Part shown: one piece after another, positions 1 to 39,415 of the stretch | Numbering within the stretch: position 1 is the stretch's first letter | Layout: each line of letters starts with the position of its first letter | From: a virus | Length of the DNA stretch: 39,415 nucleotides | Virus record (IMG/VR): IMGVR_UViG_3300028823_000325 | Location: 1 to 39,415 of that record | Direction: 5' to 3' (one strand) | The notes under the pieces: generated by a model | Seen by the model: the letters and a program-made list of their open reading frames with translations, nothing else | Told to the model about the DNA's origin: nothing | Database searches by the model: none | Program-made: the position numbers and the translations under genes

Positions 1-48
1 TGCAGTAAAAATGGATTTAATATAAATAGGAAAGGAGTTAGGATTTAT

Positions 49-327
49 ATGAAAACTAAATGTAATTGTTGTGATTCCTATTTTCATGAAAAATCTAAAT
101 TTCCTGGTTTGACTAACGGTGATATTTTTCTTTTAATAAAAATAAATGCAGGTGGATTTGATATGATTTATATAAAAGATATTGAAAATTTAAAAGAAAA
201 CAGTTGTTTAAAAAGAACAATAATAAAGTTATTAAATAAAAAATTAATAGAAAAAGATAACAAATATGGAACATATAGAGTTACAGAAAAAGGTTTTAAT
301 TTAATAGTAAAAAATAGGATTGGATAA
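49..327 (+). CDS. Small Cys-containing protein with winged-helix-like C-terminus, unknown
   Basis: A 92-residue product with CNCC near the N-terminus and a C-terminal stretch (about residues 55-90: helix, KLIEKD turn, YRVTEKG strand) that looks like the recognition helix and wing of a winged-helix fold. That fold is only a visual impression. ATG 49 has a good AAAGGAG ribosome site about 10 bases upstream. The reading frame is also open back to base 1, with another Cys there, so the true start could lie outside the window. The next gene begins 12 bases after the stop. No function assigned. Confidence 0.6.
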   Translation: MKTKCNCCDSYFHEKSKFPGLTNGDIFLLIKINAGGFDMIYIKDIENLKENSCLKRTIIKLLNKKLIEKDNKYGTYRVTEKGFNLIVKNRIG

Positions 328-339
328 AAAAAGAATTAA

Positions 340-1995
340 ATGAAAATAGTTGACTACGAAAATGGGCATTTCATTATCTCTTTCAATAATACGTCAAAGG
401 AAGCTTTCTATGAAACTTTGGCAAAAGTGAAAACCCTTACAGGCCGGAGCTATAAGGATAAATTGTGGAAAGCTCCTGCGATAGAAACTAATTTAGACAT
501 ACTTGTACAGGAAGGATTTATATTTTCAGTTAAGGCAAAGGAATATATAAGAAATCTATACAGATCTAAACCGGAAAGAATATTACCAGAAGTAGACAAA
601 AGTCAATTGAAAGGATTATTTCCTTTTCAGATTGAAGGTGTGCAATTTTTATCCAGTAGACAAGGACACGGAATCATATCAGATCAGATGGGTTTAGGAA
701 AAACAATACAGGCTTTAGGTTATTTAAAACTACACCCGGAATTAAGACCAGCATTAGTAATCTGCCCAGCATCATTAAAATTAAACTGGCAAAGAGAAAT
801 AAATAAATGGTTACCTGAGGAAAGCATACAAATATTAAGTGGAAGGAATCCAGATCATTTAATGTTTGGAATAAATATATATATAATTAATTATGATATT
901 CTCGGTATAGGAGAAGTAATTATAAAAAATGGGAAAAAGAAAACTATATTAAAAGGTGGCTGGTTTTCCAGGATATTAAATGAAGAAAATATAAAAATAA
1001 TAATAGCTGATGAAATCCAGTATATAAGTAATCATAAAGCAATAAGAACAATAGCTTTTATAGAAACAGCAAGAAAAATAAAAAAAGTAATAGGACTTTC
1101 AGGCACACCAATAAAAAATAGACCGTCTGAGTTTTTTACTATTCTTAATTTAATTGAACCTAAAGTATTTCCAAACAGATGGAATTATCTACAGACTTTT
1201 TGTAATCCTAAAAATAACGGTTTCGGCTGGACTTTTAAAGGGCTTACTAATGGGAAAGAATTATACAGACTTATTTATCCTTTGATGATACGGAGAGAAA
1301 AAAAGGATGTATTAAAGGATTTACCTGATAAAATAAAAACGGTAATTCCATTAGAAGTAAACCAAGCCGATTTTCGTAAATATGAAAAAATGTATGAGGA
1401 AGTTTTTAATAAAATTGAAAATATGAAAGTAATTGAAAAAAGAGGGAATTATGAGAAATTAAAACAAATGGCTTATGCCTGTAAACGGGAATCTGTTCTT
1501 AATTGGATTGATGATTTTATATCTACTGGAGAGAAATTAGTTTTATTTTCTTATCACCGGGCTGTTTTAGATGATATTGAAGAGAAATTCAAAAATATTT
1601 CAGTACGAATTGATGGAAGTGTAAATATTAAATTAAGACAGGAAAGGGTAGATCAATTTCAATTAAATGAAAATATAAAGATTTTTTCTGGGCAGATCCA
1701 GGCTGCCGGGATAGGAATTAATTTGACTGTTGCTTCATCTGTGGCCTTTGTTGAGTTTGGGTGGAACCCGGCAGATCATGAGCAGGCGGAGGACAGGTGT
1801 CACCGGATAGGGCAGTCTGAATGTGTCAATGCCTATTACCTGGTTGCAGTAGGAACTATTGAAAATAAAATAGTAGAATTATTGATAGAAAAAGGAAAAA
1901 TGTTAGGGCAAGTATTGGATGGAAAAGAAAAGGATTTCTTTTCTGAAGATATATTAGAAGTTTTAATGAAAGGAGAAAATAACTATGATAAGTGA
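340..1995 (+). CDS. SNF2-family DEAD-like helicase/ATPase
   Basis: A 551-residue superfamily 2 ATPase of the SNF2 type. Walker A DQMGLGKT is at about 115-122, motif II is DEIQ (about 224-227) rather than DEAH, motif III SGTPIKN is at about 254-260, and the C-terminal lobe carries GIGINLTVA and the SNF2 signature DRCHRIGQ at about 485-492. Residues 1-75 resemble the small HARP-like N-terminal region of phage and SMARCAL1-like proteins. Such proteins translocate on or remodel DNA, and in phages they sit among replication and recombination genes, as here. It overlaps the next gene by 11 bases. Probable role: DNA remodelling or annealing during replication. Direct partners are unknown. Confidence 0.9.
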   Translation: MKIVDYENGHFIISFNNTSKEAFYETLAKVKTLTGRSYKDKLWKAPAIETNLDILVQEGFIFSVKAKEYIRNLYRSKPERILPEVDKSQLKGLFPFQIEGVQFLSSRQGHGIISDQMGLGKTIQALGYLKLHPELRPALVICPASLKLNWQREINKWLPEESIQILSGRNPDHLMFGINIYIINYDILGIGEVIIKNGKKKTILKGGWFSRILNEENIKIIIADEIQYISNHKAIRTIAFIETARKIKKVIGLSGTPIKNRPSEFFTILNLIEPKVFPNRWNYLQTFCNPKNNGFGWTFKGLTNGKELYRLIYPLMIRREKKDVLKDLPDKIKTVIPLEVNQADFRKYEKMYEEVFNKIENMKVIEKRGNYEKLKQMAYACKRESVLNWIDDFISTGEKLVLFSYHRAVLDDIEEKFKNISVRIDGSVNIKLRQERVDQFQLNENIKIFSGQIQAAGIGINLTVASSVAFVEFGWNPADHEQAEDRCHRIGQSECVNAYYLVAVGTIENKIVELLIEKGKMLGQVLDGKEKDFFSEDILEVLMKGENNYDK

Positions 1996-2245
1996 TAGTA
2001 TTATTGAAATGTATAAAAAATGTGATTATAAAATAAAGGTTAATTTAATTTATTTTAATATAAATGGTAAATATAAATATGAAGGTGAGTATATGGAAGA
2101 TTATATACCATTATTTGAAATATGGGAAAAAATAGAAAAAATGGAAATTCATCCAGGTTTATCTTGTAGATGGAATGGTTTAATTTATATTGAAGTACCT
2201 GATCATATGCATAATCATCCACATATCCTAAATATGAGTATATAG
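1985..2245 (+). CDS. Hypothetical protein, 86 aa
   Basis: Not recognised. It is a small acidic product rich in Tyr and Ile with a His-rich tail (HMHNHPH near residues 74-80) that could bind metal. The start overlaps the end of the SNF2 gene and has an AAAGGAG site 10 bases upstream, so translational coupling is likely. thyX follows 24 bases later in the same operon. Confidence 0.6.
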   Translation: MISDSIIEMYKKCDYKIKVNLIYFNINGKYKYEGEYMEDYIPLFEIWEKIEKMEIHPGLSCRWNGLIYIEVPDHMHNHPHILNMSI

Positions 2246-2269
2246 TAAATTTTAATGAAAGGAGAATGA

Positions 2270-2914
2270 ATGAAACTAATTAAACCTGGATATGAAATAT
2301 TATCCGAAATAGACAGAGAGACTATTCTTAAGAGAATAGAAATTGCTGGAAGAACTTGTTATAAATCAGAGAAAAAAATAACAGAAGAATCAGCCAGTAA
2401 ATTTGTAAAAGGAATAGTAAAAGCAGGCCATTTATCAGTAATTGAACATGTAAATATTATTGTAAAATTTATTTGTGACCGTGGAGTTACTCATGAATTG
2501 GTAAGACATAGACTTGCTTCTTATTCACAAGAAAGTACAAGATATTGTAATTATAGTGGAGGAGTTACTTTTATAATACCTTTATGGTTATATGATGATA
2601 TTCCAGAGGGTGAATATAAAAAATGTCCAGATAATTGGGGAACACCTTTTACAGCTTCTATGCTTTGGTTTTCAAGTATGCTTGAATTAGAAGGATTATA
2701 TATTCGTTTATTAAAAGAAGGATGGAAACCACAACAAGCAAGAAGTGTTCTCCCAAATTCTTTAAAAACTGAAATAGTAACTACTTGTAATTTAAGGGAA
2801 TGGAAACATATTTTTAATTTACGTTGTTCTGAAAAGGCACACTCACAAATAAGAGAAATAATGATTCCTTTAAGAGAAGAATTAAAAAGTATTCTGCCGG
2901 AAATATATGGATAG
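2270..2914 (+). CDS. thyX: Flavin-dependent thymidylate synthase ThyX
   Basis: A 214-residue enzyme that makes dTMP from dUMP using methylene-tetrahydrofolate and FAD/NADPH. The ThyX signature RHRLASYSQESTRY is at about 79-92 and fits RHRxxSxxxxSxR, including the nucleophile-activating serine region. The C-terminal LREW...FNLRCSEKAHSQIR (about 175-195) is the second conserved block. Length is normal for the family (about 210-250). The ribosome site is AAAGGAGAATGA before ATG. Its presence indicates that the phage boosts thymidine supply for its own replication, which fits the neighbouring polymerase, clamp and helicase genes. Confidence 0.96.
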   Translation: MKLIKPGYEILSEIDRETILKRIEIAGRTCYKSEKKITEESASKFVKGIVKAGHLSVIEHVNIIVKFICDRGVTHELVRHRLASYSQESTRYCNYSGGVTFIIPLWLYDDIPEGEYKKCPDNWGTPFTASMLWFSSMLELEGLYIRLLKEGWKPQQARSVLPNSLKTEIVTTCNLREWKHIFNLRCSEKAHSQIREIMIPLREELKSILPEIYG

Positions 2915-2917
2915 GCA

Positions 2918-3271
2918 ATGAATAGACAATTTTTTTTAAATAATCTATGGAAATGGAAATGCCATTTACCGGAAATAAATTTTGAAAAAGAGGACATACA
3001 GAAATTGAAAAAAACAGAATGGTCTGAATTATTTGAAAAATTAATGAGGAATAGATTGATAATGGGTTCTTTTCGATATGGAAAACTTAATATTATAAAT
3101 AAAAAAGATTATAATAGAATTGGATTCATTATAAAACTATCTAAGAAATATCAGGAAGATAAAAATAAAGAACATCTTATTGATATTGCTAATTTATGTT
3201 TGTTGGAATTTGAAGAAGGTAATGGTTATTTTAAAAGTATTGATGATAAAGATCATGTGAATACTAAATAG
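2918..3271 (+). CDS. Hypothetical protein with RLIMGSFRYG motif
   Basis: A 117-residue unknown protein that starts 3 bases after thyX. The central RNRLIMGSFRYG motif and the following helical region (IGFIIKLSKKYQEDKNKEHLIDIANLCLLEF) recall small phage proteins near nucleotide-metabolism genes, where an RM.GAFRYG-like motif precedes a helix with an acidic patch. I cannot name a family. Context suggests nucleotide metabolism. It is probably translated by coupling, since no strong ribosome site is present. Confidence 0.6.
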   Translation: MNRQFFLNNLWKWKCHLPEINFEKEDIQKLKKTEWSELFEKLMRNRLIMGSFRYGKLNIINKKDYNRIGFIIKLSKKYQEDKNKEHLIDIANLCLLEFEEGNGYFKSIDDKDHVNTK

Positions 3272-3283
3272 AAAGGGTCATTA

Positions 3284-4693
3284 TTGGAAAGAGAAAAAAT
3301 TGATTTATCTCAGGAACGTACTATTATTATTATGATGATAGTATCTACTGATTTCCTTAATCGTATTGCACCAGTAACTAAACCAAAATATTTTAAGTCT
3401 AAATATTCAAGAATAATCAGTGAATGGATTTTGGAATATTGGCAGGAATATAGACAAGCACCAGATAAAAATATTCAAGAAATTTATAGATTGAAATCAA
3501 AATATTTACAAGAAGAAGAAGATACTGAAACAATAATGGAATTTTTAAGAAAATTATCTAAAGAATGGTTAAAATGGGAATATATTCATAATATAGATTT
3601 TTCTATAAAACAGACTATTCATTATTTAAAAATTAGATCGCTTGAAATATTATCTGAAGAAATAATAGGTGCTGTACAGATCGATGATTATAGTCAAGGA
3701 GAACAACTTGTTGCCAATTATAATAGAATCGAAAAGTATGGAATGAAAGGAGTAAGATTATTAAGAGATGCTTTGCCTATTGCTGATGCTTTTCTTAATG
3801 AAGCAGAAATTGTTTTTAAATTCCCTGGGGCGATTGGAGAATTATGTGGAGATTTTCAGCGCGGAGACTTAGTAGCTTTTCTTGCTTCTCAAAAAAAAGG
3901 GAAGTCATGGTGGCAATGGGCTTTATCATATATGGCAATGCATACACAAATGAAAGTAATATTTTTTTCTTTAGAAATGACAGAAAGACAAGTATTAAGA
4001 AGAGCGTGGCAATCTTTAGTAGGATTGCCAAGAAAAGATATGGAAGTTACTATCCCCTATTTTATTGATTTAGAAAATGAAAAATATAAAGTAAAAACAA
4101 GGATTGAAAATATGAAAGGTGTGGATATTTCTATAATAGAAAAAGAGCAAAAAAAGTTCCGGTTTTACTGCCGGGGTGGTGATGTTTTAATAAAAGTAAT
4201 GCCGTCAAACTCTATGACAGTGGAAATGATTGAAATAGAATTAGATAATATAATGTATTATGATGATTTTATTCCTGATATTGTTGTTATTGATTATGCC
4301 GATATATTGCTGCCTTCAATAAAGGGAGAACATAGACATCAGCTTGATCATATATGGAAAAAATTAAGAGGATTGGCCCAGGATAGAGATATTCTAGTAG
4401 TTACTGCATCACAGGCCAATCGAAAAGCATTAAAGGAAGATGCTGGAAAAGAACATATTGTTGAAGATATAAGGAGATTAGGACATGTTTCTAAACTAAT
4501 TGCTTTGAATCAATCGGAAATAGATAAACAAAATCACGGAATACGAGTGAAATTGCTTGTAGAAAGAGATGGAATATGTAGTGATAAGCAGGTATTTGTT
4601 TTGTATTGTTATGAAATAGGTCGTCCCTGTATTGATAGTAGATTTCTAAATAAAGTAATAAGAGAAAATATTAAGGACGAAAATATGACTTGA
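3284..4693 (+). CDS. DnaB-like replicative helicase
   Basis: A 469-residue RecA-fold ATPase. The N-terminal part (about 8-100) is helical like the DnaB primase-interacting domain. Walker A is ASQKKGKS at about 201-208, with Ala in place of the first Gly, followed by WWQWALSYMA. FFSLEMTERQ (about 227-236) is the typical DnaB H1a segment. Walker B VVIDYAD (about 334-340) and VVTASQANRKA (about 372-383, the DnaB H3 motif) follow. The start is TTG 3284 behind AAAGGGTCATTA; the next Met is at codon 17. It likely unwinds the fork ahead of the polymerase at 6151. No separate primase gene is evident in the window. Confidence 0.82.
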   Translation: MEREKIDLSQERTIIIMMIVSTDFLNRIAPVTKPKYFKSKYSRIISEWILEYWQEYRQAPDKNIQEIYRLKSKYLQEEEDTETIMEFLRKLSKEWLKWEYIHNIDFSIKQTIHYLKIRSLEILSEEIIGAVQIDDYSQGEQLVANYNRIEKYGMKGVRLLRDALPIADAFLNEAEIVFKFPGAIGELCGDFQRGDLVAFLASQKKGKSWWQWALSYMAMHTQMKVIFFSLEMTERQVLRRAWQSLVGLPRKDMEVTIPYFIDLENEKYKVKTRIENMKGVDISIIEKEQKKFRFYCRGGDVLIKVMPSNSMTVEMIEIELDNIMYYDDFIPDIVVIDYADILLPSIKGEHRHQLDHIWKKLRGLAQDRDILVVTASQANRKALKEDAGKEHIVEDIRRLGHVSKLIALNQSEIDKQNHGIRVKLLVERDGICSDKQVFVLYCYEIGRPCIDSRFLNKVIRENIKDENMT

Positions 4694-4694
4694 T

Positions 4695-4716
4695 TGCTAT
4701 ATTATATATGAAAGGA
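4695..4716 (+). promoter_or_regulatory. Extended -10-like motif, identical to a second copy at 11839
   Basis: A 22-base stretch beginning TGCTATATTATATATG and ending AAAGGA recurs exactly at 11839-11860. It contains TGnTATA, an extended -10 form, directly before the ribosome site of a small gene. There is no clear -35, so it may be a phage-specific (middle) promoter or a conserved leader. Confidence 0.4.
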
Positions 4717-4726
4717 AGGTTATATT

Positions 4727-4894
4727 ATGCCACAAAAAATGAGATTATCAAAATCCTACTGCCTGGATTGCGGAAAAACTATTTCTCCGAGTAATAATTT
4801 ATGTGATAAATGTAAAAGAAAACGGATGAAAAATTGTTATTCTTTTTCAAATTGTTTTGAAAAAGATTGTAAAGATTGTTTGAAAAAGGAATAA
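4727..4894 (+). CDS. Small zinc-ribbon protein, 55 aa
   Basis: A 55-residue peptide. YCLDCGK (C12, C15) and LCDKCKR (C26, C29) form two CxxC knuckles, followed by a second Cys cluster (NC, NCF, DCKDC) near the end. This pattern fits a structural zinc site. The ribosome site AAGGAAGG lies about 8 bases upstream. It sits between the helicase and clamp genes. Nucleic-acid or protein binding is the usual role of such phage zinc ribbons, but no specific function can be given. Confidence 0.65.
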   Translation: MPQKMRLSKSYCLDCGKTISPSNNLCDKCKRKRMKNCYSFSNCFEKDCKDCLKKE

Positions 4895-4898
4895 ATAG

Positions 4899-5069
4899 AT
4901 GAAAAGAAAGAAAATAATTAAGAAGCTTAAAAAAGAAAAAAAGTCTGCTAAAGAAATAGGAAGAGAATTTGAAGAAAAAGATCAAGAAATGTTTTCCTAT
5001 TGTTCTGGTATGATAAAAGGAATAAAATTTGCTCTGGAATTATTAGAAAAGAAAGGAAAACACAAATGA
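4899..5069 (+). CDS. Small basic helical protein, 56 aa
   Basis: A 56-residue unknown. The first 15 residues are almost all Lys, Arg and Ile, followed by a predicted amphipathic helix ending in FALELLEKK. Its stop overlaps the start of the clamp gene (ATGA), suggesting coupling. The reading frame is supported by tight packing between two genes rather than by homology. Confidence 0.5.
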   Translation: MKRKKIIKKLKKEKKSAKEIGREFEEKDQEMFSYCSGMIKGIKFALELLEKKGKHK

Positions 5070-6151
5070 AAATAAATAGACAAGTTTTTCAAGACATACT
5101 TGAAAAAGCCATTTTATGTACTGCCAAAGAAGGACTTTTTTCTGATGCTTTTTTATTTGAAAATGAAACTATCAATGCATATAATTTTGAAGTAGCTATA
5201 ATGATTTCTTTACCATTTTCTTTTTATAAGGAAAAATTTGCTGTAAAAGCTATTAATTTATACAAATTAGTAAAAAAAATACCAGATGAGAATATTGAAA
5301 TTATTCTTGAAAAAGATAGTAAATTGATTATTAAAACAAATCATATTGAAGCCTCATTACAATTATTAAAAGATGATTTTTTTCATGAATTAAAAGAATT
5401 GTCTGTTAATGAATGGATTGATTTATCAGAAGACTTTTATATAGGATTAAAAATGAGTTTAATGGATAATAATAATTTTCTTTATCCTGGAGTATGTGGA
5501 AAAGATGGGAAATTATATTCTTTAGATGGTAAAAAATGTAGTATTTATGACACTAAAAAAGATATAGATTATTTTTTAATTTCAAATGAAAATATAAAAA
5601 AAATTCTCCGTATTTTTCCTGGTAAAATAATTAATTGTTACAATGGAAAATCATGGTTAATATTTAAAAACTATCATATTACTTTTGCATGTAAAAAGAT
5701 TATTGATGATATTTTTAAAACAGATGCTTGTGAAAATTTATTTAAACGATATGCTTTATGGGATTCCGATATACAAGGTGATTTTCCAGAAAATTACAAA
5801 GATACAATTGATCGATCTTCTTTACTAACGGATGAAGAATATATTTCATTACGATTTAGCAATGACTTTATTGAATGTATTACTAAAAAAGCAAAAAATG
5901 AATATTATGAAAAAGTAAAATGGAAACATAAGATGAATAAAACATTTGAACAATTTCAAATTTCTACTAATTATAAAAATATTTTATACGGATTAAAAAG
6001 AGCATCTTCTTTTTATTTAAAAGATTCTGAAAGTATAAATAAGATAGAAGAAGAAAGAGAAATGAATCCTAAAGTAAAAAAAATAGGAAAAAGAATCATT
6101 TTTTTTGCAGATAATTATAAACTTATTATAGTTTGTTATGAGAAAGAATAA
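5066..6151 (+). CDS. DNA polymerase beta-type sliding clamp (probable)
   Basis: A 361-residue product, almost the length of bacterial DnaN (about 366). Visible clamp-like features are an N-terminal MKINRQVFQDILEKA helix, the segment INLYKLVKKIPDENIEI (about 78-95) that matches the 'hKLlKklPd..v.i' strand-helix pattern of domain I, and a C-terminal RIIFFADNYKLIIV strand pair in place of the canonical C-terminal strands. Divergence is high, so the call also rests on context: it directly precedes the polymerase (TAATG overlap) and the phage has its own clamp loader. ATG 5066 with GAAAGGAAAA upstream is preferred over an in-frame ATG at 5000. Confidence 0.6.
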   Translation: MKINRQVFQDILEKAILCTAKEGLFSDAFLFENETINAYNFEVAIMISLPFSFYKEKFAVKAINLYKLVKKIPDENIEIILEKDSKLIIKTNHIEASLQLLKDDFFHELKELSVNEWIDLSEDFYIGLKMSLMDNNNFLYPGVCGKDGKLYSLDGKKCSIYDTKKDIDYFLISNENIKKILRIFPGKIINCYNGKSWLIFKNYHITFACKKIIDDIFKTDACENLFKRYALWDSDIQGDFPENYKDTIDRSSLLTDEEYISLRFSNDFIECITKKAKNEYYEKVKWKHKMNKTFEQFQISTNYKNILYGLKRASSFYLKDSESINKIEEEREMNPKVKKIGKRIIFFADNYKLIIVCYEKE

Positions 6152-8706
6152 TGAAAGAATCTTTTTTTGAAGAAATGGGAATAGATTTTCTTGAAATAAA
6201 AAAAAAGGAAACCTGCGAAAAATGTGGTTTATATAAAAATTGTATAAGTCCGAAAATGGAACCATCGGGAAGAGGAAGAAAAAAAATATTATTAATAGGA
6301 GAAGCTCCCGAAAAAGTGGAAGATGAAGAGAATACACAATTTATAAGTCGTTCTGGACAATTATTAAGAAGAACAATAGAAGAAGCAGGATTATTTCTTG
6401 ATCGAGATTTTAGAAAAACTAATGCAGTCAGATGTAGACCACCAAATAATAGAACACCTTATACAAAAGAGATAAATATTTGTAGAAAATATATTTATAA
6501 GGAAATAAAAGAATATAAACCCAAAGTAATTATATTGACTGGAGCTATTGCATTACAAAGTTTGTTAGGGCAGAGAATAACAGGAAGAATTGAGAAAGTA
6601 CCTTTTTCAGATTGGGCAGGAGAATGTATTCCTGACCAGGAATTAAAATTATGGATTTGTCCTGTTTTTCATCCTGCTTATATTATGAGAAATGATGCTG
6701 ATCCAGTTTTATTAAAAATATGGAAAAAGCAGATTGAAAAAGCTATCTCTATGATTAACATTCCTATCTATATACATAATTATGAATCTGATGTGATTAT
6801 TATGACAGAAGAAAATGAAGTATGTACTTTTATAGAAAATATGATGATTACTACAAATTCTCTTCTTTCTTTTGACTACGAAACTACAGGAAAAAAACCA
6901 CATAGAGAAGGACAGAGAATAATTTCAGTTTCTATTTCAGACGGGATATATGCCTGGTCTTTTCCATTTTTCTCTGAAAGTGAAAGATTTATTCAACTAT
7001 GGAAAAAGTTTTTATCTTCCAACACAAAAAAGATCGCTCATTATGCCAGTTTTGAAAGATTGTGGTCGATAGAAAAAATAAATACGGATATTGAAGGACA
7101 ATTATGGGATACTGCTTTAATACAACATATTTTAAGAAATGATAAAAATAAACAGTTAAAATTCTGGTCTTATGTAAAATTTGGTATTTTAGGCTATGAT
7201 GATAATTTGCATTCGTTTATATCTAAAGCAAAAGAAAATGAAGATGAGAAATCGGCAAATGCTTTTAATAGATTAGATGAAGCATCAAAAAAAGAAGTAT
7301 TACATTATGGTGGATTAGACTCTTTATTAACACATAAATTACAACAGGAGCAATCATCTGAATTAATTAATAATAAAAATTATATAAAAGCGTATGAACT
7401 TTTTATTGAAGGAGATGAATATCTTGTAAAATGTTCGCAAAATGGAATTAGATTAAATTTAGAGGAAATGGAAAAACAGAAAATAAGAATAAAAAGAAAA
7501 TTAGAAAAATTACATTTAGATATAATGGAAAGTAAAGAAATACAAGAATGGGACAGAATAAAACCTTTTAATTATAATAGTATAAAAGATATAAAACACT
7601 TACTTTTTGATTTAATGAATATTCATCATTTTATATTAACTAAAACAGGAAATCCAGCAGTAAATAAAGAAGCTTTAGAAAAAATGAATCTTCGAATAAC
7701 AAATAGAATACTTGAATACAGAAGATGGAATAAGGCTTTAAATACTTATATAGCTCAATATTCCCGTGAACAGATTAATGGTATTCTTCATCCTTTTTTC
7801 CATTTATCTACTGTAACAACTTATCGATCATCAAGTAGTAGACCGAATTTTCAGAATATTCCCAAACAGGATAAAGAAATAAAACAAATACTCCGGTCTT
7901 TTATTATTCCCAGGAAAGGAAATAGATTGACTTCTTATGACTTTAAACAAATGGAAGTATGTGTTGCTGCCTGTTATAATCAAGATCCTAATCTTATTGC
8001 ATATATTAAAGATACAACAAAAGATATGCATAGAGATATGGCAGCATTACTTTTTATGAAAAATAAAGAAGAGATAACAAAAGAGGAAAGACAAGAAGTA
8101 AAGAATAAATTTGTATTCCCCGCTTTTTATGGCAGTTATTATGAACAAATGGCACCAGATTTGTGGGAAAATATACCAAAATATACAAAAGTACATTTAA
8201 AAGAAAAAGGAATAAAAAATTTATTTGCTTTTATTGAACACGTTCATTATATAGAAAATTATTTATGGGAAAGTCTCTTTCCTGTTTATGCTGATTGGAA
8301 AGTAAAAACATATAAAGAATATCAAAAGAAAGGTTATATTGATTTTTATACTGGTTTTCGCTGTTGGGGGCCAATGAAGAAAAATGAAGCTATTAATTAT
8401 AGAATACAAGGAACGGCTTTTCACATTCTTCTTTGGACTTTAATCCAAGTAATGAAAAGAACAGAAAGTAATAAAAGAAGTTATATTATAGGACAAATTC
8501 ATGATGATATTGAAGGAGATATCCACCCGGATGATGAAGAAGAATTTGATTATCTTGTCTGGCTTTATGCTACACAAAAAGTTCGGGAGCATTGGGATTG
8601 GATTAATGTACCTCTCCGGGTTGAAAAAGAACGATCAGAAATAGATGGTAATTGGGCTGAAATGAAGGATTGCGGATTTCTGGATTTTAGTAAGAAAGGA
8701 AATTAA
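6151..8706 (+). CDS. Family 4 uracil-DNA glycosylase fused to family A DNA polymerase
   Basis: An 851-residue replicative polymerase with the domain order known from SPO1. Residues 20-200 are UDG family 4-like, with GEAPEKVED (50-58), QFISRSGQLL (63-72) and HPAYIMR (174-180). The four likely 4Fe-4S cysteines are C22, C25, C95 and C111. Residues 238-400 are the 3'-5' exonuclease: FDYETT (D242, E244), HYASFE, D320 and YGGLD (386-390). The polymerase follows: motif A YDFKQMEVCV (596-605), motif B RQEVK...FYG (647-661) and motif C IHDDIEGD (near 783). The ATG overlaps the clamp stop. It should copy the phage genome. Whether the glycosylase domain still excises uracil is open, since the Gly after GEAP is replaced by Glu. 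Confidence 0.92.
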   Translation: MKESFFEEMGIDFLEIKKKETCEKCGLYKNCISPKMEPSGRGRKKILLIGEAPEKVEDEENTQFISRSGQLLRRTIEEAGLFLDRDFRKTNAVRCRPPNNRTPYTKEINICRKYIYKEIKEYKPKVIILTGAIALQSLLGQRITGRIEKVPFSDWAGECIPDQELKLWICPVFHPAYIMRNDADPVLLKIWKKQIEKAISMINIPIYIHNYESDVIIMTEENEVCTFIENMMITTNSLLSFDYETTGKKPHREGQRIISVSISDGIYAWSFPFFSESERFIQLWKKFLSSNTKKIAHYASFERLWSIEKINTDIEGQLWDTALIQHILRNDKNKQLKFWSYVKFGILGYDDNLHSFISKAKENEDEKSANAFNRLDEASKKEVLHYGGLDSLLTHKLQQEQSSELINNKNYIKAYELFIEGDEYLVKCSQNGIRLNLEEMEKQKIRIKRKLEKLHLDIMESKEIQEWDRIKPFNYNSIKDIKHLLFDLMNIHHFILTKTGNPAVNKEALEKMNLRITNRILEYRRWNKALNTYIAQYSREQINGILHPFFHLSTVTTYRSSSSRPNFQNIPKQDKEIKQILRSFIIPRKGNRLTSYDFKQMEVCVAACYNQDPNLIAYIKDTTKDMHRDMAALLFMKNKEEITKEERQEVKNKFVFPAFYGSYYEQMAPDLWENIPKYTKVHLKEKGIKNLFAFIEHVHYIENYLWESLFPVYADWKVKTYKEYQKKGYIDFYTGFRCWGPMKKNEAINYRIQGTAFHILLWTLIQVMKRTESNKRSYIIGQIHDDIEGDIHPDDEEEFDYLVWLYATQKVREHWDWINVPLRVEKERSEIDGNWAEMKDCGFLDFSKKGN

Positions 8707-8709
8707 AGA

Positions 8710-9090
8710 ATGAAACATAAATATTTAACAGATTCAATAGAACTGATAAAAAATATTAGTTCAGAATCGAAAAATAATAAAATAAGATTAAGGAATATAA
8801 TTTTATCTTATGCAGATGAATTTGCTTTTATTACTGAAGCAATAAAACAAATAGATCAATATAAAACAATAATTGAACCAGCCGGAGAAGTAGCCTGGAA
8901 TGAAGTTAAACCAAATCTTAAAGCTTGTGTAAGAGGAGAAATAACTATTTTTGAATTCTTTTTTCTTGATCTATTACAAATAATTAAAAAATGTTATAAT
9001 CAGTTTCAAATTGCAATGGCAATTTGTCGGAATATTCCTCTAATTAACCGGGGAATAAAAGAATTTAAAGGGGAAAAAAATGGGAAATAA
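8710..9090 (+). CDS. Hypothetical helical protein, 126 aa
   Basis: Not recognised. Mostly alpha-helical by composition, with a hydrophobic FEFFFLDLLQIIKKCY segment around residues 78-93 that is too charged at its edges to be a clear membrane helix. It starts 3 bases after the polymerase stop and ends in a region with a tiny overlapping ORF (9080). Probably co-translated with the polymerase. Confidence 0.6.
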   Translation: MKHKYLTDSIELIKNISSESKNNKIRLRNIILSYADEFAFITEAIKQIDQYKTIIEPAGEVAWNEVKPNLKACVRGEITIFEFFFLDLLQIIKKCYNQFQIAMAICRNIPLINRGIKEFKGEKNGK

Positions 9091-9148
9091 AGCATGTCAT
9101 TTTTGTGATGTTTTATCTGTAACTGTTGAAGATATAATTGCAATATAA
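9080..9148 (+). pseudogene. Possible remnant of a small Cys-rich gene
   Basis: A 22-codon ORF with CHFC near its start overlaps the preceding gene. In the +2 frame from about 9118 the DNA reads CNC, stop, RYNCNIKKVKYLGKNIECTYY to about 9194. It looks like the second half of a CxxC protein shifted out of frame and carrying an in-frame TGA. The segment 9091-9228 otherwise holds only the ribosome site of the next gene. Likely a decayed gene; a real 22-residue peptide is less likely. Confidence 0.3.
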
Positions 9149-9228
9149 AAAAAGTTAAATATTTAGGGAAGAATATTGAATGTACTTATTATTAATAAAA
9201 GGAAGTATTGGGATAAAGGAGGTATATA

Positions 9229-9924
9229 ATGCCACTTCATAAAATACATAGAAATATGTATCCTTATATTACTCACACGTGGAATCCTATAAAAGGAGAA
9301 TGTAGTCATGATTGTTCATATTGCTATGTAAAAAAAATGATGCAACAATTTAAGCAAAAACAAAAATTACCAAAATTTTATGAATCAGAACTAAAAGTAA
9401 ATCTTGGTACAGGAAAAATAATATTTGTCGGTTCAAATATAGATATATTTTCAGAATTAATACCATTTATTTGGATAATAAACACATTAGATCACTGCAA
9501 AAAATATCCTGATAATTTATATTTTTTCCAGACAAAAAATCCTGCCAGGTATATTGAATTTGCTAATGACAATCAATTTCCTGAAAAAGTTATATTTTGT
9601 ACAACTATTGAGACAAACAGGTATTATCCTGAAATTATGGGGAACTCACCAATGCCGCTTGTCCGAATGAAACATATCAATGATATGAGACTAAAAAAAT
9701 ATGCAACAGCTATTACAATTGAACCTATCCTTGACTTTGATTTTTCAATATTTTCCAGTACATTAATTGCTTGCAGACCAAATTTTATTTATATCGGTAT
9801 GGATTCAAAAAAATGTGGACTGCCTGAACCAGGGAAAAACAAGATAAAAGAATTGATTGATGTCTTGCGGAAATCTGGACTAAATGTCAGGATTAAAGAT
9901 AATTTATGGAGGTTAATAAAATGA
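9229..9924 (+). CDS. DUF5131 (phage Gp37/Gp68) radical-SAM-like protein
   Basis: A 231-residue protein with THTWNPIKGECSHDCSYCYV at about 15-34. This is the hallmark of the DUF5131 / phage Gp37-Gp68 family: a CxxxCxxC iron-sulfur motif followed by YV. IFVGSNIDIFSE (about 65-76) and TIEPILDFDF (about 163-172) match the later conserved strands. A 4Fe-4S cluster and S-adenosylmethionine chemistry are expected from the motif; the substrate is unknown for the whole family. It has a strong AAAGGAGG site and an ATGA overlap with the next gene. Confidence 0.85.
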   Translation: MPLHKIHRNMYPYITHTWNPIKGECSHDCSYCYVKKMMQQFKQKQKLPKFYESELKVNLGTGKIIFVGSNIDIFSELIPFIWIINTLDHCKKYPDNLYFFQTKNPARYIEFANDNQFPEKVIFCTTIETNRYYPEIMGNSPMPLVRMKHINDMRLKKYATAITIEPILDFDFSIFSSTLIACRPNFIYIGMDSKKCGLPEPGKNKIKELIDVLRKSGLNVRIKDNLWRLIK

Positions 9925-10304
9925 AATCATGTCCTTTTTGTGGCGTTATGCCTGTTGTTTATGATTCATCTGATGATTTAAAATTAGAACATAAGCCAAA
10001 TTGTTTTTTAAAAGATAATACATGGATTGTTGGCGAACGACAGATAAATAAATGGAATACTCGTTTTCCTGACTGGATATCAATAGATGAAAATGAAAAA
10101 TTACCGGAAGAATTTAAAGTAGTACAGACATATCATGTAGATGATTTATATCCAGTAAATGCTTATTTATATGATAAAAAACAAAATATATGGATAAGAG
10201 AAACTGAGGGGCCGGAGGATATAGTCATAAATGGAAGGAATGAACAATTATATAGACCACCTACTTACTGGCAACCTCTACCTGATTTGCCGGATAAAAT
10301 ATGA
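9921..10304 (+). CDS. Lar-like zinc finger plus DUF551-like domain
   Basis: A 127-residue protein. The N-terminal MKSCPFCGVMPVV and a later PNC...WNTRF match the Lar restriction-alleviation zinc-finger pattern (CPFCG..P...C...W N). The C-terminal half, from WISIDENEKLPEE through TYWQPLPDLP, matches DUF551 (W...LP...v.hW.PLPepP). The start is ATG 9921, because AGGAGGTTAATAAA lies just upstream and the start overlaps the previous stop. An upstream in-frame ATG at 9906 would overlie that ribosome site. Lar family members are annotated as antagonists of type I restriction, but function here is unproven. Confidence 0.75.
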   Translation: MKSCPFCGVMPVVYDSSDDLKLEHKPNCFLKDNTWIVGERQINKWNTRFPDWISIDENEKLPEEFKVVQTYHVDDLYPVNAYLYDKKQNIWIRETEGPEDIVINGRNEQLYRPPTYWQPLPDLPDKI

Positions 10305-10900
10305 AATTAATAACAGATTATGAAGTAGAAGGAAGTTGGACAACTCATAAAGCAAAAAGTAGATGTCGAAATTGTGGTAAATTAAAAGAATTAGTACCAG
10401 AAAAAGGACATTATAATTCTCAATATTGGAAATTAAAAAGGCCAGATGGACTTGATTTATTTTGTTGTCCCAACGGTTGTTCAATAAAAGAAGCAGATAA
10501 AAAAATGGAATATTTTTTAACTTTTTATAATTATATGATAAAAAGATGTAAATCATATAATTATCGTCTAGATTATACTATAATAAAATATGGTTGGATT
10601 GATAGAAAAGGAATTCTTTTTCCTTGTAAACATCAAGAACATAAATATATTGCAGAAAAAATTTTTAAGAAAAATATGAATATAATAGAAAATGAAGGTT
10701 ATGTTAAAATAACAGTAGGAATAAATCAAAAAATAGTTATTTCTTGTATTAAGAAACCGACTGAACAACAAATAAATACTATTTTAGATTGGGCACATGC
10801 TAATAATTTTAAAACACGAGAATTATTTAATTATATCAGAACTGATTCTATGCATTATGAATTTGAAATGAAAAAAATTAGAAAGGAGTATATTTCATGA
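10301..10900 (+). CDS. Hypothetical Cys-rich protein, 199 aa
   Basis: Unrecognised. An N-terminal zinc site is likely: SRCRNCGKL (C21, C24) and LFCCPNGCS (about 52-60). The remaining 130 residues are basic and mixed alpha/beta. The start overlaps the previous gene (ATGA) and the end overlaps the clamp-loader start. This places it in the replication operon, but there is no direct functional evidence. Confidence 0.65.
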   Translation: MKLITDYEVEGSWTTHKAKSRCRNCGKLKELVPEKGHYNSQYWKLKRPDGLDLFCCPNGCSIKEADKKMEYFLTFYNYMIKRCKSYNYRLDYTIIKYGWIDRKGILFPCKHQEHKYIAEKIFKKNMNIIENEGYVKITVGINQKIVISCIKKPTEQQINTILDWAHANNFKTRELFNYIRTDSMHYEFEMKKIRKEYIS

Positions 10901-11814
10901 ATTTATATAATCAATATAGACCTAAAGATTTTGATGAAATGGTAGGGGAATCAATTATAATTGAAAATCTTAAAAGTATTATTTCAAGTACAAATAAATC
11001 CCATGTATATCTTTTTACTGGCCCACCTGGATGTGGAAAAACTACTGCTGCCTTAATATGTGCCAATAAATATATTAAAACAGCCCAAATAATAGAAATT
11101 AATTCTGCTAATAATAGGGGAATAGATATTGCCAGGGAAATTATAGAAAATATAAAAGGAAAACCTATAATTGGTACTAATTGGGTTTATATTATTGATG
11201 AAGTACATGAAACCACTAAAGATTGGCAGGATGCTATGCTTAAACCCCTTGAAAATGTTCCTGAATATGTTTATTTTTTTCTCTGCACTACTAATCCTGA
11301 AAAACTAAAAATAGCATTAAAAAATCGATGTTCTATTTATAATTTTAAGTCGATTGAAAACACAATATTGTTTCGGCTTGTAAATAGAATAAGTAGAAAA
11401 GAGAATAAAAATATTGAAGAAGAAATTCTTCATGAAATAGCAATAAAAGCAAAAGGTTCTGCCAGGTCTGCCTTAATTATGCTTGAGAAAATCTTTAATG
11501 TAAATAACTCTAAAGATGCAATGCAAATAATAAAGACATGGGAAGATGATGAAATTATTCCAGATATAGGAAGACTCTGTCGTTTATTACTTGATAAAGA
11601 AGTTTCCTGGTCTCAATTATGTTTAATATTAAATAAATTGAATGATATTGAAGTAGAAACAATAAGACGGGGAATATTAGGATATATGGCAACAATACTT
11701 TTAAAACAAAATAATAGAAAAGTTGCTATCATAATGGAATCTTTTCTTGATCCTTTTTATAATACAGGAAGACCTGGATTAATATATGCTTGTTATCAAG
11801 CAATAAATATGTAA
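10897..11814 (+). CDS. AAA+ clamp loader subunit (RFC small subunit / DnaX-like)
   Basis: A 305-residue clamp loader ATPase. It opens with NQYRPKDFDEMVG, the RFC/DnaX signature. Walker A is GPPGCGKTT (about 43-51), Walker B YIIDEVHE (about 97-104), sensor 1 CTTNPEKL (about 126-133), and the arginine-finger motif is NRCSIYNF in place of SRC. A short C-terminal collar-like helical domain follows. It probably loads the clamp encoded at 5066 onto DNA. Only one loader gene is visible, so the complex may be homomeric or recruit host subunits. The ribosome site is AAAGGAGTATATTTC. Confidence 0.9.
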   Translation: MNLYNQYRPKDFDEMVGESIIIENLKSIISSTNKSHVYLFTGPPGCGKTTAALICANKYIKTAQIIEINSANNRGIDIAREIIENIKGKPIIGTNWVYIIDEVHETTKDWQDAMLKPLENVPEYVYFFLCTTNPEKLKIALKNRCSIYNFKSIENTILFRLVNRISRKENKNIEEEILHEIAIKAKGSARSALIMLEKIFNVNNSKDAMQIIKTWEDDEIIPDIGRLCRLLLDKEVSWSQLCLILNKLNDIEVETIRRGILGYMATILLKQNNRKVAIIMESFLDPFYNTGRPGLIYACYQAINM

Positions 11815-11838
11815 AAAGGAACGAAAAGGAAGATTAAC

Positions 11839-11860
11839 TGCTATATTATATATGAAAGGA
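11839..11860 (+). promoter_or_regulatory. Extended -10-like motif, second copy
   Basis: An exact 22-base copy of 4695-4716, again placed just before the ribosome site of a small gene. The flanking bases differ, which argues that the shared block itself is conserved for function, probably transcription initiation. Confidence 0.4.
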
Positions 11861-11868
11861 GAATAAAT

Positions 11869-12063
11869 ATGTATGAAAAAAGGGCAAGAGTAAATGCAAA
11901 GCAAAAATCATCCGGTGAATGGTATTTTGATATAACTGTAGAAATAACTTCAGATATGGCAATATCAGAAGATGAGCATTCCGAAATGATTATAAAACAA
12001 ATAGAATCTTTGCAAAAAGCTTTTACGACTGAGAATAAAAAAATAGTTAATGATTCCTTATAA
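11869..12063 (+). CDS. Hypothetical protein, 64 aa
   Basis: A 64-residue acidic protein with an N-terminal beta-like half (RARVNAKQKSSGEWYFDITVEI) and a C-terminal helix. Small proteins of this shape often precede phage ssDNA-binding proteins, as this one does, but I do not recognise a family. The AAAGGAGAATAAAT site is good. Confidence 0.6.
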   Translation: MYEKRARVNAKQKSSGEWYFDITVEITSDMAISEDEHSEMIIKQIESLQKAFTTENKKIVNDSL

Positions 12064-12095
12064 AGGAATATAAATAACAATAGAAAGGAGAAAAT

Positions 12096-12992
12096 ATGCA
12101 AAGAGAAAGAAAAAGCCTCAGTAAGAGATATGATACGTCATATCAAAACAGGGAAGGAAAAAGTCAATCAATAATAAGACCGCCCCAGGGAATAGAATTT
12201 TTCAGTATAAAAGAAGAAGGAACATTCCGACTTATTATCATTCCTTATTTAATAAAAACAAATAATCATCCTCTTGTAGTAAAGAAAGGAAGTGATATTA
12301 AAATAGGTGATTTGGATTATGTATTTGACGTTTGGGTACATCGATCGATTGGGCCGGAACAATTCGATGCAGTATGTTTAAGACTGAATTATGGAAAAAC
12401 TTGCCCAGTATGTGAAAGTAAAGAATATGGAAAACCATCCAGGCGAGTTTACTATAATGTTATTGATGCAGATCATCCAAATAAAGGAATACAAATCTTT
12501 CATTACAGTCATTATCTTTTCGAAAAAGAATTAATTGAGGAAGCAAAAGTGGAAGGAGCACAGGGTTTTATCCGGGATTTTGCCGATTATGAAAATGGTG
12601 ATGTAATTCAGTTCAGAACATCAAAAGCAAGCGCAAAAGGAAATATTTATTATGAATGCAAATCTTTTAAATTCCTTAGTCGTAAGAATTTTATTGAAAA
12701 AGGAGAATTAAAAGAAGAATGGATTAAAAATGCTATTTCCTTCGATGATATTGTAACTATATATACTAATGAAGATTTAACTGAAATGCTCTATCCTGAA
12801 ACAGAAGAAAATATTGAGGAAATAGATAAATCAGAAAATCGAAAAGAGAATAGAAAAGAAAAAGAAGAGTGTCCATATAATCATGAATTTGGTGAAGATA
12901 ATGATAATGAAAAGTACATAAGGGATTGTGATGAGTGTAAAATCTGGGCAAAATGTGAAAGGGAATACCGGAGAATTCATGGAAAAAAATAA
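12096..12992 (+). CDS. gp32-like single-stranded DNA-binding protein (probable)
   Basis: A 298-residue protein with features of T4 gp32-like SSBs: a basic N-terminal tail, a central beta-rich region with a CPVCES zinc knuckle (about 105-110) followed by RRVYYNVIDADHPNKG, a strand motif seen in phage gp32-like cores, and a strongly acidic tail region (ETEENIEEIDKSEN) before a final Cys cluster (CPYNHEF, CDECKIWAKC). It would coat single-stranded DNA at the phage fork. An unrelated bacterial-type SSB is also encoded at 28671-29033. Start supported by AAAGGAGAAAAT. Confidence 0.55.
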   Translation: MQRERKSLSKRYDTSYQNREGKSQSIIRPPQGIEFFSIKEEGTFRLIIIPYLIKTNNHPLVVKKGSDIKIGDLDYVFDVWVHRSIGPEQFDAVCLRLNYGKTCPVCESKEYGKPSRRVYYNVIDADHPNKGIQIFHYSHYLFEKELIEEAKVEGAQGFIRDFADYENGDVIQFRTSKASAKGNIYYECKSFKFLSRKNFIEKGELKEEWIKNAISFDDIVTIYTNEDLTEMLYPETEENIEEIDKSENRKENRKEKEECPYNHEFGEDNDNEKYIRDCDECKIWAKCEREYRRIHGKK

Positions 12993-13359
12993 TTTAAGTT
13001 TAAATGAAGCTTTGGAAATTTGCAAAGCCTGGGGACTGTCCGTAACAGCCTCCGGGCTTCTTTATGCTGCAAGACAACATGGTTTTATGGAAAAAGCATC
13101 GGATGATTTTCATTATAAATATAAAAGAAAAGGTTTAATTGAATATATAAAAAATGCTTCTGGAGAAGTACCTGAAGGATGGATTACAATAAGAGAAGCT
13201 GCTGAATTAACTAAAAAAAGTATAGGAACTATTTATTATCATATACAAAAAAAAGAACTTATTGCAAAACAATTAGGAAGAAACCGGCTATATTATATTG
13301 AGAAAGATCAAATGGAAAGATTTTTTAAGGAGAAAATTGATGAACGAAAAGAGAGATAG
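12979..13359 (+). CDS. DNA-binding protein with tandem helix-turn-helix
   Basis: A 126-residue protein. The C-terminal part, WITIREAAELTKKS...YYHIQKKELIAKQLGRNRLYYI, is a MerR/excisionase-type (HTH_17) helix-turn-helix. The N-terminal part, LNEALEICKAWGLSVTASGL followed by a basic segment, looks like a second, more diverged copy. ATG 12979 (GGAGAATTC upstream) is chosen over an upstream in-frame ATG at 12928 that has no ribosome site. It overlaps the SSB end. A regulator or DNA-architecture role is likely. Confidence 0.7.
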   Translation: MEKNNLSLNEALEICKAWGLSVTASGLLYAARQHGFMEKASDDFHYKYKRKGLIEYIKNASGEVPEGWITIREAAELTKKSIGTIYYHIQKKELIAKQLGRNRLYYIEKDQMERFFKEKIDERKER

Positions 13360-13573
13360 TTATTATAAAGTAGCCGCTGAATTTGATATGAATATGAATG
13401 AAGCTTATAAAGTATGGAAAAGATTTAATCATTATAAAATAAATTCTAGTATGTCTACTTATAAAATTATAATTGAATTACGAAAAGAATTTGAAAATGA
13501 TTTGGAAATACTCGATTTTTTTACTGCTTTCGGTTTAGTTATGATAACTGATTTTATGAGAGGAAAAGAATGA
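13340..13573 (+). CDS. Hypothetical protein, 77 aa
   Basis: A 77-residue helical protein. The first half, YYKVAAEFDMNMNEAYKVWKRFNHY, resembles a small DNA-binding helix pair. ATG 13340 has AAGGAG 7 bases upstream and overlaps the preceding regulator gene by 20 bases. The next gene overlaps its stop. No family recognised. Confidence 0.6.
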   Translation: MNEKRDSYYKVAAEFDMNMNEAYKVWKRFNHYKINSSMSTYKIIIELRKEFENDLEILDFFTAFGLVMITDFMRGKE

Positions 13574-14079
13574 GTTATAATTTAACATTAACGAAAAAAG
13601 AGATTGAATATATTATTGATAATTTAATGTATATAGTTTCCTGTAGTAAGGAAGGAAATAAAAAAATAAAAATAATAACTAAATTACAAAAATTATTAAA
13701 ACCGATAAAAATAAGAAGTGCAAAAAATAAGGGAAGAAATCTACAAAAATGGGTATGTGAGAGAATAGCACAATTATTTAATATTGAATATAATCAGCAA
13801 GATGATAATTGTTCTATTCATTCAAGGGAAATGGGACAGACTGGAATAGATATTATTATAAGAAATAAAATAAAAGAAAATTTTCCTTTTATTATTGAGT
13901 GCAAAAGTGGGGAACAATTAAAACTTATAAATTCTATTCAGCAGGTAAAAAAGAATACACCAGATAATAACTGGTGGATAATTGTATATAAAAAAAAGGC
14001 TTTTAAAAATCCAATTGTAATAATGGATTGGCACTGCTTTTATTGGTTAAACTCAGAAAGATTAAATAAATTAAAATAA
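13570..14079 (+). CDS. PD-(D/E)xK nuclease, Hjc-like Holliday junction resolvase
   Basis: A 169-residue protein. NKGRNLQKWVCERIAQLF (about 54-71), GQTGIDIIIR (about 94-103) and FPFIIECKSGE (about 110-120) match the PD-(D/E)xK core of phage resolvase-like nucleases: an early Lys/Arg-rich helix, Asp after GxxG, then ExK. It likely resolves branched DNA before packaging or aids recombination. Start overlaps the previous stop (ATGA). Confidence 0.75.
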   Translation: MSYNLTLTKKEIEYIIDNLMYIVSCSKEGNKKIKIITKLQKLLKPIKIRSAKNKGRNLQKWVCERIAQLFNIEYNQQDDNCSIHSREMGQTGIDIIIRNKIKENFPFIIECKSGEQLKLINSIQQVKKNTPDNNWWIIVYKKKAFKNPIVIMDWHCFYWLNSERLNKLK

Positions 14080-14134
14080 GAAGAATATTGTGAAAGGTGA
14101 TAATATAATAATATTATGTGAAAGAGAAATAGAT

Positions 14135-14206
14135 ATGAAATTAAAAAAAGAAATTATTAAAATAATTAAAAAATGTCTGGAGAAGGAAAATGAAGATAGA
14201 AAATAA
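14135..14206 (+). CDS. Possible 23-aa basic peptide
   Basis: ATG 14135 preceded by AAAGAGAAATAG opens a 23-codon ORF, mostly Lys, Ile and Glu, that ends inside the next gene. It could be a leader peptide coupling translation. Evidence is weak, because AT-rich DNA produces such ORFs by chance. Confidence 0.25.
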   Translation: MKLKKEIIKIIKKCLEKENEDRK

Positions 14207-14699
14207 AGATATAACTCTTAAAACAAAAGATTTTGATATGATAATAAAAAAAAGACGGTTTAAAATATTCAAATGGAGTATAGTAGCATTTCTCAGCATA
14301 ACCATTTTTACAATTAATTTTCATATTTTCATAGTCTGGCCTTATTTGGAAATGAAACACCGGCAGACATATTCTTTTTACAAAGATAATTTAACTGAAT
14401 TAATATATGATAAAGAAGTAGATAGATTTGAAAAAGTTTTTGATTTAGTTAATTATTATGAAAATGAAATATATTCATTTATTAAAACATATAAATTTGA
14501 TAGTAAAACAGCTCAGGAAATGCAATTGTATATGTTTGTAAGTTATGCTATTATTGCAGTAATTAATTTTCTTATTTTATTGCTTTGTATAGGTCGAATA
14601 AAAGTTAATGATCTGGATACTACCTTTGCAGAAATGGGTGAACTGGGAAAAACACAAATAGTAGCAAAAATACAGGAATCACTAAAAGGGGGGAAATAG
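14190..14699 (+). CDS. Two-pass membrane protein, 169 aa
   Basis: Two hydrophobic helices are visible: about 28-52 (WSIVAFLSITIFTINFHIFI) and about 113-137 (LYMFVSYAIIAVINFLILLL), separated by a roughly 60-residue charged loop. The N-terminal basic stretch suggests a cytoplasmic N-terminus. Ribosome site GGAGAAGGAAA. Function unknown; it heads a small cluster of membrane peptides (14190-14989). Confidence 0.65.
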   Translation: MKIENKDITLKTKDFDMIIKKRRFKIFKWSIVAFLSITIFTINFHIFIVWPYLEMKHRQTYSFYKDNLTELIYDKEVDRFEKVFDLVNYYENEIYSFIKTYKFDSKTAQEMQLYMFVSYAIIAVINFLILLLCIGRIKVNDLDTTFAEMGELGKTQIVAKIQESLKGGK

Positions 14700-14700
14700 A

Positions 14701-14781
14701 ATGATACTTTATCTTTTAATTGGAGTTATGATTTTATATGTAATAGCTTTTATTTTATTATTAACCTGGAAAAGGAAATGA
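14701..14781 (+). CDS. Single-helix membrane peptide, 26 aa
   Basis: A 26-residue peptide, almost entirely one transmembrane helix (YLLIGVMILYVIAFILLL), ending WKRK. It begins 1 base after the previous stop, with AAAAGGGGGGAAAT as ribosome site. It resembles tiny phage holin-associated or membrane-sensing peptides, but no function is assigned. Confidence 0.5.
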   Translation: MILYLLIGVMILYVIAFILLLTWKRK

Positions 14782-14782
14782 A

Positions 14783-14989
14783 ATGAAATATAAAACTAAA
14801 GAATTGTTATCAAACTTTATTATTATCATTTGTCTTATACTTATATTTTTCTTTGGATTTCTTTCTGGATTTAGTTTGAATTGGTTTATTGAAAATGAAA
14901 AGAAAAATAATATAATTGAACTGCAATTTAAATTATTAGATGATAATTATAAGAGAATTAAACAGTTAGAAAAAGGGTGTGAAAAATGA
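14783..14989 (+). CDS. Small membrane-anchored coiled-coil protein, 68 aa
   Basis: A 68-residue protein: N-terminal transmembrane helix (FIIIICLILIFFFGFLSGF, about 12-30), then a charged helix with coiled-coil character (NIIELQFKLLDDNYKRIKQLEKG). The layout resembles an i-spanin, but there is no lysis cassette here, so that is speculative. Stop overlaps the next start. Confidence 0.55.
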   Translation: MKYKTKELLSNFIIIICLILIFFFGFLSGFSLNWFIENEKKNNIIELQFKLLDDNYKRIKQLEKGCEK

Positions 14990-15432
14990 TAATAACATTA
15001 TGCGGATCGACCAGATTCAAAAGAGAATATGAATTTTGGAATCTATTGCTTACCCTATCGGGCCATATTGTTTTAAGTTGTTGTTTTTTTCATCATGCAG
15101 AAAATAATGATTTAAAACGTTTTCATAAAGCAAAATTAGATATAATGCATTTAAATAAAATAGATATATCAGATGCAATTTTTGTGATTGATAAAGATAA
15201 ATATATAGGGGAATCGACAGAAAGAGAAATTGTCATGGCTGAATACTTTAAGAAAATGATTTTTTATGTATCTGAAAATGAATCATTTAAAAAGTATATG
15301 ATTTTTCAAAATAAAAATATAGAAAAAGATGGAATATTACTTAGATCTGAAATATTATATATTGATATGAAATTATATAAGGAAGCAGAAGAATACTTTA
15401 AGGAGGTCATTAAAAAAAATGAAAATAAATAG
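14986..15432 (+). CDS. Nucleoside 2-deoxyribosyltransferase-like protein
   Basis: A 148-residue protein starting MIITLCGSTRFKREYE, then LDIMHLNKIDISDAIFVID (about 63-81) and GESTEREIVMAEYF (about 86-99). These three blocks are the signature of the nucleoside 2-deoxyribosyltransferase / DUF4406-like fold (CGSTRF; KID.aD...vi; G.ST..Ei..A). Family members transfer or hydrolyse deoxyribosyl groups, which fits nucleotide salvage. ATGA overlap with the previous gene. Confidence 0.8.
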   Translation: MIITLCGSTRFKREYEFWNLLLTLSGHIVLSCCFFHHAENNDLKRFHKAKLDIMHLNKIDISDAIFVIDKDKYIGESTEREIVMAEYFKKMIFYVSENESFKKYMIFQNKNIEKDGILLRSEILYIDMKLYKEAEEYFKEVIKKNENK

Positions 15433-15456
15433 ATCAGATTTGAATAAGGAGATATT

Positions 15457-15732
15457 ATGACAATAGAAAAATATAAGCAAATAAAAAAAGAAATTGAAAA
15501 AAAACATAGAAATGAAATACAGGAATTAGATAAAAGATATGCTTTAGCTAATAATCCTTATAAAATTGGAGATATAATTAGATATAAAAATATAGTAATA
15601 AAAATAGATAAAATAGTTATAATTTGCCTTACTCATCCATCATGCGAATACTTCGGATATTGTGTAAATAAAGATGGAACATTAAGTAAGAAGCGGAATT
15701 ATATTTTTCAAACATGGTTGAGGGAAAAATAA
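15457..15732 (+). CDS. Hypothetical protein, 91 aa
   Basis: A 91-residue protein with an N-terminal charged helix (EKKHRNEIQELDKRYALANN) followed by a small beta domain (YKIGDIIRYKNIVIKIDKIVI ... YCVNKDGTLSKKRN). This 'NNPYKIGDII..i.ie.i' layout occurs in uncharacterised phage proteins. Strong AAGGAGATATT site. No function assigned. Confidence 0.6.
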   Translation: MTIEKYKQIKKEIEKKHRNEIQELDKRYALANNPYKIGDIIRYKNIVIKIDKIVIICLTHPSCEYFGYCVNKDGTLSKKRNYIFQTWLREK

Positions 15733-15933
15733 ATGAATTATAAATGTATAGATTGTGGAAAATGGTTTTATAATTGTAATGATTTAACTCCTTACATTGC
15801 ATGCTCCAATTGTGGTGGAGATATATGGGGAGAAGAAGAAGTAAAACAAATGATTGAAGAAATAAATAAAAAAATAGCACATTATGAATATATGATTTCT
15901 AAATTAAAAGACGAAAAGGAAAAATTTGAATGA
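15733..15933 (+). CDS. Zinc-ribbon coiled-coil protein, 66 aa
   Basis: YKCIDCGKWF (C5, C8) and IACSNCGGDIWG (C24, C27) form a rubredoxin-like zinc ribbon. A C-terminal heptad-like helix (EEINKKIAHYEYMISKLKDE) follows. It starts at the base after the preceding stop and overlaps the next gene. Function unknown. Confidence 0.6.
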   Translation: MNYKCIDCGKWFYNCNDLTPYIACSNCGGDIWGEEEVKQMIEEINKKIAHYEYMISKLKDEKEKFE

Positions 15934-16253
15934 TAAACATAGATAAAATACCAGGATTTCAAAAAACACCGGATGAAATAACATCTGCATATGATACATG
16001 TATTATTTTCAATATAATAGATACGATAGCAAGTGAAAATGGATTTAATAATATTGATCCTTTAACAAGGAGAGTAAGAATATATAAAAAGTTACTTGAT
16101 AATCAGCGGGGGTTATTGAAAATGGTTTTACGTATATATGATCTTTTATTTAACAAGCCAATATCTAAAGAAATAATATCGGAAACCGAAATATTTATAT
16201 TAATTGAACAGGTTACTGGTAAATCATGGGAGGAATTAAATGAAATACATTAA
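15930..16253 (+). CDS. Hypothetical helical protein, 107 aa
   Basis: Unrecognised 107-residue helical protein ending with EQVTGKSWEELNEIH. It overlaps both neighbours (ATGA upstream; 14 bases downstream), consistent with a coupled operon. Confidence 0.55.
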   Translation: MINIDKIPGFQKTPDEITSAYDTCIIFNIIDTIASENGFNNIDPLTRRVRIYKKLLDNQRGLLKMVLRIYDLLFNKPISKEIISETEIFILIEQVTGKSWEELNEIH

Positions 16254-16683
16254 ATATCTATGGTACATAATTAAACATAAATTTTATGTCATGATTGAAT
16301 GTTTTAAAATTGGTCTTATTTGGGAAGGAATATTACATGATTGTGATAAATTTCTACCTTCTATGTTTATTCCTTATGCTAATTATTTTTATGGAAATAA
16401 AGATAAATGGAAAGACAGACTTAATATAGCATGGAATTCTCATCAAAAAAGAAATAAACACCATTATCAATATTGGATATTAACGAACGATAATGGAGAA
16501 ATTATTTTATTAGATATTCCAGATAAATATTTAAAGGAAATGATATGTGATTGGAAAGGGGCCGGAAAAGCTATCACTGGAAAAAACAATATAAAAGAAT
16601 GGTGGAAAAAAACAGCAAATGAAAAATTGATAAATATATCTACAAAAATTAAAATAGATAAAATATTAGGTATATATAAATAA
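16240..16683 (+). CDS. DUF5662 family phage protein
   Basis: A 147-residue protein with HDCDKFLPSMFIPYANYFYG (about 33-52), W..HQKRNKHHYQYW (about 67-80) and EMICDWKGAGKAI (about 100-112) in that order. This matches the DUF5662 family, whose HD and HH residues suggest a metal-dependent enzyme of unknown activity. The ribosome site GGGAGGAATTAA lies within the previous gene. Confidence 0.8.
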   Translation: MKYIKYLWYIIKHKFYVMIECFKIGLIWEGILHDCDKFLPSMFIPYANYFYGNKDKWKDRLNIAWNSHQKRNKHHYQYWILTNDNGEIILLDIPDKYLKEMICDWKGAGKAITGKNNIKEWWKKTANEKLINISTKIKIDKILGIYK

Positions 16684-16733
16684 AAAAATGAATGAGAAAA
16701 AAATTAAGAATATAATTTCATGAAAGGAATTGG

Positions 16734-17069
16734 ATGAGTGATGATATAATAAAAATAATGCATAGAATAGGTGTTTTAAATGAAGCTATAATGATAAATT
16801 TAACTTTGTTTGACAAAAATATACAACAAACAGAAATTATTGAAAGAATAAGAAAAATAACAAAAATAATAGTTGATATATATAATAATTTTTTTAAAAA
16901 GGTTGACAATGGTTATTTTTATGAAAAAAAAAATCAATTAAAACAATTATTAAAAGATTTTGTCGAATGTGTTGAGAGAGATTTTCAATTAGATCTTTCA
17001 ACACAAGATCAGGATACTACTTATTATGCAGTATGGCTATATTTAACGACGGGAAAACTGGAGGGATAA
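16734..17069 (+). CDS. Hypothetical protein, 111 aa
   Basis: Unrecognised helical protein. The C-terminal stretch LLKDFVECVERDFQLDLSTQ...TYYAVWLYLTTG may pack as two helices. AAAGGAATTGG precedes ATG. The 50-base gap upstream shows no clear promoter. Confidence 0.55.
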   Translation: MSDDIIKIMHRIGVLNEAIMINLTLFDKNIQQTEIIERIRKITKIIVDIYNNFFKKVDNGYFYEKKNQLKQLLKDFVECVERDFQLDLSTQDQDTTYYAVWLYLTTGKLEG

Positions 17070-17312
17070 ATGAGCGATATTGAGAAGTATGATTTTCTTA
17101 TAGAACAAAATAGGGATTTAAATAAATATATAGGAATACAAAAAAAAATAATTAAGAAATTAAAAGAAGAAAATGAAAAATATAAAAAATTTATTGATTT
17201 AATAAAATATTGTAATGATTCTTGTCCTCTTATAAATAACTGTTCTAATTGTAGATTAAAAGAAATTGATATAGAATGTTATAAATGTTGGCTTGAATGG
17301 ATAAAATCATGA
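17070..17312 (+). CDS. Cys-rich coiled-coil protein, 80 aa
   Basis: An 80-residue protein with an N-terminal coiled coil (NRDLNKYIGIQKKIIKKLKE) and a C-terminal cluster CNDSC..NNCSNCRL..ECYKC with seven cysteines, likely binding zinc. GGAGGGATAA precedes the ATG, which immediately follows the previous stop. Confidence 0.55.
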   Translation: MSDIEKYDFLIEQNRDLNKYIGIQKKIIKKLKEENEKYKKFIDLIKYCNDSCPLINNCSNCRLKEIDIECYKCWLEWIKS

Positions 17313-17328
17313 ATAAAGGAGGAGCCAA

Positions 17329-17562
17329 ATGAATAATAAAGAATATAAAATGTTTTTAGCTTTTTTAAATGAATCAAAAAAGTTAAAAGAATATTGCATC
17401 AAAAAAAGAGATGAAGGAAATTGTGGAAATTGTTTTTTTGTATTGAGGGATATATGTCTTTTTGTTTTTGTATTGAGGGATATATGTCTTTTTGGAGACC
17501 ATCCAAGTGATTGGAATGTTGATATATTAATACGTAGACTTAATAGTTTAAAAAAGAAGTGA
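17329..17562 (+). CDS. Small Cys-containing protein with internal duplication
   Basis: A 77-residue protein, similar in style to its neighbour: NCGNC followed by FVLRDICLF twice in tandem, then GDHPSDWNVD. The duplicated 10 residues come from an in-frame 30-base tandem repeat (17431-17490). Strong AAAGGAGGAGCCAA site. Function unknown. It is the last gene before the late promoter. Confidence 0.55.
   Translation: MNNKEYKMFLAFLNESKKLKEYCIKKRDEGNCGNCFFVLRDICLFVFVLRDICLFGDHPSDWNVDILIRRLNSLKKK
17431..17490 (+). repeat. Tandem 30-base duplication inside a gene
   Basis: Two 30-base units, 17431-17460 and 17461-17490, are identical except for the second and fourth bases (G/T, T/G). The near identity shows a recent slip-type duplication, and the length keeps the frame. 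Confidence 0.85.
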
Positions 17563-17565
17563 AAA

Positions 17566-17594
17566 TTGACATTTTTTATTATTTATTATATACT
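17566..17594 (+). promoter_or_regulatory. Sigma-70 type promoter for packaging genes
   Basis: TTGACA at 17566-17571, a 17-base spacer, and TATACT at 17589-17594. Both boxes are at or within one base of consensus and the spacing is ideal. It lies between the early gene cluster and the small terminase gene, whose ATG is 35 bases downstream. Confidence 0.8.
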
Positions 17595-17629
17595 TTTAGT
17601 AGATTTTTTTAAAGAAAAGGGTTGAAATC

Positions 17630-18319
17630 ATGAAAAACAGTACAAAAAAAGATAAAAAATCTGATAAAAAACTAAAAATGTCATTAAAAAATGCTAAAGA
17701 ATTGATTAATGTTGATTTAAAAGATTTGAAACTTAAACCCAGGGAAATTCGATTTGTGGCAGTCTTTTGTCTTACCTGGGATCAAAAAAAAGCCTTTATT
17801 GCTGCCGGATATACAGCATCGACTGAAAATACTTTATATGCAAATTCTACCCGTATGATAAGTAACGATAGAATATCTACTGCAATACAACGTTATATAT
17901 CTAAGGCGATAGAACCATATAAGGATAGATTAAATTTAATGTTGTTAGAAGTATGGTACAGACGCGCTTTCTATAATATTGAAATATTTTATAATAGTGA
18001 CGGTACAAGAAAAGATTTAAATGAAATACCGGAAGAATGGAGAATTTGTATTGATGGAATAGAAAAGAAAAGATATGGAAAAAGTCCAGAGATAAATTTT
18101 GATATTGATTGGAACATTTGTTCCCGAACCGAAGCATTAAAAGAAATCAGATCAGTTCTTGAAATAGCAATAGGCAAGAATGCAGCAGCAGATTTTCCAG
18201 TAGATAATAAGGAGAAATTAGAAATGCTAAAACAACGAAAATATGCAGAACTCGGTATAAGTGAAAAGGATGGTATTATCCCCTTTGATAAATTCAGAAA
18301 ATTAAGAAAGGCAGAATAA
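17630..18319 (+). CDS. Terminase small subunit
   Basis: A 229-residue protein. LKPREIRFVAVFCLTWDQKKAFIAAGYTAST (about 37-67) is the terminase_2 type DNA-binding helix-turn-helix: 'L..rE..Fv..yl...n...A.i.AGYs'. NTLYANSTRMISNDRISTAI continues the pattern. The protein recognises phage DNA and hands it to the large subunit at 19454. About 1.1 kb separates the two, which is more than usual. The Lys-rich N-terminus is disordered. Confidence 0.85.
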   Translation: MKNSTKKDKKSDKKLKMSLKNAKELINVDLKDLKLKPREIRFVAVFCLTWDQKKAFIAAGYTASTENTLYANSTRMISNDRISTAIQRYISKAIEPYKDRLNLMLLEVWYRRAFYNIEIFYNSDGTRKDLNEIPEEWRICIDGIEKKRYGKSPEINFDIDWNICSRTEALKEIRSVLEIAIGKNAAADFPVDNKEKLEMLKQRKYAELGISEKDGIIPFDKFRKLRKAE

Positions 18320-18382
18320 ATGCAATTAAAAGAATATAAATTATACCAACCAATAAACACAATAATTGGACTAAGTAAATGA
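18320..18382 (+). CDS. Possible 20-aa peptide after terS
   Basis: ATG directly follows the terS stop and opens 20 codons. Coupled re-initiation is possible, but there is no coding evidence. From 18383 to 18538 no gene is seen, only the hairpins listed next. Confidence 0.2.
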   Translation: MQLKEYKLYQPINTIIGLSK

Positions 18383-18406
18383 ACATAATTAAGCCCCACC
18401 CAACTA

Positions 18407-18430
18407 AAGTCATTTCCAGGGCAATGACTT
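18407..18430 (+). terminator. Hairpin after terS (weak terminator or regulatory stem)
   Basis: AAGTCATT (18407-18414), an 8-base loop, and AATGACTT (18423-18430), followed by GTTTTAATAATTTG. The 8-bp stem is AT-rich and the T-run is short, so termination would be partial at best. Confidence 0.35.
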
Positions 18431-18491
18431 GTTTTAATAATTTGTTTTGTAACTTTAACCATAAATTAACCTTAAGTTATCTGAGTTTAGC

Positions 18492-18513
18492 TTCTCCCTG
18501 CCCTGGGGGAGAA
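18492..18513 (+). terminator. GC-richer hairpin before the zinc-protein gene
   Basis: TTCTCCC (18492-18498) pairs with GGGAGAA (18507-18513) across an 8-base loop, followed by CTTTAAA. It is stronger than the upstream hairpin but lies only 25 bases before the next start, so it could be an attenuator or an RNase-protecting 5' stem. Confidence 0.35.
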
Positions 18514-18538
18514 CTTTAAATAAAAAGAGGAAATATAA

Positions 18539-18856
18539 ATGACACCATTAACAGCCATAAGAAAATATTGTTTATATTGCAGTAATAATCAGCCAATAGA
18601 AATACAGAAATGCCCATCAAAAAATTGTCCCTTCTATCTTTATAGGATGGGAAAAAATACAACAAAACCGAGACAAAGGGCCTTAAAAGCAATCAGAAAA
18701 TATTGTTTAGATTGTTCTAATAACAGTTCAAACCAGGTAAAAAAATGTACTTTTTCTGAATGTCCCTTATTTGAATATAGATCAGGTAAAAATCCTAAAT
18801 GTGTGAATAGAAAGGGTAATAGTAAATGGGTTAAAAAATCCCTTCTATGGCAATAA
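18539..18856 (+). CDS. Tandem Cys4 zinc-binding phage protein
   Basis: A 105-residue protein with two copies of one domain: AIRKYCLYCSNN...KCPSKNCPFYLYRMGKN (about 6-40) and AIRKYCLDCSNN...KCTFSECPLFEYRSGKNP (about 50-85). Each has C.xC...C....C and ends in YR.GKN. Single-domain versions of this 'KYCldCs...CPL..YR.GKNP' protein are common near phage terminase genes. Duplication within one chain is the distinctive point. A DNA-binding or packaging accessory role is inferred from location only. Confidence 0.75.
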   Translation: MTPLTAIRKYCLYCSNNQPIEIQKCPSKNCPFYLYRMGKNTTKPRQRALKAIRKYCLDCSNNSSNQVKKCTFSECPLFEYRSGKNPKCVNRKGNSKWVKKSLLWQ

Positions 18857-18862
18857 GCCCTT

Positions 18863-18900
18863 AGAAAATGCTCCATTTTCATTACAAAAACAGAAAATGG
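18863..18900 (+). promoter_or_regulatory. Two mutually exclusive hairpins
   Basis: CATTTTC (18874-18880) can pair with GAAAATG upstream (18863-18869). Extended to CCATTTTC (18873-18880), it can pair with GAAAATGG downstream (18893-18900). The shared strand allows alternative folds, as in attenuators. No T-run follows. It fills most of the gap to the next small gene. Confidence 0.3.
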
Positions 18901-18931
18901 TGTTGTACTACAATGAAAGGAGAATATCAAA

Positions 18932-19069
18932 ATGAGAAATAAGAGAGCAAGAGAATTGAAAAGAAAATGTGGTGATAAGCTTAATTATAGAGACATTAAA
19001 AGATTATATATATCCCTGAATAAAACTAACAGGAAAAAATTGCTAAAGGAAATGGAAGGAAAAGAATGA
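18932..19069 (+). CDS. Small basic protein, 45 aa
   Basis: A 45-residue, strongly basic helical peptide (ARELKRKCGDKLNYRDIKRL...NRKKLLKEM). AAAGGAGAATATCAAA is a good ribosome site. The stop overlaps the next start. It may bind nucleic acid. Family unknown. Confidence 0.5.
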   Translation: MRNKRARELKRKCGDKLNYRDIKRLYISLNKTNRKKLLKEMEGKE

Positions 19070-19164
19070 AAAGAAATAGTGATACAAAAGATCAGCCAAA
19101 GACACCGAGACCAAATATTCCACCTACACCGAGACCAAAATTTTTAGAAGAACAGCAATTGTAA
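19066..19164 (+). CDS. Proline-rich peptide, 32 aa
   Basis: A 32-residue peptide with a repeated TPRP motif (PKTPRPNIPPTPRPKF), overlapping the preceding stop. After its TAA the same frame stays open for 23 codons with a protein-like reading (FVFVNIYTNTEEAKKVLKEI) to 19236. The downstream piece may be a truncated remnant or part of a readthrough product. Confidence 0.4.
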   Translation: MKRNSDTKDQPKTPRPNIPPTPRPKFLEEQQL

Positions 19165-19221
19165 TTTGTCTTTGTAAATATTTATACAAATACAGAAGAA
19201 GCTAAAAAAGTATTAAAGGAG

Positions 19222-19253
19222 ATAATTTATAAGTGAAATGTCTTATAAATTAT
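19222..19253. repeat. 12-bp AT-rich inverted repeat
   Basis: ATAATTTATAAG (19222-19233) and its exact complement (19242-19253) flank an 8-base loop. It lies in the non-coding stretch 19165-19453 upstream of the large terminase. It could be an operator or RNA stem. Confidence 0.7.
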
Positions 19254-19272
19254 ATCATACTTTTCCTGAGTA

Positions 19273-19334
19273 CGAACCTACGCGTTAGGAGGATACGAAC
19301 CTGGAGGTTCGTATCCTCCGAACCTGGAGGTTCG
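19273..19334. repeat. 23-bp-period palindromic repeat cluster upstream of terL
   Basis: CGAACCT occurs at 19273, 19296 and 19319, exactly 23 bases apart. The middle copy lies in a perfect inverted repeat with 15-base arms and a 2-base centre (19288-19319). The third starts another palindrome, 7-base arms around GG (19319-19334). The block is GC-richer than its surroundings. No start codon or open frame explains it. Confidence 0.85.
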
Positions 19335-19340
19335 AACAAA

Positions 19341-19370
19341 GATACAAAGATTAAGGATACAAAGATTAAA
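19341..19370 (+). repeat. Two tandem 15-base repeats
   Basis: GATACAAAGATTAAG at 19341-19355 and GATACAAAGATTAAA at 19356-19370 differ in the last base only. They directly follow the palindrome cluster in the terL leader. Confidence 0.8.
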
Positions 19371-19453
19371 GAAGAAGAGATATACAACTCTGGCGAGTTG
19401 TGTAAAGCTCCACTTTTAAATTTTTATAACTTGCAGAGGAATATTTAGAAAGA

Positions 19454-20767
19454 ATGCTTTTAAATCAACCTATAAAACAGAATAATATCTATACTGATTT
19501 TGATTTGGCAGCAATCCGAGAATATCCCCATATTTTAGGACATATTGCAAGAAAAGAGAAATTGACTATTTTACATTCTGAATGGATTCATCATTGTTGG
19601 GAGACAAATAAAGATAGGTCTTTGCAAGCACACCGGGATGCTTATAAAACTACTGCCGTGATAGTTATTGGATCTATTTGGTGGCTTCTTTTTCATCCAA
19701 ATGATCGGATAGGTATAATCAGAAAAAGTTTTACTGATGCTGCTCTTGTAGTGTCTGCTGTTCGGGAAATTATGTCACTGCCAGAGATAAGAGAACTTTT
19801 TAAAACTTTACATGGATATTATCCAGAATTTAAAACAAGAAGGGAAGGATTACTTACTTTCAATTTTAAGGAAACAATTACTCCTGAAGGAAGTATAAAT
19901 GCATATGGAATAAATCAGACTTTGACTGGAGTTCATCTTGATAAAATTTGTTGTGATGATTTTGTAACGCTTAGGGATAGAATTTCCCCGGCTGAACGAA
20001 AAAAAACTATTTCTATGATTCAAGAGATAAGAACGAATATAATTGAATCTGGGAAATGCTGTTTTTTCTTAGGAACTCCCTGGCATAAAAATGATGCCTG
20101 GACAGTTTGTCCCTCTGCAGTGAAGTACAATGTATATGAAACTGGAATAATATCAGATGAGCAAATAGAAGAGAAAAGAGGGAAAACTACAAAATCCTTA
20201 TTTGCCTGTAATTATGAATTAATACATATGGCAGAGGAAGGAAGGTTATTTGCTGATCCTCAATATGGCAGATGGTCTTATGCATTATTTGGAACTATAG
20301 GTCATATTGATGCTGCTTTTGATGGTAAAGACACTTGTGCATTAACTTTTATGGGAAAAAAGAGTGATGAGAAAATACAGGGATTTGGAAAAATATATCC
20401 TGGTAATGTAAAAGATTGGTTAGATGTAATTGAGGCAGAATATAGAAAACGAAGATGTAGAAAAATATATGTTGAAAATAATACAGATAAAGGTTATACT
20501 GCTAAATTATTAAGAGGAAGGAATTTAATTGTCGGGGAATATTCCGAGCCGATGAATAAACATCAGAAAATTTCTTCTTATTTATATGATCAATGGAATA
20601 ATATTGAATGGTCAGAAGAAACTGATCTTGACTATTTAGTACAAATAACAGATTATGAAAAAGGAGAGGAACCGGATGATGCCCCAGATAGTGCTGCATC
20701 TTTAATTTTAAGAGGTGGTTTTTCTTCTGTTCAGTCAGGAAAAGGAGAGGCTTTATTTAAATGGTAA
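19454..20767 (+). CDS. Terminase large subunit
   Basis: A 437-residue packaging ATPase-nuclease. Walker A-like HRDAYKTT is at about 60-67 (deviant P-loop typical of terminases), Walker B HLDKICCDDF at about 161-170, coupling motif FLGTPWH at about 205-211. The RNase H-fold nuclease follows: HIDAAFDGKD (about 284-293), YVENNTDKGYTAKLLRG (about 339-355) and APDSAASL near 420, giving the D-E-D metal ligands. It pumps DNA into the prohead through the portal at 20863 and cuts it. Start ATG 19454 with a weak AGAAAG site. Confidence 0.93.
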   Translation: MLLNQPIKQNNIYTDFDLAAIREYPHILGHIARKEKLTILHSEWIHHCWETNKDRSLQAHRDAYKTTAVIVIGSIWWLLFHPNDRIGIIRKSFTDAALVVSAVREIMSLPEIRELFKTLHGYYPEFKTRREGLLTFNFKETITPEGSINAYGINQTLTGVHLDKICCDDFVTLRDRISPAERKKTISMIQEIRTNIIESGKCCFFLGTPWHKNDAWTVCPSAVKYNVYETGIISDEQIEEKRGKTTKSLFACNYELIHMAEEGRLFADPQYGRWSYALFGTIGHIDAAFDGKDTCALTFMGKKSDEKIQGFGKIYPGNVKDWLDVIEAEYRKRRCRKIYVENNTDKGYTAKLLRGRNLIVGEYSEPMNKHQKISSYLYDQWNNIEWSEETDLDYLVQITDYEKGEEPDDAPDSAASLILRGGFSSVQSGKGEALFKW

Positions 20768-20775
20768 ATTTTATA

Positions 20776-20823
20776 ATTAAACAAACTGTCTACGGCCGTA
20801 TTAAACAAACTATCTACGGCCGT
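20776..20823. repeat. Two tandem 24-base repeats before the portal gene
   Basis: Units 20776-20799 and 20800-20823 are identical except one base (CTGTC/CTATC). Each ends in TCTACGGCCGT, which contains the palindrome ACGGCCGT. Located 40 bases before the portal start. Possibly a pair of operator sites. Confidence 0.85.
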
Positions 20824-20862
20824 TTATTTGCGTCGTGAGTTAATATAAATGGAGGTAATAAA

Positions 20863-22200
20863 GTGAGTGATATAATATTTAAATTATCTAAAAAGATTGG
20901 TTTTTTTAACCGTTTTTTTAGAGATAAAAATACAAAAATAGATAATGAAATGAATGGATTAATAACTCAGATAGATTCTCTTACGAATCAAATAAAAGAA
21001 ATAAACAGAAAAGATGGTTGGGGTAATGTTCTTGCCGGGTTGGGCAGGAAACAGGATAAAACAATATATACTACTTTTTTATCTGCTCCATTTCTTGATG
21101 ATATTATGTTGGCAGATTTATATACTGGTGACGGCCTGGCTAAAAAAGTTGTGAGTGCCCCTGCCGATGATATGACCAGAAAATGGATTACATTAGAGGG
21201 AGAAGATGAGGAAATTATTGAGAAAGAGTTATTCCGACTTGATACTCCACAGAAAATAAATGAGGCTATAAAATGGCAGAGATTATATAATGGATCGCTT
21301 ATAATTATAGGGGCTATGGATGGAAAAGATTTAACTAAACCTTTAAGGGTAAAAGAAGGAACACAAATAGCTTGGTTATGTCCGGTAGAACGTTCCCGTA
21401 TTCATATTACAAATTCTGATTTTGTTTCTGATCCTACTTCTCCTGATTTTGGAAATATAGAAATATATACGATGTATGTTGGCCCAGCATTTAATGAAAT
21501 TAAAGTACATAGATCCAGGGTTTTAGAATTTTTTGGAGAACCAGTTCCTTCTGATATGACAAGCAGAGATATTAATACGGAATATTGGGGAATGTCAGTA
21601 ATACAATATACCTGGAATATATTGAAAATATGCGGAAGTGTTTTACAAGGGATTTCTAATATTCTTTATGAATTTATTATAGGAAAATATAAAATTAAAG
21701 GATTGGAAGAAAAACTTGCAGCAGGAAATGAGAAACTTGTAATTCAAAGAATGGATTATATCCGGGATTCGGCTTCTGTTGCTGGTGTTGCTGATTTACT
21801 TGATCGAATTATGATGTTTTTATCAGCAGTTTCTAATATTCCGGTTTCACGGCTATTTGGCAGATCTCCTGCCGGAATGAATGCTACAGGAGAATTTGAT
21901 TTAAGAAATTATTATGATTCTGTGGCAGTTCTTCAAAATAATTTAATGAGAAAACCTTTGCAAAAACTTATTGATATTTTATCTGTAAGTTATGCAAAAG
22001 GACAGGAATATACTTTTAAATTTAATCCTCTTTATGAGTTATCAGAAAAAGAGAAAGTAGAAATTGAAAAATTAGAAGCTGATGCAGATCATGTAAGAAT
22101 TGAAGATGGAATTCTGGGTGCAGAAGAAGTCCGGGATATAAGATATCCAGAATTAGATAGCTTAAATAAGGAAGTACCAGAAGAGAATGAAGAGGAATAA
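20863..22200 (+). CDS. Portal protein (DUF1073 type)
   Basis: A 445-residue protein. MLADLYTGDGLAKKVVSAPA (about 81-100), W.....GSLIIIGAMDG (about 145-160) and especially IPVSRLFGRSPAGMNATGEF (about 327-346) followed by DLRNYYD are the DUF1073 portal signature. The dodecameric portal forms the DNA entry vertex and docks the terminase. The start is GTG 20863 with a strong GGAGGTAATAAA site. The gene that normally follows a portal (minor head) appears only at 27369, because a 5-kb cargo block intervenes. Confidence 0.9.
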   Translation: MSDIIFKLSKKIGFFNRFFRDKNTKIDNEMNGLITQIDSLTNQIKEINRKDGWGNVLAGLGRKQDKTIYTTFLSAPFLDDIMLADLYTGDGLAKKVVSAPADDMTRKWITLEGEDEEIIEKELFRLDTPQKINEAIKWQRLYNGSLIIIGAMDGKDLTKPLRVKEGTQIAWLCPVERSRIHITNSDFVSDPTSPDFGNIEIYTMYVGPAFNEIKVHRSRVLEFFGEPVPSDMTSRDINTEYWGMSVIQYTWNILKICGSVLQGISNILYEFIIGKYKIKGLEEKLAAGNEKLVIQRMDYIRDSASVAGVADLLDRIMMFLSAVSNIPVSRLFGRSPAGMNATGEFDLRNYYDSVAVLQNNLMRKPLQKLIDILSVSYAKGQEYTFKFNPLYELSEKEKVEIEKLEADADHVRIEDGILGAEEVRDIRYPELDSLNKEVPEENEEE

Positions 22201-22243
22201 TGAGGATTAAAAATATAGAAAAGTATATAAAGAAAGGAGTAAG

Positions 22244-22978
22244 ATGACTGCCAGTTATTTATATTATCCTGATGAAGGGGATGAAAAATGTGTTTTCTGT
22301 GGAGGTGCTTGTTCAAGCAGATATATAGCGAAAGATTTTATAAAAGATACATTTACGAATTATAATTTTTTTGTCAATCCTGATGGAGAATATATATGTT
22401 TAGGTTGTATAGAGAGTATAGGTTCTAAAAATATAGAGAAGTTGATAATGCCAGATAGTGAAATAAAAACAAATCAATCAGCCAGGACTTATTCATGGGT
22501 ATTGACAAAAAATAGAAAAAGAGCATATAGTAAAAGACATATAATGGAATTGAGAAAAGAAGTACTTAATCCACCTGATCCCCCGTTTGCTATAATAATT
22601 TCTGATAGTGGAAAAAAGCATTTAATATTTAGATCACCTGTTTCTTTTGATAAAGAGAATTATTTTTTACAATTCGAAGAAGAAAGTATTTTTATTAATG
22701 TAAATAGATTGAAAGATAGAATTATTTTATGTGAAAAGATAATATCTTTTTGTGGAAAAAAAGGTATTTTAATATATGACAATTTTAGAGTTTCTAAATA
22801 TTGTCTCTCTTCCGGTATGGCAGAGGAAAATCTTATTATTAATTTTTTAAATGTGAAAGATGAGCAGTTAACTCAATTAGCTGTATTTCTTTCACGAAAC
22901 AAGGAGGCTTGCTTTAATGAGTATTATTTTAATAAAGAACCAGGGAGAGTTTCGAAAGAAACTTGCTTGTTGTTTTGA
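22244..22978 (+). CDS. csf1: Csf1-like large subunit of type IV-B CRISPR effector
   Basis: A 244-residue protein. The N-terminus has a zinc finger, KCVFCG (C16, C19) and ICLGC (C52, C55), enclosing DTFTNYNFF (about 35-43). Csf1 proteins have this arrangement: CxxCG, an FTN/FTD motif, then CxxC. A central SWVLTKNRKRAYSKRHIMEL follows. Csf1 is the Cas8-like large subunit of type IV effectors. The identification is strengthened by the next three genes (cas11-like, csf2, csf3) and by cysH close behind. AAAGGAGTAAG precedes ATG. The last 62 bases overlap the next gene. No nuclease motif is seen, as expected for type IV. Confidence 0.75.
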   Translation: MTASYLYYPDEGDEKCVFCGGACSSRYIAKDFIKDTFTNYNFFVNPDGEYICLGCIESIGSKNIEKLIMPDSEIKTNQSARTYSWVLTKNRKRAYSKRHIMELRKEVLNPPDPPFAIIISDSGKKHLIFRSPVSFDKENYFLQFEEESIFINVNRLKDRIILCEKIISFCGKKGILIYDNFRVSKYCLSSGMAEENLIINFLNVKDEQLTQLAVFLSRNKEACFNEYYFNKEPGRVSKETCLLF

Positions 22979-23372
22979 TTCTGTTTCTATAACAGGAGAA
23001 GAAAAGAAAGAAGAGATAAAGGAGAAATGTATTAATTTTATTTCTTTTCTCCCTATTGTTTTTTCTGATGATTTAGAGAGAAAAACATTATGGGATAGAA
23101 TAAGTAATGGCATTTATTCAGCTACAACAAAATGTGATAATGATTTTGAAAAATTTATTAATTATGTTTTAGAATATATAAAAGCTGATGCTGCCAAAGT
23201 TGCCAGTAATAAAGAATTTTCTGATTTTCTAACTTATACAGTAAAACAATCAGATGAATGGAAAATTGCTTTTATAAATTACTGTCAGACTAAATATTTT
23301 ATTGTAGTTACATATGCAAGACAAAAATGGGAAGAAAAAAAAGCAGAGAAAGGAAAAGATAATGGAAAATAA
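22917..23372 (+). CDS. cas11: Cas11-like small subunit
   Basis: A 151-residue, mostly helical protein with no recognisable motif, in the position of the small subunit between csf1 and csf2 in type IV-B operons, and of suitable size (Cas11 about 110-160). ATG 22917 has AAGGAGG at ideal spacing inside csf1. It overlaps csf2 by 11 bases. The call is positional: sequence alone would not identify it. Cas11 subunits line the belly of the effector filament and stabilise RNA or DNA. Confidence 0.55.
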   Translation: MSIILIKNQGEFRKKLACCFDSVSITGEEKKEEIKEKCINFISFLPIVFSDDLERKTLWDRISNGIYSATTKCDNDFEKFINYVLEYIKADAAKVASNKEFSDFLTYTVKQSDEWKIAFINYCQTKYFIVVTYARQKWEEKKAEKGKDNGK

Positions 23373-24288
23373 AATAAGAACATATAAAATATATTGTATT
23401 CTGGAAACTCTGAGTCCTCTTACACATATGATGGGTGTTTCTGGTAATGAGTCTCTTATTAATAGAGAGCCTATTATATATAAAAATAGAAAAGTATTTG
23501 TTCCTGTTATTTCTGGAAATAGCATAAGACATAGAATGATTAGAAGTGCCGGATCTGAATATTTAGTAAAACAAATGGAAATTGATGGAAAACTTGGATT
23601 AGACCAGCTTGATTTTATGTTTTATGGAGGCAGGTTATGCGAAACAAAAACAACTACAAACATATCAAAAATAGCTGAAATGGAAGAATTATTCCCGTTA
23701 TATAGATTATTGGGTGGATCACTTAAAAATCAAATAATAGCAGGTAGTCTGGATGTATGGAGAGGTTTACTTATTTGTGAAGAAAACAGAAAAACTATAA
23801 ATGAATATTTACCAGAAGAATATAAAATAACAAATAAACTTTTACCTGCTGATTTATTTATAGGTAATTATCAATATACAAGAGGAGATGCAAGAAATAT
23901 TAGAAATATTTCTTCTATTGCTGATAATGTGTCTTCACTTGATGATAGAGAAAAATCTAATTTAATGTTGTATAGTGGACAACAAGTAAATAGAAACAGT
24001 CTATTTTTTCATGGTTTTTCTACAAAACATATTTCAAATATAGAAATTGGATGTCTTTTTCATTCATTACAGTTATGGTCAGAAAATTGCAGTACTGTTG
24101 GAGGAATGGCTGCTAAAGGTCATGGAAGAGTTATTATTAATTGTATTATGCATGATATTGATATAGATATTTCTGAGTGTATTTTATTATATATAGAACA
24201 TGTTAAAAAAAATAAAGAAAAAATGGTAAAATGGTTAGATGCTAATTTTCCGAAAAAGAAAAATAAGGGAGATATTTTAGATGGGTGA
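23362..24288 (+). CDS. csf2: Csf2 (Cas7-type backbone RAMP) of type IV effector
   Basis: A 308-residue RAMP protein. ILETLSPLTHMMGVSGNESL (about 13-32) and FVPVISGNSIRHRMIRSAGS (about 46-65) match the Cas7/Csf2 opening: a first strand 'l..lsPlsh..gn' and 'vP.isGNalRg.lR'. Near the C-terminus, WSENCSTVGGMAAKGHGRVI is the Gly-rich loop that ends the RRM core. Csf2 polymerises along the guide RNA. ATG 23362 (AAAGGAAAAGATA upstream) is chosen over ATG 23314, which lies deep in cas11. Overlaps csf3 by 8 bases. Confidence 0.85.
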   Translation: MENKIRTYKIYCILETLSPLTHMMGVSGNESLINREPIIYKNRKVFVPVISGNSIRHRMIRSAGSEYLVKQMEIDGKLGLDQLDFMFYGGRLCETKTTTNISKIAEMEELFPLYRLLGGSLKNQIIAGSLDVWRGLLICEENRKTINEYLPEEYKITNKLLPADLFIGNYQYTRGDARNIRNISSIADNVSSLDDREKSNLMLYSGQQVNRNSLFFHGFSTKHISNIEIGCLFHSLQLWSENCSTVGGMAAKGHGRVIINCIMHDIDIDISECILLYIEHVKKNKEKMVKWLDANFPKKKNKGDILDG

Positions 24289-24964
24289 TTATTTTAAGAT
24301 CACGTGTAAACTTTGTTCTCCCTTATGTGGAGATGCTCCTAAATTAGATTCTTTAATAGTGAGTGAATTAATTTTTAAACAGAAATTATGTAAATCTGGT
24401 GAGAAATTATCAAGGGGGGATCCTATTTCTAAATTCAAAATTCCTTCAATTCCATTATATACAGAATATTTTAATGATATTCCTTTATATCATGTATCTG
24501 ACCCTATTTGTTTTATCGATTTTGAATTCAGGGAAGATTTTTGTTGTCATTTAGAACCTGAATTATATTATCTCCTGGCAGAGAAAGAGAGAAAATCAAT
24601 TTCTGCTGTTTCTGGTAAATACAAAGATACCCGGCTTCCTTTACGTCTAAAACATATAAGTAAAATAATATGGTTCTGCCGGGGAACAAAGGATAGTATA
24701 TTGGAAATATTGCAAAAAAATATTTTTTCTATTGGAACAAAAAGAAAACAAGGATTTGGTGTTGTTTCTTCCTGGTCTGCTGAAAATGTTGATGAAGATT
24801 ATTCTTTTTTTGCAAAAAAAGAAGAAAAAGAAGTATTGATGAAAACTTTACCAGAATTATATATTGATAAAAAGAATACAATAGGTTTTGCTATTCAGTA
24901 TGGGGCTTGTTCTCCTCCATATTGGCATCCAGAAAGATATATGAATGTAGCGGTTCCTTGTTGA
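24281..24964 (+). CDS. csf3: Csf3 (Cas5-type RAMP) of type IV effector
   Basis: A 227-residue RAMP protein. FKITCKLCSPLCGDAPKLDS (about 5-24) fits the Csf3 start, a strand followed by 'sPl......LD.l'. IGTKRKQGFGVVSSW (about 151-165) is the Gly-rich RAMP loop characteristic of Csf3/Cas5. In type IV complexes Cas5 caps the 5' handle end of the guide. AGGGAG upstream; overlap with csf2 and a TGATG junction with the following methyltransferase make the whole block one coupled operon. Confidence 0.82.
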   Translation: MGDYFKITCKLCSPLCGDAPKLDSLIVSELIFKQKLCKSGEKLSRGDPISKFKIPSIPLYTEYFNDIPLYHVSDPICFIDFEFREDFCCHLEPELYYLLAEKERKSISAVSGKYKDTRLPLRLKHISKIIWFCRGTKDSILEILQKNIFSIGTKRKQGFGVVSSWSAENVDEDYSFFAKKEEKEVLMKTLPELYIDKKNTIGFAIQYGACSPPYWHPERYMNVAVPC

Positions 24965-25386
24965 TGAAAGTTCTTTTATTTAATGTAGGAAGGAATTTAA
25001 ATAGGGCTTATCGTACTTGTTTTTCATTTGGAATAAATGAATTATATCTGATAGGAAAAAGTGATGATAAAAGTATTATATGGGAGAAAAGAGGAAATTT
25101 ATATTCTGCTAAAGATAGAGTAAAAATAAAATATTATGATTCTTTAGATAATTTAAATATGGATAATACTGTTGCTTTTGAAAATTATTATACTAATTCT
25201 ATTTTTAATTTGGATTGGAATGGAATTGATTCTATTCTTATTGGAGGGGAAAGTACCGGATTGCCAAGAAAATTAAATGTGAAAGAGAAAGTATGTATTC
25301 TTACAGTAAATAAATTCTGTTTGACTGTAGAAGCTTCATTGGCTATAATTTTATATGAATGGAGTAGATATGTTAATAGAATGTGA
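24964..25386 (+). CDS. SPOUT (TrmH/SpoU-like) RNA methyltransferase
   Basis: A 140-residue protein with the three SpoU motifs: motif 1 NLNRAYRTCFSFGINELYLI (about 11-30), motif 2 ILIGGESTGLP (91-101) and motif 3 LTVEASLAIILYEW (120-133). These build the trefoil knot that binds S-adenosylmethionine in 2'-O-ribose methyltransferases of tRNA or rRNA. Only the catalytic knot is present, with no extra RNA-binding domain. It is joined to csf3 by a TGATG junction and overlaps cysH by 17 bases, so it is expressed with the CRISPR-like genes. Target unknown; a guide RNA or a host tRNA are both conceivable. Confidence 0.8.
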   Translation: MKVLLFNVGRNLNRAYRTCFSFGINELYLIGKSDDKSIIWEKRGNLYSAKDRVKIKYYDSLDNLNMDNTVAFENYYTNSIFNLDWNGIDSILIGGESTGLPRKLNVKEKVCILTVNKFCLTVEASLAIILYEWSRYVNRM

Positions 25387-26095
25387 AAGACATACAGGAA
25401 AAGACCTTTCTTTATTTTATGAAATGTTTGAAGCAGATAAAATAAATTTTAATTTATTAAAAGTTATGAATAAGGAAAGGAAGGCCATTGAAATAATAAA
25501 AGAATTTTATAATCAACATAATGGAAAAATATATTGTGCTGTATCATGGGGAAAAGATAGTGTAGTTACTGCTGATTTATGTATAAAAACAAAATTAAAT
25601 ATTCCTTTAATTTGGATAAAAGTAAAACCTATATTTAATCCATATTGTGAATTAGTAAGAGATTTATTTTTACTAAATGATATACAATATAAAGAATATG
25701 AAATAAAGTGTCTTATTGATAATAATAACAATGTCCATGCTAAAGGAACACTGGAAAAAGGATTTAATAAGGCTGTTGATGAATTTGGAGAGAATTATAT
25801 TACTGGTATTAGATCAGAAGAATCTGCAATAAGAACTTTGCGAAGTAAAGTATATGGAACAACCAGTATAAAAACTTGTGCCCCTATAAATTATTGGAAA
25901 TATGAAGATATTTTTGCTTATCTTGCTTATTATAATTTGCCTATTCATCCTAATTATGCTATGTTGGGTGATGGAAGATATAATAGAAAAAATATCAGAG
26001 TCGCTTCTTTGGGAGGAAAAAGGGGAAGAGAAAGAGGAAGATATGAGTGGGAAAAAGAATACTATTCTGATTATATTAGATTATGGGAGGAGTAA
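25370..26095 (+). CDS. cysH: CysH-like PP-loop ATPase (type IV-B accessory)
   Basis: A 241-residue member of the PAPS reductase / adenine nucleotide alpha-hydrolase superfamily. AVSWGKDSVVTADL (about 57-70) is the PP-loop (S.GKDS), GIRSEESAIRTLRS (about 144-157) the conserved GiR..ES..R motif, then CAPINYWKYEDIFAYLAYYN and LPIHPNYAMLGDGR. The catalytic C-terminal cysteine of true PAPS reductases is not seen, so sulfate assimilation is unlikely. cysH-like genes are the defining neighbour of type IV-B CRISPR loci. ATG 25370 (GGAGTAGAT upstream) is preferred over ATG 25355. Confidence 0.87.
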   Translation: MLIECERHTGKDLSLFYEMFEADKINFNLLKVMNKERKAIEIIKEFYNQHNGKIYCAVSWGKDSVVTADLCIKTKLNIPLIWIKVKPIFNPYCELVRDLFLLNDIQYKEYEIKCLIDNNNNVHAKGTLEKGFNKAVDEFGENYITGIRSEESAIRTLRSKVYGTTSIKTCAPINYWKYEDIFAYLAYYNLPIHPNYAMLGDGRYNRKNIRVASLGGKRGRERGRYEWEKEYYSDYIRLWEE

Positions 26096-26928
26096 TGAAA
26101 AGAATAGCAAGAGTTTTTCCAAGGAAAACAAAAGCAACTCCTGAAGATACATTATCTTTTGTTGGGAATCCTTTATTATTCATGCCTGAATTTGATGAAA
26201 TACATATATCTGTTACTTTTACATATGATATAGAAAGAGCTGAAAAATTATATAAACAGTGGAAAAATTATGCTCCAGTTAATATAGGTGGAGTAGCCTT
26301 AGGAATGGAAGGAAAAGAATTTATTCCTGGAATGTATATAAAAAAAGGATATGTAATTACAAGTAGAGGTTGTCGTAATCGTTGTTGGTTTTGTTCTGTA
26401 TGGAAAAGAGAAGGAGATATAAAAGAATTACAAATAAAAGAAGGAATTAATATCCTTGATGATAATTTATTGGCTTGTTCTGATGAGCATATTAAAAGAG
26501 TATTTACTATGCTTAAAAAACAAAAAGGAAGAAAAGAATTTACTGGTGGATTAGAAGCAGCCTTATTAAAAGAATGGCATGTAATAGAATTAAAAGAAAT
26601 TAAACCTTATCAAATATTTTTTGCTTATGATACTCCAAATGATAGAGAACCATTATTTGAAGCTGGCAAACTTTTAAAAAAATATGATTTTACTTATTCG
26701 CATATGCGTTGTTATTGTCTTATTGGTTATAAAACTGATACTTTTAAAAAAGCGGAAAAAAGATTATTAGATTGTATAAATGCTGGTTTTATTCCAATGG
26801 CCATGCTTTATGTTAATGAAAAAGGAGAATATAATAAAAGTTGGAAAAAATTTCAGAGAGACTGGGTAAGACCAGCAATTATAAAAAGTAGATTAAAAAA
26901 GAAAGAGAAGGAAAGGAGTTATTTTTAA
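26095..26928 (+). CDS. Radical-SAM protein, cargo-operon partner
   Basis: A 277-residue protein. RGCRNRCWFCSVWKREG (about 91-107) carries CxxxCxxC for a 4Fe-4S cluster. The N-terminal 85 residues (DEIHISVTFTYDIERAEKLY ... VNIGGVALG) resemble the Rossmann-like domain preceding many radical-SAM cores. EFTGGLEAALL and AYDTPNDREP would fit later TIM-barrel strands. The substrate cannot be deduced. Its ATG overlaps the cysH stop with GGAGGAGTA just upstream, tying it to that gene. With 9229 it is the second radical-SAM-type gene in the window. Confidence 0.8.
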   Translation: MKRIARVFPRKTKATPEDTLSFVGNPLLFMPEFDEIHISVTFTYDIERAEKLYKQWKNYAPVNIGGVALGMEGKEFIPGMYIKKGYVITSRGCRNRCWFCSVWKREGDIKELQIKEGINILDDNLLACSDEHIKRVFTMLKKQKGRKEFTGGLEAALLKEWHVIELKEIKPYQIFFAYDTPNDREPLFEAGKLLKKYDFTYSHMRCYCLIGYKTDTFKKAEKRLLDCINAGFIPMAMLYVNEKGEYNKSWKKFQRDWVRPAIIKSRLKKKEKERSYF

Positions 26929-26933
26929 TACAA

Positions 26934-27167
26934 ATGAAATGTAACTGCCGGGAATGGAAAATAATTGAAGATGCAGGACTTCCTCAGAGAAGTGGGAAAT
27001 ATGGGATTCTTTATCGATATAAAGGGGGGAAAAAACAAGTATATACTATGCTTGCCAGTTATATTACTAATACCCAGACTTGGGTAGAAATGGCTTTGAT
27101 AGTAGGGAAAATTGAAATACTTGCCTGGTGTGAATTTCCTGCAATTCCGGGTAGATATTTAATTTAA
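26934..27167 (+). CDS. Hypothetical protein, 77 aa
   Basis: A 77-residue protein opening MKCNCREWKII and ending IEILAWCEFPAIPGRYLI. The 'W..fP.iP' ending recalls the DUF551-like close 'W.PLPepP'. No clear ribosome site adjoins ATG (AAGGAG is 18 bases upstream), so the start is uncertain. Function unknown. Confidence 0.5.
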   Translation: MKCNCREWKIIEDAGLPQRSGKYGILYRYKGGKKQVYTMLASYITNTQTWVEMALIVGKIEILAWCEFPAIPGRYLI

Positions 27168-27178
27168 GGGAGAATGAA

Positions 27179-27376
27179 ATGGCTGATAGTATAGAAAGAT
27201 TCAATATTTTATTTAGAAAATTAGTAGAAGATAGAATAGATTCCGTATTATATTTAATAAATGTAATAAATAATCTTTTTCTTAATGTTGGATTAACTTC
27301 TTTAACTAAAAGGGAAAAAATTATTATTACATTATTAAGTGAATATATTCTATTAAAAGAGAAAAATAATGGCTAA
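27179..27376 (+). CDS. Hypothetical helical protein, 65 aa
   Basis: A 65-residue helical protein, unrecognised. AAGGGAGAATGAA precedes ATG, and its end overlaps the minor head gene by 8 bases. Confidence 0.5.
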   Translation: MADSIERFNILFRKLVEDRIDSVLYLINVINNLFLNVGLTSLTKREKIIITLLSEYILLKEKNNG

Positions 27377-28400
27377 TGAATTTGCATTTGGTTTTAAAAA
27401 ATTACTCAAATATAATCGCAGAACAATGACTAAAACTGCCAGAGCAAAAACCAGAAATAATCCTAAGAAGATAAAATGGTTATATCCATATTCCTCTGAA
27501 GTACAATATCAGAGAATGATTCAGGAAAAATTAGGGAAGGAACTTAAACAGATAGTTGATAGAACTATTGACTTCAATCTTTCCCGGTGGATTGAGGAAA
27601 AGAAGAGGCTTGATGATTATGTTGATGATTTAAACCAGCTTGTAATCAAACAACAGGAAAAAATGAGAGAACTTTTTGGAGAATCAACAGAACTACCAGA
27701 GAAATCTGCAATGTGGAATTATGTTGCTGAGTCGGCAAATAGCACTTTTGAGTTCAACACGAAGCAATGGTATAAGATAACCAGGGGAATGCTGGGTTTC
27801 GATTTTATTACAGATGTTCCCTGGTGGAGTCAGGAGCGGAATGCCTGGGTATCTCAAAATTATAATCTTGTTAAAGAATTAGGTGAAAGCTACATAAATC
27901 GGGTTAATGTGATAGCCAATCAGGGATTGCAGGAAGGCAAGACAGAGGCGGAAATAAAAAAGGAAGTGCAAGATATTTACAGAAAGATTTTCGGCCCCAG
28001 GCTTGACAAGCGGATGTCCAGGGCAGAATTTCTTGTCCGAAATGAGATAGGCCGGTTGAACGGATTGCTAACAAGAAAGCGATTTCTTTCTGCCGGATTA
28101 TACTTTTACATCTGGAATACTGCGAACGATGAAAGGGTAAGAGGAAGGCCAAAGGGCAGGTATCCTTTCGCAATCCCTTCCCATTGGGAGATGCAGGGAA
28201 AGATATGCCGATGGGATAATGATACTGTCTATGCGGAAGAAAATTCCAGGGATGAGAAAGGGGAATTGATTTGGAAAGAGCGTACTTATAAAATGCCGAA
28301 AATAATACCAGGGCAGGATTGGCTTTGCCGGTGTACTGCCTTGATTTACTGGAAAGAGATTTTAAAAGAAACTGATAAGGAGATAGAAGAGAATGGATAA
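27369..28400 (+). CDS. Minor head / head morphogenesis protein (Mu gpF, SPP1 gp7 type)
   Basis: A 343-residue protein. The C-terminal half carries the family pattern: ARAEFLVRNEIGRLNGLLTRK... then YIWNTANDERVRGRPKGRYP, and a C-terminal DWLCRCT preceded by PG. This is the 'w.t..DeRVR..H...pg....CRC' signature of Mu F/SPP1 gp7 proteins, which bind the portal and a few copies of which enter the head. Its codon use is GC-richer than the cargo genes just upstream, supporting their separate origin. Confidence 0.83.
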   Translation: MANEFAFGFKKLLKYNRRTMTKTARAKTRNNPKKIKWLYPYSSEVQYQRMIQEKLGKELKQIVDRTIDFNLSRWIEEKKRLDDYVDDLNQLVIKQQEKMRELFGESTELPEKSAMWNYVAESANSTFEFNTKQWYKITRGMLGFDFITDVPWWSQERNAWVSQNYNLVKELGESYINRVNVIANQGLQEGKTEAEIKKEVQDIYRKIFGPRLDKRMSRAEFLVRNEIGRLNGLLTRKRFLSAGLYFYIWNTANDERVRGRPKGRYPFAIPSHWEMQGKICRWDNDTVYAEENSRDEKGELIWKERTYKMPKIIPGQDWLCRCTALIYWKEILKETDKEIEENG

Positions 28401-28590
28401 GGAAGATATACCGGAAGAGGTGCTTGAATATATAAAAAAGGAAACTGAAAGAATAGGATATGGTAAGGTAGTGGTGGAAATTAATAAAAGACTTAATTTT
28501 ATTGATGTCATATCGGAACGTAGGAAACGCTTTTCCAAAGAAGAAAAAAATAACCCGGAGGGAATGACTCCAGGATTACGAGATGGATAA
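28393..28590 (+). CDS. Hypothetical protein, 65 aa
   Basis: A 65-residue charged protein starting inside the end of the minor head gene with AAGGAGATAGAAGAG upstream. It is the last rightward gene before the leftward island. Overlap with a possible leftward membrane-peptide gene (28508-28699) means one of the two may be spurious; this one has the better ribosome site. Confidence 0.5.
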   Translation: MDKEDIPEEVLEYIKKETERIGYGKVVVEINKRLNFIDVISERRKRFSKEEKNNPEGMTPGLRDG

Positions 28591-28699
28591 TTATATACCA
28601 ATAATCTAATGACGACAATGGAATTAAAATCCCAATAATAAAACCCACAATTACTGCACTTAAATAAAAATTAATAATTTTTTTCATTACTTTTTTCAT
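28508..28699 (-). CDS. Possible small membrane protein, 63 aa
   Basis: Reading leftward, ATG at 28699 lies inside the 3' end of ssb and opens a peptide with a basic N-terminus (MKKVMKK) and two hydrophobic stretches (FYLSAVIVGFIIGILIPL and YWYIIIHLVILE). It could close the leftward operon, but it overlaps 28393-28590 on the other strand. Confidence 0.3.
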   Translation of the reverse strand: MKKVMKKIINFYLSAVIVGFIIGILIPLSSLDYWYIIIHLVILESFPPGYFFLLWKSVSYVPI

Positions 28700-29033
28700 C
28701 TTTCTTATATTTAGGTTTAAACTCCACATTATCAGCAACCACATAAACCCGTGACTTTCCTGTTCCGTCTGCATCTTTCCATCTATCCTGTTTTAACCTG
28801 CCAATTATCCGAACACCACTGCCTTTTTTAAGATATTCCGCGCATACCTCGGCAAGCCGCGCCCATGTGGTTATGTTGAAAAATGATATTTCTTTTTGGT
28901 ACTCATTATCCTGTTTAAAAAAACGTTTCGATGCGATTGTAAAATTACATAACTGTATGCCTTTTTGTGTATGTGTTAATTTTGGATCGGCCGTTAGGTT
29001 TCCCTCAAGTAAAATTGAATTTAGACTGTTCAT
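28671..29033 (-). CDS. ssb: Single-stranded DNA-binding protein SSB
   Basis: A 120-residue OB-fold SSB. MNSLNSILLEGNLTADPKLT, FTIASKRFFKQ, EISFFNITTWARLAEVCAEY and GSGVRIIGRLKQDRW appear in the standard order, followed by VVADNVEFKP. The MNSLNSILLEGNL start and KEISFF..TWA.LAE.CAEYLKKG.GVR..GRLKQDRW pattern are those of spirochaete SSBs. The usual acidic DDDIPF tip that recruits host partners is absent. AAGGAGAACTTT precedes ATG. It is GC-richer than flanking phage genes and transcribed against them, suggesting acquisition from a bacterium. Confidence 0.93.
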   Translation of the reverse strand: MNSLNSILLEGNLTADPKLTHTQKGIQLCNFTIASKRFFKQDNEYQKEISFFNITTWARLAEVCAEYLKKGSGVRIIGRLKQDRWKDADGTGKSRVYVVADNVEFKPKYKKDEKSNEKNY

Positions 29034-29089
29034 AAAGTTCTCCTTATAATTTTGGTGTTCTGTATAGTTCCCCTCCCTGAGTTGCTATA

Positions 29090-29392
29090 TCAATCAGGGA
29101 TTTCGCTATCATCCAGCATTCCAGTGTTATAAGCACTAATATTATCAATACCTATCATCTCCACGAATTTTATAGCTTTTTCCCATATTTCCCTATCTTC
29201 CCAATCGTCGATAATAGAGTTAATAATATCCCAGTTTATAGCGGGCGTGATTAGGCTAAAAAATAATACTTTTCTTAGATCAGGCGCATTATTCATTATT
29301 GTTTCATATGCTGCTTGTTCTCTTGTTTTAATTTTGTAGTTCAGTTCTATTATTCTTTTTTTTTTATTCTTTCGTGTTACAATTGCTTTCAT
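29090..29392 (-). CDS. Hypothetical protein, 100 aa, downstream of a ribozyme motif
   Basis: A 100-residue protein with a basic N-terminus (MKAIVTRKNKKKR) and an acidic C-terminal half (INSIIDDWEDREIWEKAIKF, MLDDSEIPD). Family unknown. Its ribosome site AGGAGGA is paired in stem III of the hammerhead motif at 29397-29478, so translation may depend on ribozyme folding or cleavage. Confidence 0.6.
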   Translation of the reverse strand: MKAIVTRKNKKKRIIELNYKIKTREQAAYETIMNNAPDLRKVLFFSLITPAINWDIINSIIDDWEDREIWEKAIKFVEMIGIDNISAYNTGMLDDSEIPD

Positions 29393-29396
29393 AAAA

Positions 29397-29478
29397 TCCT
29401 CCTGGTTTCGGCCTTGCCTTAGACCCGCTGGCGTTTCCGCTCATCAGTACCCCGGCATCAGGGGTAGACCCGGAGGAG
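29397..29478 (-). ncRNA. Hammerhead ribozyme motif (type III), variant with insertion
   Basis: Read on the - strand: GGAGTCCTC-complement strand CTCCTCCGG, cleavage triplet GTC (cut between 29467 and 29466), stem I TACCCC/GGGGTA (29466-29461 with 29453-29448), CTGATGA core (29447-29441), stem II GGTCT/AGGCC with loop AAGGCA (29425-29410), GAAA core (29409-29406), then CCAGGAGGA. Stem III pairs CC-A-GGAGGA with TCCTCC-G-GG, covering the Shine-Dalgarno of 29090-29392. Every core base is present, but 15 extra bases (29440-29426, able to form GCG-GAAA-CGC) sit between CTGATGA and stem II. Activity may be reduced or switchable. Confidence 0.7.
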
Positions 29479-29485
29479 TCCGAGA

Positions 29486-29728
29486 TTAATTGCTTTTCAT
29501 TATTTTTACTAAATCTATAAAAAAGTAATAAAGCATATCGGCTATTGTTATTTCAGTGCTTGTTGCTTCAAACATTTGCCATCTGATTGCTTTATGATTA
29601 TCCCCTGTAAAATTATCAGAAATATATTTAGCTGCTTGAGCGGGTGTTCTATTTCTCATGGCTTTATAATATATTTTTTCACATATCTGTTTATTTCTTT
29701 TATTTAATGTTCCAAAATTATAATCCAT
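29486..29728 (-). CDS. Hypothetical protein, 80 aa, downstream of a ribozyme motif
   Basis: An 80-residue basic protein (GTLNKRNKQICEKIYYKAMR ... AAKYISDNFTGDN), helical, unknown family. ATG 29728 is chosen because AAGGAGGGTGATT places it at the right distance; a GTG two codons earlier would overlap the ribosome site. That site lies in the hammerhead motif at 29734-29801. Confidence 0.6.
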   Translation of the reverse strand: MDYNFGTLNKRNKQICEKIYYKAMRNRTPAQAAKYISDNFTGDNHKAIRWQMFEATSTEITIADMLYYFFIDLVKIMKSN

Positions 29729-29733
29729 AATCA

Positions 29734-29801
29734 CCCTCCTTAAGTTTCGGCCTGCCTTGACCTCATCAGTACCCCGGCTTCAGGGGTAGACCCGGAGGAG
29801 T
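29734..29801 (-). ncRNA. Hammerhead ribozyme (type III), canonical core
   Basis: Read on the - strand: CTCCTCCGG, cleavage triplet GTC (29791-29789; cut before 29788), stem I TACCCC/GGGGTA with 7-base loop (29788-29770), CTGATGA (29769-29763), stem II GGTC/GGCC with loop AAGGCA (29762-29749), GAAA (29748-29745), then CTTAAGGAGGG. All invariant hammerhead bases are present in the right order and spacing. Stem III pairs C-T-T with GGG and GGAGG with CCTCC (two unpaired A), so its 3' strand is the Shine-Dalgarno of 29486-29728. A 43-base block is shared with the copy at 29397, with a single mismatch. Confidence 0.88.
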
Positions 29802-29806
29802 CCGGG

Positions 29807-30001
29807 TTATTTCATCATAGTTGCAAAAATAATATTTTTCTGATAAAACATAGCTACTGGAACTCTTAAAATATTCCATTCATCTTGATTCATTTCTTTT
29901 ATTATTTCAGCTCCTATTTTATCAAAAAATATTGTCTCGTCTGTTATTTTCACAACATGCTCTGCAAGTTTTTTCGCTAAACTAATAATCATATTTTCCA
30001 T
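29807..30001 (-). CDS. Hypothetical protein, 64 aa
   Basis: A 64-residue protein (MENMIISLAKKLAEHVVKI ... GAEIIKEMNQDEWNILRVPV), helical, unknown. First gene of the leftward operon. AAGGAGGATGATT precedes ATG 30001; an ATG two codons upstream is closer to the ribosome site than normal. The leader (30002-30042) has a CGGC/GCCG hairpin before the ribosome site that loosely resembles the 3' half of the hammerhead motifs. Confidence 0.55.
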   Translation of the reverse strand: MENMIISLAKKLAEHVVKITDETIFFDKIGAEIIKEMNQDEWNILRVPVAMFYQKNIIFATMMK

Positions 30002-30049
30002 AATCATCCTCCTTGTAGATTCCGGCTTTTCTTGCCGTTATCTATTAAT

Positions 30050-30078
30050 AATGTAGCACTATTATTTTAAAAAGTCAA
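30050..30078 (-). promoter_or_regulatory. Promoter of the leftward ribozyme/ssb operon
   Basis: On the - strand TTGACT (30078-30073), 17 bases, TACATT (30055-30050), with TGC directly before the -10 (extended -10 form). Transcription would begin near 30043 and run through three small genes, both hammerheads and ssb. Confidence 0.65.
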
Positions 30079-30128
30079 GGAGTTTTTAAAGAAAAATACA
30101 AAAAAACGAAGAAATTTTTACTTTTTTC

Positions 30129-30157
30129 TTTACTTTTTTTTCTGCTTATGCTATTAT
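30129..30157 (+). promoter_or_regulatory. Rightward promoter for the head-tail genes
   Basis: TTTACT (30129-30134), 17-base spacer, TATTAT (30152-30157), with TGC before the -10 (extended -10). It is back-to-back with the leftward promoter 50 bases away, making 30002-30307 a divergent control region. Confidence 0.6.
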
Positions 30158-30160
30158 TTA

Positions 30161-30267
30161 TAGAAATAGGGATAGTTTATCCCGTATATTTCTATTTTAT
30201 TTAGATTTACATTAAAACCGACCGAAGAACGGACGTTTTATAACGATTGTTTTAGGTCGGTTTTTTT
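30161..30267 (+). ncRNA. Structured leader or small RNA ending in a terminator-like hairpin
   Basis: Begins at the predicted start site. A 5' stem pairs TAGAAATA-GGGATA (30161-30174) with TATCCC (30178-30183) and TATTTCTA (30187-30194). A second stem pairs AAAACCGACC (30214-30223) with GGTCGGTTTT (30255-30264) and runs into seven T. The promoter, 5' hairpin and intrinsic-terminator shape suggest a roughly 105-base RNA or an attenuator 40 bases before the first structural gene. No open frame is present. Confidence 0.5.
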
Positions 30268-30307
30268 GTTTTTGGGTCACTATATTATTCTATTAGGAGA
30301 AAAATCA

Positions 30308-30646
30308 ATGGAAGTAATAAAGATACCCAAACCGAAACAGGATGTAAACCAGGTAGGTGGAATATGGACAATTGATATTTCTATTCCAACAGAAACAATA
30401 AGTGCTGCTTATTTATTACCAATTAATCCAATTTTTGCTATTGGATTAGAATGGGATGGAGTAGGGTTAAATCCTGCAATTGAATTCACTTTTGGAAGTG
30501 AAGAAGAAATTATAGCGGATACAGCAGTATGGACTGTCTGGAATAAGACAGCAATTATAAATCTTGCAATAACAGCAATAAGATTTGAAAATAAATCATT
30601 ATCAACTGTTGCTACAGCGAAAATTATTGTAAAAGGAAATGTATAA
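30308..30646 (+). CDS. Hypothetical structural-module protein, 112 aa
   Basis: A 112-residue beta-rich protein (GGIWTIDISIPTETISAAYL ... IEFTFGSEEEIIADTAVWTV) with no Cys. Hydrophobic alternating strands fit an immunoglobulin- or jelly-roll-like virion decoration, but no family is recognised. Start ATG 30308 is supported by AGGAGAAAAATC; an in-frame ATG at 30266 has none. It is translated in a row with the next two genes. Confidence 0.55.
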   Translation: MEVIKIPKPKQDVNQVGGIWTIDISIPTETISAAYLLPINPIFAIGLEWDGVGLNPAIEFTFGSEEEIIADTAVWTVWNKTAIINLAITAIRFENKSLSTVATAKIIVKGNV

Positions 30647-30849
30647 TGAAAAAAGATAATACAGGAATTGATTATAATAAACCTCATATAGAGAATGCAG
30701 ATCCTACAGCAGATAATGATGCTATTGATACAGCCGGAACCGGACGTGCTTTTTTCCCGGCAAATATATGGATAAGACAAGATCAAAATCAAGCTTGGAT
30801 GTGTTTAAATAATGAAATAGGCGCTGCCGTGTGGGAAGAAATATCATAA
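30646..30849 (+). CDS. Small virion-associated protein, 67 aa
   Basis: A 67-residue protein. The C-terminal part NIWIRQDQNQAWMCLNNEIGAAVWEEI matches a short motif common in phage structural proteins: 'GdiWid..t...y.C.d.t.GaAvW..i'. It often sits near fibre or decoration genes. ATG overlaps the preceding stop. Confidence 0.55.
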   Translation: MKKDNTGIDYNKPHIENADPTADNDAIDTAGTGRAFFPANIWIRQDQNQAWMCLNNEIGAAVWEEIS

Positions 30850-30859
30850 AGGAGTTAAT

Positions 30860-32515
30860 ATGCCAATACCAAAACCGAAAACAAATGAAAAACAAAGTAA
30901 TTATATAAATAGATGTATGGAAGCTATTGGAGGAGAGTATGAAGATCCTAAACAAGCCGTAGCAGTATGTTTTTCTGAATGGAGAAAAAAGGATAGTATA
31001 GATATTGATGATATTTATAATAATGATTTATATGAAACGGTTATCGATATTGAAAGACCAAATTTCCACAGTGCCAGAGTAAAAAATCCAGGCGTTTTTC
31101 AAAAGGAACAATTCAGACTTAAGAAAATTCCTGGCAGTAATGTTGTTATGGTTTTAGGTAGGTTAAAAGGAGAAATGACAACTACAGTGCAATCCTATCT
31201 TTTTCCAAAAGAGAAATATACTATAGCGCAAGTCAGGGCATGGCTGAAAGAAAATGAAGTGAAAGCAATAAAGATAGTACCGGCAAGAGAGGATAATTCA
31301 GATACAAAAATAGAACAGCGGTTTGATTTTACTGATTTAATGGAATATGGAAAATTAAACGGATTAGAAGAATCGTTTCTGAAAACTGATGAAGGGTATC
31401 TTACAGGAAAAGCAATAGTAACAAATATAGGAGTTTTCACTTACAGAAATCCTGATGGAACATTAAGACGGGAACTAAGATTACCACAGGAAGTATTCCA
31501 CCCAGATTCTTTAGAAACATTAAAAATGAAACCAATATCAAATAATCACCCGGATGAGCTTGTAATTGATGCAGAAAATATCAAAAAGCATCAGGTAGGT
31601 TTTACTGGTAGTGAAATATATACTGACCCTTATCATCTTTCTATTCCGATTACAATTACAGATAAGCAGGCTATTGATGATGTCAATAATGGGAAAAGGG
31701 CATTATCAGCAGGTTATAGTCTCATGCTCGAAAATAAACCCGGAGTATGGATGGGTGTTCCTTATGATGCAATACAGAGAAATATAAAATATAATCATGT
31801 TGCTATTGTAGATAAGGGAAGGGCAGGGGATGCTGCAAAGATCCGTATGGATCAAGCAGAAAATATTATGTACTCAATAGGCTGGGAAAATGATACAGCC
31901 TTAGAAAATAAAGAAAAGGAGGATAAAACCTTGAATGAAGAAAATTTGCAATTAAAGAAAATTACCCTTGACGGCGTTGAATATAAAGCGGAAGCGGATG
32001 TAGTAAAAGCTGTTATGGGGCTGCAAAAACAAGTTGATTCTCTTAAAAAAGAAATTGAAGGTCTGAAAACTACAAAGACTGAACTGGAAACAGAAAAGTC
32101 AAAATTAGAAGCAGACCGGGATACTTACAAAGACAAAGCAGAGCAACTTGAAAAAGATTCAGCAGATGATACAAAGATTGAAGAAAGAGTTCAGAAAAGA
32201 ATCAGAGTATTGACTGCTGCGGAAATGGCTTCTGTTTCTGTTGATGGAAAAACAGAAAAAGATATTATGAAGGAAGTCATAATAAAGAAATATCCAAAAG
32301 CAATTTTGGATAATCGGGATGATGTGTATATTGAAGCACGGTTTGATGCTACAATAGAACAGTTAGAAGTAGACGTGGACAAATCGAAAACAGAACAGAT
32401 TTTCAGTTTTACCGGTGATGATGCAGGAAGACCAATTTCAGCAGATGATGCAAGAAAGAAAATGATGAAAACAGTTAAAAACTTGTCCCGCGGATTAAAG
32501 GAAGGAGATAAATAA
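30860..32515 (+). CDS. Prohead protease (DUF2213-like) fused to a scaffold-like coiled coil
   Basis: A 551-residue protein in four parts. Residues 10-48 have the NYINRCMEA...QAVAVCFSEWRKK motif found at the front of phage head proteins. About 65-155 is an alpha/beta region with WLKENEVKAIKIVPA. About 155-345 is DUF2213-like (FTYRNPDGTLRRELRLPQEVF, MKPISNNHP, NGKRALSAGYS, YNHVAIVDKGRAG), the putative maturation protease. About 365-450 is a long coiled coil (KKEIEGLKTTKTELETEKSK) as in scaffolds. A protease-scaffold in one chain, placed before the capsid gene, fits capsid maturation. Confidence 0.8.
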   Translation: MPIPKPKTNEKQSNYINRCMEAIGGEYEDPKQAVAVCFSEWRKKDSIDIDDIYNNDLYETVIDIERPNFHSARVKNPGVFQKEQFRLKKIPGSNVVMVLGRLKGEMTTTVQSYLFPKEKYTIAQVRAWLKENEVKAIKIVPAREDNSDTKIEQRFDFTDLMEYGKLNGLEESFLKTDEGYLTGKAIVTNIGVFTYRNPDGTLRRELRLPQEVFHPDSLETLKMKPISNNHPDELVIDAENIKKHQVGFTGSEIYTDPYHLSIPITITDKQAIDDVNNGKRALSAGYSLMLENKPGVWMGVPYDAIQRNIKYNHVAIVDKGRAGDAAKIRMDQAENIMYSIGWENDTALENKEKEDKTLNEENLQLKKITLDGVEYKAEADVVKAVMGLQKQVDSLKKEIEGLKTTKTELETEKSKLEADRDTYKDKAEQLEKDSADDTKIEERVQKRIRVLTAAEMASVSVDGKTEKDIMKEVIIKKYPKAILDNRDDVYIEARFDATIEQLEVDVDKSKTEQIFSFTGDDAGRPISADDARKKMMKTVKNLSRGLKEGDK

Positions 32516-33285
32516 TGGGTGATTATGGTAATTTAGGAACTCCTTTTGCCGGAATGGTGCATGATGTTGTATCAGGAAATGACCGGACAAGAAAGTGTGC
32601 TGAAGCTGCTATTGATTGGGGTGCTGCTGTTTTTACTTATGCTGGGGATGATATTAACGGGTATTTAGTCAAACAGGATGTTGGTATAATCACTCTTGAT
32701 GCTGATTTTGTAGCTGACAATACTATTACAACTACATTAACAATTGATGGTGTGGCACAAACTCCGGTAGCGACTGTATGGAATGCTACTCATAATGATA
32801 CTATGGATGATCATAAGGATGCTTTAGAAGCAGCTTTTGATGATCTTATAGTTACCCTTACTGATGGAACTACTAACCGGGAATTCACTCTTCTTTTGAA
32901 AGGTAAAAATATTACTCTTATTACATCAGTAATTACAGGTGGTGTTTCTCAGGCAGGTATTACTATTACTTATAGCAATGGACAGATATTTGAGGGTATT
33001 GCTAGATTCACACAAAAAGCAATTGATGAACAGAATGCAGGTTCTTATGTTGAATATGATGCTATGAATGTACGGGAAAAGGGCTTCATTTATGTTGAAA
33101 CTTCTGTTGCGGTTCAATCAGGTCAAGATGCTTATGTGATTTGGGCATCAGGAGCAAATCAGGGGAAGTTCACGAATGTTCCTACTGATAATTATGAGAC
33201 CGGATGCAAGTTCCGGGAGACAATAACCGCAGCCGGTGTTGTCCTGTTAGAAGTAAACGGTATTCATACCGATGCAACACCATAA
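32515..33285 (+). CDS. Probable capsid cement / decoration protein
   Basis: A 256-residue protein lying between protease and capsid genes, starting in the stop of the former. DRTRKCAEAAIDWGAAVFTY and ...YLVKQD with later FEGIARFTQ resemble the two halves of phage structural cement proteins. A beta-rich insertion (about 58-160; TTTLTIDGVAQTPVATVWNA) separates them, similar to an extra Ig-like display domain. Composition shifts to GC-richer codons and Thr/Val-rich sequence, typical of virion surface proteins. Confidence 0.65.
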   Translation: MGDYGNLGTPFAGMVHDVVSGNDRTRKCAEAAIDWGAAVFTYAGDDINGYLVKQDVGIITLDADFVADNTITTTLTIDGVAQTPVATVWNATHNDTMDDHKDALEAAFDDLIVTLTDGTTNREFTLLLKGKNITLITSVITGGVSQAGITITYSNGQIFEGIARFTQKAIDEQNAGSYVEYDAMNVREKGFIYVETSVAVQSGQDAYVIWASGANQGKFTNVPTDNYETGCKFRETITAAGVVLLEVNGIHTDATP

Positions 33286-33303
33286 GGAAGGAGGTAAATA
33301 ATT

Positions 33304-34224
33304 ATGGAAAATAATCCTATCAGATTAGATGCAGGTGAATCTGCTTTTTTTCTCCGTCAATTGGAGTATATTAAAGCACGTACTTACGATCAGAAACTTA
33401 AAACACTGAAAGCAAAAACACTTATTCCGGTGTCAACAGAAGCTAACCCCGCTGCTGAAAATATTACTTATAGACGGTTTGATGCTGTTGGTATTGCAAA
33501 AATTATTGCTGATTATGCACAAGACTTTCCCCGTGTAGATATTTATGGGACTGAACAGACCGTAAAAGTACATGGAATTGGTGATGCTTATGGCTATAAT
33601 ATAATGGAAATACGAAGAGCAGCAATGGCTGGATTAAGTTTGGAACAAAGAAAAGCTAATACGGCAAGGAGAGCAATAGAAGAAAAATCTGATTCTATTG
33701 CATGGTTAGGTGATTCTGACTATAATATCCAAGGTTTTATTAATTACCCCGGAATATCTGAATATACTGTTCCTGATCCAGGATCTGGAACTGAATGGGC
33801 TAATAAAACAGGGGATGAAATCCTAGCTGATCTTAACGGAATCGTTTTTGGTATAATTGATTCAACTAACGGAGTAGAAGCCCCGGATACAATGTTAATG
33901 CCAATAACTCAATATAATCTGATCAGTGGTATACGTATCGGTGATGGTTCAGATAAAACAATAAAAACATTTTTCCTGGAAAATAATGGTTATATTAAAA
34001 CAATCGAATGGGTAACTGAACTTAAAGGTGCCGGTGCTGGTGGAGCAGATAGATTTATGGTTTATTCTCGGGATGATAATCATATTACATTAGAAATTCC
34101 ACAAATGTTTGAACAATTTCCACCACAGCAGAAAGGCATGGAATATGAAATTATGTGTCATGAAAGAACTGGTGGAGTTATTATGTACTATCCCCAATCA
34201 GTTGCGTATGGCGACGGCATATAA
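33304..34224 (+). CDS. Major capsid protein (DUF2184)
   Basis: A 306-residue protein. FFLRQLEYIKARTYDQKLK, then TLIPVSTEANPAAENITYR (about 40-58), YGYNIMEIRRAAMAGLSLEQ (about 98-117), GFINYPGI (about 144-151) and EIMCHERTGGVIMYYPQSVA (about 281-300) match the DUF2184 HK97-fold capsid family. Strong AAGGAGGTAAATAATT site, as expected for the most abundant virion protein. It forms the icosahedral shell. Confidence 0.88.
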   Translation: MENNPIRLDAGESAFFLRQLEYIKARTYDQKLKTLKAKTLIPVSTEANPAAENITYRRFDAVGIAKIIADYAQDFPRVDIYGTEQTVKVHGIGDAYGYNIMEIRRAAMAGLSLEQRKANTARRAIEEKSDSIAWLGDSDYNIQGFINYPGISEYTVPDPGSGTEWANKTGDEILADLNGIVFGIIDSTNGVEAPDTMLMPITQYNLISGIRIGDGSDKTIKTFFLENNGYIKTIEWVTELKGAGAGGADRFMVYSRDDNHITLEIPQMFEQFPPQQKGMEYEIMCHERTGGVIMYYPQSVAYGDGI

Positions 34225-34241
34225 AATAAGGGGGAAATTAC

Positions 34242-34511
34242 ATGCTTAAACTAAAATGGAATGGAACAAAATATCATAAAATTTTACTAACTTTAAGAAA
34301 TAATAATAAAGTAGAATTTTTTAATTTTACATTACAGCCAGGTGAAAATAATATTACTGAAGATATGTGGGAAAAAATTAAAAATAAATGTTTGCCTTAT
34401 ACGCAAAATGGGAAACTTGAAATTATATCTGAAGAAAAATTAGAGGAAATAAAGAAAAAAGTGAAAATTAAAAAAGTAGATAAAATTAATACAGATGAGA
34501 AAGGAGAATAA
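34242..34511 (+). CDS. Small neck-region protein, paralogue 1 of 3
   Basis: An 89-residue protein containing FTLQPGENNITEDMWEKIKN...GKLEI. The same 'lxPGxNxixdexWexik...L' motif appears at 34512 and 35345. In other phages such short domains sit between capsid and connector genes. Function unknown. The C-terminus is a Lys/Glu-rich tail. Confidence 0.6.
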   Translation: MLKLKWNGTKYHKILLTLRNNNKVEFFNFTLQPGENNITEDMWEKIKNKCLPYTQNGKLEIISEEKLEEIKKKVKIKKVDKINTDEKGE

Positions 34512-34943
34512 ATGGCATTATTAAATTGGAAACTTGCCAATGTAAAGATTGTTCCTAAAAATTCACCAAAAAGTAAAAGAGGAGATAAAGAAAATAAAGT
34601 AGGCACAAAGGAATTTATACATCTCCTCCCCGGATATAATGAAGTGGATGATTCAGAATGGGAACAAATAAAAAATAATTGCAAGCCTAGATTAGAGGAT
34701 AATAATCTTGTGCTTCTTACTAAAAAAGAAGGGGATAAAGAAATTATTGTTTCTTTTTCCGATATAGCTAAGGATAATCCTGATAAGGCTGTGGAAATTG
34801 TAAATCAGACTTATAATATTTCTTTGCTTGAAAAATGGAAATCAGAAACAAGCAGGGATGAATTAAGAAGTGCAATATTCAATCAGATAGATGCAATTAA
34901 AAACTATAAAAGCACAGGAAAAGGAATAAGGATTAAACAATAA
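34512..34943 (+). CDS. Small neck-region protein, paralogue 2 of 3
   Basis: A 143-residue protein. The N-terminal half repeats the motif as LLPGYNEVDDSEWEQIKNNC...LVLLTK. The C-terminal half (DIAKDNPDKAVEIVNQTYNI, LLEKWKSETSRDELRSAIFN) is helical and resembles a short HeH/LEM-like fold. Starts directly after the previous stop with AAAGGAGAATAA. Confidence 0.6.
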   Translation: MALLNWKLANVKIVPKNSPKSKRGDKENKVGTKEFIHLLPGYNEVDDSEWEQIKNNCKPRLEDNNLVLLTKKEGDKEIIVSFSDIAKDNPDKAVEIVNQTYNISLLEKWKSETSRDELRSAIFNQIDAIKNYKSTGKGIRIKQ

Positions 34944-35333
34944 ATGGGTCTTTCCGTAAAGCAAATAATTGAAGTAAGATGTCCTGGCCTGTACACAAGT
35001 ACAGGTCTGGACATTTATATTGAAATTGCAGAAAACCAGATTTCCTCCTGTTATTATGGAAGTAATAGAAATCTGGCTGTAGCTTTGCTTTCCTGTCATC
35101 AATACACTATGGATCAGCGTGGAGGAACAGCAGGAACGATTTCAACAAAAAGAGAAGGTGATTTATCAGTTTCTTATTCTACCATAGCCTCAAAAAATGG
35201 AGGTAGTGATCTTGACCAGACTTCTTACGGAAAAGAATTGCAGAGTCTCACAAGAAAATCTGGCAGTGGGGCTATTAGTGTAACCGGTGCAGATATTACC
35301 TGTTTGAATTCTAATATAATACCTTGTGAATAG
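34944..35333 (+). CDS. Head-tail connector (DUF4054-like)
   Basis: A 129-residue protein. LLSCHQYTMDQRGG...ISTKREGDLSVSYST (about 49-76) and LDQTSYGKELQSLTR (about 84-98) match DUF4054: 'l.aHyL......g...s...GdlsvsYs........l..T.yG..y..l.r'. It is thought to sit under the portal. It lies in the expected place after the capsid gene. Confidence 0.75.
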   Translation: MGLSVKQIIEVRCPGLYTSTGLDIYIEIAENQISSCYYGSNRNLAVALLSCHQYTMDQRGGTAGTISTKREGDLSVSYSTIASKNGGSDLDQTSYGKELQSLTRKSGSGAISVTGADITCLNSNIIPCE

Positions 35334-35344
35334 AAAGGAGAAAT

Positions 35345-35569
35345 ATGAAATTAGAATACAAAGGAAAAACAAAACAAAAACTTGGAGTAGTTGATAATGA
35401 ACATTTTTATATTCTACCTGGCAAAGATGAAAATATAAAAGATGAGATATGGGAAAAATTAAAAGAAACTCCCTGGGTAAAAAAACTTATTGAAAATGAA
35501 TTATTGATAGAAAAAGCAACAAAGAAAAGTAAAAAGGAAGAGGTAATAGAAATAAACGGTGATGCTTAA
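35345..35569 (+). CDS. Small neck-region protein, paralogue 3 of 3
   Basis: A 74-residue protein. FYILPGKDENIKDEIWEKLK...LIENELLIEKA is the third copy of the LPG..W motif seen at 34242 and 34512. Ribosome site AAAGGAGAAAT. The end overlaps the start of the next gene. Confidence 0.6.
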   Translation: MKLEYKGKTKQKLGVVDNEHFYILPGKDENIKDEIWEKLKETPWVKKLIENELLIEKATKKSKKEEVIEINGDA

Positions 35570-36003
35570 AACAGAAGTTACGGTAAATACAAAAAAATGG
35601 GATAAACTCAAAGGAGAATTAAAGGATCTTGAATCCGCTTTTACTACCTGTGGTTTGCATAAAGATGAAACATATCCAAATGGACTTGATATTGCTTTTG
35701 TTGGTGCTGTCAATGAATTCGGCACTATTTATATTCCTTCCCGTCCCTGGATACGCGGATGGTTTGATGGTAAATTAAATGATATTAAAAACATCAAAAG
35801 AAGGATTAGAAGATTTAGGTTATTATGGGGCTACTGAATTAAAACAGTCTATAGTACAATTAAAAGAACCACCAAATGCCCCAGCTACGATTAGAAAAAA
35901 AGGATTTGATGATCCTTTAATTGAAACTGGATTAATGCGCGATACTGTTAATCATAAAGAATTTTTTAATCAACCTTTTCCTAAAGAGGAGGATGATTAT
36001 TGA
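35562..36003 (+). CDS. Tail-completion / neck protein interrupted by a frameshift
   Basis: Two overlapping frames make one protein: frame 1 from 35562 (MLKTEVTVN...VNEFGTIYIPSRPWIRGWFD) and frame 2 to 36003 (KTSKEGLEDLGYYGATELKQ...PPNAPATIRKKGFDDPLIET). Together they give the pattern of phage neck/tail-completion proteins: 'NEfGt..iPaRPfmR..fd ... PPNaptTi.rKG.d.PLidTG.m..'. The break lies at a run of five A (35787-35791). With four A the frames join into 146 residues. It may be a sequencing error, a mutation, or a +1 shift during translation. The second frame ends in the next start codon, which suggests the joined product is the real one. Confidence 0.7.
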
Positions 36004-36347
36004 GTCTTTTTAATACACATACATTAACAGTAAAAAGATACACTGGTTTATATGTAAATGGAAGATGGACACAATCATTATCATCTACTTTTACTATTAC
36101 AACTTCCTGGCAACCAGCAAATGGAAGAGATACTGAAACTTTGCCAGAAGGAAAAAGAAGCCAGCAAATTTATAAATGCTATCCCGCTACAGAATTATTC
36201 GTAGCTGATCCTGTGAATGGTCAACCCGCTGATATAGTAGTGGGGATAGATGGAAAGGATTATGAAGTCATTTCTTGTGCACCAAATCAGAATAATATAA
36301 TAAATCATCATAAAGCTATGTGTACAAGAGTAAAGGAAGGGTCATGA
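36000..36347 (+). CDS. Probable head closure / neck protein, 115 aa
   Basis: A 115-residue beta-rich protein with TTG start (36000) overlapping the previous stop, behind GAGGAGGATGATTA. VKRYTGLYVNGRWTQSLSST and SWQPANGRDTETLPEGKRS with a later GQPADIVVGIDGKDYEVISC are typical of phage head-closure or neck proteins ('i.gsiQP..g.e...lpeG.r....i..yt...l'). It is followed by the neck terminator gene. Confidence 0.65.
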   Translation: MSLFNTHTLTVKRYTGLYVNGRWTQSLSSTFTITTSWQPANGRDTETLPEGKRSQQIYKCYPATELFVADPVNGQPADIVVGIDGKDYEVISCAPNQNNIINHHKAMCTRVKEGS

Positions 36348-36817
36348 CATTTTCACAATTAGAAGCTGCTTTATATCAGTGGGCTTCTACTAATTCAGCT
36401 ATACAAGTTATTTTTGCTGATGAGAATGGTATAAGACCAATTGATAAATATATTACAATAAAAATTATAATATCAACTCCAATAGGTCATCCTCATATAG
36501 GAAATACTGATGATAATGGAGATAGAGAGATTTTACAAAATGAAAATTTTACAGTAGAATTAAATTCATATTATAGAGGATCAAATGATGATTTACAAGT
36601 ATTAAAAGATTCATTAAAAAAAGATGCTGTTATGCAGAGTTTAGCAGATGATGGAATAGTAATTCGGGATGAAAATGGTAGTATAACAGATTTAAGTGTT
36701 TTGCTTGATGATATTACTATTGAAAAAAGATATTTATATGAAATAAGATTTTCATTTTGTAAAACCGTTTCTGAAAATGTAAGTTATATTGGAACGGTAG
36801 ATATACAACAAATATAA
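36344..36817 (+). CDS. Phage neck terminator, LIC_12616-like
   Basis: A 157-residue protein. RPIDKYITIKIIISTPIGHP near residue 28, NFTVELNSYYRGSNDDLQVL, LADDGIVIRDENGSITDLSV and EKRYLYEIRFSF occur in the order of the LIC_12616 / neck-terminator family, which closes the neck of myoviruses. ATG 36344 (AAGGAAGGGTC upstream; ATGA overlap) is preferred over ATG 36320. Confidence 0.72.
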   Translation: MTFSQLEAALYQWASTNSAIQVIFADENGIRPIDKYITIKIIISTPIGHPHIGNTDDNGDREILQNENFTVELNSYYRGSNDDLQVLKDSLKKDAVMQSLADDGIVIRDENGSITDLSVLLDDITIEKRYLYEIRFSFCKTVSENVSYIGTVDIQQI

Positions 36818-36833
36818 AAGGAGGTAATAACAT

Positions 36834-37919
36834 ATGGCATTAATTGATGAATATGTACAAGTAACAATAACAAGACAAACTGCTGTGGCTTCTGTTGCAT
36901 CATTCGATAATATGCTGATTGCAGCAGAATTCTTGAAAGCATCCATCACACCTTCATTTGATGAGCGTGTCCGAGTATATGATAGTTTGTCTGAACTTGC
37001 TACTGCTGGATTTGGAACATCAAGTGCAGTATATCTTGCAGCAACAGCATTTTTTTCACAGAATCCCAATCCGGGAAAAATCTATGTAGGAAGAAAATTG
37101 ACAGGTGGTGATGGTTCGGAAACCTGGGATGCTGCTTTAACTGCAATGAAAGAGGAAAATAATGAATGGTATGTTTTTTCTATTGATAGCAGGGGATTAG
37201 TTGATTTAGAGGATGTAGCAGATTGGTCTGAATCAAATAAAAAATTGTTTTCAATCACTGATGATGATCCTAATATTATTGGGGGGACTGGTGATATTGC
37301 AGAGTATATCAATACTCAGAATTATGACAGATCATTTCTAATGTTTCATCCCGATGCGGATGCAGGAGTAGATGATCCTTATATGAATTTCGCCTGGCCT
37401 GGTCTTATGCTTACTTATGATCCGGGCTCAGCAAATTGGCTGCATAAAACATTAAGAGCTGTTTCCGCCTATAATCTTACTTCAGCGGAAAGAAGTACAA
37501 TTGAAGGTAAGAAAGGAAATTATTATTCTACAATAGCAGGATTAGATAAAACTCTTGGTGACGCTACAGTAGGAAGTGGTGAATATATTGATATTATTCG
37601 CGGAACTGATTGGTTGGAAGCAAGAATACAGGAACTTGTATATACTGCTTTAGGACAACTTGCTAAAATACCATTTACAGACCAGGGAATAGGCATAGTG
37701 GTATCACAAGTTGAAGCTGCATTACAAGAAGCGGTTGAAGTAGGCTTGCTTGCCCCACCTGATATAGAAGGAAATCCGAGTTATAATGTAACTGCTCCGC
37801 TTGCTGCTGATGTAAGTATAACTGATAAGGCAAATAGATTTTTACCTGATGTTAAATTTACAGCTACTTATGCAGGAGCAATTAATAGAACAGAAATCCG
37901 CGGAACTATTTCCGTATAA
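36834..37919 (+). CDS. Tail sheath protein (DUF3383)
   Basis: A 361-residue protein. VQVTITRQTAVASVASFDNM (about 8-27), ATAFFSQNPNPGKIYVGRKL (about 69-88), DRSFLMFHPDADAG (about 164-177) and the C-terminal tail with KFTATYAGAINRTEIRGTISV match DUF3383 contractile-sheath proteins. Its presence means a contractile tail (myovirus). Strong AAAGGAGGTAATAACAT site. Confidence 0.88.
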   Translation: MALIDEYVQVTITRQTAVASVASFDNMLIAAEFLKASITPSFDERVRVYDSLSELATAGFGTSSAVYLAATAFFSQNPNPGKIYVGRKLTGGDGSETWDAALTAMKEENNEWYVFSIDSRGLVDLEDVADWSESNKKLFSITDDDPNIIGGTGDIAEYINTQNYDRSFLMFHPDADAGVDDPYMNFAWPGLMLTYDPGSANWLHKTLRAVSAYNLTSAERSTIEGKKGNYYSTIAGLDKTLGDATVGSGEYIDIIRGTDWLEARIQELVYTALGQLAKIPFTDQGIGIVVSQVEAALQEAVEVGLLAPPDIEGNPSYNVTAPLAADVSITDKANRFLPDVKFTATYAGAINRTEIRGTISV

Positions 37920-37937
37920 GAAAGGAGAGAATAAAAT

Positions 37938-38372
37938 ATGGGATCTTTAGTTAAAAATTATGACCCTAAAAAAGTAAATGTATTTTTCGGTGGAGTGCCT
38001 ATTACTGGTTTTGCTGATGGTAGTTTTATTACTGTTACTCCTTCTTCTCAATATTGGACAAAAGTTAGCGGAGCTGATGGAGAAAAAGGCAGGGCAAAAA
38101 GTAATGATTATTCACATGAAGTAACAATTACATTAATGCAAACATCACAATCTAATGATTATCTTTCCGGTATATTAGCACTTGATAAAGCTTCTAATGC
38201 AGGAAAATTACCTTTAACTATTATAGATTTATCAGGAACAACAAAAATGAATTGGCTGAATGCCTGGATAAGACAACCACCAGATGTAGATGAAAGTAAA
38301 GAAATTACAGAAAGAGCATGGACATTTGATACTGGTGATATTGATATAGAAATTTATGGAGGTAATTTTTAG
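37938..38372 (+). CDS. Tail tube protein (DUF3277)
   Basis: A 144-residue protein beginning LVKNYDPKKVNVFFGGVPIT, then GFADGSFITVTPSSQYWTKV, GADGEKGRAKSNDYSHEVTI and LMQTSQSNDYLS. This is the DUF3277 tail-tube pattern ('yd...v...fgg..i.gfadG.fi.v......f....GadGe..R......g.itvtl.qtS'). It polymerises inside the sheath. AAAGGAGAGAATAAAAT site. Confidence 0.9.
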   Translation: MGSLVKNYDPKKVNVFFGGVPITGFADGSFITVTPSSQYWTKVSGADGEKGRAKSNDYSHEVTITLMQTSQSNDYLSGILALDKASNAGKLPLTIIDLSGTTKMNWLNAWIRQPPDVDESKEITERAWTFDTGDIDIEIYGGNF

Positions 38373-38911
38373 TGGGTCAACCAATAAAATATACATTAGA
38401 TGGAACAGATTTTTTTATTACACCATTACCGGCAATTGAAGCATTTAAAATAAAAACTTTACTTATACAAAAATTAGCTCCTCTTGCCGGGGGAACTATT
38501 GATACTTTTCTGGGTATATTAAAATCTAATAAACAAAATGCTGAAAGTATACTTGATAAGGATTTAAATACAGAACAAATAGGTAAGGCCTTTGAAAAGC
38601 TTTTATTACAATTAGATCCTGATGATTTATTATTATTAGTAAAAAGATTATTAAAGACTACAATTTGTACTTATAAAAATGAAGATAAAATATTAAATTT
38701 ACAATTTGATGAAAGTAATTTTGAATCCAGTTTTAATATTGTTTTTTCGCAAAGACTTATGAATGTATATCAGCTTTTATTTGAAATTATTAAAATAAAT
38801 TATAACGATTTTTTCGTAAAGATGGAGGGTATTGGAAACCGGCTAAAAACTATTACATCGGAAATAATCGCACCAAATTCAGAAAAATCCTTGAAGAAAT
38901 CGGGGAAATAG
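38372..38911 (+). CDS. Tail assembly chaperone, short form
   Basis: A 179-residue zero-frame product (GTG start overlapping the tube stop by 1 base; GGAGGTAATTTTTA upstream). Helical, with LPAIEAFKIKTLLIQKLAPL and FESSFNIVFSQRLMNVYQLL. Position between tube and tape measure is that of the lambda gpG-type chaperone, which binds the tape measure during tail assembly. The last 31 residues are replaced in the frameshifted form. Confidence 0.75.
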   Translation: MGQPIKYTLDGTDFFITPLPAIEAFKIKTLLIQKLAPLAGGTIDTFLGILKSNKQNAESILDKDLNTEQIGKAFEKLLLQLDPDDLLLLVKRLLKTTICTYKNEDKILNLQFDESNFESSFNIVFSQRLMNVYQLLFEIIKINYNDFFVKMEGIGNRLKTITSEIIAPNSEKSLKKSGK

Positions 38912-39108
38912 GTGAATTGTCAAATGATGTCCTGCTTGAATTTCCAATCTGGCGTATCTGGTTGAATGGAAAAGACTCCTTGCAAGAAATCAGAGATAAA
39001 TGGAATTATAATGATGTAATGATAGCAAATGCCCTCCTGGATATGCAATCTGATCAGAAGGATGCAATTGATGGATATTACGATAAGAAAACTAAGAAAG
39101 GGAAATAA
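38372..39108 (+). CDS. Tail assembly chaperone, -1 frameshift long form (G-GT type)
   Basis: At T TTT TTC (38809-38815) ribosomes reading GAT TTT TTC can slip back one base and continue CGT AAA GAT to 39108. The result is 148 codons of the short form plus 97 new residues (DGGYWKPAKNYYIGNNRTKF ... FPIWRIWLNGKDSLQEIRDK). The downstream frame is open from 38803, well before the TTG at 38917, and its protein-like reading across the overlap supports expression by fusion. This matches the conserved programmed frameshift in phage tail chaperones. Confidence 0.8.
38809..38815 (+). promoter_or_regulatory. Programmed -1 ribosomal frameshift site
   Basis: Canonical X XXY YYZ heptamer T TTT TTC, in register with the upstream frame. 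Both P- and A-site tRNAs can re-pair in the -1 frame. It lies about 95 bases before the zero-frame stop. Confidence 0.78.
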
Positions 39109-39415
39109 TTGGTAATAAGGTCACTGCTTACGGCATTAGGGTTTAAATCTGATAATGCTGCTGCTTTAAGATATGACCAGATACTCAATAAAATATATAC
39201 TACAGCTAAAAAAGTAGTTGACGTAACTCTAAAATTTGGAAATGCAATAATGCAGTCTGCCGGAGAAATGGAACAATGGGAAATTGCTTTTGAAACTATG
39301 TTAAGGAGTACAGAGAAAGCAAATAAATTGATGCAGGAAGTAATTGAATTTGCTGCTACTACTCATTTTGAACTTCCCCAGGTAATAGAAGGGAGTAAAA
39401 GATTGCTTGCATTTG
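39109..39415 (+). CDS. Tail tape measure protein, N-terminal part (cut by window end)
   Basis: TTG 39109 with GAAAGGGAAATAA upstream opens a frame that stays open to the window end (102 codons). The reading SAGEMEQWEIAFETMLRSTE and later KLMQEVIEFAATTHFELPQV is the conserved N-terminus of tape measure proteins, a stretch that precedes the long tail-length ruler. Its position after the chaperone gene is standard. Confidence 0.85.
   Translation, partial: MVIRSLLTALGFKSDNAAALRYDQILNKIYTTAKKVVDVTLKFGNAIMQSAGEMEQWEIAFETMLRSTEKANKLMQEVIEFAATTHFELPQVIEGSKRLLAF

Follow-up and report, generated by a model that had tools for sequence, protein, structure and literature searches.

Tandem type III hammerhead ribozymes with Shine-Dalgarno sequences in stem III: candidates for cutting a phage message and unmasking its downstream genes

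What does a self-cleaving ribozyme do for a phage when it lies between two small genes and holds the ribosome-binding site of the second? According to a review, the function of prokaryotic and phage hammerhead ribozymes (HHRs) is an open question (PMC6155905). In prophages, genes flanked by HHR clusters have been described, and the clusters are reported to cut polycistronic transcripts of about 2 kb in vitro and, in one case, in E. coli (PMC3088659). In the locus described here, the Shine-Dalgarno sequence (SD) of the next gene forms part of the ribozyme itself.

The window, that is, the whole 39.4-kb viral record that was analyzed, encodes a portal, a terminase, a head protease and a DNA polymerase. 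Plus-strand genes, in two blocks, enclose a small minus-strand cluster, which consists of genes 1, 2 and 3 and a gene for single-strand DNA-binding protein (SSB). Searches of Pfam, PHROGs, NCBIfam and PADLOC gave no family for genes 1, 2 or 3. Gene 2 starts at the ATG at 29728, in place of the GTG at 29734 given in a mechanical list of open reading frames. The cluster is bounded by promoter-like and terminator-like elements (Table 1), and genes 1–3 and the SSB gene appear to share one transcript. This agrees with the initial annotation, in which the mRNA holding the first ribozyme was taken to be polycistronic. The terminator-like stem is similar to the CCCGGA..TCCGGG hairpins of the window hammerheads. 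At the other end of the cluster, the leader of gene 1 (29985-30085(-)) has a fold much stronger than shuffles (z -6.3), part of which precedes the probable start of transcription, and a UAGAU-CGGC-GCCG-UCUA hairpin is found immediately 5′ of the gene 1 SD. Elsewhere in the window, positions 6151-8706(+) encode an 851-aa protein that matches a uracil-DNA glycosylase domain, a 3′-5′ exonuclease and a family A DNA polymerase, and is an apparent fusion.

The first hammerhead (copy 1) occupies 29801-29734(-) and fills the gap between genes 1 and 2. It is of type III, with a complete core and all three stems at the coordinates claimed for it. The GTC cut site, with predicted cleavage between 29789 and 29788, the 6-bp stem I (UACCCC/GGGGUA), CUGAUGA, the 4-bp stem II (GGUC/GGCC) and GAAA had all been read correctly from the sequence. 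The description of stem III needs amendment: GGAGG does form its outer 3′ strand, but AAGGAGG is not a single continuous strand (a 2-nt AA bulge intervenes). The inner part of stem III, GGGU/AC(UU), has 4 bp, consisting only of U-A, G-C and two G.U pairs, and the SD helix CCUCC/GGAGG sits outside the bulge, beyond this inner part. Behind the stop codon of gene 1 is a hairpin that shares bases with the 5′ side of stem III. This hairpin competes with stem III before cleavage and, once the RNA is cut, would cap the upstream mRNA at its 3′ end.

A second hammerhead (copy 2), missing from the initial annotation, lies in tandem at 29484-29398(-), between genes 2 and 3. Its 5′ half, GGACTCCTCCGGGTCTACCCCTGANGCCGGGGTACTGATGAG, is identical to that of copy 1, and the two copies are recent duplicates. 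In copy 2, stem III consists of 3 inner bp, one A.G mismatch and then 6 bp (UCCUCC/GGAGGA), which is a cleaner pairing with the SD than in copy 1. Both copies contain the CUGAUGA...GAAA core, an NUH cut site and the U16.1-A15.1 pair, and in both, loops close stems I and II and stem III is open. Each post-stop hairpin starts 0-2 nt behind the stop codon and is mutually exclusive with stem III.

Table 1. Coordinates of the minus-strand cluster and its two hammerheads in the window
Feature	Positions	Strand	Remarks
Promoter-like -35/-10 ahead of gene 1	30078-30050	-	TTGACT-17-TACATT
Gene 1 (64 aa)	29807..30001	-	own SD AAGGAGG; no hammerhead upstream
Copy 1 post-stop hairpin	29790..29807	-	ACCCGGA-CUCC-UCCGGGU, directly after gene 1 stop codon
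Copy 1 anti-SD	29794..29798	-	CCUCC, outer stem III 5′ strand
Copy 1 core	29744..29793	-	Rfam match, simulation, alignment
Copy 1 stem I	29788-29783/29775-29770	-	
Copy 1 CUGAUGA	29769-29763	-	
Copy 1 stem II	29762-29759/29752-29749	-	
Copy 1 GAAA	29748-29745	-	
Copy 1 loop I x loop II contact			GCC x GGC
Gene 2 SD	29735..29739	-	GGAGG, outer stem III 3′ strand of copy 1
Gene 2 (80 aa)	29486..29728	-	
Copy 2 post-stop hairpin	29469..29484	-	CUCGGA-CUCC-UCCGGG, after gene 2 stop codon
Copy 2 anti-SD	29472..29477	-	UCCUCC, outer stem III 5′ strand
Copy 2 core	29405..29471	-	cut between 29467 and 29466
Copy 2 stem I	29466-29461/29453-29448	-	
Copy 2 CUGAUGA	29447-29441	-	
Copy 2 insertion (15 nt) between A9 and stem II	29426..29440	-	hairpin GCG-GAAA-CGC + linker CAGCG
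Copy 2 stem II	29425-29422/29413-29410	-	GGUC/GGCC
Copy 2 GAAA	29409-29406	-	
Copy 2 loop I x loop II contact			UGCC x GGCA
Gene 3 SD	29398..29402	-	GGAGG, outer stem III 3′ strand of copy 2
Gene 3 (100 aa)	29090..29392	-	
SSB gene, last in cluster	28671..29033	-	PF00436 E 1.2e-28; no hammerhead upstream
Terminator-like stem after last cluster gene	28574-28554	-	CCTGGAG..CTCCGGG + T-tract

Both copies are confirmed, at the level of sequence, as type III hammerheads. In the Rfam search that had been proposed as a check, RF00008 matches copy 1 at 27.6 bits (E 9e-4 in 501 b), and the Rfam type III model matches copy 2 at 22.2 bits, both below the gathering score of 48.5 bits, which is a library cut-off and not a structural feature. 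A scan at this threshold returned no matches in the whole window or in 9 other phage loci that bear the motif, and the cut-off is therefore uninformative here. The strict hammerhead motif occurred once in 1500 Markov-simulated windows of the same composition. Covariation in related phages, also raised in the initial annotation, is present in stems I and II: when 11 related HHRs, the two window copies among them, are aligned without the inserted bases, 22 cells are double-changed compared to 7.9 in shuffles, the score is 0.407 compared to 0.183, with 0 of 500 shuffles as high, and the core is conserved. In addition, the complementarity between loop I and loop II, a computed pairing only, exceeds that of permutations (0/1000). 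This contact is GCC:GGC in the window phage and in the contig L140, and GCU:AGC in other relatives.

Patterns representing parts of the motif retrieved more than 100 viral contigs, and 64 non-redundant type III examples were obtained, genome contigs included, most of which sit just 5′ of an ORF. BLASTN of the region against phages gave chance matches only, an exact 19-mer from the 5′ half was absent from the viral contigs searched, and retrieval based on the SSB gave only distant relatives. The pattern GTACTGATGAGCSGNRASGC returned an already known contig and one chance match, L273, which has no hammerhead.

In copy 1, stem II directly follows A9, whereas in copy 2 a hairpin and linker intervene. 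Comparable insertions occupy this site in other phages. The viral contig L230, whose capsid protein is 62% identical to that of the window, has two tandem HHRs (697-760(+) and 1327-1390(+)) in which the site holds GCC-GAAA-GGC or GCC-GAGA-GGC followed by CCTG, and in L150, L152, L153 and L159 it holds a longer hairpin followed by CTTG. Window copy 1, L140 and the sister HHRs L172, L173 and L209 do not have the insertion. The inserted stems differ in sequence yet pair, the linkers are 4-5 nt long, and the loops in the window and L230 are of the GNRA type. This insertion was not found in the available part of PMC3088659, which reports other core insertions. The inserted-hairpin variant, if active, would mean that the hammerhead core accommodates a fourth helix at A9.

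Two tandem type III hammerheads would cut the nascent polycistronic RNA 5′ of genes 2 and 3. When the RNA is folded as a hammerhead, outer stem III would be an anti-SD:SD helix, which would bar ribosomes from the next gene. Because the anti-SD lies 5′ of the cut, cleavage would separate it from the SD. The anti-SD may then be taken up by the hairpin of the upstream product, and the SD would be free on a new mRNA that begins at stem I. As a likely result, most translation of the downstream genes would be from processed, insulated messages. The chances are about even that the tandem HHRs cut the message, mask the SD in the catalytic fold and unmask it on cleavage. This best explanation draws on sequence, pairing, homology, recurrence in relatives and predicted energies, from which we infer a single transcript, cleavage in vivo, product release and an effect on translation.

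In the energy model, the probability that the SD is unpaired is 0.007 (copy 1) and 0.002 (copy 2) in the hammerhead fold, and 0.59 and 0.36, respectively, in the cleaved 3′ product. The initial proposal that cleavage frees the SD is thus borne out by the model. The companion proposal, that the uncleaved RNA hides the SD, stands for the catalytic fold of both copies but not for the ground-state hairpin of copy 1, in which the SD is 69% free. This hairpin form is predicted to be 5-7 kcal/mol better than the hammerhead form by a model in which neither Mg2+ nor the loop contact is credited. The uncleaved RNA of copy 1 is not fully closed because the post-stop hairpin competes with stem III, and therefore cleavage may change little there. 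For copy 2, the model puts the hammerhead form no more than 1.3 kcal/mol above the ground state, and the SD is closed in the ground state itself (0.002). The modeled product duplexes have dG values of -5.2 and -7.7 kcal/mol and Kd values of about 2e-4 and 4e-6 M (copies 1 and 2). The products are predicted to hold together weakly because the upstream product refolds its hairpin over the anti-SD, and in the model this recapture of the anti-SD can favor product release. In relatives, the modeled changes on cleavage are modest, from 0.49 to 0.57 in L230b and from 0.33 to 0.54 in L088. For L140, which is without a comparable competing hairpin, the model keeps the two products bound (Kd 3e-11 M). 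All of these folding energies omit Mg2+, the tertiary loop-loop contact, ribosomes, and transcription with its co-transcriptional folding.

Does the SD pairing exceed chance expectation? Taken together, the type III HHRs with a clear SD have no excess of SD complementarity on their 5′ side (mean rank 0.49, n=32, 50-nt flank; mean rank 0.50 with an 18-nt flank, own SD compared to other SDs), and type II HHRs have none either (mean rank 0.50, n=51). SD masking as a general property of phage hammerheads is therefore ruled out. In the window phage itself, 0 of 34 other SD-bearing genes have an anti-SD of equal strength at this distance.

Among the nearest relatives of the window, both L230 HHRs have CUCCUCA(A) upstream that pairs with (U)UGAGGAG of the SD region, and L088, with a ribozyme of similar sequence, has UCCUUAAGG that pairs with CCUUGAGGA. 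In L230 and L088, the anti-SD is further upstream than in the window and an outer ACC:GGU extends the SD helix. A third contig, L140, whose HHR is unrelated, pairs CCUCCUC with GAGGAGG directly behind a bulge, as in the window. Compared to own-genome windows, the combined p is 5e-7 to 2.5e-6, and most cases beat such windows singly, for a set of few relatives that were picked after they had been seen (L140 by a pattern that demands an SD) and in which the window copies form one duplicate pair and the L230 copies another. Copy 1 beats own-genome windows only with a short flank (p 0.04). Compared to shuffled flanks, the combined p is weaker, at 0.005 to 0.013 for a 50-nt flank, and a 20-nt flank gives no excess of SD pairing. 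The pairing is partly due to composition, with C-rich hairpins lying beside purine-rich SDs. Since its members were chosen after the fact, the recurrence of SD masking in the nearest relatives (L230, twice, and L088) is graded as suggestive only.

Immediately 5′ of stem III, hairpins are strongly enriched across 63 phage type III hammerheads from viral and genome contigs (mean z -1.15, p 1e-6; control stretch -0.11), and therefore cleavage would give the upstream piece of mRNA a hairpin 3′ end. In L230 and L088, the loop region of the hairpin is a 13-base motif, GGMACAGCTGACC (GGMACAGCUGACC), found at 625-637(+) and 1261-1273(+) in L230, at 8034-8022(-) in L088 and in no other locus among those compared. 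The stems differ yet pair (GGAGCGG/CCGCUCC and GGGAUAGG/CCUAUUCC), and the 3′ arm overlaps the anti-SD. These hairpins are located at or after the upstream stop codon, 5′ of the hammerhead. In L230, the upstream gene terminates at the TGA inside the motif, and in L088 no ORF of at least 45 aa ends at the motif. A different arrangement is seen in L142, which has two hammerheads and, 3′ of each, an SD in a small hairpin loop (UAGAC-UGGAGG-GUCUA).

The same observations can be read in other ways. A quite plausible, if not the favored, account is that the hammerheads serve processing only, yielding single-gene messages with a hairpin 3′ end upstream and a structured 5′-OH end downstream, and that the SD pairing is incidental. 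Such an account matches the cutting of polycistronic transcripts by prophage clusters (PMC3088659), the enrichment of hairpins directly 5′ of stem III, and the chance level of SD complementarity across all HHRs. It sits less well with the strong 5′ anti-SDs of this lineage, whose positions vary and which have no equal among the 34 other phage genes. A constitutive, fast hammerhead would mean processing and not a switch.

In another reading, the post-stop hairpin and stem III may form a conditional switch, perhaps set by the terminating ribosome, in which the one that forms determines whether the RNA is cut and thereby couples genes 2 and 3 to upstream translation. This is a special form of the unmasking explanation, with which its likelihood overlaps, and is in itself rather unlikely. 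The position of the hairpins just past the stop codon in both copies, where they exclude stem III, favors it, as does the L230/L088 hairpin, with its shared loop, its different but paired stems and its 3′ arm over the anti-SD; copy 2, however, favors near-hammerhead pairing regardless (penalty 1.3 kcal/mol). It is more doubtful still that the hammerheads are decayed or inactive, copy 2 especially so owing to its insertion. In copy 2, A9 and stem II are indeed separated by 15 nt, and a core insertion elsewhere was measured to reduce activity (PMC3088659). However, the core is intact in both window copies, and phages with the same kind of insertion otherwise retain the core, the stems and the loop contact.

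Cutting of the polycistronic message is, on this analysis, most likely the best-founded function; the HHRs probably split the mRNA between genes and, within this lineage, unmask the SD as well. As for whether unmasking brings delay, insulation from upstream sequence or a conditional switch, the sequence does not tell which.

In translational riboswitches, mutually exclusive anti-SD and anti-anti-SD hairpins govern access to the SD. The window hammerheads are alike in having mutually exclusive hairpins of this kind, but they have no visible ligand domain, and in the model the strands would be parted by self-cleavage instead. Compared to RF00008 and the HHRs of Perreault et al. 2011 (PMC3088659), they share the core, the GUC, the three stems and the loop pairs, as well as the arrangement in tandem copies between small phage genes. 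They differ in that outer stem III is an anti-SD:SD helix and, in copy 2, in the additional hairpin inserted after A9; the terms “Shine” and “ribosome bind” are absent from the available text of PMC3088659. The same paper describes HHphage of the haloviruses HF1/HF2, which is similar in that a hammerhead lies 13 nt 5′ of a phage start codon and a mapped transcript 5′ end is near the cut. It belongs to an archaeal virus and is a core variant, and SD masking is not described for it in that text.

The closest functional parallels are engineered. Hammerhead and twister constructs have been built with an SD and an anti-SD in a ribozyme stem, and cleavage switches them on (PMC5052635). The hammerhead of Wieland & Hartig 2008, as cited in PMC5052635, and the twister, in which cleavage turns translation on, resemble the window copies in this stem. 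These SD-sequestering ribozymes are artificial, whereas those of the window would be natural and without an aptamer. Natural unmasking of an SD by a ribozyme was not described in the open-licence literature searched, and such an absence is not proof. The fuller proposal, that the next gene can be translated only after self-cleavage, that the post-stop hairpin makes release one-way, and that this occurs in tandem within an operon, has somewhat less than an even chance. If true, the locus would be a natural counterpart of the switch built by synthetic biologists, and phage hammerheads of this lineage would have a concrete role, in which cleavage removes a built-in anti-SD and thereby turns on, or times, each downstream gene.
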